64,000 nt of DNA, from assembly GCF_900142295.1 (NCBI RefSeq), contig NZ_FSRL01000001.1, positions 372,001 to 436,000 of the forward strand. Direction: 5' to 3'. The stretch's first letter is position 1. Every line of letters begins with the position of its first letter. The DNA is from Vannielia litorea (GTDB lineage Bacteria > Pseudomonadota > Alphaproteobacteria > Rhodobacterales > Rhodobacteraceae). Made by a program: the position numbers and the translations under genes. Positions 1 to 64,000 of this stretch are shown here, piece by piece. A model generated the notes under the pieces. It was not told the DNA's origin. It did no database searches and saw only the letters and a program-made list of their open reading frames with translations.

Positions 1-507
1 TCGATGACCCCGGCCCGCGAGGCGGTGCGGCGGCTGGCGGCGGAAGGGGCGCTGACCCTCTCCGCGTCGGGCCGTGTATCCACGCCGGTGCTGTCGAACG
101 ACCGGATCGAGGAACTGGCCGCGATTCGTGCCCTTCTGGAGCCGGAACTGGCCACCCGCGCCCTGCCGCGCGCCCACATGGCGCTGATCGAGCGGCTGGA
201 GGCAGTGAACGCGACCATCGCGGAGGTCACGGCGCGGGGCGATGCGGCGGGATACATCCGGGCGAACCTCGAATTTCACCGCACCCTCTACCTGCGGGCC
301 CAGGCCCCGGCGATGCTGGCGCTGGCCGAGACGGTCTGGCTCCAGCTCGGCCCCACCATGCGGCTGCTCTACGACAGGCTGCGCCGCAACGAGGTGCCGC
401 GCCATCATCGGCTGATCGTGGCGGCCCTCAAGGCTGGCGATGAGCCGGGCCTGCGGTTGGCCGTGCGCTCCGACGTGACCGGCGGTCTGAGGATGCTGGC
501 CACCTGA
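1..507 (+). CDS. GntR-family (FCD) transcriptional regulator, 5' partial
   Basis: The reading frame is open at the left edge and the first complete residues, SMTPAREAVRRLAAEGAL, are the recognition-helix end of a GntR winged helix, so the start lies outside the window. The remaining part is the all-helical FCD effector-binding domain, with the expected conserved acidic and His positions (for example NLEFHRTLY). FCD proteins of this kind usually sense small carboxylates or sugar acids and repress a neighbouring catabolic operon. The target cannot be inferred because the upstream side is missing. The next gene is convergent, 9 bases away. Confidence 0.85.
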   Translation, partial: SMTPAREAVRRLAAEGALTLSASGRVSTPVLSNDRIEELAAIRALLEPELATRALPRAHMALIERLEAVNATIAEVTARGDAAGYIRANLEFHRTLYLRAQAPAMLALAETVWLQLGPTMRLLYDRLRRNEVPRHHRLIVAALKAGDEPGLRLAVRSDVTGGLRMLAT

Positions 508-516
508 GGCGGGGCG

Positions 517-1353
517 TCACAGGCTCCGCAGCATGCCCTGCATCTCCAGCGCCGAAATCCCCAGCGTGGCGGCCAGTCGGGCAAGAAAGCCCTTCTCGGA
601 TTGGGTGATCGTGCCGTCCGACACGGTAACCATCAGCGCCCCCCGCATCAGCGTCTCGCGCTGGTGCGCGTTGAGGCCCTGGCCGAAGGCGCGGAACTCG
701 TCATCGGAGATCTTGCTGCCCGCCATGCCGATCAGCCGCTCGATCTGCTCGGCGGGGTAGGCAAGGCCGGTGAGCTTCTGGCTGGCGAAGGCGATGAGCT
801 TCACCTCCTCCGGGTCCACCACGCCATCGGCCTTGGCGGCATGGCACATCACATCGAGCACGCGCTGGGCAAAGCCATTGGCGCCTGTCATCGCGTTGCG
901 GCGGCGGCGCCGGCGCAGGCCGGCAAAGAGCTTGAGCAGGCCCATCAGCGCCACCGTCGCCCCGATCGCCGCAGAGCCGGCAAAGCCTGTCACCACCTGG
1001 GCGACCTGCATCCGGGGCTCGACCGGCAGGTTGCCCGGCGCCTCGCCGGACTGGAGCATCGCGGCCATGCGCTCCGGCGCGAGCGGAATGTACTTCTGTC
1101 CGGTGCAATTGTCGTAGGAGAGCGCATAGCTCTGCATCGAGCGCCAGAACCCGAGCTCAAGGATGTGCGACTTCTTCGACAGGTGGCAAAGCGCCATCTG
1201 GCCGCCCGCACCGTTGCCCGTGGTCGTATGCGCGACGAAATGGAGTTGCTCGCTCTCCATGATGAAGCCGCCACCCCGCCTGGCCTCGGCCTCGTGGCCG
1301 GTGACGGTGAGCGCCAGGGCGGCACTGGCCGCAATGGGTCCGAACTTGCGCAT
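517..1353 (-). CDS. Membrane-anchored protein with cytosolic TerB-like domain
   Basis: About 278 residues. An N-terminal signal peptide (hydrophobic stretch ending near EAEA) leads into an exported domain of about 90 residues with two cysteines. A single transmembrane helix follows at about residues 120-145, then a run of six arginines that should stay in the cytoplasm. The C-terminal 110 residues are a TerB-like all-helical domain with acidic turns (KADGVVDPEE and VSDGTITQSE), the type linked to metal binding in tellurite-resistance families. The second ATG at 1353 is preferred because AGAGGA lies 7 bases upstream; the ATG at 1359 is too close to it. Function unknown. Confidence 0.75.
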   Translation of the reverse strand: MRKFGPIAASAALALTVTGHEAEARRGGGFIMESEQLHFVAHTTTGNGAGGQMALCHLSKKSHILELGFWRSMQSYALSYDNCTGQKYIPLAPERMAAMLQSGEAPGNLPVEPRMQVAQVVTGFAGSAAIGATVALMGLLKLFAGLRRRRRRNAMTGANGFAQRVLDVMCHAAKADGVVDPEEVKLIAFASQKLTGLAYPAEQIERLIGMAGSKISDDEFRAFGQGLNAHQRETLMRGALMVTVSDGTITQSEKGFLARLAATLGISALEMQGMLRSL

Positions 1354-1459
1354 CGGCATGTCCTCTCGCTTTGGCTCAACAATCGGGGCTCTCCGGCCCA
1401 GTCCTTGCCAAAAGCGTTAACAACCGAATGCGGCGAGGCTTGGGCACAACCCGCGCACG

Positions 1460-1488
1460 AAAAAGGCCGCGGCGTTGCCACCGCGGCC
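1460..1488 (-). terminator. Intrinsic terminator of the suc-odh-lpd operon
   Basis: Read on the minus strand, GGCCGCGG and CCGCGGCC form a perfect 8-bp GC stem with an 8-base loop, followed directly by five T. It starts 24 bases downstream of the lpdA stop codon, which is where the operon should end. Confidence 0.85.
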
Positions 1489-1511
1489 CGGTCCCTGCGT
1501 CAGATGACGTG

Positions 1512-2906
1512 TCAGGCGTGGATCGCCCCGTCGCCGCAGGCCAGCGCGCTCTCGCGCACGGCTTCGGAGAAGGTCGGATGCGCGTGGCAGGTGCGGGCCA
1601 CGTCCTCGGCGGAGGCACCGAACTCCATCGCCACGCAGATCTCGTGGATCAGCTCGCCCGCCGCCGGGCCGATGATGTGGCAGCCCAGGATCCGGTCGGT
1701 CTCCTTGTCGGCCAGCATCTTCACGAAACCCTCGGCCTGGTGCACCGACTTGGCCCGCGCATTGCCCATGAAGGGGAACTTGCCGACCTTGTAGGCGCGG
1801 CCCTTCTCCTTCAGCGTCTCTTCCGTCTCGCCCACGCTCGCCACCTCGGGCGCGGTGTAGATCACGCCCGGAATGAGGCCGTAGTTGATGTGCGGCTTCT
1901 GGCCCGCCAGCATCTCGGCCAGCGCGGTGCCCTCGTCTTCGGCCTTGTGCGCGAGCATCGGCCCCGGAATGGCATCACCGATGGCATAAATGCCCTTCAC
2001 CGCGGTCTGGAAGTGATCGTCCACCTCCACCTGCCCGCGCTTTGTGAGCTTCACGCCAAGGCCTTCCAGCCCGAGGCCTTCGACGTAGGGCTTGCGACCC
2101 GTCGCCACCAGCACGGTGTCGGCCTTCAGCGTGTGGTCGCTCTCATCCTTGCGCAGCTTGTAGTGCACCGTGGCCTTGCCGCCCTTGGTCTCCACCTTGT
2201 TCACGGCGGCGCCCATGACGAACTCGAGCCCCTGTTTCTTCAGGATCCGCTGGAAGGTCTTGGCGACCTCGGCATCCGCGCCCGGCGTGATCGCATCGAG
2301 AAACTCGACCACGGTGACCTTGGTGCCCAGTCGGGCATAGACAGAGCCCAGCTCCAGCCCGATCACCCCGCCGCCGACCACGACCATCTCGTTCGGAACC
2401 TTGCCCAGCTCCAGCGCGCCGGTGGAGGTCACGACCGTTTTCTCGTCGATCTCGACCTCGGCGCCGGGAATGCTCGCAGGCTCGGAGCCCGTGGCGATGA
2501 CGATGTGCTTGGCCTCATGCACCTCCTCGCCCACCTTGACCTTGCCGGCCTCGGGGATCGAGCCCCAGCCCTTGAGCCAGTCGATCTTGTTCTTCTTGAA
2601 CAGAAATTCGATGCCCCCGGTGTTCTGGTCCACGGTCTTCTGCTTGTAGGCCTTCATCTGCGCCCAATCGACGGAGGGCGCCTTTCCCTTCAGCCCCATC
2701 TCGGCAAAGTTGTGCTCGGCCTCATGCAGCAGGTGGGAGGCATGCAGCAGCGCCTTGGAGGGGATGCAGCCCACGTTGAGGCAGGTGCCGCCCAGCGTTT
2801 CGCGGCCCTCGACCACGGCGGTTTTCAGGCCCAGCTGGGCACAGCGGATGGCGCAGACGTAGCCGCCGGGGCCGGCGCCGATGATGATCACGTCATATGC
2901 AGACAT
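1512..2906 (-). CDS. lpdA: Dihydrolipoyl dehydrogenase (E3)
   Basis: Flavoprotein that reoxidises the lipoyl groups of the 2-oxoglutarate dehydrogenase complex with NAD+. 464 residues, normal for the family. Visible: FAD-binding GAGPGG at 10-15, redox-active disulfide GGTCLNVGC (Cys42, Cys47), the second Rossmann motif [10 protein letters not shown], the FAD-contacting AIGD, and the catalytic His443/Glu448 dyad in HPTFSE near the C-terminus. An AGGAGA ribosome-binding site precedes the ATG. It is the last gene of the operon that carries sucA and odhB, so this copy is probably dedicated to that complex rather than to pyruvate dehydrogenase. Confidence 0.97.
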
Positions 2907-2925
2907 GGGGTCTCCTTTGCGGGGG

Positions 2926-3288
2926 TCAGGGGGCGTTGCGCCCCTCGGGCAGCGGTGTGCCCTGATGAAAGCGGGCCTGCCACCCGGCGGGCGTTTCGGC
3001 CCAGAGAGTGGATCGGCTGGCCCATTGAATCTCGTCCGGGTAGCGGGTCTCGGAGATATAGGTCACCAGCGTGACGCCGGGGCCTATCGTCTGTGTCTCG
3101 AGCCCGTGCAAGCGGTGCTCCGAAGGGCGGCCCTCGGAGGTGTCCGTCAGCAGCTCCTCGCGGGTATACTTGCGGCCCGAGCGCGACAGCTCGAAGAACT
3201 CGGGGGCCAGAAGCTCCTCGATGGCGGCGCGGTCATAGGCGGAGGCGGCGGCCCAGATCGCGTTTTCGAGCGCGGCGAAATCGGTCAT
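2926..3288 (-). CDS. SnoaL/DUF4440-like small protein
   Basis: 120 residues with the pattern of the NTF2-like DUF4440 fold: an N-terminal helix ([13 protein letters not shown], then [19 protein letters not shown]), a central [10 protein letters not shown] strand pair, and a C-terminal strand rich in aromatic residues ([12 protein letters not shown]). Such proteins are small cone-shaped ligand-binding or enzymatic domains, often annotated only as nuclear-transport-factor-like. The start codon overlaps the stop of the upstream membrane-protein gene (ATGA), and lpdA begins 19 bases downstream, so the three are co-transcribed. No role in 2-oxoglutarate oxidation can be shown. Confidence 0.75.
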
Positions 3289-3722
3289 CCCGCCACCCCG
3301 CTGAACGCGCCCTTGCGATAGAGATGCCAGGCAAACCAGGCGAGGCCCACGGCGAGCACGAACTCGACCACGGCCACGACCCAGATCATCGGGGTGACGA
3401 GCCATTGCGGCTCCACCCCCTCTGCGGCGCTGGGCGTGCGCCGCACGAGCAGAAAGGAAAAGCCGCAGATCGCCCAGATCAGCAGAACCGAAACAGGCTT
3501 GCGCGCGGGCAGGGTGTGCGACAGGGCGAGCAGCAGCAGGGCCGGGAGGAAGGCCACGGCGGCCAGGATCAGGAGCCAGGGCTGAAACCCGCCCCCGCCG
3601 AAGGTGCCGAGCCCCAGCACCCCCACGATGGAGAGAAACCCCAGCGTGAACCCGGCACTGCGCAGCCCGCGCGCCGTTTCGGGCGAGAAGGCAAGGGTTT
3701 CGGCGCGGGTGAGCAGGGTCAC
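3285..3722 (-). CDS. Small integral membrane protein between odhB and lpdA
   Basis: 145 residues with four hydrophobic segments that look membrane-spanning (beginning near GFTLGFLSIVG, PWLLILAAVAFLP, VSVLLIWAICGFSFL and MIWVVAVVEFVLAV). I do not recognise the family. The GTG start at 3722 is chosen because it overlaps the stop codon of the zinc-ribbon gene upstream (GTGA), a typical translational-coupling arrangement; an ATG at 3752 would overlap that gene by 34 bases. It lies in a three-gene accessory block inserted between odhB and lpdA. Confidence 0.65.
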   Translation of the reverse strand: MTLLTRAETLAFSPETARGLRSAGFTLGFLSIVGVLGLGTFGGGGFQPWLLILAAVAFLPALLLLALSHTLPARKPVSVLLIWAICGFSFLLVRRTPSAAEGVEPQWLVTPMIWVVAVVEFVLAVGLAWFAWHLYRKGAFSGVAG

Positions 3723-3910
3723 GGGGCAAGCTCCATCATCGCCGCGCCGCAAGACGGGCAGTGCAACGCCTCTGCCGCCCTGCGGAACGGGCCGAACCGG
3801 AACAGCCGCTTGCGCCTTTCTCCCGAGGGTGTGCGCTCGTTGAGATATTGCACTTCGCCGGAAAAACCGCAGGCCGTGCAGGTAAGGGTATTTGGAGTGA
3901 GCCAGGCCAT
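3719..3910 (-). CDS. Small zinc-ribbon protein
   Basis: 63 residues with two CxxC knuckles (Cys11/Cys14 in CTACG and Cys51/Cys54 in CPSCG) that should bind one zinc ion. Between them is a basic stretch, GERRKRLFRFG. Nothing shows whether it binds DNA or protein. Its start lies 68 bases after odhB, beyond a strong hairpin, so its expression may depend on read-through. A longer in-frame start at 3982 would run back across the hairpin and the odhB stop and is not believable. Confidence 0.6.
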   Translation of the reverse strand: MAWLTPNTLTCTACGFSGEVQYLNERTPSGERRKRLFRFGPFRRAAEALHCPSCGAAMMELAP

Positions 3911-3926
3911 CGCGTTTTCTGCCGGT

Positions 3927-3970
3927 GGGTTTCGCCCATCCTGCATATCCCTGCAGGGTGGGCGAAACCC
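3927..3970. repeat. Long hairpin just after odhB
   Basis: Two 19-base arms (3927-3945 and 3952-3970) pair perfectly except for one wobble position, around a 6-base loop. The hairpin starts 8 bases past the odhB stop and has no T-run. It may attenuate or process the operon transcript between the enzyme genes and the accessory genes. The core GGGTGGG...CCC resembles the shorter hairpin at 26816-26834, so it may belong to a repeated intergenic family. Confidence 0.7.
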
Positions 3971-3978
3971 GCCATGCC

Positions 3979-5520
<1,542 letters not shown>

Positions 5521-5524
5521 GTGA

Positions 5525-8491
5525 TCAGTTTCCTTCGATTCCGAGCGCCTCGTTCACGAGGGCTTCCTGTTGTGCCTTGTGCTGCGAGGCGAGGCCGGTG
5601 GCGGGAGAGGCCGAGGTGGCCCGGCCCACGTAATGCGGACGGGTGTGGGCGGCGTCGATCCGGCTCAGCACCCATTCGATGTTGCTTTCGATGAACGTCC
5701 AGGCGCCCTGGTTCTTGGGCTCTTCCTGGCACCAGATCATCTCGGCGCCCTTGAACCGCTCCAGCTCCTTGACGAGGGAGATGGCGGGGAAGGGGTAGAA
5801 CTGCTCGATCCGCAGCAGGTAGACATCGTCGATGCCGGCCGCGTCGCGCGCCTCCAGCAGGTCGTAGTAGACCTTGCCGGAGCACATCACCACGCGGCGG
5901 ATCTTGTCATCGGTGACCAGCTGGGTGTCGGAGTTGCCGTGCTCGGCATCGTCCCACAGCACCCGGTGAAAGCTCGATCCGGTGGTGAACTCCTCCATCC
6001 GGCTGACCGCCAGCTTGTGGCGCAGCAGCGATTTCGGCGTCATCAGGATCAGCGGCTTGCGGAAGCTGCGGTGGACCTGGCGGCGCAGGATGTGGAAGTA
6101 GTTGGCCGGGGTCGTGCAGTTGGCCACGATCCAGTTGTCCTGCCCGCACATCTGCAAGAAGCGCTCGAGACGGGCGGAGGAGTGCTCCGGCCCTTGGCCC
6201 TCGAACCCGTGCGGCAGCAGGCAGACAAGGCCCGACATCCGCAGCCACTTGCTCTCGCCCGAGCTGACGAACTGGTCGAACATGATCTGCGCACCGTTGG
6301 CGAAGTCGCCGAACTGCGCCTCCCAGAGCACCAGTGCGTTGGGCTCGGCCAGGCTGTAGCCGTATTCGAAGCCCAGCACCGCGTATTCCGAGAGCATCGA
6401 GTCGATGACCTCGTAGTTGGCCTGGCCCGAGCGGATGTGGTTGAGCGGATAGTAGCGCTCCTCGGTGTCCTGGTTCACGAAGGCGGAGTGCCGCTGCGAG
6501 AAGGTGCCGCGGGTGCTGTCCTGCCCGGCCAGCCGCACCGGGTAGCCCTCGGTCAGCAGGGAGCCGAAGGCCAGCGCCTCGCCCGTCGCCCAGTCGATGC
6601 CCTCGCCCTTCTCGATCATCTCGGCCTTCGCGCCCAGCATCCGCTCCACGGTCTTGTGCAACGCATAGCCTTCGGGCGCGGTGGTCAGCGCCTTGCCGAC
6701 CTCCTTGAAGGTCTCCTCGGCAATCGCCGTCTCGCCGCGCTGGTACTCCTCGCCGCGCCGGTCGAGGTGGCTCCAGCGGCCATCCAGCCAGTCGGCCTTG
6801 TTGGGCTTGTAGTTCTTCCCGGCTTCGAACTCGTCGTTCAGATAGGCCTGGAACGCCGCCTTCATGTCCTCGATCTCGCCCTCGGGGATCAGCCCGTCCT
6901 TGACCAGCCGCTCGGTGTAGAGGCTCAGGGTCGTCTTGTGACCCTTGATCCGCTTGTACATGATCGGGTTGGTGAACATCGGCTCGTCACCCTCGTTATG
7001 ACCGAAACGGCGATAACAGAAGATGTCCAGCACCACGTCCTTGTGGAACTTCTGGCGGAACTCGGTGGCCACCCTGGCGGCATGCACCACCGCCTCCGGG
7101 TCGTCGCCGTTCACATGGAAGATCGGCGCCTCCACCATCAGCGCGATGTCGGTGGGGTAGGGCGACGAGCGCGAGAAATGCGGCGCGGTGGTGAAGCCGA
7201 TCTGGTTGTTCACCACGATATGAATGGTGCCGCCGGTGCGGTGCCCGCGCAGGCCCGACAGGCCGAAACATTCGGCCACCACGCCCTGGCCGGCAAAGGC
7301 CGCGTCGCCGTGCAGAAGGATCGGCAGGACCTCGGTGCGCTGCTTGTCGCCCAGCTGGTCCTGCTTGGCGCGGGCCTTGCCCAGCACCACCGGGTTCACT
7401 GCCTCGAGGTGCGAGGGGTTGGCGGTGAGGCTGAGGTGCACGGTGTTGCCGTCGAACGAACGGTCGGAGGAGGCGCCGAGGTGGTATTTCACGTCGCCCG
7501 AGCCATCCACGTCTTCCGGCTTGAAGCTGCCGCCCTGGAACTCGTTGAAGATCGCGCGGTAGGGCTTGGCCATCACGTTGGCCAGCACGCTCAAGCGGCC
7601 CCGGTGGGGCATCCCGATCACGATCTCCTTCACGCCGAGGTTGCCGCCCCGCTTGATGATCTGCTCCATTGCCGGCACCAGGCTCTCGCCGCCGTCCAGG
7701 CCAAACCGCTTTGTGCCCATGTATTTGACATGGAGAAACTTCTCGAAGCCCTCGGCCTCCACCAGCTTGTTCAGGATCGCCTTGCGCCCTTCGCGGGTGA
7801 AGGCGATCTCCTTGCCCAGCCCCTCGATGCGCTCCTTCAGCCAGGAGGCCTCCTCGGGGTCGGAGATGTGCATGTACTGCAAGGCAAAGGTGCCGCAGTA
7901 GGTGCGCCGGACGATCTCGAGGATCTGCCGCAGCGAGGCGAACTTCAGGCCCAGCACCTCGTCGATGAAGATCGGGCGGTCCATGTCGGCATCGGTGAAG
8001 CCGTAGCTCTTGGGGTCGAGCTCGGGATGGGGCGTCTGGTCCTGCATGCCGAGCGGGTCGAGATCGGCCACGAGGTGTCCGCGGATCCGGTAGGCGCGGA
8101 TGAGCATCAGCGCGCGGATCGAGTCGAGAACCGCGGTCTTGATCGCCTCCTCGCTCACCGGAGCGGCGCTGGCACCGGCGGCCTCCTTGATTTTCTGCGC
8201 GGCTCCGCGGCCCTCGGTGGTGGGCTCGGCGGGCCACTCGCCGGTGAGCGCAGCGGTCAGGTCATCGGCGGGCACCGGTGGCCAGTCCTTGCGTGCCCAC
8301 GACGGGCCCTTGGCCTCTGCCTTCACATCGGTCTCACCGTCGCCCAGCTGCCGGAAGAACTCGGCCCAGGCGCCATCGACCGAATTCGGATCGTCGGCGT
8401 ATTTGGCGTAAAGCTGTTCGAGGTAGGCCGCGTTGTGCCCCTGCATGAAGCTGGAGGCGTGGAAAAGGTCGTTGGGGCTTTGGTCGGTCAT
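5525..8491 (-). CDS. sucA: 2-oxoglutarate dehydrogenase E1
   Basis: Thiamine-diphosphate-dependent E1 that decarboxylates 2-oxoglutarate and succinylates the lipoyl arms of OdhB. About 988 residues, slightly longer than the E. coli enzyme. The N-terminus has the family's E2/E3-contacting region ([17 protein letters not shown]). The central part has the GMPHRGRL and [10 protein letters not shown] motifs of the diphosphate site, and the C-terminal half the [12 protein letters not shown] and [10 protein letters not shown] motifs. The ATG at 8491 is preferred over 8518 because AGGTGG precedes it by 4 bases. It lies between sucD and odhB. Confidence 0.97.
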
Positions 8492-8566
8492 GATGCCACC
8501 TGATGTGTTGAAGGCCACGGACGGAATCCCCCGCCCGCGGCCGTTGTCGCGCGATATGTGCCGGGC

Positions 8567-9448
8567 CTAGCCAATCGCCTTCAGCACGGCCTCGCCCAGG
8601 GTCGCGGGGCTGTCGGCCACCACGATGCCGGCGGAGCGCATTGCTTCGATCTTGCTTTCGGCGTCGCCCTTGCCGCCCGCCACGATGGCGCCCGCATGGC
8701 CCATGCGGCGGCCCGGAGGGGCGGTGCGGCCGGCGATGAAACCGGCGACCGGCTTCCAGCGGCCCTTCTTCTTCTGCTCGGCCAGGAACTCGGCGGCCTC
8801 CTCCTCGGCGGAGCCGCCGATCTCGCCGATCATGATGATCGAATGGGTCTCGTCGTCGTCCAGGAACATGTCGAGCACGTCGATATGCTCGGTGCCCTTG
8901 ATCGGGTCGCCGCCGATGCCCACGGCGGTGGACTGGCCGAGGCCTGCGTCGGAGGTCTGCTTTACCGCCTCGTAGGTCAGCGTGCCGGAGCGCGAAACCA
9001 CGCCCACCGAGCCGCGCTTGTGGATGTGGCCGGGCATGATGCCGATCTTGCAGGCGTCGGGCGTGATGACACCGGGGCAGTTGGGGCCGATCAGCCGCGA
9101 GGAGGAACCTTCCAGCGCCCGCTTCACGCTCATCATGTCGAGCACCGGGATCCCTTCGGTTATGCAGACGATCAGCTCCATCTCTGCGTCGATCGCCTCG
9201 AGGATCGAGTCGGCGGCAAAGGGCGGCGGCACGTAGATCACCGAGGCATTGGCCCCGGTCACGGCCTTGGCCTCATGCACCGAGTTGAAGACCGGCAGGT
9301 CAAGGTGGCTCTGCCCGCCTTTGCCGGGGGTCACGCCACCGACCATCTTGGTGCCATAGGCAATCGCCTGCTCCGAGTGGAACGTGCCCTGGCTGCCGGT
9401 AAAGCCCTGGCAGATCACCTTGGTGTTTTCGTCTACGAGAATGGCCAT
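8567..9448 (-). CDS. sucD: Succinyl-CoA synthetase alpha subunit
   Basis: Alpha subunit that binds CoA and carries the phosphohistidine in the substrate-level phosphorylation step of the TCA cycle. 293 residues, normal length. Visible are the CoA-site start ([17 protein letters not shown]), the GPNCPG motif, and the active His at about residue 251 in [17 protein letters not shown] lies just upstream of the ATG. It partners SucC, but a small secreted-protein gene separates the two, whereas sucC and sucD are adjacent in most bacteria. Confidence 0.97.
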
Positions 9449-9519
9449 CGGCACGTTCCTCTTTGTTGTCCGGCCCTCGGGCCCTGTTTCGGACGGGGCC
9501 TGCGGCGGCCCCGGTTGTA

Positions 9520-10028
9520 TCACTTGGGCGCGAAGGTAAATCGCACCTGGTTGTCGCTCTCGCTATGGCAGACAGGGTCCTGGCCGCCGGAGGTGATGCC
9601 CACCGCACGGCCCTCGCCCAGCGTCCAGCCGGTGCAGCCCTCGATCTCCAGCGGGGTCGCGTCGGCGCCCACCGTCTCGAGAAAGGCCGACAAGGTGACC
9701 GTGCCTATTGCCGTGCCCTGCGCCGTGTTGTCCACCGCGCAGATCTCGCCATCGGCATAGAGCGTCACGAAGAGCGGGCCCTCGGGCGGGGTCATCTCGA
9801 CCATGCCCATCTCGCTGTCGCCGAACACCTCCCAGCCGCGAGCCCTGAAGAACCCGGCGGTTGCCTCCGGGTCTCCGTTGCCCAGCAGGCAGGCCGAATA
9901 GGCACCGAGCTGCGCCTCGGGCGATGCCGGCGCGTTCAGCTGCGCCACCAGCGCCTCGAGAATCGCCACGTTCTGCGCAGCCGCCGGAGCAGCGGCCATG
10001 CAGGCCAGCAGAGGGAGCGCGAGACGCA

Positions 10029-10029
<1 letters not shown>
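9520..10029 (-). CDS. Predicted periplasmic protein between sucC and sucD
   Basis: 169 residues. A clear signal peptide ([19 protein letters not shown]) predicts export and cleavage after AAAQ. The mature part has four cysteines (in YSACLLG, GEICAVD, IEGCTG and DPVCHSE) that could form disulfides. I do not recognise the family. Its start codon overlaps the sucC stop by one base (TGATG), so it is translationally coupled to a cytoplasmic TCA enzyme although its product leaves the cytoplasm. sucD starts 71 bases further on. Confidence 0.75.
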
Positions 10030-11222
<1,193 letters not shown>

Positions 11223-11329
11223 GAAGCTGTTCCTCAAGCTGCGGTTCGCTCCCGTCCTTGGCACAGGCAATCGGCAAGGCAAACAAAAATCACCTTCAAA
11301 AGCGGGGGCTAACGGAGATTATTGCGATT

Positions 11330-11339
11330 TGTGATCACA
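11330..11339. promoter_or_regulatory. Operator-like palindrome, suc promoter site 1
   Basis: Perfect 10-bp palindrome TGTGATCACA, 107 bases before the sucC start. An identical copy lies exactly 21 bp away and the same pair occurs before sdhC. On the sucC strand a shared GTTAGC element follows 16 bases later. Confidence 0.75.
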
Positions 11340-11350
11340 GCCAAGAATTG

Positions 11351-11360
11351 TGTGATCACA
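11351..11360. promoter_or_regulatory. Operator-like palindrome, suc promoter site 2
   Basis: Second TGTGATCACA, in phase with site 1 at two DNA turns. It also lies 93 bases upstream of the divergent glycosyltransferase gene, so a bound factor could affect both directions. Confidence 0.75.
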
Positions 11361-11453
11361 AGTTAAGGCAGTGCTAACGCTATCATGGGAATCACCCCGC
11401 CCAGGCGCCGCCGGGGCTGGCCAGAGCCGCGCCGGAGAGGTATGCATTCGGCC

Positions 11454-12509
11454 ATGAACGAGACCTCAAGACAGGGCAAACCCCCGACCTGGGCCGTCGT
11501 CGCCACCGTGCGCGAACCGGCCGAACTTGTGCTGGCCTTCGTCGCCCACCACCTCGAACTCGGCGCCGCCAAGGTGCTTATCTACCTCGACGACCCCGAC
11601 GATCCGCTGCGCCCGATCCTGCGCGCCAAGTCGGGCGTCAACGTCGTCGCCTGCAACGAGGACTACTGGAACAAGGTCAACAAGGGCAGGGGGCGGCCGC
11701 CCAACCAGAACGCCCGGCAGGCGATCAACGCCACCACCGCCTACAAGAAGGTGAAGGCCGACTACCTGCTGCACCTCGATGCCGACGAGTTCCTGCACAT
11801 GGCCCGCCCCTTCGCAGAAGAGGTCGCCCGCCTCGAGGCCGATGACATCTGGCTGCGCGTGCCCGCCGTCGAGCGCTGCTGGCTCGCGGGCGACCGCTCC
11901 GAGCACATCTTTTCCGGCGTGTTCCGCCATCCGATCAAGCAGGCCCCGCTGGTCGCCAAGCGGATTTACGGCGAGGAGGTTGCGCCCTACCTCGCCAACG
12001 GACTCGCCGGCTCGTCGCACGGCAAGCCGCTGGTGCGCACGGGCCACAAGGTTCAGCTGCAGGTCCATGCCGCCAAGCTCCCCGGCAAGAACAGCGGATG
12101 GGCCCCGCACAAGAAGGCCACCGGCCTGCACGTGCTGCACTTCGACGGGCTGACACCGCTGCATTGGGCGGCAAAGACCCTGCGCTATGCCGAGCAGGGC
12201 GACGAGGTGATCGACCACCTCCTCCACGAGGAACGCGCCCTCCAGGTCCGCCACGTGCGCGACAACATCGGCTCCATGCCCGAGCTGCTGCGCTTCTTCC
12301 GCAAGATCACCGGCCTCACGCCCGAGCAGGCCCGTGCCCTCACCGAACACGGCCGCCTCAGCGCGATGAAGATCGACCCGGAAGCCGCCATGCGCCGCGC
12401 ATTCCCCGAGATCGAGGCCGACTTCTCCTTCCGCGCCTTCGACCTCAAGCTCGGCGCCGAGAACGCCAAGCGGCTGATGAAGAAGATCGCGGCCAGCCAG
12501 GCGGCCTGA
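11454..12509 (+). CDS. Glycosyltransferase family 2-type protein
   Basis: 351 residues. The N-terminus (TWAVVATVREPAELVLAFVAHHLELGA) and the metal/nucleotide-sugar motif HLDADEF fit the Glyco_tranf_2_4 branch of GT-A glycosyltransferases that modify surface polysaccharides. A basic C-terminal region (MKKIAASQ) ends the protein. The start could be 11442 or 11454; GGAGAGG lies just upstream of both. No signal peptide. It is divergent from sucC across the palindrome-bearing promoter region and convergent with the next gene, with only three bases between the stops. Acceptor and sugar are unknown. Confidence 0.8.
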   Translation: MNETSRQGKPPTWAVVATVREPAELVLAFVAHHLELGAAKVLIYLDDPDDPLRPILRAKSGVNVVACNEDYWNKVNKGRGRPPNQNARQAINATTAYKKVKADYLLHLDADEFLHMARPFAEEVARLEADDIWLRVPAVERCWLAGDRSEHIFSGVFRHPIKQAPLVAKRIYGEEVAPYLANGLAGSSHGKPLVRTGHKVQLQVHAAKLPGKNSGWAPHKKATGLHVLHFDGLTPLHWAAKTLRYAEQGDEVIDHLLHEERALQVRHVRDNIGSMPELLRFFRKITGLTPEQARALTEHGRLSAMKIDPEAAMRRAFPEIEADFSFRAFDLKLGAENAKRLMKKIAASQAA

Positions 12510-12512
12510 CGA

Positions 12513-13385
12513 TCAGTCGCGGCTAATCCACTGGTTCAGGCGTTTTGAGAGCCCACGGCTAAGCGCCCGGGCAAGTCCCGGCAGGCCGCGCCGTATCAGC
12601 GGCTTCACTTCCGCGCCGCTTCCGCCCAGGGTTCTGTCGGCGGCCAGAAGAGCTTCGAGCTGATGATACACGGGGGGACCCAAGATCGTCTTGATCCGAC
12701 TGAATTTCCGTTTCCGGTTTATAGTTTCTACGTGGCGATGCAGCCGCGGTAGATGCAGGATGCGAGGCGCGGCGAACTGTTCCGTATAAGCCTCGAGCAA
12801 CTCGATGGTCATGAAATTGTATTCATCCGGCAAGACCCACAACCGCAGATCGGACTCGTAAACGCAGGCACGAAAGACGGGTTGGTCGCGGTCCAGCCCA
12901 CTCGTCTGCAAAGTGGTGACCACCCTTTCTGCCAGTGCACTCACCCGGGGATCCTTGCAAAAGGCCAAGACACCGGTGTTCAGTTGCGGAAAGGCTGCCG
13001 GCAGCGGTTCTGCGAGGTTACTCACTGCCACCTTCGAATTACGTCGGGGCTCATGGGCAGCGGCAAGGTCGAAACGGTCAAGTACGCTGAAGACATCGTT
13101 CATCGGAGCGATGCAGAGCACATCCGCATCCAGCAGGATCGTCCTGTCGAACCGGCTGCGCTGCATCGCTTCGAATTTCGGGCGGAACCACGAGTTTTCC
13201 AGCGGAATAACCTGCGTGAAGATCTCTGCGGTGACCGGCTGGTCGCAGAACAGGTCTATTGGGTGGTCGGGGTGATGCAGCCGCAGGCTTTCGGCGGCGC
13301 GTAAGGCCAGCGGCACGTAGGCCGCACCGCTGACCGCAAAGACGAAGCCCTCTGAAGGCGGCCTCTTTGTATCTGTCGCATGCAT
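12513..13385 (-). CDS. GT-A fold glycosyltransferase-like protein (GT8-type)
   Basis: 290 residues. The N-terminal FAVSGAAYVPLALRAAESLRLHHP and the DxD motif in DRTILLDADVL resemble family 8 / nucleotide-diphospho-sugar transferases. LPQLNTGVLAF and the histidines of RILHLPRLHRH fit the later part of that fold. The ATG at 13385 follows the mdh stop by four bases; an upstream TTG overlapping mdh is less likely. Base composition is visibly less GC-rich than in the neighbours, with codons such as ATA, TTT and AAA more common, which suggests a different origin. Confidence 0.7.
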   Translation of the reverse strand: MHATDTKRPPSEGFVFAVSGAAYVPLALRAAESLRLHHPDHPIDLFCDQPVTAEIFTQVIPLENSWFRPKFEAMQRSRFDRTILLDADVLCIAPMNDVFSVLDRFDLAAAHEPRRNSKVAVSNLAEPLPAAFPQLNTGVLAFCKDPRVSALAERVVTTLQTSGLDRDQPVFRACVYESDLRLWVLPDEYNFMTIELLEAYTEQFAAPRILHLPRLHRHVETINRKRKFSRIKTILGPPVYHQLEALLAADRTLGGSGAEVKPLIRRGLPGLARALSRGLSKRLNQWISRD

Positions 13386-13389
13386 CAAG

Positions 13390-14376
<987 letters not shown>

Positions 14377-14495
14377 TTATCGCAGCACGCCTAGCCAATG
14401 GCATTGCGGCGTGCAAGGCTGCATTGCAGCGAGAATGCCGCAAACGCAAGCGCGGCCGGCGAGGAAAGGGCAGGGGATGCAAGGAGTTGGCGGCC

Positions 14496-15248
14496 ATGTG
14501 GCCTGATCCCTGGGTCATGGCCGTGGCGGTGCCCGCGGTGATCTTTGCCGGTGTGTCCAAGGGCGGCTTCGGCTCCGGCGCGGCCTTTGCCGCAGCCCCG
14601 ATTCTCGCCCTGGCGATCGACCCGCGCATGGCCGTGGGGCTGATGCTCCCTCTCCTGATGCTGATCGACGTCTTCACCCTCAGGAGCTTCTGGAAGCAGT
14701 GGCACGGCCCCTCGGCCCTCGCGCTCTGCCTCGGCTCCCTGCCGGGCATCGGCCTTGCCATCTGGCTCTTCCAGGTTGCCAACGCCGATACCTTCCGGCT
14801 CCTCATCGGCGCGATCGCCATTGCCTTCGTCATCTACCAGCTCGCACGTAGCCGGGGCTGGCTGAAGATCCCCGACAGGCCCTACGACCCGGTGGCGGGC
14901 GGCATTGCGGGTGCGGTGGCGGGCTTTACCAGCTTCATCAGCCATGCCGGCGGGCCGCCGGTGGCTGCCTTCCTGCTCGCGCAGGGCATGGGCAAGACGA
15001 CCTACCAGGCGACGAGCGTCATCGTCTTCTGGGCGATCAACCTGCTCAAGTTCATCCCCTACGCGGCCCTGGGCATCTTCACCCGCGAGACCATCGTGCT
15101 CGACCTCTGGCTCGCGCCGGCCGCGATACTCGGCGCCTGGCTGGGCGTGAAGGCGCATCACGTCGTGCCCGAAAGGCCCTTCTTTGCGCTCACCTATGTT
15201 CTGCTCCTGCTGACCGGGGGCAAGCTGATCTGGGATGCGCTGACCTGA
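14496..15248 (+). CDS. TauE/SafE (TSUP) family permease
   Basis: 250 residues with about eight hydrophobic segments in the two-repeat TSUP arrangement: FAGVSKGGFGSG in the first half and FTSFISHAGGPPVAAFLL in the second are the diagnostic motifs. Family members move sulfite, sulfoacetate or other small organosulfur anions across the inner membrane. The ATG at 14496 has AAGGAG nine bases upstream. It is divergent from mdh. The substrate cannot be inferred, though a sulfotransferase lies in the nearby sdh operon. Confidence 0.88.
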   Translation: MWPDPWVMAVAVPAVIFAGVSKGGFGSGAAFAAAPILALAIDPRMAVGLMLPLLMLIDVFTLRSFWKQWHGPSALALCLGSLPGIGLAIWLFQVANADTFRLLIGAIAIAFVIYQLARSRGWLKIPDRPYDPVAGGIAGAVAGFTSFISHAGGPPVAAFLLAQGMGKTTYQATSVIVFWAINLLKFIPYAALGIFTRETIVLDLWLAPAAILGAWLGVKAHHVVPERPFFALTYVLLLLTGGKLIWDALT

Positions 15249-15278
15249 AGCAGCGCATCCGCGCGGTCTGCCCCGGTG

Positions 15279-15587
15279 TCAGGCGTCCTTCTCGCCGGCC
15301 GGAATGAGCGTTTCCTCCACCAGTTCAAAGGCCTTGCCCGAGGCCACGAGGCAGGTGATGCCGTTTGGCGCGGTCACCGTCACGGTCCAGGTGCCGCTCT
15401 CGAGGTTGGCGAAGGTCTCCACCACCTGGTTGTTGGCCCCCAGCCCGATCGCCTGGCGGCTCTCGCCATACCCGTCTGCAAGGCGGGCCACCACCTTGGC
15501 CCGGTCGGCGCAGTTGCGGTTCTGGGCCTCGGCCCCGGATGCGGCAAGGCAGGCAAGGCCCGCCGCGATGAAGAGAAGTTCTTTCAT
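15279..15587 (-). CDS. Small secreted protein
   Basis: 102 residues beginning with a signal peptide (MKELLFIAAGLACLAASGAEAQ). The mature part has two cysteines (NRNCADR and GITCLVA) and a strand-rich segment (TWTVTVTAPNG). I do not know its function; similar short exported proteins are common in Rhodobacteraceae. It is convergent with the TSUP permease gene. Confidence 0.65.
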   Translation of the reverse strand: MKELLFIAAGLACLAASGAEAQNRNCADRAKVVARLADGYGESRQAIGLGANNQVVETFANLESGTWTVTVTAPNGITCLVASGKAFELVEETLIPAGEKDA

Positions 15588-15918
15588 GGTCCAAACCCTT
15601 TTTGACAGCATGGCCCCATGTCGGGCGTGCCCGGCTTTGCCGGTGGCATGGGAGGCGCATTCGGCGCCGGTCCTTCACGGTCGGACTGATTTTTGCCGCT
15701 TTGCCCGGCAGCCCTGCCAGCCACGGCCCTCCAGTCGCCCGACTCTGCCTGAATGCTGCCGCCGATCGGTGTGCATCTGGTTAACGGCGCGGCGGGTGCC
15801 GTAACGGCCGAGTTCCGCGAGTTCGAAAATTGCGTGCTTGCGGGTATTTCCGGAAATCATCTTGCGCGGCGGCGCAGCATTTGTTCTTTCTGCACCTGCA
15901 ACCGACCGGAGAGAATCA
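15588..15918. other. Intergenic region before the malyl-CoA lyase-like gene
   Basis: About 330 bases with no convincing gene. It must hold the promoter of the downstream operon. The only structured element I see is the palindrome at 15846-15857. A 23-codon Gly-rich frame from 15618 has no ribosome-binding site and was not called. Confidence 0.6.
15846..15857. promoter_or_regulatory. Candidate operator palindrome
   Basis: Perfect 12-bp palindrome ATTTCCGGAAAT, 61 bases upstream of the mcl2 start codon, in an otherwise mixed-composition promoter region. Confidence 0.45.
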
Positions 15919-16785
15919 ATGCCCGCCACCCGTCCGTATCGCTCGCTGCTCTACATTCCCGGCTCCAAGCCCCGTGCGCTGGAAAAGGCCGCGACCCTGC
16001 CCTGCGACGCGATCATCTTCGACCTCGAAGATGCGGTGACGGCCGAGGCCAAGGACGAAGCCCGTGCGCTTCTGGCCGACACGCTCCCGACAGCCGACTA
16101 CGGCCCCCGCGCCCGCATCGTCCGCGTCAACGGCGCCGACACGCCATGGGGCGCCGCCGATCTCGAGGCCATCTGCCCGGTGGCGCCCGACGCGATCCTG
16201 CTGCCCAAGGTCGGCCATGCCGACGAGATCGCGGCGGTCAAGGCCAGGCTGGATGCCGCCGGCGCCAGCGCCACCCGGGTCTGGGCGATGATGGAAACGC
16301 CGCTGGGCATCTTCAACGCCCTCTCCATCGCTCAGGCTCCCGGCATGGGAGGCTTCGTGATGGGCACCAACGACCTCGCCAAGGAGCTGAACTGCCGCCC
16401 CCGTGCCGACCGTTTGCCGATGATGTTCGCGCTCCAGCACTGCCTCATGGCCGCCCGCGCCGCCGGGATCGTGGCCATCGACGGGGTGTACAATGCCTTC
16501 AAGGACGACGACGGCCTGAAGGCCGAGTGCGAGCAGGGCCGTGACCTCGGGTTCGACGGCAAGAGCCTGATCCACCCCGCCCAGCTCGAGATCACCAACG
16601 CCGCCTTCGCCCCCTCCGAGAGCGAGATCGACCTCGCTCGTCGCCAGATCGCGGCCTTCGAGGCGGTCGAGGCGAGCGGGCAGGGGGTTGCCGTGGTCGA
16701 TGGCCGGATCGTGGAGAACCTCCACATCGAAACCGCCCGCGCCACGCTCGCCAGGGCCGAGGCCATTGCGGCCCTGACCGAATGA
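15919..16785 (+). CDS. mcl2: CitE-like HpcH/HpaI lyase, probable (3S)-malyl-CoA thioesterase
   Basis: 288 residues of the CitE/malyl-CoA lyase TIM-barrel family. Visible are SLLYIPGSKP, the acidic FDLEDAV (Asp35-Asp38), the Mg2+ ligand Glu in MMETPLG, the MGTNDLAKEL motif and KSLIHPAQ. Length and sequence style fit the short Mcl2 paralog known from Rhodobacter sphaeroides, which hydrolyses malyl-CoA to malate, rather than the longer Mcl1 lyase; this is inference from family knowledge. GGAGAG precedes the ATG. It sits upstream of nnrU, a DUF1737 gene and mch, so it probably acts with mesaconyl-CoA hydratase in the EMC pathway. Confidence 0.8.
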   Translation: MPATRPYRSLLYIPGSKPRALEKAATLPCDAIIFDLEDAVTAEAKDEARALLADTLPTADYGPRARIVRVNGADTPWGAADLEAICPVAPDAILLPKVGHADEIAAVKARLDAAGASATRVWAMMETPLGIFNALSIAQAPGMGGFVMGTNDLAKELNCRPRADRLPMMFALQHCLMAARAAGIVAIDGVYNAFKDDDGLKAECEQGRDLGFDGKSLIHPAQLEITNAAFAPSESEIDLARRQIAAFEAVEASGQGVAVVDGRIVENLHIETARATLARAEAIAALTE

Positions 16786-16790
16786 GGGCA

Positions 16791-16812
16791 AAGTGAACTT
16801 TACGGTTCACTT
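16791..16812. promoter_or_regulatory. Perfect 22-bp inverted repeat between mcl2 and nnrU
   Basis: Arms AAGTGAAC and GTTCACTT (8 bp each) flank a 6-base spacer, starting 5 bases past the mcl2 stop and ending 15 bases before nnrU. The shape fits a TetR-type operator or an mRNA hairpin; no T-run follows. Confidence 0.6.
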
Positions 16813-16827
16813 GTTGAGGATACCCCT

Positions 16828-17388
16828 ATGGCACTCCCGCTCACCCTTCTGATTGCCGGTCTGGCGCTCTGGTGGCTCGCCCACCTCTTCAAGCGCATCG
16901 CGCCCGAGCGCCGCGCGGCCATGGGCAACGGCGGGCGCGGGGCCGTGGCGCTGGCGCTCATTGCCTCCATCGTCCTGATGACCTTCGGCATCCGCACCGC
17001 CGATGCCTCCCCCGACCTCTGGTATCCGCCCCATTGGCTGCGGCACCTGAACAACCTGCTGGTGCTGATCGCGCTCTATTTCACCTCGCCCGGCCCGTCC
17101 AAGGGGGCTCTCTTCTACAAGATGCGCCACCCCATGCTCTTCGGTTTCGCGCTCTGGGCCTTCGCGCACCTTCTGGTCAACGGCGACCTCGCCACCATGA
17201 TCCTCTTCGGCGGCCTGCTGGCCTGGGCCCTTGCCGAGATGGTCGTCATCAACCGCGCCGAGCCCGAGTGGGCCCCGCCGCCGAAAGGCTCCATCGCCAA
17301 GGATGCGATGTTCCTGGCGATCTCCGTCCTCCTCCTCGGCCTCATCGGCTGGATCCACGGCCTCCTCGGCTACCCCGTGTTTGGATAA
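16828..17388 (+). CDS. NnrU family membrane protein
   Basis: 186 residues with about five hydrophobic segments. The KMRHPMLFGFALWAFAHLLVNGD motif region and the trailing FGGLLAWALAEM are typical of NnrU, a membrane family first linked to nitric-oxide metabolism but also widespread in non-denitrifiers, with no settled activity. No nor or nir genes are near, so a denitrification role is not supported here. GAGGA lies 8 bases before the ATG. It appears to be the second gene of an mcl2-nnrU-DUF1737-mch operon. Confidence 0.85.
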   Translation: MALPLTLLIAGLALWWLAHLFKRIAPERRAAMGNGGRGAVALALIASIVLMTFGIRTADASPDLWYPPHWLRHLNNLLVLIALYFTSPGPSKGALFYKMRHPMLFGFALWAFAHLLVNGDLATMILFGGLLAWALAEMVVINRAEPEWAPPPKGSIAKDAMFLAISVLLLGLIGWIHGLLGYPVFG

Positions 17389-17405
17389 CCCCCAATAGGC
17401 ACAGC

Positions 17406-17609
17406 ATGAAACTCTATCGCTTTCTCACCGAAGACGACACATCCGCCTTCTGCCACAAGGTCACCGCCGCGCTGAACAAGGGCTGGGTGCTCCACGGCGA
17501 CCCGCAATACAGCTTCGATGCGTCCAACGGCGTCATGCGCTGCGGCCAGGCCGTGGTGAAGGAGGTCGAGGGCACCTACACGCCCGACACCAGGCTGGGG
17601 GAGCACTGA
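17406..17609 (+). CDS. DUF1737 small protein
   Basis: 67 residues; MKLYRFLTEDDTSAFCHKVT, LNKGWVLHGDPQY and MRCGQAVVKE are the DUF1737 signature. No function is established. It is 17 bases from nnrU and its stop overlaps the mch start by one base, so it is translationally coupled to mesaconyl-CoA hydratase. Confidence 0.8.
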   Translation: MKLYRFLTEDDTSAFCHKVTAALNKGWVLHGDPQYSFDASNGVMRCGQAVVKEVEGTYTPDTRLGEH

Positions 17610-18643
17610 TGTCGAAAACCAACGCGGGCCGGTTCTTTGAAGACTACGCACTCGGCGAAGTGATCCGTCACGCCGTGCCGCGCACCCTGGCCGAGGGCGA
17701 GCGGGCGCTCTACCACGCGCTCTACCCGGCCCGCCACGCGCTGCACTCCTCCGATGCCTTCGCCGGCGCCTGCGGCCTCGACGGCTCCCCGCTCGACGAT
17801 CTCATCACCTTTCACGTGGTCTTCGGCAAGACCGTCCCCGACATCTCCCTGAACGCCGTCGCCAATCTCGGATATGCCGAGGGCCGCTGGCTGAAGCCGG
17901 TCTATCCCGGCGACACGCTCAGCGCCGAGTCCGAGGTGATCGGGCTGAAGCAAAACTCCAACGGCACGTCGGGCCTTGTCTATGTCCGCACCACCGGGCG
18001 CGACCAGACCGGCGAGCCGGTGCTGGACTACGTGCGCTGGGTGATGGTGCGCAAAGGCAATCTCGAGGCCCCCGCACCCGACACCACGATCCCCGATCTC
18101 GCTAAGGTCGTGGCGCCGGAGGATCTGGTGATCCCCGATGGCCTCAGCTTTGCCGATTACGACTTCACCGCCGCCGGCGAGCCCCATCGCTGGGGCGACT
18201 ATGCCAAGGGCGAGGTGATCGACCACGTCGATGGCTCCACGATCGAGGAGGCCGAGCACATGCTGGCCACCCGGCTCTGGCAGAACACCGCCAAGGTGCA
18301 TTTCGACGCCACCTTCCGCGAAGACGGCAAGCGGCTGATCTACGGCGGCCACGTGATCTCGATGGCTCGCGCGCTCTCCTTCAACGGCCTCGCCAACGCG
18401 CAGATGCTGGTGGCGATCAACGGCGGCGCCCATGCCAACCCCTGCTTTGCGGGCGACACGCTGCGCGCCTGGACCGAGGTGCTCGATGCCGCGCCCCTGA
18501 CCGATGACATCGGCGCCCTCCGCCTGCGCCTCGTGGCCGTGAAGGGGCCAGAAGCCCTTGCCGGAGACCTCAAGGGCGAAGACGGCAGGTATCTGCCCCA
18601 CGTGCTCCTCGATCTCGATTACTGGGCGCTCATGCCGCGATGA
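17609..18643 (+). CDS. mch: Mesaconyl-CoA hydratase (MaoC family)
   Basis: Hydrates mesaconyl-C1-CoA to beta-methylmalyl-CoA in the ethylmalonyl-CoA pathway. 344 residues, the length of the characterised R. sphaeroides enzyme, with two hot-dog domains. Visible: ALHSSDAFAGACGLDGSPLDD, ITFHVVFGKTVPDISLNAVANLGYA in the first half, and GGHVISMARALSFNGLANA in the second. The start overlaps the preceding stop (TGATG). Its presence beside mcl2, with ccr and ecm elsewhere in the window, supports the EMC assignment. Confidence 0.92.
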   Translation: MSKTNAGRFFEDYALGEVIRHAVPRTLAEGERALYHALYPARHALHSSDAFAGACGLDGSPLDDLITFHVVFGKTVPDISLNAVANLGYAEGRWLKPVYPGDTLSAESEVIGLKQNSNGTSGLVYVRTTGRDQTGEPVLDYVRWVMVRKGNLEAPAPDTTIPDLAKVVAPEDLVIPDGLSFADYDFTAAGEPHRWGDYAKGEVIDHVDGSTIEEAEHMLATRLWQNTAKVHFDATFREDGKRLIYGGHVISMARALSFNGLANAQMLVAINGGAHANPCFAGDTLRAWTEVLDAAPLTDDIGALRLRLVAVKGPEALAGDLKGEDGRYLPHVLLDLDYWALMPR

Positions 18644-18692
18644 GCCCGCCCGCCCGCTGCGACCTGTGACGACGGAAGGGAGGCTTGCATTT

Positions 18693-18702
18693 TGTGATCA
18701 CA
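18693..18702. promoter_or_regulatory. Operator-like palindrome, sdh promoter site 1
   Basis: TGTGATCACA, identical to the suc sites, 209 bases before sdhC. It shares the 21-bp pairing with the next site. Confidence 0.75.
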
Positions 18703-18713
18703 AGTCGAAAAAC

Positions 18714-18723
18714 TGTGATCACA
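18714..18723. promoter_or_regulatory. Operator-like palindrome, sdh promoter site 2
   Basis: Second TGTGATCACA, offset 21 bp from site 1. GTTAGC follows 18 bases downstream at 18742, as it does 16 bases after the suc pair. The rest of the 5' region to 18911 shows no convincing gene. Confidence 0.75.
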
Positions 18724-18911
18724 ACGCCGAAAAAACCTTCTGTTAGCGCCCGAACTGCGGCGCTTTATCATCGGTTTAGCCCGTGACTCGGCGGTTGAAA
18801 AATGCAAATGGAAAGACGCAGCACGCCTGCGCGGCCCGTCCGCGTGGCACGCCACCCAATGCGCCGCGCCCCGGCTCCGCCGCCCGGCCCGCGCCCTACA
18901 GGAGAGCGTTC

Positions 18912-19298
18912 ATGGCAGATATGAACCGGGACCGCCCGCTTTCGCCCTTCATGATCGGCCCGTATTACCGGCCCCAGATCACCTCGATCTCCTCGATCAT
19001 GGTGCGCATCACCGGAATCGTGTCCTTCGGCACCGCCTTCCTGGTGGTCTGCTGGCTGCTCGCGGCGGCCTTCTCCGAGCCCGCCTTCGACCGGATCAAC
19101 TGGCTGATGACCAGCTTCATCGGCGACATCATCATGGTCCTCGCCAGCTGGGCCATCTGGTATCACATGCTCGGTCGGCTTCGGCACGTGATCTGGGACT
19201 TCGGCTACTGCCTCGAGGTTCCGATCTCCGAGAAGATGGGCTGGGGCATGTTCATCGGCGCCACCGTGCTGGCGCTCTTCACGGCCATCGTGGTGTAA
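18912..19298 (+). CDS. sdhC: Succinate dehydrogenase cytochrome b556 subunit
   Basis: Membrane anchor that, with SdhD, holds heme b and the quinone site of complex II. 128 residues with three transmembrane helices. RPLSPFMIGPYYRPQITSISSIMVRITG is the N-terminal family signature; the heme-ligand region is WYHMLGRLRHVIWD in helix 2. GGAGAG precedes the ATG at 18912. An upstream in-frame extension from 18783 would read through the leader and is low-complexity, so it is not used. First gene of the sdh operon. Confidence 0.95.
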   Translation: MADMNRDRPLSPFMIGPYYRPQITSISSIMVRITGIVSFGTAFLVVCWLLAAAFSEPAFDRINWLMTSFIGDIIMVLASWAIWYHMLGRLRHVIWDFGYCLEVPISEKMGWGMFIGATVLALFTAIVV

Positions 19299-19310
19299 GG
19301 GAGAGACACG

Positions 19311-19682
19311 ATGAAATTCGTCACCGACCGCAAGCGCGCCACCGGCCTCGGCTCCGGCTCCGCAGGCACCCGCCACCACTGGCAGATGATGGCGAGCTCG
19401 CTCGCCCTCGTGGTGCTGGTGCCGCTCTTCGTCTTCACCTTCGGCGCCGCGCTGGGCCGTGGCCATGCCGACGTGCAGAGCTTCATCGCCAACCCCTTCG
19501 TCGCGCTGGTGCTGGGCATCGGCCTGACCGCCGGGCTGCTGCACTTCAAGATGGAGATCGACGAGGCGGTGGAGGACTACGTTCACGGGGTCAAGGGCAA
19601 GCTCACGCTGATCGCCGTCAGCGCCGCCACCTGGGTGCTGATCGCCGCCGGCCTGCTGGCGCTGCTGAAGCTGGCGCTCTGA
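19311..19682 (+). CDS. sdhD: Succinate dehydrogenase membrane anchor subunit
   Basis: 123 residues with three transmembrane helices. RKRATGLGSGSAGTRHHWQ at the N-terminus is characteristic of alphaproteobacterial SdhD, and HFKMEIDEAVEDYVHG between helices 2 and 3 lies near the quinone/heme site. It begins 12 bases after sdhC, with GGAGAGA upstream. It pairs with SdhC to anchor SdhA-SdhB to the inner membrane. Confidence 0.94.
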   Translation: MKFVTDRKRATGLGSGSAGTRHHWQMMASSLALVVLVPLFVFTFGAALGRGHADVQSFIANPFVALVLGIGLTAGLLHFKMEIDEAVEDYVHGVKGKLTLIAVSAATWVLIAAGLLALLKLAL

Positions 19683-19792
19683 GCCGCGCCGCCCCCAAGA
19701 CCTGACGGAAGGCCCCGTCGCAACGCCGGCCTTCCCCCACGACCAGAGAGACGCGAGAGCGCCCAGGCCAGACGCAAGGGACGAACGAGACC

Positions 19793-21598
19793 ATGGCAGC
19801 TTACGAATACGAGACGCATACCTATGACGTGGTGGTTGTGGGCGCCGGGGGCTCCGGCCTCCGGGCGACCCTCGGCATGGCCGAGCAGGGGCTGAAGACG
19901 GCCTGCGTCACCAAGGTCTTCCCGACCCGCTCGCACACCGTCGCAGCCCAGGGCGGCATCGCGGCCTCGCTCTCCAACATGGGCCCCGACCACTGGCAGT
20001 GGCACATGTATGATACCGTGAAGGGCTCCGACTGGCTGGGCGACACCGACGCGATGGAATATCTCGCCCGCGAGGCGCCCAAGGCGGTCTACGAGCTGGA
20101 GCACTACGGCGTGCCCTTTTCCCGCACCGAGGAAGGCAAGATCTACCAGCGCCCCTTCGGCGGCCACACCACCGAGTTCGGCGAGGGCCCGCCCGTGCAG
20201 CGCACCTGCGCCGCCGCCGACCGCACCGGCCACGCCATCCTGCACACGCTCTATGGCCAGTCGCTCAAGCACAACGCCGAGTTCTACATCGAGTATTTCG
20301 CCATCGACCTGATCATGGGCGAGGACGGCGCCTGCCAGGGCGTGGTCTGCTGGAAGCTCGATGACGGCACGATCCACGTCTTCCGCGCCAAGATGGTTGT
20401 GCTGGCGACCGGCGGTTATGGCCGCGCCTACTTTTCCGCCACCTCCGCCCACACCTGCACCGGCGACGGCGGCGGCATGGCCGCCCGCGCGGGCCTGCCG
20501 CTGCAAGACATGGAGTTCGTCCAGTTCCACCCCACCGGCATCTACGGCTCGGGCTGCCTGATCACCGAGGGCGCGCGCGGCGAGGGCGGATATCTCACCA
20601 ACTCCGAGGGCGAGCGCTTCATGGAGCGCTACGCGCCCACCTACAAGGATCTCGCTTCGCGCGACGTGGTCAGCCGCTGCATGACCATGGAAATCCGTGA
20701 GGGCAGGGGCGTCGGCAAGGAGAAGGACCACATCTTCCTCCACCTCAACCACCTGCCGCCCGAGACCCTGGCCGAGCGCCTGCCCGGCATCTCCGAGAGC
20801 GCCCGCATCTTTGCCGGGGTGGACCTGACCAAGGAGCCGATCCCGGTGCTGCCGACCGTGCACTACAACATGGGCGGCATCCCCACGAACTACTGGGGCG
20901 AGGTGCTGAAGCCCACCGCCGACAACCCCGACGCCATCGCACCCGGCCTGATGGCCGTCGGCGAGGCCGGCTGCGCCAGCGTTCATGGCGCCAACCGGCT
21001 TGGGTCCAACAGCCTGATCGACCTCGTGGTCTTCGGCCGCGCCGCCGCGATCAAGGCGGCAGAGGTGGTGGACCCGAAATCGGCCAACCCCGACCTCAAC
21101 AAGGCCTCCGTCGAGGCCGCGCTCGACCGCTTCGACAAGCTGCGCAATGCCTCGGGCTCGATCCCCACTGCCGAGCTGCGCGACGAGATGCAGCGCACCA
21201 TGCAGGCCGACGCGGCGGTGTTCCGCACCGACAAGACCCTGGCCGAGGGCGTGGAGAAGATGAAGGCCGTTGCCGCCAAGATGGATGACATCAAGGTGAC
21301 CGACCGCTCGCTGATCTGGAACTCCGACCTGATGGAAACCCTCGAGCTGACCAACCTCATGCCCAACGCGCTCGCCACCATCGTCGGCGCCGAGGCCCGC
21401 AAGGAAAGCCGCGGCGCCCACGCCCACGAGGATTACCCCGACCGCGACGACGAGAACTGGCGCAAGCACTCTCTCGCCGCCGTCGAGGGCAACCAGGTGA
21501 CCCTCACCTATCGCCCCGTCCACCTCGACCCGCTGTCGACAGAGGCCGAAGGCGGCATCGACCTGAAGAAGATCGCGCCCAAGGCGCGGGTGTACTGA
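19793..21598 (+). CDS. sdhA: Succinate dehydrogenase flavoprotein subunit
   Basis: Oxidises succinate to fumarate with covalently bound FAD. 601 residues, standard length. Visible: dinucleotide motif GAGGSG at 17-22, His48 in [11 protein letters not shown] as the expected covalent flavin link, the active-site regions [23 protein letters not shown] and RDVVSR, and [11 protein letters not shown]. It is 110 bases after sdhD. A glycosyltransferase-like gene, a sulfotransferase and two lipoprotein genes separate it from sdhB. Confidence 0.97.
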
Positions 21599-21638
21599 GA
21601 CCCGTGCCACGGCGCACAGCCATATCCCGGTGGGCGGC

Positions 21639-22394
21639 ATGATCACCGCCAACCTCGCCACCTACCCGCCGCGCGAGAGCAACCTCGCGCAGGTGGTGCA
21701 GGCCATCCTGCCGCAGGTCGACCGGCTGAACATCGTGCTCAACCAGTATGAGGCCCCTCTGCCTGCCTTCGAGGGCGAGGAGAAGATCGCCCAGATCATC
21801 CCCGACGAAGACCAGAAGGACGTTGGCAAGTTCTACCCCGATGTTTCGGGCGCCGATTGGGTCTTCATGATCGACGACGACATGATCTACCCTGTGGATT
21901 TCGTGGCAAAGTCCATCGCCTCGATGGAGGCGATCGGGCCGGGAAAGTTCCTCGGCGGCTACCACGGCTCGCTCTACTACGAGCCGCAGGTCTCCCTCTC
22001 GCCCGCGAAGCTGCTGAAGTACCTGCGCTACAAACCGGTGAACATCGCCGACTACCGCAAGCCCTTCCGCTTCTACGAACCGCTCGAAAAGCCCACGGTC
22101 GTGGATCAGATCGCCACCAACGCGGCGGTGATGCGCGGCGCGGATTTTCCGCCCCACGCCTTCATGGCCGGAAGCCAGAAGTTCGTCGACGTCCGCCTCG
22201 CCCGCTGGTGCTTCGAGAACTCCATCACCCCCGTCTGCCTGCCACGCCCCGCCGACTGGCTCGGCGAGGTGCGGTTCGACGAGACCATCTTCCGCGGCTT
22301 CACCCGCCAGAACCCGCCCCACGTCGCCGAGGAGATCTGGAGCTACGCGCTCAAGGTGCCCGGCCGGGGCGCCCCCGTCGGGGAGGGCCGCTGA
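21639..22394 (+). CDS. Glycosyltransferase-like protein inside the sdh operon
   Basis: About 251 residues. MITANLATYPPRE at the start and the acidic FMIDDDMIYP in the middle match GT-A glycosyltransferases, where the DDD/DxD cluster binds the metal and nucleotide sugar. The second half has VVDQIATNAAVMRGADFP and a Trp-rich end. The start is uncertain: a GTG at 21630 is also in frame and similarity to related proteins may begin slightly earlier. The stop overlaps the sulfotransferase start (TGATG). The pair probably modifies a surface or exported glycan; the reason for sitting between sdhA and sdhB is unknown. Confidence 0.7.
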   Translation: MITANLATYPPRESNLAQVVQAILPQVDRLNIVLNQYEAPLPAFEGEEKIAQIIPDEDQKDVGKFYPDVSGADWVFMIDDDMIYPVDFVAKSIASMEAIGPGKFLGGYHGSLYYEPQVSLSPAKLLKYLRYKPVNIADYRKPFRFYEPLEKPTVVDQIATNAAVMRGADFPPHAFMAGSQKFVDVRLARWCFENSITPVCLPRPADWLGEVRFDETIFRGFTRQNPPHVAEEIWSYALKVPGRGAPVGEGR

Positions 22395-23218
22395 TGCCCC
22401 GCCTGATGTGCTTCGCCACCCACCACAAGTCCGGCACCGTCTGGACCCGTCGCACGATCCAGGCCCTGGGTCATGCCTTCGGGCTCGACTGGCATGGCAT
22501 CTGGCGAGACGAGGCGATGCAGAAGCTGCCCGAGGAGGGCCGCGCCTTTCTGGTCAACTGGGCCGGGTGGTTTCCTGCCGACCTCTGGGCGCGCGACGAC
22601 GTGGCCTTTGTCCACATCATCCGCGATCCGCGCGATATCCTGCTTTCGGGCTGCGTCTACCACCATTTCGCCGGCCAGCAGGGCGAGAAGTGGCTGCACC
22701 TGCCCCGCACGGATCTGGGCGGAAAGTCCTACCAGGAGCACCTGAAGGCGCTCGAAGGCGACGAGGCCAAGCTGCTCTTCGAGATGGAGGGCAAGCACCG
22801 CGAGACGGTGGAGGAAATGCGCAACTGGCCCTGGGGCGACGCGCGCATCTTCGAGCTGCGCTACGAAGACCTGATGCAGGACCGGGATTGCGCGCTCTTC
22901 GGCCAGGCCCTCGCCCATCTCGGCCTCGAGGGCGAGGAGCTCGAAACCGGCAAGCGCCTGTTCTGGGAGCAATCCCTCTTCGGCGGCATGGCCAAGATGG
23001 ACGACCGCCCCCGCCACCTCATGGGCCACGTGTCGAGCGAAGGGGCGCTCAGGCGCTGGGAAACCGAGTTGCCGCGCGCCGTGGCCGAGGTTTACGCTGA
23101 CCGCCACGGGGCAGACCTCGTGGCGCTGGGCTACGAGACAGACGCCACCGGCTGGCTCGACAGGCTGCGAGAGCCCGAGCCGCGCAATGAACGTGTTTCG
23201 AGGGGGAATGGACGATGA
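22394..23218 (+). CDS. Sulfotransferase-domain protein
   Basis: 274 residues. HHKSGTVWTRR near the N-terminus matches the 5'-phosphosulfate loop that binds PAPS (Lys12), and HIIRDPRDILLSG matches the 3'-phosphate-binding motif. Both are diagnostic of the cytosolic-type sulfotransferase fold. The probable acceptor is a sugar, given the coupled glycosyltransferase-like gene upstream. ELRYEDLMQD later in the protein also fits the family. Its stop overlaps the next lipoprotein gene. Confidence 0.85.
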   Translation: MPRLMCFATHHKSGTVWTRRTIQALGHAFGLDWHGIWRDEAMQKLPEEGRAFLVNWAGWFPADLWARDDVAFVHIIRDPRDILLSGCVYHHFAGQQGEKWLHLPRTDLGGKSYQEHLKALEGDEAKLLFEMEGKHRETVEEMRNWPWGDARIFELRYEDLMQDRDCALFGQALAHLGLEGEELETGKRLFWEQSLFGGMAKMDDRPRHLMGHVSSEGALRRWETELPRAVAEVYADRHGADLVALGYETDATGWLDRLREPEPRNERVSRGNGR

Positions 23219-23433
23219 TGGGTCGGATTGCTGCAATCGTGATCACCGGGGCCGTGCTGGCAGGTTGCACCGAGCGCGGCGGGCTGCGCGGCGAGATCCC
23301 CTTTCCCGAGGGCTACGCGCTGATGCCCGGCGACCGCGAGCGCTGGGCCGCGATGAATGACGCCGAGCGCCGCCGCGCGCTGGCCTTCATCTCCACCGGC
23401 GCCACCATCCAGAGCTCGATGGAGGCCGAATGA
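23215..23433 (+). CDS. Small lipoprotein 1 in the sdh operon
   Basis: 72 residues. A short hydrophobic signal ends in the lipobox LAGC, with Cys18 as the predicted lipidated residue. The mature part is polar (PFPEGYALMPGDRERWAAMNDAERRRALAFI) and I do not recognise it. The start overlaps the sulfotransferase stop (ATGA), and its own stop overlaps the next gene. Confidence 0.7.
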   Translation: MMGRIAAIVITGAVLAGCTERGGLRGEIPFPEGYALMPGDRERWAAMNDAERRRALAFISTGATIQSSMEAE

Positions 23434-23747
23434 GCCTCCGCGCCGCCCCACTCCTCCTGCTGCTCCTCGCCGCCTGCGACGTGAACCCGGCCGACCTGGT
23501 CGCGCGGCAGGCCGCCAAGAGCGTCGTCCGCCCGATCGTGGTGGAAAAGCTGCCCGGCGTGCCGCCCGACCTGGTCACCGAATGCCTGATCGACAACATG
23601 TCGGCCGCCGAGATCTCCACCATCGCGCAGGAAGCCGCCACCGGCATCTCGCCCCGCTCGACCGAAATCGTCGTCGCCACCGCCCAGCGGCCGAAAGCCA
23701 TCGAATGCATCACGCGGGAAGGTCTCCCGCTGATATTGAACGGATAG
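23430..23747 (+). CDS. Small lipoprotein 2 in the sdh operon
   Basis: 105 residues. The signal peptide ends in a lipobox-like LLAAC. The mature part has two further cysteines (TECLID and AIECITRE), which could pair. Small exported proteins of this kind are often found just before sdhB in Rhodobacteraceae (from memory); no function is known. It is coupled to the preceding gene by ATGA, and sdhB begins 11 bases after its stop. Confidence 0.7.
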   Translation: MSLRAAPLLLLLLAACDVNPADLVARQAAKSVVRPIVVEKLPGVPPDLVTECLIDNMSAAEISTIAQEAATGISPRSTEIVVATAQRPKAIECITREGLPLILNG

Positions 23748-23758
23748 GAGCCTGACCC

Positions 23759-24538
23759 ATGGTTCAACTCACCCTGCCCAAGAACTCCCGCATCACCACC
23801 GGCAAGACCTGGCCCAAGCCCGAAGGGGCGACCAACCTCCGCAAGTTCCAGATCTACCGCTACGATCCGGACTCGGGCAAAAATCCGAGCGTCGACACAT
23901 ATTTCATCGACATGGACGCCTGCGGCCCGATGGTTCTGGACGCGCTCATCAAGATCAAGAACGAGATCGACCCCACGCTCACCTTCCGCCGCTCCTGCCG
24001 CGAGGGCATCTGCGGCTCCTGCGCCATGAACATCGACGGCATCAACACGCTGGCCTGCATCTACGGCATGGACGAGATCAAGGGCGACGTGAAGATCTAC
24101 CCGCTGCCCCACATGCCGGTGGTGAAAGACCTGATCCCCGACCTGACGCTGTTCTACGCCCAGCACGCCTCGATCATGCCCTGGCTCGAAACCAAGACCC
24201 AGCGTCCCGAGAAGGAGTGGAAGCAGAGCATCGAAGACCGCAAGAAGCTCGATGGCCTCTACGAATGCGTGATGTGCGCCTCCTGCTCCACCGCCTGCCC
24301 GAGCTACTGGTGGAACTCCGATCGCTACCTCGGCCCGGCCGCGCTGCTCCACGCCTATCGCTGGATCATCGACAGCCGCGACGAGGCCACCGGCGAGCGG
24401 CTCGACGACCTCGAAGACCCGTTCAAGCTCTACCGCTGCCACACCATTATGAACTGCGCCAAGACCTGCCCCAAGGGGCTGAACCCGGCCAAGGCCATCG
24501 CGCATATCAAGCAGATGATGGTCGAACGGGTCGTCTGA
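23759..24538 (+). CDS. sdhB: Succinate dehydrogenase iron-sulfur subunit
   Basis: Carries electrons from FAD to quinone through three iron-sulfur clusters. 259 residues. The [2Fe-2S] ligands lie in [17 protein letters not shown] plus TLAC. The [4Fe-4S] and [3Fe-4S] ligands lie in [16 protein letters not shown] and [22 protein letters not shown] precedes the ATG. It is the last enzyme gene of the sdh operon, separated from sdhA by about 2.1 kb of unrelated genes. Confidence 0.97.
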
Positions 24539-24542
24539 CCGG

Positions 24543-25184
24543 GTGATCCTCTGGCTCCTCGCCAGCGCCGCGCTGATCTGGCTCGCCTGTGCGGCGGGCT
24601 GGCTCTGGCTCAGCGCCGGCCTGCGCGGGGAGGGCCTGCGCGGCAGGGCAGGGCGCATCGCGGTTCAGCTCTCGGGCTTCGCGCTGTTGGCCGGCGTGCT
24701 CGGCGGCAGCCCCCTTGTCGCCCTTGCCGGTGCCGCCTTTCCGCCCACGGCACTTCTGCTGCTCGACCGCATCCTGCGCGCGCCGGAGCTGGCCTCCGCC
24801 CTCCTGCCCTGGGCGCTCGGCGGCGCACTGGCCGGGGGGCTGCTCTCCGGGCTGTTCCTGTGGTGGCGCGGTGCCCGCACCACCTGGGCGCTCGGCCTCT
24901 CGCTCCTCGCGGGCACCCTCGCCATGACCGTCTCGGGTGAGGTCATCAGCCGCCGGGCCATGTGCAGCGCGGCCGCAGATCACGGCGCCACCACCGTGCT
25001 GCGCAACAGCTTTTCATGGAGCCTCCGCCACCCGCGCCGCGCCTTCAATTTCGAGGTGCACGGCCTCACGCGGCACGACGAGGTCACCCGGATCTGGAGC
25101 TACCGCAGCGTGTCCTGGCACGCCCTGCCCGAGACCATCGCGCGCAACATCGACGTGCCGCCGCACCGTCTCCCCTGCCCATAG
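24543..25184 (+). CDS. Polytopic membrane protein after sdhB
   Basis: 213 residues starting at GTG, 4 bases after sdhB. Four hydrophobic segments fill the first 140 residues, followed by a soluble C-terminal part (HGATTVLRNSFSWSLRHPRRAF, then EVTRIWSYRSVSW). I do not recognise the family. The short spacing suggests it ends the sdh transcript. It is convergent with the next gene. Confidence 0.65.
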   Translation: MILWLLASAALIWLACAAGWLWLSAGLRGEGLRGRAGRIAVQLSGFALLAGVLGGSPLVALAGAAFPPTALLLLDRILRAPELASALLPWALGGALAGGLLSGLFLWWRGARTTWALGLSLLAGTLAMTVSGEVISRRAMCSAAADHGATTVLRNSFSWSLRHPRRAFNFEVHGLTRHDEVTRIWSYRSVSWHALPETIARNIDVPPHRLPCP

Positions 25185-25189
25185 CGGGG

Positions 25190-25714
25190 TTAGCGGGCCA
25201 GCGCCTCCTCGCGCGAAAACGGCTGACGGCCCCGGAACTCGGCAGGCACCAGCGCATCCACTGCATCGCCCGCGGCCTTCCACCGCCATCCGCGCCAGTC
25301 ATGGGTAAAGATGAAGTCCTCGCGCTCGATCTCGGTCGTGGTGCGCTCCAGCTTGTCGAGCACGCCGGGGTGCGTCGGCGAGGCCACCGCGATGGTGAAG
25401 GCCACCTGGCAGTTGAAGGCCTCTTCGGTCAGCCGTTTGCACGCCCCGCGAAACCCGCTGTAGGTCACGCAGATCTCCACCTCGGGAAACTTCCGCAGGT
25501 TGGAGCGAAAGCCGGAGGGGCAGTCGTTCGTCGGGTACTGCTTGTTCAGCGCGTTCAGAAACCCGCTCTTCAGGTCGCCGGACTCGGGCTCCGGACTGAT
25601 GAGCCTGGCCGTTGCATAGGCCTGAACCACCTTGTCCGGGCCTGTATCGTCCGGGATCGCTGCAGGGTGCAAAAAAATTGCGGAGAGGACGGAACCAAGT
25701 GCGGGCAGAAGCAT
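25190..25714 (-). CDS. Predicted exported protein of unknown function
   Basis: About 174 residues from the ATG at 25714, with an N-terminal hydrophobic segment (MLLPALGSVLSAIFL). The mature part has four cysteines (NDCPSG, EICVTY, GACKRL and FNCQVAF), enough for two disulfides, and an aromatic end (THDWRGWRWKAAGD). No family recognised. It is convergent with the membrane protein after sdhB and divergent from the DUF1989 gene. Confidence 0.6.
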   Translation of the reverse strand: MLLPALGSVLSAIFLHPAAIPDDTGPDKVVQAYATARLISPEPESGDLKSGFLNALNKQYPTNDCPSGFRSNLRKFPEVEICVTYSGFRGACKRLTEEAFNCQVAFTIAVASPTHPGVLDKLERTTTEIEREDFIFTHDWRGWRWKAAGDAVDALVPAEFRGRQPFSREEALAR

Positions 25715-25921
25715 TGTACCTCCGTTGACTGCCATTCGGGTATTGGGTCGTGCGTGCTCGATCCAACCCTAAACTGCGCCCTTCGCTCCTGTCATCCCCT
25801 TGTTACCTTTAATTCTCGTGACTGCCCGCCGATTGCGCGGCCCGTTGCGGCTCTGCCCTTTCGCTGGGCGCGGGACATCGCTTAGACTGGTCTCGAGCAG
25901 TCACAATTCCCCGAGCAGCCC

Positions 25922-26788
25922 ATGAGCACGCCCCCCTCCGGCGGTCCCGCCGCGCCCGACCATGCAAAAGCCGCCCGCGCCGTGGCGCCGGTTATCTGCT
26001 ACCCCACCAGCACGCTGCCCCAGCCCGACCTCGCCCTCTACACTCGCGCCCGCGCCGCCGCGCGCAAGACCGGAGAAGAGCAGGTGCCCCCGCGCGAGGC
26101 CCGTTGCATCCCGGTTCGGGCAGGGCAGTTCTTGCGAATCTCCTGTCCCGAGGGGGCGCAGGTGGGCGATCTCAACCTGTGGAACCTCGCAAACCTCTCC
26201 GAGCGCTTCTACTCCGGAAAGACCCGCGCCTTGCACGGCACACATCTTTCCGTGGGCGACCGCATGTGGTCGAGCTTCCCGCATCTGCGCCCGCTCGCCA
26301 CCGTCACCGCCGACAGTCTGGCCTGGTATGGCACCGATTCCTTCGGCGGACGGGTGCATGACGTGATCGGCACCCGCTGCGACCCCTACACCCACCACCT
26401 GCTCTCCGGGCAGGACTACCACCACTGCTGCCACTCCAACCTCACCCGCGCTCTCGCGGACTGGACGGGGCAGGGGGCGGAGGCCGCGGAGCCGCTGGTG
26501 CACGATGTGCTCAACGTCTTCATGTGCACCGGCTTCACCGCCGACACCGGGCAATATTTCATGAAGGCCACCCCCGCGCGGGCCGGCGACTACATCGAGC
26601 TCTTCGCCGAGATCGACTTGCTCGCCGGCCTCTCCGCCTGCCCGGGCGGCGATTGCGGCGCCGAGCACAGCTCCGACGTGGCGCAATGCCATCCGCTGCT
26701 CTGCGAGGTCTTCGCGCCGCCGGCTGCCGCGCTGGAAGGATGGCAGAGCCCGCCGGTCAACGGCTACGACCGCAGCCACGGGCTGTGA
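25922..26788 (+). CDS. DUF1989 (urea carboxylase-associated) family protein
   Basis: 288 residues. The conserved core of DUF1989 is visible: GDLNLWNLANLSERF, WSSFPHLRPLATVTADSL, the Cys/His-rich DYHHCCHSNLTRAL, and TGQYFMKATPARAGDYIELFAEIDLL. Relatives sit in urea- or guanidine-degradation operons and are now linked to carboxyguanidine deamination, but no urea carboxylase or guanidine gene is nearby. This copy has an N-terminal extension and may act on another substrate. The Cys and His residues suggest a metal site. It ends next to a bidirectional hairpin. Confidence 0.8.
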   Translation: MSTPPSGGPAAPDHAKAARAVAPVICYPTSTLPQPDLALYTRARAAARKTGEEQVPPREARCIPVRAGQFLRISCPEGAQVGDLNLWNLANLSERFYSGKTRALHGTHLSVGDRMWSSFPHLRPLATVTADSLAWYGTDSFGGRVHDVIGTRCDPYTHHLLSGQDYHHCCHSNLTRALADWTGQGAEAAEPLVHDVLNVFMCTGFTADTGQYFMKATPARAGDYIELFAEIDLLAGLSACPGGDCGAEHSSDVAQCHPLLCEVFAPPAAALEGWQSPPVNGYDRSHGL

Positions 26789-26815
26789 AGCCCGCTGCCG
26801 TTCCGTAGGGCTGCG

Positions 26816-26834
26816 GGGTGGGTCAAACCCACCC
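26816..26834. terminator. Hairpin between convergent genes
   Basis: GGGTGGGT and ACCCACCC form a perfect 8-bp stem with a 3-base loop, ending at the base before the stop codon of the minus-strand aldo/keto reductase. It is placed to end transcription from both sides, though without a T-run. Confidence 0.6.
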
Positions 26835-27818
26835 TCAGCAATACCGCTCCACGCCGATCGTCTGGCTGTCGGAGTAGCGGTCGCCATGTGCAAAACCCAC
26901 CGGCAGGATCTTTTCGATCTCGATGTAATCCTCGGTGGTCAGCGCCATGTCGGCGGCATCCACCCATTCCTTGAGGTGCGCCCCCGTCCGCGTGCCGGGG
27001 ATCGGGATCAGGTGGTCGCCCCTGCCCAGCACCCAGGCCATCGCCAGCTTCGCGGTCGGCACGCCGCGGCTCCTGGCGTAGTCGCGGAAACGATCGAGCG
27101 CCTGCTGGTTGTAGCTCCGGTTCGGCTCCTGCCAGCGCGGATTGGCCCTGCGAAAGTCGGCCTCGCCCATCTTCGCCGGATCGGGGACCGTGTCGCTCAG
27201 CTCGCCCCGCGCCAGCGGGCTGAACGGCACGAAGGCCACGCCCAGCTCGGCACAGGTCTGGATCACCCCCAGCTCCGGCTGCCGCGACCAGAGCGAATAT
27301 TCGTTCTGCACCGCCATCACCGGCTTCACCGCATGGGCGCGCCGGATGGTGGAGGGGGCCACCTCGCTCAGCCCGTAGCCGCCGATCAGCCCCTCTTCCA
27401 TGAGCCGGGCCATGGTCTCGGCCAGCTCCTCCACGGGGCGCTCCTGCTCGCGCCGGTGCGCGTAGAACAGGCCCACGCTATCCACGCCGAGCCGCTTCAG
27501 GCTCTGCTCCAGCTCGCTGCGCAGATGGTCCTCGTCATTGCGAAAATGGCGCTGCGGCTTGGGCACGATCGAGGCCTTGGTGGCGATCACCGGCTTCGCG
27601 TCGGTGCCCTTCAGCCATGCTCCGATCGCACTTTCCGACCGGCCCATGCCGTAGATGTTGGCGGTATCCAGAAAGTCGATCCCGGCTTCCCAGGCCGTAT
27701 CCAGGCAGGCCACCGAGGTTTCCAGGTCGGTGTCCCCGAAAAATCCGGCAAAGGACATGCAGCCCAGACCGATGGCAGATACCTCCGGCCCCCCGGCGCC
27801 GAGTTTGCGTTTCTTCAT
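26835..27818 (-). CDS. Aldo/keto reductase
   Basis: 327 residues, TIM-barrel NADPH-dependent oxidoreductase of the YajO/Tas type. The catalytic tetrad is visible as Asp in FLDTANIYG with its Tyr, Lys in VIATKAS, and His in FYAHRREQERP. FVPFSPLARGELS and IPIPGTRTGAHLKEW near the end form the cofactor site. Substrate unknown. It starts 12 bases after the deoD stop, so it is co-transcribed with it. Confidence 0.88.
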   Translation of the reverse strand: MKKRKLGAGGPEVSAIGLGCMSFAGFFGDTDLETSVACLDTAWEAGIDFLDTANIYGMGRSESAIGAWLKGTDAKPVIATKASIVPKPQRHFRNDEDHLRSELEQSLKRLGVDSVGLFYAHRREQERPVEELAETMARLMEEGLIGGYGLSEVAPSTIRRAHAVKPVMAVQNEYSLWSRQPELGVIQTCAELGVAFVPFSPLARGELSDTVPDPAKMGEADFRRANPRWQEPNRSYNQQALDRFRDYARSRGVPTAKLAMAWVLGRGDHLIPIPGTRTGAHLKEWVDAADMALTTEDYIEIEKILPVGFAHGDRYSDSQTIGVERYC

Positions 27819-27830
27819 ATGCTTGTTCCT

Positions 27831-28538
27831 TTATTGCGAGAACGCCGCTTCCAGCGCGATTTCGACCATGTCGCCAAAACTCTTTTCGCGTTGGTCGCTG
27901 GGTAGCGCTTCATGGGTTTTCAGGTGATCGGAAACGGTGAGAACGGCAAGCGCTCTGCAACCGTAGCGGGCGGCGAGCGTATAAAGCTCCGCCGCTTCCA
28001 TTTCCACGGCCAGAATTCCGTGCCGTTCCATCTGCGCGTTCAAATCGGGCCGTTCATCGTAAAAAACGTCGGACGAATATATGCCGCCAACATGGATATT
28101 GACGTTTCTCCTTTCGGCCGCCACTGCCGCGGCCTTTATCAGAGACCAATCGGCGGTGGGCGCAAAATTCAGCTCCCGGAAAATACCGCGCGACGGCGTC
28201 GAAAGCGTGCTCGCCGTCATCGCCAGCACCACGTCGCGCACCGCAACGGAGTCCTGCATCGCGCCGCAGGAGCCGATGCGGATCAGCGTCTTCGCGCCGT
28301 AATCCCGGATCAGCTCATTCACGTAGATGGACAGCGAGGGCATCCCCATGCCGCTGCCCTGGATCGTCACCGGATGGCCGCGCCAGGTGCCGGTGAAGCC
28401 CAGCATCCCGCGCACTTCGTTGACGAGTCGGGGATTGTCGAGAAAGGTCTCCGCCGCCCAGCGGGCGCGGTAGGGGTCGCCGGGGAGAAGGACCGTCTCT
28501 GCGATCTCTCCCTTCTCGGCGCCGATATGCACGGTCAT
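27831..28538 (-). CDS. deoD: Purine nucleoside phosphorylase, DeoD type
   Basis: Phosphorolysis of purine (deoxy)nucleosides in salvage; active as a hexamer. 235 residues, as in E. coli. Visible: phosphate-site residues in [10 protein letters not shown] and IRIGSCGA, the nucleoside-site motif [10 protein letters not shown] and the catalytic Asp in TVSDHL. The C-terminal third is less GC-rich than the N-terminal part. It follows an H-NS-like gene and a GC-rich hairpin and precedes the aldo/keto reductase. Confidence 0.95.
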
Positions 28539-28558
28539 GCGCTGTCCCTCGGTCTGTT

Positions 28559-28585
28559 GCGGGGCGGCGCTTCTGGCCGCCCCGC
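28559..28585 (-). terminator. GC-rich hairpin after the H-NS-like gene
   Basis: GCGGGGCGGC and GCCGCCCCGC form a perfect 10-bp stem around a 7-base loop, 12 bases past the H-NS-like stop and 20 bases before deoD. No T-run follows, so termination may be partial. Confidence 0.55.
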
Positions 28586-28597
28586 ACAGAAGATGGC

Positions 28598-28939
28598 TCA
28601 GATCGTGAAATCCTCAAGCGACTTTCCGGCGTTGAGTCCGTCCTTGATCCAGGCCGGCTGACGCCCGCGCCCTGTCCAGGTCTGGCTCTTGTCGGCCGGA
28701 TTGGCGTATTTCGGCGCCCCTTTCGGCCCGCTTGCCTTTTTGGCGCCGGGCTTGCGGCCCCGTTTCGGCGTGGCGCCGGTCAATTCGTCGAGCGAAAAAC
28801 CATGCGCCCGCGCTGCCTTTTCGGCGGCGACCATCGCGGCTTTCTTGTCTTCCTCGGCGGCCTTTTCCAGGGCCTTGTCGACATCTGCCTTGAGCTTTTC
28901 CAGCTCCTTGCGGCTCATGCCCTTTAGACTGATAGCCAT
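28598..28939 (-). CDS. H-NS-like nucleoid-associated protein
   Basis: 113 residues. The N-terminal half is a coiled-coil oligomerisation region ([23 protein letters not shown]). The C-terminal half has the H-NS DNA-binding signature [21 protein letters not shown], where TGRGRQP is the minor-groove-binding core. A Lys/Arg/Gly-rich linker joins them. Such proteins silence AT-rich DNA and shape the chromosome. The ATG at 28939 has AAGGA upstream; an earlier start at 28987 has no support. The surrounding 180 bases are the most AT-rich stretch of this part of the window. Confidence 0.9.
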
Positions 28940-29061
28940 TTCAATTCCTTCTTTGGGGGTTCCGTTGGTGAGTGTTTGCACGAACAAAAATGCGCCCGAC
29001 CAATAAGAACGCGGCTTCGCGCCCGTGGATTGTATTGAAATCTATTGAAAATGCAAAGAGC

Positions 29062-29097
29062 TTGAGACTCCGGCGCAAATTCGCATCGGAGTCTCAA
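29062..29097 (-). terminator. Hairpin downstream of ecm
   Basis: TTGAGACTCCG and CGGAGTCTCAA form a perfect 11-bp stem with a 14-base loop, 22 bases past the ecm stop. The probable terminator of ecm, although no T-run follows on that strand. Confidence 0.65.
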
Positions 29098-29119
29098 TTC
29101 TTCAGCCGGTCCGGCGGCT

Positions 29120-31087
29120 TCAGGCGGCGGCTTCGCGCGGCTCGGCCAGGGCCACGATATCCATCATGATCCGGTTCAGCTCGAAATCCTTGGGCGTATA
29201 AACCTGCGAAACGCCCATCTCCTTGAGTGCATTCGCGTCTTCATCGGGGATGATCCCGCCGACGATGAGCGGAATATGCGCAAGCCCCTCCGCGTGCATC
29301 CGCTCCAATGTGTCGGCAATGAGTGGCAAATGACTGCCCGACAGGATCGAAAGACCCACAACATGCACCTCCTCCCGCCGTGCCGCCGCCACGATCTCTT
29401 CGGGCGTGAGCCGGATTCCCTCGTAGGAAATCTCCATGCCGCAGTCCCGGGCCCGGCAGGCGATCTGCTCGGCGCCGTTGGAGTGGCCGTCGAGTCCCGG
29501 CTTGCCGACCAGGAATTTCAGCCGCCGTCCCAGCCGGTCCGACACGAGGTCCACCGCCTCGCGGATGTGTTCGAGCCCCTCGGTCCGGTTCGAGGGCGCC
29601 CGCGCCACGCCGGTCGGCCCGCGATACTCCCCGAAGACGGCGCGCATCGCACCGGCCCATTCGCCCGTGGTCGCGCCCGCCTTCGCGGCGGCGATCGAGG
29701 GCTCCATCACGTTCTCGCCCGCCTGCGCCGCTGCTTTCAGTGCCGCGAGCGCCGCCGACACCGCCGCCGCGTCGCGCTCCGCGCGCCAGGCTTGCAGCCG
29801 GGCGATCTGGTCGGCCTCCACCGCCGGGTCCACCGTCATGATGCCGCCGTCCGAGCCCATCAGCGGCGAGGGCTCGGCCTCGGTCCAGCGGTTCACGCCC
29901 ACCACCACCGTCTCGCCCGATTCCACCCGGCCAAGCCGCTCGGCATTGCTCTCCACCAGCCGCGCCTTCATGTAGTCGATGGCGGCAATCGCGCCGCCCA
30001 TCCCGTCGAGCTGCGCCAACTCGGCCCGCGCGCCCTCTTTCAGCGCCTCCACCCTGGCCTCCACCGCCGGGTTGCCGTCAAAGAGGTCGCCGTATTCCAG
30101 CAGGTCGGTCTCATAGGCCATGATCTGCTGCATCCGGAGCGACCATTGCTGATCCCAGGGCCGCGGCAGCCCCAGCGCCTCGTTCCACGCCGGCAGCTGC
30201 ACCGCCCTTGCCCGCGCCTTCCTGGAGAGCGTCACCGCCAGCATCTCGATGAGAATACGATACACGTTGTTTTCCGGCTGTTGCTCCGTCAGCCCGAGGC
30301 TGTTCACCTGCACCCCGTAGCGGAAGCGCCGCATCTTGGGGTCTTCCACGCCGTAGCGCTCCTGGCAGATCTCGTCCCAGAGGTCCACGAAGGCGCGCAT
30401 CTTGCACATCTCGGTCACAAACCGGATGCCCGCGTTCACGAAAAAGCTGATCCGTCCCACCAGCACCGGAAAGTCCTCCTCCGGCACCTGGCCCTTCAGC
30501 GCATCCAGCACCGCGATCGCCGTGGCCAGCGCAAAGGACAGTTCCTGCTCCGGCGTCGCGCCTGCCTCCTGCAAGTGGTAGGAGCACACGTTCATCGGGT
30601 TCCACCTGGGCACGTTGGTGTAGCAATAGGCGGCCACGTCGGTGATGAGCTTCAGCGAGGGTTTCGGCGGGCAAACATAGGTGCCGCGGCTCAGGTATTC
30701 CTTGATGATGTCGTTCTGCACCGTGCCCTGGAGCTTCGACACATCCGCGCCCTGTTCCTCGGCCACGGCGATGTAGAGCGCCAGCAGCCAGGGCGCGGTC
30801 GCGTTGATCGTCATCGAGGTGTTCATCTGCTCCAGCGGAATGTCGGCAAACAGCGCCCGCATGTCGCCCAGGTGCGCCACCGGCACACCCACCTTGCCCA
30901 CCTCGCCCTTGGAGCGCGGATCGTCGCTGTCGTAGCCGGTCTGGGTCGGCAGGTCGAAAGCCACCGAAAGGCCGGTCTGACCCTTGGCCAGGTTGGCCCG
31001 ATAGAGGGCGTTCGAGGCGGCAGCAGTGGAGTGCCCGGCATAGGTGCGAAAGAGCCAGGGGCGGTCTTTATTCTGCGTCTGCGACAT
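29120..31087 (-). CDS. ecm: Ethylmalonyl-CoA mutase (B12-dependent)
   Basis: Rearranges ethylmalonyl-CoA to methylsuccinyl-CoA in the EMC pathway, using adenosylcobalamin. 655 residues, close to the R. sphaeroides enzyme. The N-terminal substrate barrel contains RTYAGHSTAAASNALYR and VAFDLPTQTGYDSD, followed by EYLSRGTYVCPPKPSL and CSYHLQEAG. The C-terminal cobalamin domain has the base-off ligand motif DGHSNG (Asp533, His535, Gly538) and GLSILSGSH. The ATG at 31087 is chosen because similarity begins there. Unlike methylmalonyl-CoA mutase, it is a single-chain enzyme. ccr lies 3.3 kb away on the other strand. Confidence 0.93.
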   Translation of the reverse strand: MSQTQNKDRPWLFRTYAGHSTAAASNALYRANLAKGQTGLSVAFDLPTQTGYDSDDPRSKGEVGKVGVPVAHLGDMRALFADIPLEQMNTSMTINATAPWLLALYIAVAEEQGADVSKLQGTVQNDIIKEYLSRGTYVCPPKPSLKLITDVAAYCYTNVPRWNPMNVCSYHLQEAGATPEQELSFALATAIAVLDALKGQVPEEDFPVLVGRISFFVNAGIRFVTEMCKMRAFVDLWDEICQERYGVEDPKMRRFRYGVQVNSLGLTEQQPENNVYRILIEMLAVTLSRKARARAVQLPAWNEALGLPRPWDQQWSLRMQQIMAYETDLLEYGDLFDGNPAVEARVEALKEGARAELAQLDGMGGAIAAIDYMKARLVESNAERLGRVESGETVVVGVNRWTEAEPSPLMGSDGGIMTVDPAVEADQIARLQAWRAERDAAAVSAALAALKAAAQAGENVMEPSIAAAKAGATTGEWAGAMRAVFGEYRGPTGVARAPSNRTEGLEHIREAVDLVSDRLGRRLKFLVGKPGLDGHSNGAEQIACRARDCGMEISYEGIRLTPEEIVAAARREEVHVVGLSILSGSHLPLIADTLERMHAEGLAHIPLIVGGIIPDEDANALKEMGVSQVYTPKDFELNRIMMDIVALAEPREAAA

Positions 31088-31190
31088 GGCGAGGCTCCGA
31101 TTCATCGAGTGAGCAAGATTATTCCGTTGTGGGCGTTTCTGGCGAAAGATTATGCCAATGTCAATTCGCTGCAACGCGGCGCAACTTCCT

Positions 31191-31211
31191 ATTGCGCCGC
31201 TGCCGCGCAAT
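31191..31211. promoter_or_regulatory. Candidate operator upstream of ecm
   Basis: ATTGCGC and GCGCAAT form a perfect inverted repeat (7-bp arms, 7-base spacer), 103 bases upstream of the ecm start. Further TTGC/GCAA words surround it. Confidence 0.45.
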
Positions 31212-31258
31212 GCTACAGGTTTCCGCTCCCCATGATATGAAAGTGGGAGGGTAAGGGA

Positions 31259-32047
31259 GTGCCGGAGCTGATGTACGGACTGAACTCAGGGCTGATCGCC
31301 CTTGTGTTGCTCGCGTCCATGGTCGCTGCCATGTTTGGTGGCAGGGCGATGGCAGGGCGGCGGGCCCGACGCATTTCGGACGAAGGCAAATCGCAGACCC
31401 TGGCCGTGCAGGCCTCGCTGCTCGCGATCCTCGGCCTGCTGCTGGGTTTCACCTTCTCCCTCGCGCTCGGCCGCTACGACACCCGCAGCCAGGCCGTTGT
31501 CGAGGAGGCCAACGCCATCGGCACCGCATGGCTCCGCACCGACCTGATACCCGCCGGCCCGCGCGAGGAGGCCCGTGCGCTGCTGGTCAAATACGCCGAG
31601 TTCCGTGCCAAGGCGGGCGAGGTGCCCGCGCATCAGGCCGCCCGCCGCGCCGGCATGGTCGCCACGGCGCAAAAGACCTTCGACCAGCTCTGGGCCCTCG
31701 CCGCCGAAACGGCCCGCGCCGAGGGCGGCCCGGCAGTGGTGTCCTTCACCACATCGCTGAACGACATGATAGACCAGCTCTCCGCCCGCGACGCCGCCAT
31801 CAACCGCCATGTGCCAGAGCCCGTGCTGTTGCTGCTCTACGGCACCTTCATCCTGCTGGGCTGGGTGCTCGGGCTTGCCTCGGCGCAAACCGGAGTGCGG
31901 CCTGGCCCGGCGGTCTATGCGATGCTGCTGCTCATCGTCGGCCTCGTCTTCGTCATCATCGACCTCGACAGGCCGAGGCGCGGGATCATCGAGGTCGAGC
32001 AGTCGCCGATACGCAACCTCGCCGACCAGCTGGCGAAGTCGGGCTGA
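31259..32047 (+). CDS. DUF4239 membrane protein
   Basis: 262 residues from a GTG start with GGGAGG 8 bases upstream. Two N-terminal transmembrane helices (one near GLIALVLLASMVAAMF, one in LLAILGLLLGFTFSLALGRYD), a helical soluble domain, and two C-terminal helices are the DUF4239 layout, a bestrophin-like membrane family of unknown activity. RRQAVVEEANAIGTAW-type text (here RSQAVVEEANAIGTAW) is the family hallmark. It lies in the divergent space between ecm and ccr. Confidence 0.8.
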   Translation: MPELMYGLNSGLIALVLLASMVAAMFGGRAMAGRRARRISDEGKSQTLAVQASLLAILGLLLGFTFSLALGRYDTRSQAVVEEANAIGTAWLRTDLIPAGPREEARALLVKYAEFRAKAGEVPAHQAARRAGMVATAQKTFDQLWALAAETARAEGGPAVVSFTTSLNDMIDQLSARDAAINRHVPEPVLLLLYGTFILLGWVLGLASAQTGVRPGPAVYAMLLLIVGLVFVIIDLDRPRRGIIEVEQSPIRNLADQLAKSG

Positions 32048-32071
32048 GGCCGGGCCCCGGCCCGCGCGCCG

Positions 32072-32698
32072 TCAGTCGGCGGCGAAGCAGTAGAACAGCC
32101 CGTCGCCCCCGGTGCCGCGCAGCGCCTCCAGGCCGCAGCCGCCGCGGGAGGAGTGGGACGAGTTCCACGACTTCGCGGCGTCGCTCTCGTCGAGCCCCAT
32201 CCGGTCGTGGTGGCCGACCATCCCGGCGGTGTCGGGGCCGTCGCTTGTCCAGTCCTCGCAGGTCATGCCCTCGGCCACGGTCCCGTCGGGCAGCGAGCCG
32301 GTGAGGATGTCATGCCGGTTCGGGCTGTCGCCCCGGCCATTCACCACGGCGCCGGTCTCGTCGAGCAGGGTGTCCTTGCCGAGGTTCGCCTCGCCGCCGT
32401 GAAGCTGCTCCACGCTCTCGGCCACGGTCACGCCCGCGGCGTTCACCCAGGGCCCGGTGCCGATCCGGTCGCGGGCATTCTCGGCGCTGGTCGACAGGTA
32501 CGCCCGCCAGGTCGCCCCGCCCGCGCCCACGGCCTCCGCCAGCGCGGCGCAATGGGCATCGGCCCCCTCCAGGCCGCCGAGATTGCCACCGCTGCCGGGG
32601 TTCTGGCTGGTGACGAAAAAGCTCATCTCCCCGTCCTGCGCCCATGCCGCAGCGCCTGCGACCGTCAGAACGGCCGCGCCTATCCATCTGAACTTCAT
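32072..32698 (-). CDS. Secreted lectin-like protein (DUF1554-type)
   Basis: 208 residues. A signal peptide (MKFRWIGAAVLTVAGAAAWAQ) precedes a domain with the pattern GADAHCAALAEAVGAG...WRAYLSTSAENARDRIGTGPW. It ends with CEDWTSD, SSHSSRGGCG and FYCFAAD; the cysteines fit the disulfides of a compact C-type-lectin-like fold such as DUF1554. The ligand is unknown. It is convergent with the DUF4239 gene and divergent from the acyltransferase gene. Confidence 0.65.
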   Translation of the reverse strand: MKFRWIGAAVLTVAGAAAWAQDGEMSFFVTSQNPGSGGNLGGLEGADAHCAALAEAVGAGGATWRAYLSTSAENARDRIGTGPWVNAAGVTVAESVEQLHGGEANLGKDTLLDETGAVVNGRGDSPNRHDILTGSLPDGTVAEGMTCEDWTSDGPDTAGMVGHHDRMGLDESDAAKSWNSSHSSRGGCGLEALRGTGGDGLFYCFAAD

Positions 32699-32850
32699 GC
32701 TGGTTCCTCCCTGGCTGCCGCTCCCCGCCCTCCAGCTCTCCAACGGTAGCACGCCCCCCGCGTGCCCTGCCTCACACATGCGTGACGAGAAATGCGGCGC
32801 AGTCGATTCCCGCGATTTACCGCGCAGCGAAAGTTTGCCACCCTCGCCGC

Positions 32851-34305
32851 ATGTTCCAGCCGGTGACGCTGCCCCTCTGGCTCTTCGTCCTGATCCTCCT
32901 CTTCGCGGCGGTCACCTTCGCTTCGCACTTCCTCTTTCCCTCGGTCCGCTGGTTCTTCCGGCGGCGACTCGAGCGGGCCGTGGCGCGGCTCAACACCCGG
33001 CTCACCCGCCCGATCGAACCGTTCAAGCTGGCGCGGCGGCGCGACACCATCCAGCGGGTGCTCTACTCCCCCGACGTGCTCGCCGCCGTCACCGCCCATG
33101 CCGCCGAGGAGGGGGTGCCCGAAGAGGTCGCCTTCGAGCAGGCCCACCGCTACGCCCGCGAGATCGTTCCCGGCTTCTCGGCCTTCGCCTACTTCGGCTT
33201 CGCCATCCGCGCCGCCCGCTGGCTCGCCACCTCGCTCTTCCGCGTGCGCCTCGCCCGGCTCGATGCCGAGAAACTCGCCGCCATTCCGCCCGAGGCGACG
33301 GTCGTCTTCGTGATGAACCACCGCAGCAACATGGATTACGTCCTCGTCACCTATCTCGTCGCCGGGCAGACGACGCTCTCCTACGCCGTCGGCGAATGGG
33401 CGCGGGTCTGGCCCCTGCGCAGCCTGATCCGGGCGATGGGCGCCTACTTCATCCGCCGCAAGTCGCGCGGCGCGCTCTACCGCACCGTGCTCTCGACCTA
33501 TGTCACCGTCGCCACCCGCGCGCGCGTCACCCAGGCCATGTTTCCCGAGGGCCGGCTTTCGCTGACCGGCGCACCGGGCGAGCCCAGGCTGGGGCTGCTG
33601 GCCTATATCACCGAGGCCGCGCAGGACGGCACCGAGGTGATCTTCGTGCCCACCGCGCTCAACTACGACCGTGTGCTGGAGGACCGCGTGCTCATCGCCG
33701 CGCAGGGGGGAGGGGGGTTTCCCACCCGGATCCGCGTGGTGATCCGCTGGCTCCTGCGCCAGCTGGTGCTGCGGGTGCGCGGGCTCACCCATCACCTCGG
33801 CTATGCGGCGGTCAGCTTTGGCGACCCGCTTTCGCTGGCCAGCTTTCCCGGCGACACCGAGGCGCTGGGCCGCGAGCTGATGGATCGGATCGAGGCGGTG
33901 ATGCCGGTGCTCCCGGTGCCGTTACTGGCCGCGCTGCTGCTGGAGGCCGAAGGCCCGCTCGACCGGGCCACGCTCGAGCGCCGCTGGAATGCCCGGCTGC
34001 GCCTGCTGGAAGGGGCCGACATCGTGCTCCACGTGCCGCGCGGCAACCCCGCCTATGCCCTGGAAAACGCGTTGCGCATCCTGCGTGAGCGCCAGTTGCT
34101 CGCCGAAACCCCCGAGGGCATCGCGGCCGCGCCCGATGAGGCCCCGCTCTTCCGCTTCTATGCCGCCTCCGTCGCCCGGCAGCTGGCCAGGCTGGGCGAT
34201 GCTGCGCCTGCAACCTTGCCGCACCCCCGGCTGCTGCCTGCCGATGATGCAGCTGCGAAGGTTTCTGCCGGAACCCGCGCCGAAACTGAATCGGGCGAGA
34301 CATAA
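32851..34305 (+). CDS. PlsB/PlsC-type acyltransferase
   Basis: 484 residues from the ATG at 32851. An N-terminal transmembrane helix (LPLWLFVLILLFAAVTF) anchors it. The acyltransferase motifs are NHRSNMDY (the catalytic His/Asp block, HxxxxD), GAYFIRRKS and FPEGRLS, resembling glycerol-3-phosphate or lysophosphatidate acyltransferases. The C-terminal 180 residues are extra and unassigned. It probably acts in phospholipid synthesis at the inner membrane. It is 109 bases upstream of ccr on the same strand, an interval that holds the ccr promoter. Confidence 0.82.
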   Translation: MFQPVTLPLWLFVLILLFAAVTFASHFLFPSVRWFFRRRLERAVARLNTRLTRPIEPFKLARRRDTIQRVLYSPDVLAAVTAHAAEEGVPEEVAFEQAHRYAREIVPGFSAFAYFGFAIRAARWLATSLFRVRLARLDAEKLAAIPPEATVVFVMNHRSNMDYVLVTYLVAGQTTLSYAVGEWARVWPLRSLIRAMGAYFIRRKSRGALYRTVLSTYVTVATRARVTQAMFPEGRLSLTGAPGEPRLGLLAYITEAAQDGTEVIFVPTALNYDRVLEDRVLIAAQGGGGFPTRIRVVIRWLLRQLVLRVRGLTHHLGYAAVSFGDPLSLASFPGDTEALGRELMDRIEAVMPVLPVPLLAALLLEAEGPLDRATLERRWNARLRLLEGADIVLHVPRGNPAYALENALRILRERQLLAETPEGIAAAPDEAPLFRFYAASVARQLARLGDAAPATLPHPRLLPADDAAAKVSAGTRAETESGET

Positions 34306-34329
34306 AATTACAAATCCGACGTCGGTCGT

Positions 34330-34337
34330 ATTGCAAT
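34330..34337. promoter_or_regulatory. ATTGCAAT palindrome upstream of ccr
   Basis: 8-bp palindrome 77 bases before the ccr start, followed by TTGCGC. Shares the ATTGC/TTGCGC vocabulary with the inverted repeat upstream of ecm. Weak evidence on its own. Confidence 0.3.
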
Positions 34338-34414
34338 CTTGCGCGACGGCCCTTAGAACCTCCCGGACAAAGGGCGCGATTCTGCGCCGCAGAACAACGC
34401 GAGGAGAGATGACG

Positions 34415-35713
34415 ATGGCGCTGGATGTCACCGAAGCCCGCCAGGCCCCCTATGAGGCCGAAGAGAAGGAGCTGTACGAGATCGGCGAAATGCCCCCTCT
34501 GGGTTACGTGCCGCCCAAGATGTATGCTTGGGCCATTCGCCGCGAGCGCCACGGCGAGCCCGATGTGTCGTTCAAGCAGGAGGTGCTCCCGACCTGGGAG
34601 ATCGACAGCCAGGAAGTGCTCGTCCTCGTCATGGCCGCCGGCGTCAACTACAACGGCGTCTGGGCCGGGCTCGGCAAGCCGATCTCGCCCTTCGACGTGC
34701 ACGGCCAGGATTTTCACATCGCCGGCTCCGACGCCTCCGGCATCGTCTGGAAGGTCGGTGACAAGGTCACGCGCTGGAAGGTCGGCGACGAGGTGGTGAT
34801 CCACTGCAACCAGGACGACGGCGACGACGAGTTCTGCAACGGCGGCGATCCGATGTATTCGCCCAGCCAGCGGATCTGGGGATATGAAACCGGCGATGGC
34901 TCCTTTGCCCAGTTCACCAAGGTTCAGGCCCAGCAGCTCATGCCGCGGCCCAAGCACCTGACCTGGGAGGAGAGCGCCTGCTACACGCTGACGCTGGCCA
35001 CCGCCTACCGCATGCTCTTCGGCCACGAGCCGCACGACCTGAAGCCCGGCCAGAACGTTCTGGTCTGGGGTGCCTCGGGCGGCCTCGGCTCCTATGCCAT
35101 ACAGCTCGCCAACACCGCCGGCGCCAATGCCATCGGGGTGATCTCCGACGAGAGCAAGCGCCAGTTCGTGATGGATCAGGGCGCCAAGGGCGTCATCAAC
35201 CGGAAAGATTTCAACTGCTGGGGCCAGCTCCCCACGGTGAACAGCCCCGAGTACAACGAGTGGCTCAAGGAGGCCCGCAAGTTCGGCAAGGCGATCTGGG
35301 ACATCACCGGCAAGGGCGTCAACGTCGACATGGTCTTCGAGCACCCCGGCGAGGCAACCTTCCCGGTCTCCACGCTGGTGGTCAAGAAGGGCGGCATGGT
35401 GGTGATCTGCGCCGGCACCTCCGGCTTCAACTGCACCTTCGACGTACGCTACATGTGGATGCACCAGAAACGCCTGCAGGGCTCGCACTTCGCACACCTC
35501 AAGCAGGCCTCCGCGGCCAACAAGCTGATGGTGGAGCGCAGGCTCGATCCCTGCATGTCCGAGGTCTTCCCCTGGGACGAGATCCCGGCGGCCCATACCA
35601 AGATGCTCCGCAACGAGCACAAACCCGGCAACATGTCGGTGCTGGTGCAGGCCCCCAGAACCGGCCTGCGCACCCTCGAGGATGTTCTCGAAGCCGGCCG
35701 CTCAGGCAACTGA
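34415..35713 (+). CDS. ccr: Crotonyl-CoA carboxylase/reductase
   Basis: Reductive carboxylation of crotonyl-CoA to ethylmalonyl-CoA with NADPH and CO2, the defining step of the EMC pathway. 432 residues, a medium-chain dehydrogenase/reductase without zinc. Visible: the N-terminal IGEMPPLGYVPPKMYAWAIRRERHGEP, AAGVNYNGVWAGLGKP, the NADPH motif VWGASGGLGSYAIQLA, and CO2-pocket residues expected around FEHPGEATFPVS and RGSHF-type text (here QGSHFAHLKQA). The second ATG at 34415 is preferred: GAGGAG lies 8 bases upstream, but only 2 from the ATG at 34409. Confidence 0.96.
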   Translation: MALDVTEARQAPYEAEEKELYEIGEMPPLGYVPPKMYAWAIRRERHGEPDVSFKQEVLPTWEIDSQEVLVLVMAAGVNYNGVWAGLGKPISPFDVHGQDFHIAGSDASGIVWKVGDKVTRWKVGDEVVIHCNQDDGDDEFCNGGDPMYSPSQRIWGYETGDGSFAQFTKVQAQQLMPRPKHLTWEESACYTLTLATAYRMLFGHEPHDLKPGQNVLVWGASGGLGSYAIQLANTAGANAIGVISDESKRQFVMDQGAKGVINRKDFNCWGQLPTVNSPEYNEWLKEARKFGKAIWDITGKGVNVDMVFEHPGEATFPVSTLVVKKGGMVVICAGTSGFNCTFDVRYMWMHQKRLQGSHFAHLKQASAANKLMVERRLDPCMSEVFPWDEIPAAHTKMLRNEHKPGNMSVLVQAPRTGLRTLEDVLEAGRSGN

Positions 35714-35725
35714 CCGGCCCTGTCC

Positions 35726-35756
35726 CCCGCCGCGCGGTTCCCTCGCGCGCGGCGGG
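35726..35756 (+). terminator. GC-rich hairpin after ccr
   Basis: CCCGCCGCGCG and CGCGCGGCGGG form a perfect 11-bp stem around a 9-base loop, 12 bases past the ccr stop. No T-run. Confidence 0.55.
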
Positions 35757-35941
35757 TGGCACCACCAATGGTTGTGAGGTTCCCCGGGCACCATTGCGCG
35801 GGTCGATCCCGCCACGCCGCCTATCGGGCGCCCAATCTCCTGAACATGAAAAGAATTTCGGTGGCTTGTCAGATATCTCGCCATTTCAGGGGACGGTACA
35901 TCCGCGAATTTTCTCACGCCGGGTCACATGCTAGGGTTGTG

Positions 35942-35957
35942 TTAACGCATCGTTAAC
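35942..35957. promoter_or_regulatory. CtrA-type binding site
   Basis: TTAA, seven bases (CGCATCG), then TTAAC exactly matches the alphaproteobacterial CtrA consensus TTAA-N7-TTAAC. It lies 20 bases before the start of the small gene that leads the quorum-sensing locus. Confidence 0.6.
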
Positions 35958-35977
35958 CTTTAGGATTGAGGCTGCCT

Positions 35978-36199
35978 ATGAAACACGATTGGGTGTTCGA
36001 CGTCTTGGCCGATCTGCGGACATACGCAGCTCGCAACGGGCTGACCGCGCTGGAGGGGAAGCTGCTGGAGACGATCGAGGTGACACGTCGCGAGACGGGT
36101 TGCGATGCCGCATCGTTCAGGGGAGACGCGTCGGCGGAGGGCGATGGCGGCAGTGTTGGAGCATTTCATCGAGGGGTTGCAGCAGGCGAGCACGCTTGA
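35978..36199 (+). CDS. Small protein leading the luxR gene
   Basis: 73 residues, beginning MKHDWVFDVLADLRTYAARNGL. The first 45 residues are helical and gene-like; the last 25 overlap the luxR reading frame and look like by-product sequence. From memory, similar short proteins with the MKHDW start occur upstream of luxR homologs in Rhodobacteraceae; no function is established. The stop lies 56 bases inside luxR, so translation of the two would be coupled. Confidence 0.5.
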   Translation: MKHDWVFDVLADLRTYAARNGLTALEGKLLETIEVTRRETGCDAASFRGDASAEGDGGSVGAFHRGVAAGEHA

Positions 36200-36860
36200 T
36201 GACCTGCAGACCTGCATCTTCGACTTCCGCGATCTCTACGAGGTCGAGCATGTCGTCTATCACTCGGTCAACGCGAGCGGCGGCCAGTATGCCGCGCTGA
36301 CCTACGACAACAAATGGGTCGATCGCTACGTCTCGGAGGAGTACGAGCGCATCGACCCGGTGGTGATGGGCTGCTACCAGCGCTTCCACCCGGTAGACTG
36401 GCGGCGGCTGGACTGGTCGGGCAAGGTCAGCCGCGATTTCATGGACGAGGCCCAGCAGGCCGGGGTGGGCAACCAGGGCTACACCGTTCCGATCCGCGGT
36501 CCGTCAGGCCAGTTCGCGCTCTTCACCGTGTCGCACAATGCCAGCGACGCCAAGTGGACCCGCTTCACCGAGGCCTGCACCCGCGACCTGATCCTCGCGG
36601 CCCACTACCTGAACCAGAAAGCGCTGGAAATCGAGCGCGGCGGCACCGCAAGGGCCGCCTCCCGCGCCCTGTCTCCCCGCGAACGCGACGCCCTGACATT
36701 GCTCGCCTTGGGCTACAGCCGCGCCCAGGCCGCCGAGAGTCTCGAGATCTCCGAACACACCCTGCGGGTCTACATCGAGGGTGCCCGCTACAAGCTCGGG
36801 GCGATGAACACCACCCACGCCGTTGCCCTCGCCCTGGCACAGGGCCGGCTGGTATTCTGA
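36144..36860 (+). CDS. LuxR-family quorum-sensing regulator
   Basis: 238 residues. The N-terminal autoinducer domain keeps all six residues typical of acyl-homoserine-lactone receptors: Trp58, Tyr62, Asp71, Pro72, Trp86 and Gly112. The C-terminal helix-turn-helix is LSPRERDALTLLALGYSRAQAAESLEIS followed by HTLRVYIEGARYKLG. The ATG at 36144 has GGAGG close upstream. The luxI gene follows 115 bases later, so it probably binds the product of that synthase. Signal chain length cannot be read from sequence. Confidence 0.93.
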   Translation: MAAVLEHFIEGLQQASTLDDLQTCIFDFRDLYEVEHVVYHSVNASGGQYAALTYDNKWVDRYVSEEYERIDPVVMGCYQRFHPVDWRRLDWSGKVSRDFMDEAQQAGVGNQGYTVPIRGPSGQFALFTVSHNASDAKWTRFTEACTRDLILAAHYLNQKALEIERGGTARAASRALSPRERDALTLLALGYSRAQAAESLEISEHTLRVYIEGARYKLGAMNTTHAVALALAQGRLVF

Positions 36861-36975
36861 GCGGCGCCGCATTTTCCTGATGCAATCTTAACGTGCCGGG
36901 CAATACAGCGTAACAACCTTAACGATAATTCCTTAACGTGACTCCCGTTCAAGCAACCAGATGGAGGGAGTTACC

Positions 36976-37614
36976 ATGTTGCGCTATGTCTACGGCGAAG
37001 AGCTTTACCAGTTTCCCAAGCTGCGGAGCACCATGTTCCGGGATCGCGCCCGGCAGTTCTCGGAGCGGCTCGGCTGGGCGGTCACCGTGAACGAGGCCGG
37101 CGAGGAACACGACGAATACGACGTGATGAACCCGCTCTACGTGATCTGGCAGCGTGCCGACGGCAGCCACGGCGGCTCCATGCGCTTTCTGCCCACCACC
37201 GCAGCCTGCATGGTGAACGATCACTTCACCCATCTCACCGAGGGCGTGACCATTTCGCACCCGCTGATCTGGGAGTGCACCCGCTTCTGCCTTGCGCCCG
37301 AGGCCGAGGGCCGTGTGGCCGCGGCGCTCATGCTGGGCGGAGCCGAGCTGGGGCGCGGCTTTCACCTGACCGATGCGGTGGGCGTCTTCGATGCCCGGAT
37401 GGTCCGCATCTACGGCCGCCTCGGCTGGGCGCCCACGGTGCTCGGCACGGCGGGCGAGGGGCGCGATGCCGTCTCCGTGGGGCTCTGGCAGATGTCCGAT
37501 CCCACCCGCCTCGCCATGGCCCGCAGGGCCGGGCTCAGCCCCGCGCTCTCACGGCACTGGTTCGACCGCGCCTTCACCCCGGTCGCCTCTGCGCCAGAGG
37601 CCGTCTCGGCCTGA
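36976..37614 (+). CDS. Acyl-homoserine-lactone synthase (LuxI family)
   Basis: Makes an N-acyl-homoserine lactone from S-adenosylmethionine and acyl-ACP or acyl-CoA. 212 residues. The conserved catalytic set is present in standard order: Arg24, Phe28, Trp34 in FRDRARQFSERLGW, Asp46 and Asp49 in HDEYD, Arg70, Glu100 and Arg103 in WECTRF. GGAGGGAG lies 5-6 bases before the ATG. It follows its cognate luxR in the same orientation. The interval contains three TTAACG words but no clear lux box. Confidence 0.95.
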   Translation: MLRYVYGEELYQFPKLRSTMFRDRARQFSERLGWAVTVNEAGEEHDEYDVMNPLYVIWQRADGSHGGSMRFLPTTAACMVNDHFTHLTEGVTISHPLIWECTRFCLAPEAEGRVAAALMLGGAELGRGFHLTDAVGVFDARMVRIYGRLGWAPTVLGTAGEGRDAVSVGLWQMSDPTRLAMARRAGLSPALSRHWFDRAFTPVASAPEAVSA

Positions 37615-37660
37615 CCACCGGGGCTGGTGGAGGGGGGGCGGACAGAATAAGGTCCGCCCC

Positions 37661-39193
37661 ATGACCCTCCCCGCTCTCGTCTTCTCCGATGATCAGGCCC
37701 AGGCCTGGGATACCCTCTCGGAGGTGCTGCGCAAGCATGGCGTCGATCTCGACAACGAAACCACCACCCCCATGGCCGAGGGCAAGGGCTCGGTGACGGC
37801 GGTCCTGGGCAAGGCCGGCTCCGGCAAGACCCTCCTGCTCGCGCGCCTCGCCGATGCCCTGGCCGAGGCGGGGGTCGAGGTGATCTCGGGCGACTGGGAG
37901 GGCAAGCCGCGCCGCGACCGCCGCACGCTTGCCATCCTCGCGCCCACCAACAAGGCCGCTTCGGTCTTGCGGGGCAGGGGGGTGGCCGCCACCACGATCC
38001 ACCGCATCCTCTACACGCCGGTCTACGACCCCGAGTACGAGAAGATCGCCGAGTGGCTGGCCGGGCAGGGCGACCGCCCCGAGCCGATGGAGGGCCTCAC
38101 CGAGGCCGCCCTCGACCGCGCCCACGCCGTCTACCAGACCCACAAGTCCGTGCCCGCAGCGCTCGCCGCCGCCGGGCTGCGCGGCTCCGATTTCATCACC
38201 GGCTGGAAACGCCGCGAGGAACCGCTGGATATCGGCTTCATCGACGAGAGCTCGATGCTGTCCGACGACCAGTTCGACGACCTGAAGGAGATCTTCCAGG
38301 CCCTCGTGCTCTTCGGCGACCCGGCCCAGCTGGCGCCGGTCAAGCAGTCGGGCAACATGGTGTTCGACCGTCTCCCCGCGCCCCGCAAGCTCGAGCTGCA
38401 CCGCATCCACCGCCAGGCCGACGACAACCCCATCCTCGATCTCGCCCACGCGCTCGCCGACCCGGATCTGACCTTCCAGGCCTTCGAGCGGATGGTCGAG
38501 GAGAAGGCCCGCGCCGACGACCGGGTGGTGGTCTCCGAGCGGGTCGAGGCCGCGCTCATGGCCCGCTCGCCCGTGCTGGTCTGGCGCAACAACACCCGCA
38601 TCCGGCTCATCCACGCCTTCCGCGCCGCCTACCACGCCCCGCCCGATGCGCTCCTGCCCGGCGAACCGCTGGTCTGCGACGGGATCGAGCTGCCGATGAA
38701 GCACCGCAAGAAGCGGCTCGACCTCGAGGCGCGCGGCCTGATCAAGGGCGCCCAGGTGGTCTACCTCGGCCCCGGCAACAAGCCCGGCTTCTCCCGGCTC
38801 CACGTCTTCGGCGCCGAGCAGCCGCAAGTGTCTGCGGCCTCCATCGTCAAGATCGAGCTGCCCGACGAGGAGGAGCCCTTCATCCCCTACGCCGCCCGCA
38901 TGGGGGCCACCTTCCTGCACGGCGCGGCGGTGACGATCCACAAGGCGCAGGGCAGCCAGTGGCCCACCGTCCAGGTCTTCGCGCCCGACCTCTTCGTGGC
39001 CGCCCGGATGAACCGCGACGAGGCCGGCCAGCCGCTCTGGAAACGCCTCGCCTACGTCGCCATCACCCGTGCCGAGGAACGGCTGCTCTGGGTCACCCGC
39101 AACCGCCTCGCCCGCCCCACCGCGCCGCTCACCATCGAAGACCTCTCCGCCCCCGCCGCGCCCCTGGCGCTGGAGGCCGAACAGCCCGAGTAG
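37661..39193 (+). CDS. ATP-dependent RecD-like DNA helicase
   Basis: 510 residues of superfamily 1B (RecD2/Dda-like). Walker A is GKAGSGKT at 50-57, Walker B is DIGFIDESS, followed by the LFGDPAQLAPV motif III and the C-terminal GAAVTIHKAQGSQW and YVAITRAEERL motifs. RecD-like helicases of this size move 5' to 3' on single-stranded DNA in repair or replication restart. There is no recB or recC nearby. A palindromic element lies just past the stop. Confidence 0.9.
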   Translation: MTLPALVFSDDQAQAWDTLSEVLRKHGVDLDNETTTPMAEGKGSVTAVLGKAGSGKTLLLARLADALAEAGVEVISGDWEGKPRRDRRTLAILAPTNKAASVLRGRGVAATTIHRILYTPVYDPEYEKIAEWLAGQGDRPEPMEGLTEAALDRAHAVYQTHKSVPAALAAAGLRGSDFITGWKRREEPLDIGFIDESSMLSDDQFDDLKEIFQALVLFGDPAQLAPVKQSGNMVFDRLPAPRKLELHRIHRQADDNPILDLAHALADPDLTFQAFERMVEEKARADDRVVVSERVEAALMARSPVLVWRNNTRIRLIHAFRAAYHAPPDALLPGEPLVCDGIELPMKHRKKRLDLEARGLIKGAQVVYLGPGNKPGFSRLHVFGAEQPQVSAASIVKIELPDEEEPFIPYAARMGATFLHGAAVTIHKAQGSQWPTVQVFAPDLFVAARMNRDEAGQPLWKRLAYVAITRAEERLLWVTRNRLARPTAPLTIEDLSAPAAPLALEAEQPE

Positions 39194-39212
39194 CACCCCG
39201 CCGGCAGAGGTG

Positions 39213-39286
39213 CACCGTCATCCTCGGGCCTGACCCGAGGACCTCTTGGCGGGGAGATCCTCGGGTCAGGCCCGAGGATGACGGTG
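39213..39286. repeat. Palindromic intergenic repeat with perfect 29-bp arms
   Basis: Arms 39213-39241 and 39258-39286 are exact reverse complements around a 16-base loop. The core word CCTCGGGCCTGACCCGAGG resembles intergenic repeats that are common in alphaproteobacteria (from memory). It lies between the helicase stop and the convergent dehydrogenase stop and could also terminate both transcripts. Confidence 0.85.
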
Positions 39287-39303
39287 AAACATCCCCATGG
39301 GCC

Positions 39304-40242
39304 TCAATACCCCGCCCCGCGATCCACCAGCCCGATGAGCGGCTCGCCCGCCTCTGCGCGCCGGATATTCTCGGCAACCGACCGCGCCGCGCTCGACACG
39401 CGCGTCTCCGCGGCCGTATGCGCCGTCACCGTCACCTTGGGGTGCGCCCAGAAGGCATGGCCCTCCGGCAGCGGCTCCACCCGGAACACGTCGAGCGTGG
39501 CATGGTCCAGTTGCCCCGAGTCCAGCGCGGCAATCAGGGCGTCGTCGTCGATCAGCGGCCCCCGCCCCGGGTTGATGAGAAAGCTCCCCCGCGCCATCGC
39601 CGCAAAGGCCCGCGCGTCCATCACCTTCTCCGTGGCCGGGGTGTCGGGCAGGAGCGTCACCACGATCTCCGCCCCCCTCAGCGCCTCCAGTAGCCCGTCC
39701 TCGCCGGCAAAGCTCTCGACGCCCTCGATCTCGCGCAGGCTCCGCGACCAGCCCCGCACCCGGAAGTTCAGCGCCACCAGCGCCCGCGCGCAGGCCGCGC
39801 CCAGAGCGCCCGTGCCCAGCACCGTCACCACCCGGTCCCGTGCCAGCGGCGGGATCACCCACTGCCAGGCGTGCTCGGGGTTCACGATGTGCCGGTCGAG
39901 CCCGAGGTGATGCCGCAGCACCTGCCCGGTGACCCACTCCACCATGCCCTCCGTCAAGGAGCTGTCCACCATCCGCGCCAGCGGCATCGTCAGGGTGGCG
40001 TTGCCCACGATCTGCTCCACCCCGGCCCAGAGGCTCAGCGCCGCCCTCGCCCGGACAAAGCCGCTGAAGTCCTCCACCGGTCCGTTCGGCGCAAAGACGA
40101 TGTAGTCCACCTCGTCCTCGGCCACATCGCCGGGCTTAAACAGGGCCACCTCCAGCCCCGCCTCGGCGCAGGCGCGCGGCAGTTCGATGGCGTAGGGTTC
40201 CCAGAGGGACGAGCGGGCGGAGAGGAGTATGTTCAGCGTCAT
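39304..40242 (-). CDS. D-2-hydroxyacid dehydrogenase (glyoxylate/hydroxypyruvate reductase type)
   Basis: 312 residues. The dinucleotide motif is VLGTGALGAACARAL. The catalytic Arg lies in INPGRGPLIDD, the Glu in VEPLPEGHAFW and the His in VTVTAHTAAET. The layout matches GhrA, which reduces glyoxylate and hydroxypyruvate with NADPH. Since glyoxylate is released in the EMC pathway, such a reductase would be useful here, but that link is only inference. The start at 40242 fits similarity. Confidence 0.85.
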   Translation of the reverse strand: MTLNILLSARSSLWEPYAIELPRACAEAGLEVALFKPGDVAEDEVDYIVFAPNGPVEDFSGFVRARAALSLWAGVEQIVGNATLTMPLARMVDSSLTEGMVEWVTGQVLRHHLGLDRHIVNPEHAWQWVIPPLARDRVVTVLGTGALGAACARALVALNFRVRGWSRSLREIEGVESFAGEDGLLEALRGAEIVVTLLPDTPATEKVMDARAFAAMARGSFLINPGRGPLIDDDALIAALDSGQLDHATLDVFRVEPLPEGHAFWAHPKVTVTAHTAAETRVSSAARSVAENIRRAEAGEPLIGLVDRGAGY

Positions 40243-40296
40243 GCGCCGGACCCTATCCGCCCCGCGCGCCGCCGCCAAGCGATGCGCCCCTTGGGG

Positions 40297-41442
40297 CTAC
40301 CGCCCGCGCGGCCTGTGCACATGGGCGCTCTGCACCAGCCCGAAGGCTCCCAGCAGCACGATCATCGCCGAGCCGCCGTAGCTCACCAGCGGCAGGGGCA
40401 CGCCCACCACGGGCGCGAGGCCCATGACCATGCTCATGTTCACCGCGAAGAACAAAAAGAACGTGCCCGCGATCCCGAGAATCAGCAGCGAGCTGAACCT
40501 GTCGCGGTTCTTCAGCGCCGAGGCCACGCAGAAGACGATGATGAGCACGTAGAGCACCAGCAGAGACACGCCGCCAATAAAGCCGAATTCCTCCGCCAGC
40601 GTCGTGAAGATGAAGTCGGTGTGCTTTTCCGGCAGAAAGTTGAGCCGGCTCTGCGTGCCTTCCATCAGCCCGCGTCCCGTCCAGCCGCCCGAGCCCAGGG
40701 CGATCTTCGACTGGGTGATGTGGTAGCCCGCGCCCAGCGGGTCGGACTCCGGGTCGAGAAAGGTGTCGATCCGGCGGAACTGGTAGTCCTTCAGCAACTG
40801 CCAGGTCGTCCCGCGCGAGGCCAGGACGGTGCTCACCAGCCCCACGCCGCCGGCGATGACGACGCCGAAGTAGAGCCAGTGCACGCCGGCGCAGAACATC
40901 ACCATCGCCCCGCCCACGACAAGCAGGATCGCGGTGCCGAGGTCGGGCTGCTTCAGCACCAGCGCGGTCGGCACCAGGATGATGAAGACCGGCAGCAGCA
41001 CCCAGAGCGGGCGAGAGGTCTTTCCCACGTCGAGCCAGTCGTAATAGGCCGCCAGCAGCATCACCAGGGTGATCTTGGCCACCTCCGAGGGTTGCAGCCT
41101 TATGAAGCCGAGGTCGATCCAGCGCTGTGCGCCCATGCCGACATCGCCGAAGAACTCCACGTAGACCAGCAGCAGCAGCGAGCCCAGATAGGCCAGCAGC
41201 GCCATGTTGCGCCAGAAGTAGATCGGCACCATGGCGACGATGAACATCATCACCAGCCCGAGGGCAAAGCGCTTCATCTGCGGCCCCGCCCAGGGGTCGA
41301 GCGAGCCGCCCGCCACCGAGAAGAGCATCAGAAAGCCCACGCCGCAGACCGCCACCAGCAGCACGACCAGCGCCCAGTTGACGTAGAGCACCTTGCTCAG
41401 CCCGGTCGGGACCGTCTCGCGGTTGTACTCGAGATAGCTCAC
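40297..41442 (-). CDS. mrdB: Rod-shape peptidoglycan polymerase RodA
   Basis: SEDS-family glycosyltransferase that polymerises lipid II during lateral wall growth, with PBP2 as partner. 381 residues, about ten transmembrane segments. Conserved: GAQRWIDLGFIRLQPSEVAKI, VLKQPDLGTAILL (with the catalytic Asp), GAGYHITQSKIALGSGGWTGRGL, PEKHTDFIF, EEFGFIG and PLPLVSYGGSAM at the end. It follows mrdA by 10 bases in the mre operon. Confidence 0.96.
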   Translation of the reverse strand: MSYLEYNRETVPTGLSKVLYVNWALVVLLVAVCGVGFLMLFSVAGGSLDPWAGPQMKRFALGLVMMFIVAMVPIYFWRNMALLAYLGSLLLLVYVEFFGDVGMGAQRWIDLGFIRLQPSEVAKITLVMLLAAYYDWLDVGKTSRPLWVLLPVFIILVPTALVLKQPDLGTAILLVVGGAMVMFCAGVHWLYFGVVIAGGVGLVSTVLASRGTTWQLLKDYQFRRIDTFLDPESDPLGAGYHITQSKIALGSGGWTGRGLMEGTQSRLNFLPEKHTDFIFTTLAEEFGFIGGVSLLVLYVLIIVFCVASALKNRDRFSSLLILGIAGTFFLFFAVNMSMVMGLAPVVGVPLPLVSYGGSAMIVLLGAFGLVQSAHVHRPRGR

Positions 41443-41452
41443 GCCGCGCGCC

Positions 41453-43369
41453 TCATGCCCTGTCGCTCGCCTCGCGCAGCAGGTCGTCGCGCAGCTTCAG
41501 CTCCTTGCGCATCTGCTCCACCTCCCAGCGCGCCGAGCTGGGGTAGGCCTCCATCGGGGGCAACCCGCCATAGAGCGTCTGAAGCATGATGTCCCGCGCC
41601 ACCGGTGCCGCAACCGCCGAGCCGCCGCCGCCGTGCTCGACCACCACCGAAACCGCGTATTTGGGGTTGTCGTAGGGGGCAAAGGCCACAAAAAGCGCGT
41701 GGTCCCGCTGCTCCCAGGGCACATCCTGGTTGCGCACCACGACCGAGCGCACCTGGCTGGTGCCGGTCTTGCCCGCCATCGTCATGCCCTCGGCCACGAT
41801 CCGGCTGCCCCGCGCGGTGCCGCGCGCCGAGTTCACCACGTCATACATGCCCTTGCGCACCTGGCTCAGCGCGGTGGGCGAAATGTCGAGCGGCTCCAGC
41901 CCGGTGACCGGCATCTCCTTGCCGTCAACCGACTTGACCAGCCTCGGGTCGATCCGGGTGCCGCTTGCGATGCGCGAGGCCATCACCGCGAGCTGGAGCG
42001 GCGAGGCCAGAACAAAGCCCTGGCCGATCGAGGCGTTCAGGCTGTCACCCACCACCCAGGGCTGTTCGTAGCGCTCCGCCTTCCACTCCTTCGACGGCGC
42101 GATGCCCTCCGCCACGGCGCTCATCGGCACGTCATGGCGCACCCCGATGCCGAGCTTCTTGGCCATCGCCGAGATGTTCTCGATCCCGGCCTTCATCGCC
42201 AGCTCGTAATAGTAGACGTCGCAGCTCTGCTCGAGCGAGGCCTCGAGGTCCACCCAGCCGTGGCCCGACCGCTTCCAGCAATGAAACCTGCGGCCCGAAA
42301 TCTCCTTGTGGCCGGGGCAGTAGAAGGTCTCGCCCGCGGTCACCACGCCGGCCTCCATCGCCGCGAGGGCCGTGACCATCTTGAAGGTCGAGCCCGGCGG
42401 ATACACGCCCTGTGCCGCCTTGTTTGCGAGGGGGCGGTGATCGTTCTCGGTCAGCGTGCGGTAGTCGGCCACCGAGATGCCGCGGACAAAGAGGTTGGGG
42501 TCGAAGGAGGGGGCCGAGCCGATCGCGAGCAGGTCGCCGTTGGTGACATCCATCACCACCGCCGCCGCGCTCTCGGTCCCGAGCCGCGCCTGCACGAAGT
42601 TCTGCAACTGGCTGTCGACGGTCAATTGCAGGTCGGCCCCCGAGATCCCCTGCTGCCGGTCCAGCTCGCGCATCACCCGTCCGCTCGCGTTCACCTCGAT
42701 CCGCCGGTTGCCCGCCTTGCCGCGCAGCGGCTCCTCCCACTTGCTCTCCACCCCGGTCTTGCCGATCTGGAACTGGGGCAGCCGCAAGAGCGGGTCCGGG
42801 TCCTCGATCTTGGAGAGGTCGTAGTCGCTCACCCGGCCGACGTAGCCGATGACATGGGCGAAGTCCTCCAGCATGGGGTAGTGGCGCGACAGGCCCACCT
42901 CCGGCGAGATGCCGGGCAGGGCAGGGGTGTTCACGGCGACCTCCGAGAGCTGCTGCCAGCTCAGCCGGTCGGCGATGGTGTATTCGAGAAAGGGCGAGGA
43001 CCGGCGCATCTCTTCCAGCGCCTTGTCGACCTCCTCGTCGGTCAGCGGGATGATCTTGCGCAGCCGGGCGAGCGTGTTGGCGAGGTCGCCCGCGTCTTCC
43101 GGCACGATGACCACCCGGTAGATCTGCTCGTTCACCGCGATCGGCCGCCCGTTGCGGTCGAAGATCAGGCCCCGCTCCGGCGGGATCAGCGAGAACTTGA
43201 TCCGGTTCTCTTCCGCCAGCAGCCGGAAGGCATCGGCCTGTTCCACCTGCATGTAGCGCATCCGGCCCGCGAGCAAGGTGGCAAAGCCGCCCATCAGCCC
43301 GCCCATCACCAGCCCGCGCCGCGTGATCTTGCGAACGCTCTCCTCGGTATCCTTCGGTGCCCGCCTCAC
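41453..43369 (-). CDS. mrdA: Penicillin-binding protein 2
   Basis: Class B transpeptidase that crosslinks peptidoglycan for cell elongation. 638 residues. An N-terminal transmembrane helix (LVMGGLMGGFATLLAG) is followed by the dimerisation domain and the transpeptidase domain with PGSTFKM (active Ser and Lys), SCDVYYYELA and KTGTSQ. The GTG at 43369 overlaps the mreD stop (GTGA) and starts where similarity begins; an extension to 43663 would overlap all of the mreD end and is rejected. A Ser-Cys-Asp second motif is normal for this group. Confidence 0.95.
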   Translation of the reverse strand: MRRAPKDTEESVRKITRRGLVMGGLMGGFATLLAGRMRYMQVEQADAFRLLAEENRIKFSLIPPERGLIFDRNGRPIAVNEQIYRVVIVPEDAGDLANTLARLRKIIPLTDEEVDKALEEMRRSSPFLEYTIADRLSWQQLSEVAVNTPALPGISPEVGLSRHYPMLEDFAHVIGYVGRVSDYDLSKIEDPDPLLRLPQFQIGKTGVESKWEEPLRGKAGNRRIEVNASGRVMRELDRQQGISGADLQLTVDSQLQNFVQARLGTESAAAVVMDVTNGDLLAIGSAPSFDPNLFVRGISVADYRTLTENDHRPLANKAAQGVYPPGSTFKMVTALAAMEAGVVTAGETFYCPGHKEISGRRFHCWKRSGHGWVDLEASLEQSCDVYYYELAMKAGIENISAMAKKLGIGVRHDVPMSAVAEGIAPSKEWKAERYEQPWVVGDSLNASIGQGFVLASPLQLAVMASRIASGTRIDPRLVKSVDGKEMPVTGLEPLDISPTALSQVRKGMYDVVNSARGTARGSRIVAEGMTMAGKTGTSQVRSVVVRNQDVPWEQRDHALFVAFAPYDNPKYAVSVVVEHGGGGSAVAAPVARDIMLQTLYGGLPPMEAYPSSARWEVEQMRKELKLRDDLLREASDRA

Positions 43370-43905
43370 AGCCGGTGCCCCAGCGCATCCACCTCTCCCG
43401 GCGCGGCCTTGCGCAGCCCGAAGAGCATGTGGGAGGCGGCCACTACCACGGGGTAGGTCAGGATCGTGACGCCCATCTGCATCGCCGCCACGCCCATCGG
43501 CGGCCGCGGCACCATGAAGAGCGCCAGCACCGCCATGTTGGCCAGCATCAGCGCCACCATCACCATCCCCGCCATCGCCCACTCCAACGGAAACGGCAGC
43601 TCCCGCGACAGCGCCTGCCGGGCGCGCAGAAACTCGCAGCCCAGCAGCACCAGCAGGGTCCACAGGCCGGGCGGGCGGTGAAAGATCAGGTCGGCGGTCA
43701 GAAACACCAGCACCAGCAGCGCCGGCGGCACGAAGGCCGGGCGCCGCAGCACCCAGGCCAGTGTCAGCGCCAGCATCAGGTCGGGGCCGGGTATGCCGCC
43801 CGCGGTGGTGTCGAGCGGCAGCAGCCGGAAGAAGGCAAAGAGCGTGCAGAGGCCCAGAAAGGCCGCACGATAGGTCCAGATGCGGGTGGTGACCGGGTCA
43901 ACCAT
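43366..43905 (-). CDS. mreD: Rod-shape-determining protein MreD
   Basis: 179 residues, five hydrophobic segments, with PDLMLALTLAWVLRRP and FLTADLIFHRPPGLWTLLVLLGCEFLR as the recognisable MreD core. It links MreC to the elongation machinery in the inner membrane. The start overlaps the mreC stop by 8 bases, and the stop overlaps mrdA. Confidence 0.9.
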   Translation of the reverse strand: MVDPVTTRIWTYRAAFLGLCTLFAFFRLLPLDTTAGGIPGPDLMLALTLAWVLRRPAFVPPALLVLVFLTADLIFHRPPGLWTLLVLLGCEFLRARQALSRELPFPLEWAMAGMVMVALMLANMAVLALFMVPRPPMGVAAMQMGVTILTYPVVVAASHMLFGLRKAAPGEVDALGHRL

Positions 43906-44815
43906 CGGCAGCGCCCTCGGCCTGGCTCAGCGCCTCGGGGTGCGGATTGGGGGTGACCTCGGGGGTGAGGATCAGCCCGCCCGGATCGGCGATCACCTCG
44001 GCCTCATGGCTCCGCAGCACGCGCAGAAAGTCGAGCCGCTCGTAATCCGCCGAGAGCCGCACCCGCATCCGCCCGTCGCGCCCCTCCACCAGTTGTCCCA
44101 CCACCAGCCCGGCCGGGAAGACCCCGCCATCGCCCGAGCTGACAACCCGGTCGCCGGGCCGCACGGTGTCGCGGTCCTCGATGAACTCCAGCGGCGGCAG
44201 CGCCCGGTTGTCGCCCGCCAGCATGGCGTGCTGGCCCGAGGGCTGCACCACGACAGGGATGCGCGAGGCCGCATCGGTCAGCAGGATCACCCGGCTGGTC
44301 TGCTCGCCCACGCCCGCGATCCGCCCCACGAGGCCCAGCCCGTCCATCACCGCCCAGCCATCGCGGATGCCGTCGCGCCGGCCCACGTTGAGCAGCACCG
44401 ACTGGCGGAACGGCGAGCCGCTGTCGGCGATGACCACGCCCGACACGCTGGTCAGCCGCGGGTCGAGCCGCAGGTTGTTCAGCGCCAGCAGCTTGGCGTT
44501 CTGCTGTTCGAGCTGAACCGCCGCCTCCTTCCAGGCCTTCATCTGCTGAAGCTCCCGGCGCAGCTCCTGGTTCTGCTCGTAGAGCCGGTTGTAGGACTGG
44601 AAGCTGTCGGCCATGTTGCCGATCTTCGTGGCCGGCACGCTCGCCCACTCGAAGTTCGGCACCACCGCGTCGATCAGGTTGGAGCGAAACCGCTCCACCC
44701 GCGGGCTGTCGATCCGCCACAGCAGGAAGAGCCCGAAGCAGATCACGACGAAAACCGCGATCAGGATGCGCCTGACCGGGCTGACGTAGTCGATGTTCGT
44801 ATCTCTCTTCGCCAA
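43898..44815 (-). CDS. mreC: Rod-shape-determining protein MreC
   Basis: 305 residues. One N-terminal transmembrane helix (ILIAVFVVICFGLFLLW), then a coiled coil (LYEQNQELRRELQQMKAWKEA) and the beta-rich periplasmic domain with VVIADSGSPFRQSVLLNVG and ALPPLEFIEDRDTVRPGDRVVSSGDGGVFPAGLVVG. It forms the periplasmic scaffold for PBP2. It is 41 bases after mreB. Confidence 0.93.
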   Translation of the reverse strand: MAKRDTNIDYVSPVRRILIAVFVVICFGLFLLWRIDSPRVERFRSNLIDAVVPNFEWASVPATKIGNMADSFQSYNRLYEQNQELRRELQQMKAWKEAAVQLEQQNAKLLALNNLRLDPRLTSVSGVVIADSGSPFRQSVLLNVGRRDGIRDGWAVMDGLGLVGRIAGVGEQTSRVILLTDAASRIPVVVQPSGQHAMLAGDNRALPPLEFIEDRDTVRPGDRVVSSGDGGVFPAGLVVGQLVEGRDGRMRVRLSADYERLDFLRVLRSHEAEVIADPGGLILTPEVTPNPHPEALSQAEGAADG

Positions 44816-44856
44816 GCGGGCAGCCTTTCCGCGAGGCCTGCACCCTCGGCAGGGCC

Positions 44857-45966
<1,110 letters not shown>

Positions 45967-46084
45967 TTATAGGGGCAGGGTGGGAGGTGGGACAAGGGGG
46001 GCACGGGAGGGCAACGGCAAGTTGATGCCGGGGCAGGGGGGCATCGCCGACTGCCGTGCCGGAGGCACCCCGCCTCGCCGCCGG

Positions 46085-46660
46085 TCAGCGCCGGGCCACC
46101 TCGGTCAGCCGCATCGGCGGAAACAGCGCCGCCATCGGCCCCTGAACCTCGCTCGCGGTCACCAGCCCGAGGTCGGGGGCATAGATGTGCCGGGTCTCCA
46201 GCGGCGCCATCCACCCTACCGACACCGTGATCGAAACCTCCCACGCCGGGTATCGGCAAGCGCCCGCCACGGCCACGGAGGGGCCGAGATAGCGCACCAC
46301 CACCTCGCCCTCCCGCACCGCCGCGCCAGCGGGCGCGATGGTCACGCCGCTCTGCCAGCGCCCCAGCTCGTCGAGCCGGTCCAGCGGGGCAGGGTCGGCG
46401 GCATAGGCGTAGCGGGTGGGTGCCGCCGCGGGTCCGGTCTCCGACACCAGCAAGGGGTGGAGATAGGCCATCCGCATCTGCCCGCCCGGCAGTCCGGGCG
46501 CATCCCGCAGGATCGTCCCGTCCCGCGCGCTGATCACCAGCGTCACCTCCGTCGCCTCGAGCCGCGCGCGCAGCCCGGCCTCCAGGTCGGCCGCCACCGG
46601 GCAGGCCGCAGCGGCGGGCGTTGCGACAAGGGCGCAGAGGGTGGCAATGATCTGGCGCAT
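46085..46660 (-). CDS. Predicted periplasmic protein of unknown function
   Basis: 191 residues. The signal peptide MRQIIATLCALVATPAAAA is followed by a strand-rich domain with two cysteines (ACPVAAD and GACRYPAW). No family recognised. It lies upstream of mreB in the same orientation but with a 190-base gap, and is divergent from the DUF2161 gene. Confidence 0.6.
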   Translation of the reverse strand: MRQIIATLCALVATPAAAACPVAADLEAGLRARLEATEVTLVISARDGTILRDAPGLPGGQMRMAYLHPLLVSETGPAAAPTRYAYAADPAPLDRLDELGRWQSGVTIAPAGAAVREGEVVVRYLGPSVAVAGACRYPAWEVSITVSVGWMAPLETRHIYAPDLGLVTASEVQGPMAALFPPMRLTEVARR

Positions 46661-46708
46661 GAGCGTCTCCCCGGGTGACCACGCGCCATCCCATGCTAGA
46701 ACCGTGGC

Positions 46709-47392
46709 ATGAGTGAGGCGAAACCCAGAGAGCAGGATCTCTATGCCCCGGTGAAGGCCCTCCTTGAGGCCCAGGGCTACGAGGTGAAGGGCGAGGTCGG
46801 CGCGGCCGATCTGGTGGCGTGCCGGGGCGGCGACGCGCCCGTGGTGGTCGAACTGAAGCTGGCGTTCTCCCTGGCGCTGATCCACCAGGGCATCGCCCGC
46901 CAGGCGCTCACCGATGCCGTCTACCTCGCCGTGCCGCGCGGCTCGGGCCGCCGCTGGATCTCGGCGATGAAGAACCACAAGGTGCTCTGCCGCCGCCTCG
47001 GCCTCGGGCTGATCTACGTGCGCCTCTCCGACGGCCACACCCAGATCGCCCTCGACCCGGCGCCCTACACGCCGCGCAAATCGGCTCCCCGCACGAGCCG
47101 CCTCCTGCGCGAGTTCGCCCGCCGCGAGGGCGACCCGCAGCCCGGCGGCGCCGACCGCTCCTCCACGCTGATGACAGCCTACCGCCAGGACGCCATGAAG
47201 CTCGCCGCCCACCTCGCCGCCGAAGGCCCCTGCAAGGGCGCCACGGTCGCCGCCGCCACCGGCGTCGCCAGGGCCACCCGGATGATGGCCGACGACCACT
47301 ACGGCTGGTTCGAGAGGGTGGAGAAGGGCATCTACGGCCTGACCGAGAACGGCGCAAAAGCCCTCGGTATGCTCGGAGCCGACGCGCCTTGA
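46709..47392 (+). CDS. DUF2161 protein with PD-(D/E)xK nuclease-like fold
   Basis: 227 residues. EQDLYAPVKALLEAQGYEVKGEVGAADLVAC followed by PVVVELKL gives the acidic-then-ExK pattern of PD-(D/E)xK enzymes, and DUF2161 has been classed with them. The C-terminal part, GATVAAATGVARATRMMADDHYGWFERVEKGIYGLT, looks like a winged helix. It may be a DNA-acting enzyme or regulator; its substrate is not known. The TTG of the next gene overlaps its stop. Confidence 0.75.
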   Translation: MSEAKPREQDLYAPVKALLEAQGYEVKGEVGAADLVACRGGDAPVVVELKLAFSLALIHQGIARQALTDAVYLAVPRGSGRRWISAMKNHKVLCRRLGLGLIYVRLSDGHTQIALDPAPYTPRKSAPRTSRLLREFARREGDPQPGGADRSSTLMTAYRQDAMKLAAHLAAEGPCKGATVAAATGVARATRMMADDHYGWFERVEKGIYGLTENGAKALGMLGADAP

Positions 47393-48414
47393 CCCTCGCC
47401 TCCCCAGTCCCGGACCTGCATCAGCCCGCGCCGGCGCAACGCGAACTCCGGCCACAGTCCCGTGCCGATGCCGCCCTCTTCGCCGCCGTCGAGGCCTGGG
47501 CCCGCCTCCGTCATGGCAAGGCCCTGCGCTGGCTTCGCAAGACCGAGGGCGCCCCGCGCCGCCAATCCGTCGCGCTGCCCGATTGCGCCAACGACAAGTT
47601 CACCTGGCGCAAGCTCTTCGATCACGACCCCCGCTTCGTGCAGCTGAGCGACAAGGCTACCCAGCGCGACTGGCCCGGCGCTGCCCGCTGCGGCGTGCCC
47701 TGGGTTCCGATGCTGTGGGTGGGCGACGACATCGCGGCCTTTCCCGACGCGCTGTTCGCGCGCGACATCATTCTCAAGGGCGCGCATTGCTCGGGCCGCA
47801 CGATCTTTGCCGAGGCCGGCACGCTGACCCGCGAGGCCCTGCACGCGCGCACGCGGCGCACCCTCCGGCGCACCCACGGCCGAAAGGCCGCCGAATGGGC
47901 CTACCGGCACCTGCCGCACCGCATCCTCGCGGAACCCATGCTCGGAAGCTCGGAGGCCGTCACCGATATCAAGTTCTACACCTACGGCGGCCAGATCGAG
48001 CGGGTCATCCACCTCTCCGACCGGCGCGGCAAATTGGGCCGCAGCGAGTGGCTCTGGCGCGACGGCACCTTCCGCCGCCTGCCCGGACCGCCGCAACCGG
48101 GCTTCTCCGATCTCCGCGCCGAGCTGCCCGATATCACCTGGCGCGCGATGGAGACCGCGCAGGACCTCGGCGCGCATTTCGACCACGTGCGGGTCGATTT
48201 CCTTTCCGACGGCCAAGGCCTCTGGCTCGGCGAACTGACCTTCTACACCAACGCCGGCTTCTACCACGGCGACCTCGGCACCAGCCCCGCAGCCCCCACC
48301 AACCGCATGTGGGACCTCCGCCGCAGCTGGTTCATGCAATCCCCGCAGCGCGGCTGGCGCGAGGCCTACCGCAGGGCGCTCGCCCGCAGCCTGGAGGCTG
48401 CCGCGGCGACCTGA
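47389..48414 (+). CDS. TupA-like ATP-grasp protein
   Basis: About 341 residues. DKFTWRKLFDHDPRFVQLSDKATQRDW and the later EPMLGSSEAVTDIKFYTYGG, HFDHVRVDFLSDGQGLWLGELTFYTNAGF match the TupA/teichuronopeptide ATP-grasp family, which ligates amino acids or links them to polysaccharides. The start is inferred to be TTG at 47389, overlapping the upstream stop (TTGA), because no ATG or GTG precedes the conserved region. It is probably part of surface glycan modification, alone apart from the DUF2161 neighbour. Confidence 0.7.
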   Translation: MTLASPVPDLHQPAPAQRELRPQSRADAALFAAVEAWARLRHGKALRWLRKTEGAPRRQSVALPDCANDKFTWRKLFDHDPRFVQLSDKATQRDWPGAARCGVPWVPMLWVGDDIAAFPDALFARDIILKGAHCSGRTIFAEAGTLTREALHARTRRTLRRTHGRKAAEWAYRHLPHRILAEPMLGSSEAVTDIKFYTYGGQIERVIHLSDRRGKLGRSEWLWRDGTFRRLPGPPQPGFSDLRAELPDITWRAMETAQDLGAHFDHVRVDFLSDGQGLWLGELTFYTNAGFYHGDLGTSPAAPTNRMWDLRRSWFMQSPQRGWREAYRRALARSLEAAAAT

Positions 48415-48449
48415 TCGCTAACCCAACCACAGACAGGCGCTTTCACAAC

Positions 48450-48477
48450 AAAACGGCCCGCCAGGGGCGAGCCGTTC
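48450..48477 (-). terminator. Intrinsic terminator of leuA
   Basis: On the minus strand AACGGC and GCCGTT extend into a GC-rich stem of about 11 bp with a 3-base loop, followed by TTTTG. It starts 27 bases past the leuA stop. Confidence 0.75.
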
Positions 48478-48503
48478 TCGATGCTTGCGGGTCTGGCCGC
48501 GCC

Positions 48504-50069
<1,566 letters not shown>

Positions 50070-50155
50070 GGAAAATCTCTCTGGCTTGCTGTGCTTGTGC
50101 TCTTGGGTGCTTTGGCGCGTCTATACCTCTGAGCGGTCGCGCCGAAAAGGCACGC

Positions 50156-50287
50156 TCAGAGGCAGGTAAGCAGAAGCAGCAGGCCGGCGAGGAGCAGGGC
50201 GACAACAGCGGCGAGAGGGAGCCGGCTGGCTTCCTCCTGGCGGGCGATCGCGATGGCCCGGGGCTGGTTGTGGCGCTCTTGCGTCAT
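50156..50287 (-). CDS. Possible small membrane protein upstream of leuA
   Basis: 43 residues: a polar N-terminal half and a C-terminal hydrophobic helix (LPLAAVVALLLAGLLLLLTCL). It precedes leuA by 86 bases in the same orientation. Support is only its single-helix topology, so it may not be real. Confidence 0.35.
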   Translation of the reverse strand: MTQERHNQPRAIAIARQEEASRLPLAAVVALLLAGLLLLLTCL

Positions 50288-50413
50288 GGGCCGGATCATA
50301 CGCGGGGAATCGAAAAAGAAAAGCGGAGAATCGAGCGCCGGTCCGCCGGCGGCGGGGCACCGCGCCCAGAAGGCCGGCAAGCCACCGCCGGAGCCGGCCC
50401 GTCCTTTCCGTGC

Positions 50414-51616
50414 TCACACCACGTTTTTCTCCGGCCCGAAGGGAAACCCCGTGATGTTCTCGGCCCCCTCCTCGGTGATCACCAGGATGTCGTGCTCCCG
50501 GTATCCGCCCGCCCCCGGCATCCCCTCGGGCACCGTTAGCATCGGCTCCATCGAGATCACCATCCCCGGCGCCAGCACCGTGTCGATGTCCTCCCGCAGC
50601 TCCAGCCCCGCCTCGCGCCCGTAGTAATGCGACAGCACGCCAAAGGAATGCCCGTAGCCGAAGCTGCGGTACTTCAGCAGCCCCCGCTCGGCGTAACAGG
50701 CATTCAGCTCCTCCGTCACCGCGCTGCACCTGGCCCCTGGCTTCAGCAGGGAAAGCCCCAACTCGTGGACCGCCACGTTGGCCTCCCAGTAGCCCAGCGA
50801 GGCGTCATCCACCTCGCCCACGAAGAGCGTCCGCTCCAGTGCGGTGTAGTAGCCCGAGATCATCGGAAAGCAGTTGAGGCTCAGGATATCGCCGCGCTCC
50901 AGACGCCGGCCCGTCACCGGGTTGTGCGCCCCGTCGGTGTTCAGCCCCGACTGGAACCAGACCCAGGTGTCGCGATACTCGGCCTCCGGAAAGGCCCGCG
51001 CGATCTCCAGCTCCATCGCGTCGCGGCCCGCCATCGCCACGTCGATCTCGCGCACGCCCTCGCGGATTGCGCCCCTTATCGCCTCGCCGCCAAGGTCCGC
51101 CACCCGTGCGCCCTCGCGGATCAGCGCGATCTCGGCCGGGCTCTTCACCATTCGGAGGCCCATCACCGTCCCGGCGATATCCATCGAGACCGGCGCCAGA
51201 AAGCTCTCCATCGCCGCCCGCTGCTGCACGGTCATGTGGTCGCCCTCGAAGCCCAGCACCCGGCCGGTGCCCGCCACATGGGCCACCGCCCGCCAGAAGT
51301 TGTCGCGCGCCCAGTCGGTGTAGGTCAGCGCCTCGCCATGGCAGCGCCGCCACGGCTGGCCCGCGTCGATGCCCGCGGCGATCACCACTGAGGTTTCCGC
51401 CGTCACCACAAGCCCGAACGGCCGCCCGAAGGCGCAATAGAGAAAGCCCGAATAATAGGCGATGTTGTGCATCGAAGTGAACAACGCCACCTCCACGCCC
51501 GCCTCCGCCATCACCGCCCGCAGCCTGGCGAGCCGTGCGTCATATTCGGCACCCGAGAAGGGCAGGGGCGCCTTCTCGCCGTTCTCGAAGCGGTAGAACT
51601 CGGGACGATCCGTCAT
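50414..51616 (-). CDS. Creatinase (creatine amidinohydrolase), M24 family
   Basis: Hydrolyses creatine to sarcosine and urea. 400 residues. The sequence closely follows Pseudomonas creatinase as I recall it: FTSMHNIAYYSGFLYCAFGRP, AGIDAGQPWRR, WFQSGLNTDGAHNPVT with catalytic His231, LNCFPMISGYYTALERTLF, and YGREAGLELREDIDTVL. The metal ligands of M24 aminopeptidases are lost, as in creatinase. No sarcosine oxidase, creatininase or urease gene is nearby. Start at 51616 from similarity. Confidence 0.88.
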   Translation of the reverse strand: MTDRPEFYRFENGEKAPLPFSGAEYDARLARLRAVMAEAGVEVALFTSMHNIAYYSGFLYCAFGRPFGLVVTAETSVVIAAGIDAGQPWRRCHGEALTYTDWARDNFWRAVAHVAGTGRVLGFEGDHMTVQQRAAMESFLAPVSMDIAGTVMGLRMVKSPAEIALIREGARVADLGGEAIRGAIREGVREIDVAMAGRDAMELEIARAFPEAEYRDTWVWFQSGLNTDGAHNPVTGRRLERGDILSLNCFPMISGYYTALERTLFVGEVDDASLGYWEANVAVHELGLSLLKPGARCSAVTEELNACYAERGLLKYRSFGYGHSFGVLSHYYGREAGLELREDIDTVLAPGMVISMEPMLTVPEGMPGAGGYREHDILVITEEGAENITGFPFGPEKNVV

Positions 51617-51798
51617 GTCATCAGCCTTTCCGGGCCACGCATCGGGCCCATTCGTCAAGGAATGGTCCCGGCGTGCAGGACGGAAAGGGCCGCGCGACGG
51701 GGTGACGCCATCACCCCGGGCCTGCCGCCGACTATGCCACGCCGCCGCGCCCGCGCAAGCCCGTTGCAGCCCCCGCGGGCTCCGGGCACTCTGCGCCC

Positions 51799-52671
51799 AT
51801 GCGCCGCCTCATCCTCGCCCTGCTCGCCCTCGTCACCCCCGCCGCCGCCCCGGCAGACCCGGCCTCCTTCGCGGCGCGCTTCGCCGTGCTCAAGCGGCAG
51901 CTCGACGATCCCGAGGCCTTGTTCATTGGCGGCGAGATGGTGGCCGCTCTCCTCGCGCTGGAGCCGCTCGTCACCGGCCCCGCCGAGGAGGCCCGCCTGT
52001 TTCGCGAGTTGGCGGTGGTCGAGGGCAAGCGCGACGAGGCCGCCTGCCTCGACCATGCCGAGCGGGCGCTGGCCGCCGAGGCAAGGGCAGGGGTGCTGGC
52101 GCCGCTTGAGCTCTACTTCATGCATCGCCTCTGCGCCGAGACCGGCGTGATGTGGGTCAACGACAGCCGCACCACCGCCCACCTCGAGGCCGCGCTGGCC
52201 CTTGCGCCCCAGGTGGGCCGCCCGGTGACCGAGATCCATTGGCTGCGGATGAACCAGGGCACCCACCTGCGCGCGCTCGACAAGGCGCGCCACAAGGCCG
52301 GGCAGGCGCCGCTCCACCGCTTCGGCCTCGAGGCCTGGGAGCCCCTTCTGGGCGACGCCACGGCCCACTACGGCGCAGAGTCGTCGGAACTGTCCGACCT
52401 CCTGCGCCTGATGTCCGAGGCCTACGAGCTCGAGGGCGACTTCGAGAAGGCCATCGCCGTCAAGACCCGGTCCGTGGCGCTTACCCACACCACCGCCGAT
52501 CCGGGCCGGCGCGTCTCGGCGCTGACCGGGCTCGCCGCGCTCCAGCACCGGGCCGGCAAGGTCGAGGCCGCCCGCGCCACCTTCGACGCCGCCATCGACT
52601 GGGCCGAGGCCTGCTGCTCCACCGCGACCCGCGGATTTGCCCGCGACCAGAAGGCCAGGCTCTTCCCCTGA
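51799..52671 (+). CDS. Exported TPR-like protein
   Basis: 290 residues: a signal peptide (MRRLILALLALVTPAAAPA) and then helical pairs in tetratricopeptide style (ACLDHAERALAAEARAGV, SEAYELEGDFEKAIAVKTRSVAL, LAALQHRAGKVEAARATFDAAIDWA). Probably a periplasmic protein-protein interaction module. It is 47 bases upstream of the ABC-transporter operon but has no binding-protein features. Confidence 0.65.
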   Translation: MRRLILALLALVTPAAAPADPASFAARFAVLKRQLDDPEALFIGGEMVAALLALEPLVTGPAEEARLFRELAVVEGKRDEAACLDHAERALAAEARAGVLAPLELYFMHRLCAETGVMWVNDSRTTAHLEAALALAPQVGRPVTEIHWLRMNQGTHLRALDKARHKAGQAPLHRFGLEAWEPLLGDATAHYGAESSELSDLLRLMSEAYELEGDFEKAIAVKTRSVALTHTTADPGRRVSALTGLAALQHRAGKVEAARATFDAAIDWAEACCSTATRGFARDQKARLFP

Positions 52672-52718
52672 GCGCGCCCTCCCTTCCCCCCATGCGATCA
52701 ATCCCCTAGCGTCACCCC

Positions 52719-53666
<948 letters not shown>

Positions 53667-53697
53667 CAAAACAAAGGCAATTCGGACCGGCGCAAGA

Positions 53698-53862
53698 CGT
53701 GCAGCGCCGACCCGCGGGGTGGCGCCCGCAACGGCTGTGCAGAGCACTTTATCTTGCCGTGGTAGCTCGACCTTCGTGGTCAGCGCTGCTCTCACCAAAG
53801 CGCCGCCCCGGGGGGCGGGTCGGCGCTGCACGGCGCCTTCGGCTTGACTCCGTGCAGGTGCC
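53698..53862 (+). repeat. MITE-like repeat, copy A
   Basis: 165 bases that match the reverse complement of 56374-56538 with roughly 13 differences by eye. An inner 133-base unit (53699-53831) has perfect 17-bp terminal inverted repeats, GTGCAGCGCCGACCCGC and its complement. No transposase. It sits between the two permease genes, inside the operon. Confidence 0.85.
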
Positions 53863-53883
53863 CCGCTGCACCGGAGCCCGCCC

Positions 53884-54701
53884 GTGAAGCTCCCCGCCCA
53901 GCTCCTCATCGGCGCCGCCCTCACCGCCGTCTTCCTCGCTGCCGCGCTGCTCTCGCTGGTCTGGACGCCCCATTCCGTCCTCGATCTGGCGATCTCCAAC
54001 AAGCTCGCCGCCCCCTCCGCCACCCACCTCCTCGGCACCGATCACCTGGGCCGCGACCTCACCTCCCTGCTCATGGCCGGGGCGCGCACCTCCATCGCCG
54101 TCGCCCTCGTCGCCGTCTCCATCGGCCTGTGCATCGGCGTCCCCCTCGGGCTCACCGCCGCCGCCGCCCGTGGCTCGCTGCTCGACGAGGTCATCATGCG
54201 CGCCAACGACCTCACCTTCGCCTTTCCCTCCCTCGTGATCGCCATCCTGATCACCGCCACCTTCGGCCCCTCGGCGCTCAATGCCATCCTCGCCATCGGC
54301 ATCTTCAACATCCCGGTCTTCGCCCGCGTCGCCCGCGGCGCGGCGCTGGGGGTCTGGCAGCGCGAGTTCATCCTCGCCGCGCGGGTGGCGGGCAAGTCCC
54401 GCGCCCGCATCTCGGCCGAGCACATCCTGCCCAACATCGCCAGCCTGCTCATCGTCCAGGCCACCATCCAGTTCTCGCTGGGCATCCTCGCCGAGGCCGG
54501 CCTCTCCTACGTCGGCCTCGGGGCGCAACCGCCGACGCCCTCCTGGGGCCGGATGCTGGCCGATGCGCAAACCTTCTTCTACGGCACCCCGCGCCTCGCC
54601 ATGGCCCCGGCCTTCTGCATCACCGCCATGGTCCTTGGCCTCAACCTGATGGGCGACGGGCTGCGCGACATGCTCGACCCCCGCCTGCGCAGGGCCGTCC
54701 A

Positions 54702-54705
<4 letters not shown>
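53884..54705 (+). CDS. Peptide-type ABC transporter permease (DppC-like)
   Basis: 273 residues from a GTG start. HLLGTDHLGRDLTSLLMAGARTSIAVALVA is the diagnostic DppC region, and the EAA-loop is AALGVWQREFILAARVAGKSRARI. SYVGLGAQPPTPSWGRMLADAQTFF follows. About six transmembrane helices. It forms a heterodimer with the DppB-like permease. Its stop overlaps the ATPase start (GTGA). Confidence 0.93.
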
Positions 54706-56237
<1,532 letters not shown>

Positions 56238-56373
56238 GGTGGGCAATCCGCACACCTCGACAGGCCGATGAGCGCAGCGAAGAGGCCCCACCCGCCGAGC
56301 GAAGCGAGGCCACCGAAAGCACTTCCCCCTCCCGCCGCCCCGGTTCTTGTAACTTGACCAAACGGTTCAGCCT

Positions 56374-56538
56374 GGCACCTGCACGGAATCAAGCCGAAGG
56401 CGCCGTGCAGCGCCGACCCGCCCCCCGGGGCGGCGCTTCGGTGACGACTGCGCTGACCACGAAGGTCGAGCCACCACGGCACAATAAAGTGCCCCGAACA
56501 GCCGTTGCAGGCGCCACCCCGCGGGTCGGCGCTGCACG
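56374..56538 (-). repeat. MITE-like repeat, copy B (inverted)
   Basis: 165-base inverted copy of 53698-53862. The 133-base inner unit is 56405-56537 with the same perfect 17-bp terminal inverted repeats. It lies between the ATPase gene and the aldehyde dehydrogenase gene. Confidence 0.85.
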
Positions 56539-56612
56539 GCTCATCAAGGGCGCCCCGATCCCCCTTCCCAACGCTGCCCCCGCCCCCTAACCTCGCCCCC
56601 GGAGGCCCCACC

Positions 56613-58064
56613 ATGACAGACATCACCGCAGGCTGGTTCGACCCGTCCGAATATCTCATCGGCGGCCACTGGCACGACGCCCCCGCCACCCTCCCGATCG
56701 AAGACCCCTCCACCGGGCAGGAAATCGGCGCCATCGCCCGCTGTGGCAGCCGCGAGGTGTCCGATGCCGTCGCCGCCGCGCAAACCGCGCTCGAGGGCGA
56801 GTGGGGCGGCTTCACCGCCGCCGAGCGCGGCCGCATCCTGCTGCGGCTCGCCCGCCTGATCGAAGAGCGCACCGAGGCCCTTGCGGTGCTCGAATCCCGC
56901 GATGTCGGCAAGCCGCTCACCCAGGCCCGCGCCGACGCCCGCGCACTCGCCCGCTACATGGAGTTCTACGGCGGCGCGGCCGACAAGATCACCGGCCAGA
57001 CCATCCCCTACCTCGACGGCTACACCGTCTACACCCTGCGCGAGCCGCACGGGGTGACCGGCCACATCATCCCCTGGAACTACCCGATGCAGATCATCGG
57101 CCGTTCCGTCGGCGCGGCTCTGGCCATGGGCAACGCCTGCGTCCTCAAACCCGCCGAAGAGGCCTGCCTCACCGCGCTCGCCTTCGCCCGCCTCGCCCAA
57201 GAGGCCGGCCTGCCGCCCGGCGCGCTCAACGTCGTGCCCGGCCTCGGCGAGGAAGCCGGCGCCGCGCTCTCCCGCAATCCGGGCGTCCGCCACCTCAGCT
57301 TCACCGGCTCGGCGGGCGTGGGCACCCTGATCCAGCAGGCCGCGGCCACCAACATCGTGCCCGTCACCCTCGAACTCGGCGGCAAGTCGCCCCAGCTCGT
57401 CTTCGCCGATGCCGACCTTGGCGCCGCGCTCCCCTTTCTCCTCTCCGCCGGGCTGCAAAACGCGGGTCAGACCTGCTCCGCCTCCTCCCGCCTCCTCGTC
57501 CAGAGACCGCTCTGGGATGAGACGGTGGCCCGCATGGCCGAGGCCTACGGCAAGCTGCGCGCCGCCCCCGCGCTGGAAGACGCCGAACTCGGCCCGCTCA
57601 TCTCCGCCCGTCAAAAGCAGATCGTGCAGGGCTACCTTTCGCGCGACGAGGGGCTGCAACTGCTGGCCGAGGGCCGCGTCTCCAGCGATGCGCCGAAGGC
57701 CGGCCACTACGTCGCCCCCCGGCTCTACGCCACCACCGACCCCACCCACATCCTCGCCCAGGAGGAGATCTTCGGCCCGGTCCAGGTGATGATCCCCTTC
57801 GACAGCGAGGAGGAGGCCGTCGCCATCGCCAACGGCACCGGCTACGGGCTGGTCGCCTCGGTCTGGTCCGAGAGCGGCGCGCGCCAGATGCGGCTGGCGA
57901 AGCGGCTGAAGGCGGGCCAGGTCTTCCTCAACAACTACGGGGCAGGGGGCGGCGTCGAGCTGCCCTTCGGCGGCGTCGGCCGCTCCGGCCACGGGCGCGA
58001 AAAGGGCTTCGAGGCGCTCTACGGCTTCTCCACTCTCAAGACCGTGGCCGCCCGGCACGGTTGA
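56613..58064 (+). CDS. Aldehyde dehydrogenase
   Basis: NAD(P)-dependent oxidation of an aldehyde to an acid. 483 residues. Visible: IPWNYPMQ with Asn156, the general base Glu254 in LELGGKSP, and the nucleophile Cys288 in NAGQTCSA. EIFGPV and LPFGGVGRSGHGREKG complete the fold. The first residues after GGAGG (7 bases upstream) begin MTDITAGWFDP; the preceding in-frame stretch runs into the repeat and is not coding. Substrate unknown. Confidence 0.93.
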   Translation: MTDITAGWFDPSEYLIGGHWHDAPATLPIEDPSTGQEIGAIARCGSREVSDAVAAAQTALEGEWGGFTAAERGRILLRLARLIEERTEALAVLESRDVGKPLTQARADARALARYMEFYGGAADKITGQTIPYLDGYTVYTLREPHGVTGHIIPWNYPMQIIGRSVGAALAMGNACVLKPAEEACLTALAFARLAQEAGLPPGALNVVPGLGEEAGAALSRNPGVRHLSFTGSAGVGTLIQQAAATNIVPVTLELGGKSPQLVFADADLGAALPFLLSAGLQNAGQTCSASSRLLVQRPLWDETVARMAEAYGKLRAAPALEDAELGPLISARQKQIVQGYLSRDEGLQLLAEGRVSSDAPKAGHYVAPRLYATTDPTHILAQEEIFGPVQVMIPFDSEEEAVAIANGTGYGLVASVWSESGARQMRLAKRLKAGQVFLNNYGAGGGVELPFGGVGRSGHGREKGFEALYGFSTLKTVAARHG

Positions 58065-58116
58065 ACCCGGCCCGGCGGCGGGTCCCGTTCCTTCAGAAAG
58101 GGAGGCTTGCGGCGCC

Positions 58117-58132
58117 TGTAAACAGTATTACA
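58117..58132. promoter_or_regulatory. Candidate operator of the marR gene
   Basis: TGTAA-N6-TTACA, a perfect 16-bp inverted repeat ending 10 bases before the MarR start codon. The position fits autorepression. Confidence 0.6.
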
Positions 58133-58142
58133 ATCACCGCCG

Positions 58143-58571
58143 ATGCCCCTCACCCTGACAGAAACCCTCTCCCGCGCCGGAAACCCGACCGAGTCCGATG
58201 GCTTCCGGCTCTGGCACCGCTTCCTCGGTTGGCAACGCAGCCTCTCGGCCAGCCTGCTTGCATTGGGCCTCACCCAGCCGCTCTTCTCCGTCCTCGCCGT
58301 CATCGGCTGGCTCACCCGCGAGGGCGGGGCGGTGACCCAGCAACGCATCGCCAATGTCTCCGGCATGGACCGGATGCATATCTCCGGTCTGGTGCGCAAG
58401 CTCGAGGCCATGGGCCTGGTCACCCGCACGCCCTCGCAGCGCGACCGCCGCGCCGTGGCCGTCTCGCTCACCCCCGAGGGCCGCGACACCCTCGCCCGTG
58501 CCATCCCCGCCGCTGCCGACCACGACGCCGCCTTCTTCGCCTCCGCGCCCGAGCGCTCCGCCCGCCGCTGA
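58143..58571 (+). CDS. MarR-family transcriptional regulator
   Basis: 142 residues. The winged helix is visible as VTQQRIANVSGMDRMHISGLVRKLEAMGLVTRTPSQRDRRAVAVSLT, with the wing Asp/Arg pair of MarR proteins. N- and C-terminal helices form the dimer interface. It is between an aldehyde dehydrogenase gene and an SDR gene, so it may control either. A palindrome lies just upstream. Confidence 0.88.
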   Translation: MPLTLTETLSRAGNPTESDGFRLWHRFLGWQRSLSASLLALGLTQPLFSVLAVIGWLTREGGAVTQQRIANVSGMDRMHISGLVRKLEAMGLVTRTPSQRDRRAVAVSLTPEGRDTLARAIPAAADHDAAFFASAPERSARR

Positions 58572-58652
58572 CCGGCCCCGCGCTGCCTTCGGCCCCTTGC
58601 GCCCCGCCGCCCCATGCCCTCTCATCGGCCCGACAAGAGGGAGGAACCTGAC

Positions 58653-59381
58653 ATGCGACTCAAGGGCAAACGCGCCATCGTCACCGGCGGCGGTTCGGGC
58701 TTCGGCGCGGGCATCGCGCGCAAGTTCGCGGCCGAGGGCGCCCAAGTGCTGGTTGCCGACATCAACGCCCGGGCCGCCGCCGCCGTCGCCGAGGAGATCG
58801 GCGGCCGCTCGCTGGCGATGGACGTGGCCACCCTGGCCGGCTGGGAGGCCTGCGCAGGCGAGGCCGGGCAGACCGACATCCTCGTCAACAACGCCGGCGT
58901 CACCCATCTGCCCGCGCCGATGGAGGAGGTCTCGGAGGAAGATTTCGACCGCGTCACCGCGATCAACATGAAGTCTATCTACCTCTCCGCCCGCACCGTG
59001 ATTGCGGCGATGAAGGCCCGTGGCACGGGCGCGGTGCTCAACATCGCCTCCACCGCCGGCCTCTCCCCCCGCCCGCGGCTCAACTGGTACAACGCCTCCA
59101 AGGGCTGGGTCATCACCGCCACCAAGGCCATGGCGGTCGAGCTTGCGCCCTCGGGCGTGCGGGTCAACGCGCTCTGCCCGGTGGCCGGTGAAACCCCGCT
59201 GCTGGCGAGCTTCATGGGCGAGGACACCCCCGAGATGCGGGCGAAGTTCCTCGCCACCATCCCGCTCGGGCGCTTCTCCACGCCGGAGGATCTCGGCGCG
59301 GCGGCGGCCTTCCTGTGCTCCGACGAGGCCTCCATGATCACCGGCACCGCGCTCGAGGTCGACGGCGGCCGATGCATCTAG
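58653..59381 (+). CDS. SDR-family oxidoreductase
   Basis: 242 residues, classical short-chain dehydrogenase. Cofactor motif TGGGSGFG at 11-18, NNAG at 79-82, catalytic Ser133, Tyr146 and Lys150 in NWYNASK, and a C-terminal ITGTALEVDGGRCI. The Asp after the second strand (ADIN) suggests NAD+ preference. GAGGGAGGAA lies upstream of the ATG. It overlaps the next gene by 10 bases. Confidence 0.93.
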   Translation: MRLKGKRAIVTGGGSGFGAGIARKFAAEGAQVLVADINARAAAAVAEEIGGRSLAMDVATLAGWEACAGEAGQTDILVNNAGVTHLPAPMEEVSEEDFDRVTAINMKSIYLSARTVIAAMKARGTGAVLNIASTAGLSPRPRLNWYNASKGWVITATKAMAVELAPSGVRVNALCPVAGETPLLASFMGEDTPEMRAKFLATIPLGRFSTPEDLGAAAAFLCSDEASMITGTALEVDGGRCI

Positions 59382-60289
59382 GCCTCCCCGCCGCCTGGTG
59401 GGCCGTGGCACACGCCATGGCCCTCTTCGTCGCGGCCCTCGCCTCGGGCCAGCTCATCGCGCCACTTTTCGACCCGACGCTCGGCTTCGCCCTCCACCGC
59501 GCCGCCGGCCTCTCCGAGCCGCTCCTCTTTGCGCTCCTCCTGCTCGGCGCGCTCTGCGGGCTGCACGGGGCGCCGCACCGTGGCACCTGGGTCGGCCTCT
59601 CGGCGCTGGCCGTCACCGGCGTTGCGCTGGGCTTTCTCGGCTATCTCCTGCCCTGGGGGCAGGTGAGCTTCGCGCTGGCATCGGGCCCTGCCGCGTCGCT
59701 CCCCGCTCTGGCGCCCGCGCTCCTGCCGCTCGCGCTTCTCGCCGTGCTCCTGCGCCACCTCGGCCAGTACTGGCACCTCCGCCACCCCTCCGCTCTGGCC
59801 CTCATCCCGGCCGTGGCCCTCCTCGCCGCGCTCGCGCTGCCGTTGCCGCCGCCAGCCGCCCCCGACGCCTTTGCCAGCACCGCCGACATCCTCGCCGACG
59901 TGCGCCGCACCCCGCTGCCCGCCAATCCGCTCGCCACCCCGGTCCACATCCTCCCCGAAACCTGGCTGCTACCGTTCTACGCCATCCTCAGGGCCCCGCC
60001 CGACAAGACCGCCGGGATCCTCGCTTTCTTCGCCGCCCTCGCGCTCTGGGTTGCGCTGCCCTGGCTCGACCGGCATGCCTCCCGCCCGCTCTGGGAGCGC
60101 CCGGCCAGCGCCCTCGTCGCCGCGCTCGCCGCCCTCTGCCTGCTCGCCCTCCTGCCGCTCGGCGCCGTGCCCGCCTCACCGCTGGTGCAATCGGCCTCCC
60201 TCGCGCTCACCGCCGCCTATTTCACCGCCTTGCTGGTCGGCCTGCCTCTGGCCGCGCGCCGCTTGCCCCGGCCGCACGCCACCGGGTAG
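59372..60289 (+). CDS. Degenerate cytochrome-b-like membrane protein
   Basis: 305 residues, about eight hydrophobic helices. Two diagnostic cytochrome b elements are present: FLGYLLPWGQVSF (helix C and Qo loop) and PETWLLPFYAILRAPPDK in place of the PEWYFLPFYAILR Qo-site motif, followed by a GILAFFAALALWVALPWLD helix. Against a standard cytochrome b, one helix-D His appears replaced by Pro and one helix-B His by Gly, so only partial heme binding seems possible. No Rieske or cytochrome c1 gene is nearby. Its start overlaps the SDR stop. Function unknown. Confidence 0.7.
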   Translation: MHLGLPAAWWAVAHAMALFVAALASGQLIAPLFDPTLGFALHRAAGLSEPLLFALLLLGALCGLHGAPHRGTWVGLSALAVTGVALGFLGYLLPWGQVSFALASGPAASLPALAPALLPLALLAVLLRHLGQYWHLRHPSALALIPAVALLAALALPLPPPAAPDAFASTADILADVRRTPLPANPLATPVHILPETWLLPFYAILRAPPDKTAGILAFFAALALWVALPWLDRHASRPLWERPASALVAALAALCLLALLPLGAVPASPLVQSASLALTAAYFTALLVGLPLAARRLPRPHATG

Positions 60290-60297
60290 CCTGCCGC

Positions 60298-60723
60298 ATG
60301 CTCCGCCTCCTCCTCCGCCTGCTCGGCCTCGCCTCCCGTTCGGAGGAACACCGCGCCGCACCGCTGCCGCCGGGCAACCGGCGCCTGCATCTCTTTTCCG
60401 GCACCTTCGGCAGCGAGGCGGCGGCCGTGGCCTATGTCCTGCCGCCGATGGACGGGCACCTGGCCGACGAACCGGCCCAACTCACCGTCGACCTGCCCGA
60501 AGCCTTCATCGACCCGGCCTTCGTGCGGATGGGCCACGGCACGGGCCTCGAACCCCTGCTCGAGGCCACCTTCACCGGCGAGACCCTGCTCGACGTGAAC
60601 CACATCACCGCCGGAGCCGATACCGTGGTGGTCATCGACGAACGCGCCACCGGCGGCTTCCCCTTCCGCCTCGCCGACACGCCCCGCCTCACCTACCACG
60701 GCGCCTTCGACCTCCACGACTGA
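60298..60723 (+). CDS. Protein of unknown function after the cytochrome-b-like gene
   Basis: 141 residues. An N-terminal hydrophobic helix (MLRLLLRLLGLA) may anchor it. The rest, including RLHLFSGTFGSEAAAVAYVLPP, VDLPEAFIDPAFVRMGHG and GADTVVVIDERATGG, resembles no family I know. It begins 8 bases after the cytochrome-b-like gene, so they are likely co-expressed. Confidence 0.65.
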   Translation: MLRLLLRLLGLASRSEEHRAAPLPPGNRRLHLFSGTFGSEAAAVAYVLPPMDGHLADEPAQLTVDLPEAFIDPAFVRMGHGTGLEPLLEATFTGETLLDVNHITAGADTVVVIDERATGGFPFRLADTPRLTYHGAFDLHD

Positions 60724-60789
60724 GCCGCGCCCCTTGCACCGGGGCCGCCGATCGGCAACACCTGCGCCAAGCGCATGAAGGGGGCAGCA

Positions 60790-61797
60790 ATGAAGCCGGG
60801 TCCACGCAATCTCATCACCGATGTCGCCGGCCTCCGGGTCGGCAACGCCACGAACACCCAGGTCAAATCCGGCGTGACCGCGCTGGTGGGCGACGCGCCC
60901 TTCGTGGCCTCCGTGCATGTCATGGGCGGCGCCCCCGGCACCCGCGAAACCGATCTGCTCGCCCCCGACAAGCTGGTGCAGAGGGTCGATGCCCTCGTGC
61001 TCTCCGGCGGCTCCGCCTTCGGGCTCGATGCCGCCTCCGGCGTGGCCGACGGCCTGCGCGCGCAGGGCCGTGGCTACCAGGTCGGCGAGGTCCGCGTGCC
61101 CATCGTCCCCGGCGCCATCCTTTTCGACCTGCTGAACGGCGGCGACAAGGACTGGAAGGAAAATCCCTACAAGTCGATGGGCCGCATGGCGCTGGACGCC
61201 GCCGGCGCCAGCTTCAAGCTCGGCTCCGTGGGCTGCGGCACCGGGGCCACCACCACCACGCTGAAGGGCGGGCTCGGCTCGGCCTCCGTGGTGCTGGAGA
61301 GCGGCATCACCGTGGGGGCGCTGGTCGGCGTCAACGCGGTCGGCTCCGCGATCGAGGGCAAGGGCCCCCGCTTCTGGGCCGGGGCCTGGGAGATGGCGGG
61401 CGAGTTCGGCGGCCTCGGCGGGCCTGAGACGACCGATGCGGGCTTCGAACCCAGCCTCGAAAAACTCGCGGGCGAGGCCACCACCATCGCCATCGTGGCG
61501 ACCGACGCGGCGCTCGACCCGGCGCAATGCCTGCGCATGGCCGTGGCCGCGCATGACGGCATGGCCCGCGCGCTGGTGCCCTCGCACACGCCCTTCGATG
61601 GAGACCTTGTCTTCGGGGCCGCCACCGGCGCCCGGCCGCTGGAAGACCCGCAGTGGGATGCGCTCCGCATCGGCCACGCCGCCGCCACCTGCCTCGCCCG
61701 CGCCATCGCCCGCGGCGTCTACCACGCCACCCCGGCCAAGGGAGATACCATCCCCACCTGGACCGGCCGCTTCGCCCAGGGCGGGCGCCCCGCCTAA
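60790..61797 (+). CDS. P1-family peptidase (DmpA/BapA-like)
   Basis: 335 residues. Family motifs: NLITDVAGLRVGNAT at the start, GGAPGTRETDLL, LVLSGGSAFGLDAASGVADGLR, and SGITVGALVGVNAVGSA. Members self-cleave before an internal Ser or Thr and hydrolyse N-terminal residues of D- or beta-amino-acid peptides; I cannot fix the exact cleavage residue here. The ATG at 60790 has AGGGGG nearby; 60775 is an alternative. The stop overlaps that of the FadR-type regulator by 3-4 bases. Confidence 0.88.
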   Translation: MKPGPRNLITDVAGLRVGNATNTQVKSGVTALVGDAPFVASVHVMGGAPGTRETDLLAPDKLVQRVDALVLSGGSAFGLDAASGVADGLRAQGRGYQVGEVRVPIVPGAILFDLLNGGDKDWKENPYKSMGRMALDAAGASFKLGSVGCGTGATTTTLKGGLGSASVVLESGITVGALVGVNAVGSAIEGKGPRFWAGAWEMAGEFGGLGGPETTDAGFEPSLEKLAGEATTIAIVATDAALDPAQCLRMAVAAHDGMARALVPSHTPFDGDLVFGAATGARPLEDPQWDALRIGHAAATCLARAIARGVYHATPAKGDTIPTWTGRFAQGGRPA

Positions 61798-62552
61798 CGC
61801 TCCAGCCGCTGCCGGGCCACCGCCTCGTGAACCTCGGCCTTCCCCTGCTCGGCCAGCGCCCGCTCGACGAAGTCGAGATGTGCCTCCACCGCCCTCCGGG
61901 CCGCCGCGGCGTCGCGGGCCAGGATCGCTTCCGCGATGGTCCGGTGCTGCGCCAGCAGCCGCTCCCGCGTCGGCTGGTTCCGGAACATGATCTGACGGTT
62001 GTAGAAGACACCCTCGCGCAGCAGCCCGAACATCGCCCGCATCATGTGCAGGAGCACCACGTTGTGCGCCGCCTCCAGGATCGCCATGTGAAAGCCCGCG
62101 TCCAGCTCGGCCTCCTCCTCGGCCGTCGTCCGCCGCCCGTGGGCCGCCTCCATCTCCGCCAGCGCCCGGGCAATTCCCTCGTGGTCTCCCTCGGTGCCAT
62201 GCACCGCCGCCCGCTCCGCCGCCTGGCCCTCGAGGTCGCGGCGGAAGCCGATGTAATCCACCACCGCCTCCCGATGCCCGGCAAAGAGCCGCACCAGGGC
62301 TGGCGGAAAGACCGAGCGCAGCCCTTCCGACACGAACACCCCCGCGCCGGCCCGCGCCTCCAGCAGGCCCTTGTCCTGCAGCGCCCCCAGCGCTTCACGC
62401 AGCGAGGGGCGCGACACGCCCATGCGCTCGGCCAGGTCACGCTCCGCCGGCAGCCGCTCTCCGGGGCGCAGCACGCCCCGCAGGATCAGCAGCTCGATCT
62501 GCTCCACCACCGCATCGCTCAGACGCGCGGCATTGACAGGCTGGAACGGCAT
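61794..62552 (-). CDS. FadR/LldR-type GntR regulator
   Basis: 252 residues. The winged helix is RPGERLPAERDLAERMGVSRPSLREALGALQDKGLLEARAGAGVFV. The C-terminal FCD domain has a metal-site pattern (FRRDLEGQAAE, ELDAGFHMAILEAAHN and LLAQHRTIAEAI). Such proteins sense lactate, glycolate, pyruvate or similar acids. A nested palindrome 19 bases before the start codon is the probable operator. Convergent with the P1 peptidase gene. Confidence 0.92.
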   Translation of the reverse strand: MPFQPVNAARLSDAVVEQIELLILRGVLRPGERLPAERDLAERMGVSRPSLREALGALQDKGLLEARAGAGVFVSEGLRSVFPPALVRLFAGHREAVVDYIGFRRDLEGQAAERAAVHGTEGDHEGIARALAEMEAAHGRRTTAEEEAELDAGFHMAILEAAHNVVLLHMMRAMFGLLREGVFYNRQIMFRNQPTRERLLAQHRTIAEAILARDAAAARRAVEAHLDFVERALAEQGKAEVHEAVARQRLER

Positions 62553-62570
62553 GAAAAAGCCCCCCGGAAT

Positions 62571-62589
62571 TGGTCAAGTGATTTGACCA
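62571..62589. promoter_or_regulatory. GntR-type operator in a larger palindrome
   Basis: TGGTCAA-N5-TTGACCA, a perfect 19-bp inverted repeat of the TGGT...ACCA type used by FadR-subfamily GntR proteins. Outer arms CCCCCCGGAA and TTCCGGGGGG surround it. Confidence 0.7.
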
Positions 62590-62602
62590 CGTTCCGGGGG
62601 GA

Positions 62603-62619
62603 GGGGGCAAGGTGCCCCC
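62603..62619 (-). terminator. Hairpin after the OmpA-family gene
   Basis: GGGGGCA and TGCCCCC (7-bp stem, 3-base loop) between the regulator promoter and the OmpA-family stop codon. No T-run, so termination is only suggested. Confidence 0.4.
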
Positions 62620-62696
62620 GCCACAGGCAGGGCGGGAGCAAAGACGGAGCGGGGCAGGGACGGGCCCCGGTCCGAACTGGTTACACGCTCATCCGA

Positions 62697-63332
62697 TCAG
62701 GTGTTCGGGATGATGATGATCTCGACGCGCCGGTTGGCGGCTTTGCCCGAGGCGGTCTGGTTGGTCGCCACCGGCTGGCTCTCGCCGCGCCCGATCGCCT
62801 GGATCCGGCCCGAAGACACGCCACCGTTCACCAGCACACCACGCACCGCGAGTGCACGACGCTCCGAGAGATCCTGGTTGTAGGAGGCCGCACCGTCGCT
62901 GTCGGTATGCCCGATCACCTGCACGGTGGTATTGGGGTAGTCGTTCAGGCTGCGGGCCAAGGTGTAGAGGTCATCCTGCAGGGTCGAGGTCAGCGCCGTG
63001 CTGTCGACGGCAAAGAGAATGTCCTGCGGCATGGTCACGATCAGGCGGTCGCCGGTGTTGACCACCTTGATGCGCCCGTCGAGGTTCTGGTCGAGCTCCC
63101 GCGCCTGCTTGTCGAGGTTGGCGCCGATGGCACCGCCCACGCCGGCACCGACGGCGGCACCGAGCACGGCGCCGCGGCGGCGGCTCTCTTCGTCGTCACC
63201 CAGCGCCACGCCGGCCAGCGCCCCCACGGCGGCACCGGTCAGGGCGCCCGTCTGGGTCTTCGGGCCGACGCCTTCGCAGCCTGCGAGGAAGGTGGCGGCG
63301 GCGGCGGAAATCAAAAGGGAATTGCGGATCAT
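62697..63332 (-). CDS. OmpA-family outer-membrane lipoprotein (YiaD/Pal-like)
   Basis: 211 residues. Signal peptide with lipobox FLAGC (Cys19). A glycine-zipper region (GALTGAAVGALAGVALGDDE, then RRGAVLGAAVGAGVGGAIGANLDKQ) follows. The C-terminal OmpA domain, with VQVIGHTDSDGAASYNQDLSERRALAV and ANRRVEIIIIPN, binds peptidoglycan diaminopimelate. It tethers the outer membrane to the wall. The 230 bases upstream hold only a promoter region as far as I can see. Confidence 0.93.
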   Translation of the reverse strand: MIRNSLLISAAAATFLAGCEGVGPKTQTGALTGAAVGALAGVALGDDEESRRRGAVLGAAVGAGVGGAIGANLDKQARELDQNLDGRIKVVNTGDRLIVTMPQDILFAVDSTALTSTLQDDLYTLARSLNDYPNTTVQVIGHTDSDGAASYNQDLSERRALAVRGVLVNGGVSSGRIQAIGRGESQPVATNQTASGKAANRRVEIIIIPNT

Positions 63333-63564
63333 GTCTGCTACGGTCCTTGTCTTTACGGTTGGTCCCCATGGACGTCGGGGCTTTAACGCCCTCTGGGCCG
63401 CTTCGTTCCTTTAAAATGTGACATAGCCAACTCGAAATCGCGTGATCCGCCCGTGCTGAGCGGAAATCTGCCCGCCCCGCGCGCAGAATGTTTCAGCCCT
63501 CCACCGGCTTGTCACATCACGTGAAATCCACGACATCCGCGGCCCGGCGCCGCCTGTTGGCCCC

Positions 63565-64000
63565 TCAGCCGGCCGCGCGCCCCTCGGTCCGCGCGGCCTC
63601 CCAGGCCAGCATCACCCGCTTCACCGGCAGCCCCCAGTGATAGCCGCCCAGGCCCCCCGACTTGGCAATCGCGCGGTGGCAGGGGATCAGCCAGCTCACC
63701 GGGTTGCGCCCCACCGCCGTGCCCACCGCCCGCACCGCCCTGGGCGATCCGACGGCCCGCGCGATCTCGGAATAGGTGGTCACATGGCCTGTCGGGATCT
63801 GCATCAGCGCCTCCCAGACCTTGATCTGGAACGGCGCCCCGATGAGGTAGAGCGGCGTCTCCTCCCCCTTGCCCTCGGCCCCGAAGGCCGAAAGCACCCA
63901 GGGCCGCAGCGCCATCGGATCCTCCACGAAGGCCGCCCCCGGCCAGCGGCCGCGCAGGTCGTCCATCGCCGCTTCCGGCCCCATCTCGGCGGCGAGCGCG
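63565..64000 (-). CDS. O6-methylguanine-DNA methyltransferase (Ada/Ogt), partial
   Basis: The frame stays open to the right edge, so the N-terminus lies beyond the window. The last 140 residues are the methyltransferase domain: FQIKVWEALMQIPTGHVTTYSEIARAVGSPRAVRAVGTAVGRNP, then the acceptor-cysteine motif IPCHRAIAKSGGLGGYHWG. The part before it, DLRGRWPGAAFVEDP, fits the Ada-like two-domain type in alphaproteobacteria. It repairs O6-alkylguanine by suicidal transfer to its own Cys. Confidence 0.9.
   Translation of the reverse strand, partial: ALAAEMGPEAAMDDLRGRWPGAAFVEDPMALRPWVLSAFGAEGKGEETPLYLIGAPFQIKVWEALMQIPTGHVTTYSEIARAVGSPRAVRAVGTAVGRNPVSWLIPCHRAIAKSGGLGGYHWGLPVKRVMLAWEAARTEGRAAG

Follow-up and report, generated by a model that had tools for sequence, protein, structure and literature searches.

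The suc and sdh operons of Vannielia litorea are each preceded by a pair of identical palindromes, and these pairs are most likely operators of AkgR, a known regulator with known targets found here in a new genome. We assign a probability of about 87% to the mechanism in which AkgR dimers on paired GTGATCAC sites jointly activate suc and sdh and a single site autoregulates akgR. We infer the identity of the regulator, the two dimers, their cooperativity and same-face contact, the class-I-like activation and the autorepression as follows. Each GTGATCAC palindrome would be the site for one AkgR dimer (GntR/FCD), and two dimers, two helical turns apart on the same face of the DNA and upstream of a weak core promoter, would jointly activate two operons in a class-I-like manner, suc for succinyl-CoA synthetase and 2-oxoglutarate dehydrogenase and sdh for succinate dehydrogenase, with the single site immediately ahead of the akgR start codon conferring negative autoregulation.

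Paired palindromes in the window, the host genome and close relatives

The window, i.e. the whole stretch of 64,000 nucleotides analysed, contains four exact copies of the 10-bp palindrome TGTGATCACA, all of them in the suc and sdh pairs (Table 1), with 0.01 copies expected and none of 100 shuffled windows reaching four. The spacing within the suc pair equals that within the sdh pair at 21 bp, the core GTGATCAC is exact at all four sites and each palindrome contains GATC. The distance from the start of the pair to the ATG amounts to 138 bp for sucC and 219 bp for sdhC. The initial annotation had described the twin palindromes at suc, had seen the same word and offset elsewhere in the window only before sdhC and had considered a chance recurrence very unlikely, all of which holds.

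Table 1. Position of operators, genes and accompanying elements in the window
Feature	Position	Strand	Remark
Candidate regulator, GntR + FCD, 3' part in window	1..507	+	whole gene L034:1417-2106, starts 183 bases before the window
sucC, first gene of downstream suc operon	10029..11222	-	ATG at 11222, MNIHEYQA
GTTAGC at suc	11308..11313	-	16 bases past the suc pair
suc operator, promoter-proximal palindrome TGTGATCACA	11330..11339	.	exact word count, conservation before sucC
suc operator, promoter-distal palindrome TGTGATCACA	11351..11360	.	21 bp from proximal copy
sdh operator, promoter-distal palindrome TGTGATCACA	18693..18702	.	conservation before sdhC
sdh operator, promoter-proximal palindrome TGTGATCACA	18714..18723	.	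21 bp from distal copy
TGTTAGCGCCCGAACT, fits the published RSP_1663/CceR pattern, contains GTTAGC	18741..18756	+	uncertain, separate element
sdhC, first gene of sdh operon	18912..19298	+	gene call

Throughout the host genome (4.10 Mb in three contigs) the word TGTGATCACA occurs in 11 exact copies and the reversed word in none. The seven copies outside the suc and sdh pairs are each the sole exact copy within their own 3-kb stretch and lie inside at least one stop-free frame of at least 100 codons, which is weak coding evidence in such DNA. Frequent occurrence of the unpaired word had been named at the outset as evidence that would overturn a regulatory reading; with 11 copies genome-wide the count came out against such a refutation. 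Equally, the proposed genome scan for 21-bp pairs, performed with up to three mismatches, recovers the suc and sdh sites only, and the reversed control gives no match.

Conservation was assessed by a SucC-based locus scan, from which the best 80 loci were taken (L042-L121), the closest SucC among them being that of Alloyangia mangrovi (L042, 91% identical). The 31 loci with a SucC identity of at least 82% (L042-L072) are considered close relatives. With spacings of 10-45 bp allowed, a pair is present before sucC in 30 of these 31 loci (28 at 21 bp, two at 20 bp), with Roseovarius sp. 217 (L048) as the sole exception without a pair at suc. sdhC could be located in 21 of the 31, and a pair precedes it in 20 (18 at 21 bp, two at 20 bp); L066 has a single site instead. 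The best pair in this free-spacing scan is always at 21 or 20 bp, and palindromes and spacing have been kept while the flanking DNA has strongly diverged. In the 49 more distant loci among the best 80 (L073-L121), no pair is found within 400 bp before sucC. Poor conservation in relatives, the other observation named at the outset as refuting, was likewise not borne out, either in the close relatives or in the family survey below.

Family-wide distribution and probable identity of the candidate regulator

A survey of the family Rhodobacteraceae comprising 198 genomes, one per genus, and allowing up to three mismatches detected the 21-bp pair in 168 genomes and the reversed control in two. From the class, 240 genomes were drawn, 237 of them outside the family; a pair match was found in seven of these 237, six with three mismatches, and the control in one of the 240. 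Among the matches listed, 59 stretches were chosen by hand (G055 stems from a search for 20-bp pairs) and 12 listed places were left out, six with three mismatches, three with two and three with none or one. The pair stands before sucC or sdhC in 57 of these 59 hand-chosen stretches and before sucA (L219) and fumC (L191) in the remaining two, both confirmed by family models. The fumC pair of G042 is the third of this genome (L191:794-822). The gene, with its start at 947, matched a class II fumarase model, so the regulon may extend to fumarase in some species.

When near-copies are removed and spacings of 20 and 21 bp only are scored, the spacing is 21 bp in 57 of the 60 promoters at suc and in 44 of the 47 at sdh, and 20 bp in the rest. 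G135 and G191 have triple arrays at suc in 21-bp steps, with an exact GTGATCAC core in the third palindrome, and less perfect third palindromes in 21-bp steps are seen in G197, G177 and G125. In 17 genomes with three or four matches whose places were listed in full, most of the extras have three mismatches or are part of triple arrays. The better extra near-pairs among them, in G045 (one mismatch) and G022:C77 (two mismatches), are not linked to a TCA gene; that of G045 lies inside the reading frame of a transaldolase-like protein (by eye) and is taken as chance. The seventh match outside the family, that of G344, is a 21-bp GTGATCAC pair (L282:992-1020) directly before the start of another GntR + FCD gene, whose product is 31% identical to the candidate regulator of the window, and this adjacency provides an independent link of operator type to protein type.

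The candidate regulator, a protein of 229 residues, is encoded beyond lpd at the far end of the suc cluster, and its ATG is preceded by a GTGATCAC site that begins 17 bp upstream (L034:1400-1407). A GntR-domain search of the genome gave 32 matches, 27 of them over the cut-off, and among 30 of the 32 GntR-domain stretches an exact GTGATCAC within 3 kb is seen at the candidate only. The window contains a second GntR-domain gene (62331-62519), with no GTGATCAC in its 3-kb stretch. A self-site like that of the candidate was looked for in the 300 bp ahead of the match in 31 regulator genes, the 30 with the best scores plus that of G051. It is present in 21 of them, G051 having no exact one, and in the genes read its end is about 7-12 bp from a possible start codon downstream. 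Judged from this placement in the sequence, akgR is probably subject to negative autoregulation.

A regulator match at E 1e-40 was obtained in 178 of the 198 family genomes, and a 20- or 21-bp pair is found in 173 of these 178 versus three of the 20 regulator-less genomes (Fisher 1.8e-17, phylogeny ignored). Among the five regulator-bearing genomes without the pair, three have a completeness of 71-76% (G122, G147 and G166), one shows sites at 13 and 22 bp with sucC matched only in part (G061), and in G054 the match to the regulator is weak; the regulator-less genomes with the pair (G019, G096, G114) are all drafts. Among the 20 genomes without the regulator, 18 have a readable sucC, with the pair kept in three and absent in 15, and apparent decayed sites are seen at the expected place in G157, G109 and G017. 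On a poorly resolved SucC tree, loss of the regulator corresponds to 11-12 changes. Supported branches give three independent pairs, of which about 1.8 agree, none disagree and 1.2 show no difference (p 0.5 or more), in a test of insufficient power whose regulator-positive rows are mostly genomes already known to carry the pair. In the 237 non-family genomes there is no regulator match above 42% identity at E 1e-35.

The link to AkgR leads through G051, which we take to be a Rhodobacter sphaeroides-like genome, its reaction-centre L subunit showing 100% identity to a sequence taken to be that of R. sphaeroides. The order in G051 is lpd, sucB, sucA, sucD, sucC, mdh, two genes, sdhC, D and A, a gap of ~620 bp, sdhB, a gap of ~760 bp and a GntR gene, which fits the numbering from RSP_0962 to RSP_0981, and the suc and sdh pairs are both present. 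The one regulator match of G051, 78% identical, is located ~760 bp past sdhB on the opposite strand, a place that fits RSP_0981, reportedly equated with AkgR by Imam and colleagues in 2015. By synteny in this genome, itself recognised by a protein sequence that we presumed to be that of R. sphaeroides, the GntR + FCD gene of the window is probably the akgR ortholog. McbR of E. coli (4p9f) is the nearest solved relative of the candidate regulator by sequence, with a 69-bit match only, and differs from AkgR in function.

Passages on the R. sphaeroides network predict that the GntR regulator RSP_0981 controls RSP_0967-6, RSP_0974-6 and RSP_0965-62, with sucCD, sdh and 2-oxoglutarate dehydrogenase as targets (PMC4344238), and a passage elsewhere attributes the motif GTGATCAC to AkgR (PMC6365646), whose role in the literature passages is that of an activator. 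AkgR, initially brought up as one candidate, is thus the best candidate by motif (PMC6365646), by targets (PMC4344238), both as given in these passages, and by co-occurrence of gene and pair. The AkgR regulon of Rhodobacter (Cereibacter) sphaeroides shares with the system described here the GntR family, the motif GTGATCAC, the sucCD, sdh and 2-oxoglutarate dehydrogenase targets and a GntR gene in the corresponding position within the cluster, and differs in belonging to another genus. PS417_07240-type GntR regulators of Pseudomonas simiae deoxyribonate clusters equally have GTGATCAC before their own gene, PS417_07240 being 32% identical to AkgR; they serve, however, another pathway, and the passage describes one palindrome, not a pair (PMC6365646). 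In the AkgR literature passages searched, a set that excludes the primary AkgR paper, no description was found of the paired 20/21-bp layout, triple arrays, phased A/T tracts or the self-site, and the layout at suc and sdh is more specific than these passages describe.

In the window, two glycosyltransferase-like genes (by eye) are placed between sucC and mdh (11385-13397), while mdh ends ~240 bp upstream of sucC in G051. The divergent glycosyltransferase-like gene at 11385 is unlikely as a conserved target, since G051 has mdh there with the pair kept. Between sdhA and sdhB, which are only ~620 bp apart in G051, the window has glycosyltransferase- and sulfotransferase-like genes (21630-23218; by eye), and an ORF of 169 aa with a signal-peptide-like start (by eye) is located between sucC and sucD (9520-10029).

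Operator anatomy, promoter features and the GTTAGC element

In the 60 suc and 47 sdh promoters the GTGATCAC core is exact in 96-100% of sites. The outer ends (T...A) are kept at 117 of 120 positions for suc and at 82 of 94 for sdh, the inner ends at 103 of 120 and 57 of 94, respectively, a difference with p 0.0017 (suc) and 5e-5 (sdh) among related sequences that are not independent. The outer flanks are T- and A-rich and the middle of the spacer is A/T-rich. Downstream of the pair, both promoter sets show A/T-rich runs approximately every 10 bp at offsets of 10-65 past the second palindrome, the two sets being in register (r 0.56) and the periodicity equalled in at most one of 2000 shuffles. 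Its amplitude is 3.4-3.9 times that of an upstream control and 1.7-2.6 times that found further downstream, both controls being weakly periodic too. No E. coli-type sigma-70 promoter was found near the suc or sdh pair, and together with the phased A/T runs this fits an activator-dependent promoter. By eye, a CGTGAC(A/T) block is common in sdh leaders, about 60-75 nt downstream of the second palindrome; an Rfam search of the window gave no match at gathering level.

From the original proposal of a cooperative TCA-cycle regulator, the regulator stands as the best reading, and geometry and base preferences suggest cooperativity between the dimers. A more elaborate model can be offered tentatively, as one that we would rather bet against than on: the 31-bp element might be a composite operator with its own symmetry, on which two AkgR dimers touch, with strong outer and relaxed inner half-sites, and phased A/T tracts might bend the promoter toward the complex. 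Number and place of sites would then set the outcome, one at the akgR start repressing and two or three upstream activating TCA operons.

On the operon strand GTTAGC follows the suc pair after 16 and the sdh pair after 18 bases, as had been noted initially; this placement is not conserved. GTTAGC is present in 12 of 60 related suc promoters versus 2.9 in shuffles and in 13 of 47 sdh promoters versus 3.1, but its positions are scattered, and it was rejected as a positioned part of the paired element. At sdh, GTTAGC makes up half of a sequence that fits the published CceR pattern, and we read it, with some uncertainty, as a separate CceR-like element. CceR (RSP_1663, LacI family) has the site [AGT]GTT N6-8 AAC[ACT] and sdh as a predicted target in R. 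sphaeroides (PMC4344238). It resembles the system at sdh in its predicted target and in a GTT...AAC pattern that fits the sdh element of the window, and differs in having a motif other than GTGATCAC and no fixed position relative to the pair.

That CceR, at sites of which GTTAGC is a half, acts alongside the pair at the suc and sdh promoters alike is conceivable at somewhat short of even odds. In its favour are the over-representation of GTTAGC at suc and sdh, the fit of the sdh site in the window to the published pattern and the inclusion, according to the passages, of sdh and 2-oxoglutarate dehydrogenase in the R. sphaeroides CceR regulon (PMC11323563; for sdh also PMC4344238). However, in Paracoccus denitrificans the same source passage places both outside the regulon (PMC11323563), the window has no full CceR-like site at suc, the positions of GTTAGC are scattered, and the published pattern shows no enrichment among suc promoters (2 of 60 versus 4.4 in shuffles) and is present in only 6 of 47 sdh promoters versus 3.1 (maximum 9).

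Alternative readings and significance

Another protein might bind the pair, another GntR, a CRP, a MarR or a LacI protein, and the number of GntR-domain matches over the cut-off leaves room for it; this is nevertheless improbable given that, in the stretches covered, the candidate alone has an exact GTGATCAC nearby and co-occurs with the pair. The half sites moreover abut (N0), unlike the CRP site TGTGA-N6-TCACA, so a CRP-type site was rejected. Far more remote still is a non-regulatory origin as a repeat, a mobile fragment or a methylation target. GATC in each palindrome and the G045 near-pair inside a reading frame are compatible with it, but all 59 stretches chosen by hand among the matches listed carry the pair before sucC, sdhC, sucA or fumC, and palindromes and spacing stay constant in diverged surroundings; this conservation makes such an origin very unlikely.

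With AkgR as the binding protein, the two dimers might still act singly, the second site only raising occupancy with no contact between dimers. As the regulator gene has only one palindrome as its self-site, one palindrome is presumably bindable, which lends this reading some credit. We regard it as unlikely, yet worth more than a change of regulator, in view of the spacing confined to 21 or 20 bp even in the free-spacing scan of the named relatives, the predominance of 21 bp in the suc and sdh promoters where these two values were scored, the kept outer and relaxed inner ends and the 21-bp step held by triple arrays. Joint activation by paired AkgR dimers remains the preferred mechanism.

The findings suggest that the link between AkgR and the TCA cycle, known from one laboratory species, is a family-wide and strongly conserved circuit, for which a precise operator of two GTGATCAC sites at 20-21 bp can be given. 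Predictions that follow concern the dependence on spacing, the outer versus the inner half-sites and autoregulation, and in some species they add fumC to the targets. Furthermore, the pair may mark the control regions of sdh and suc for annotation across Rhodobacteraceae.
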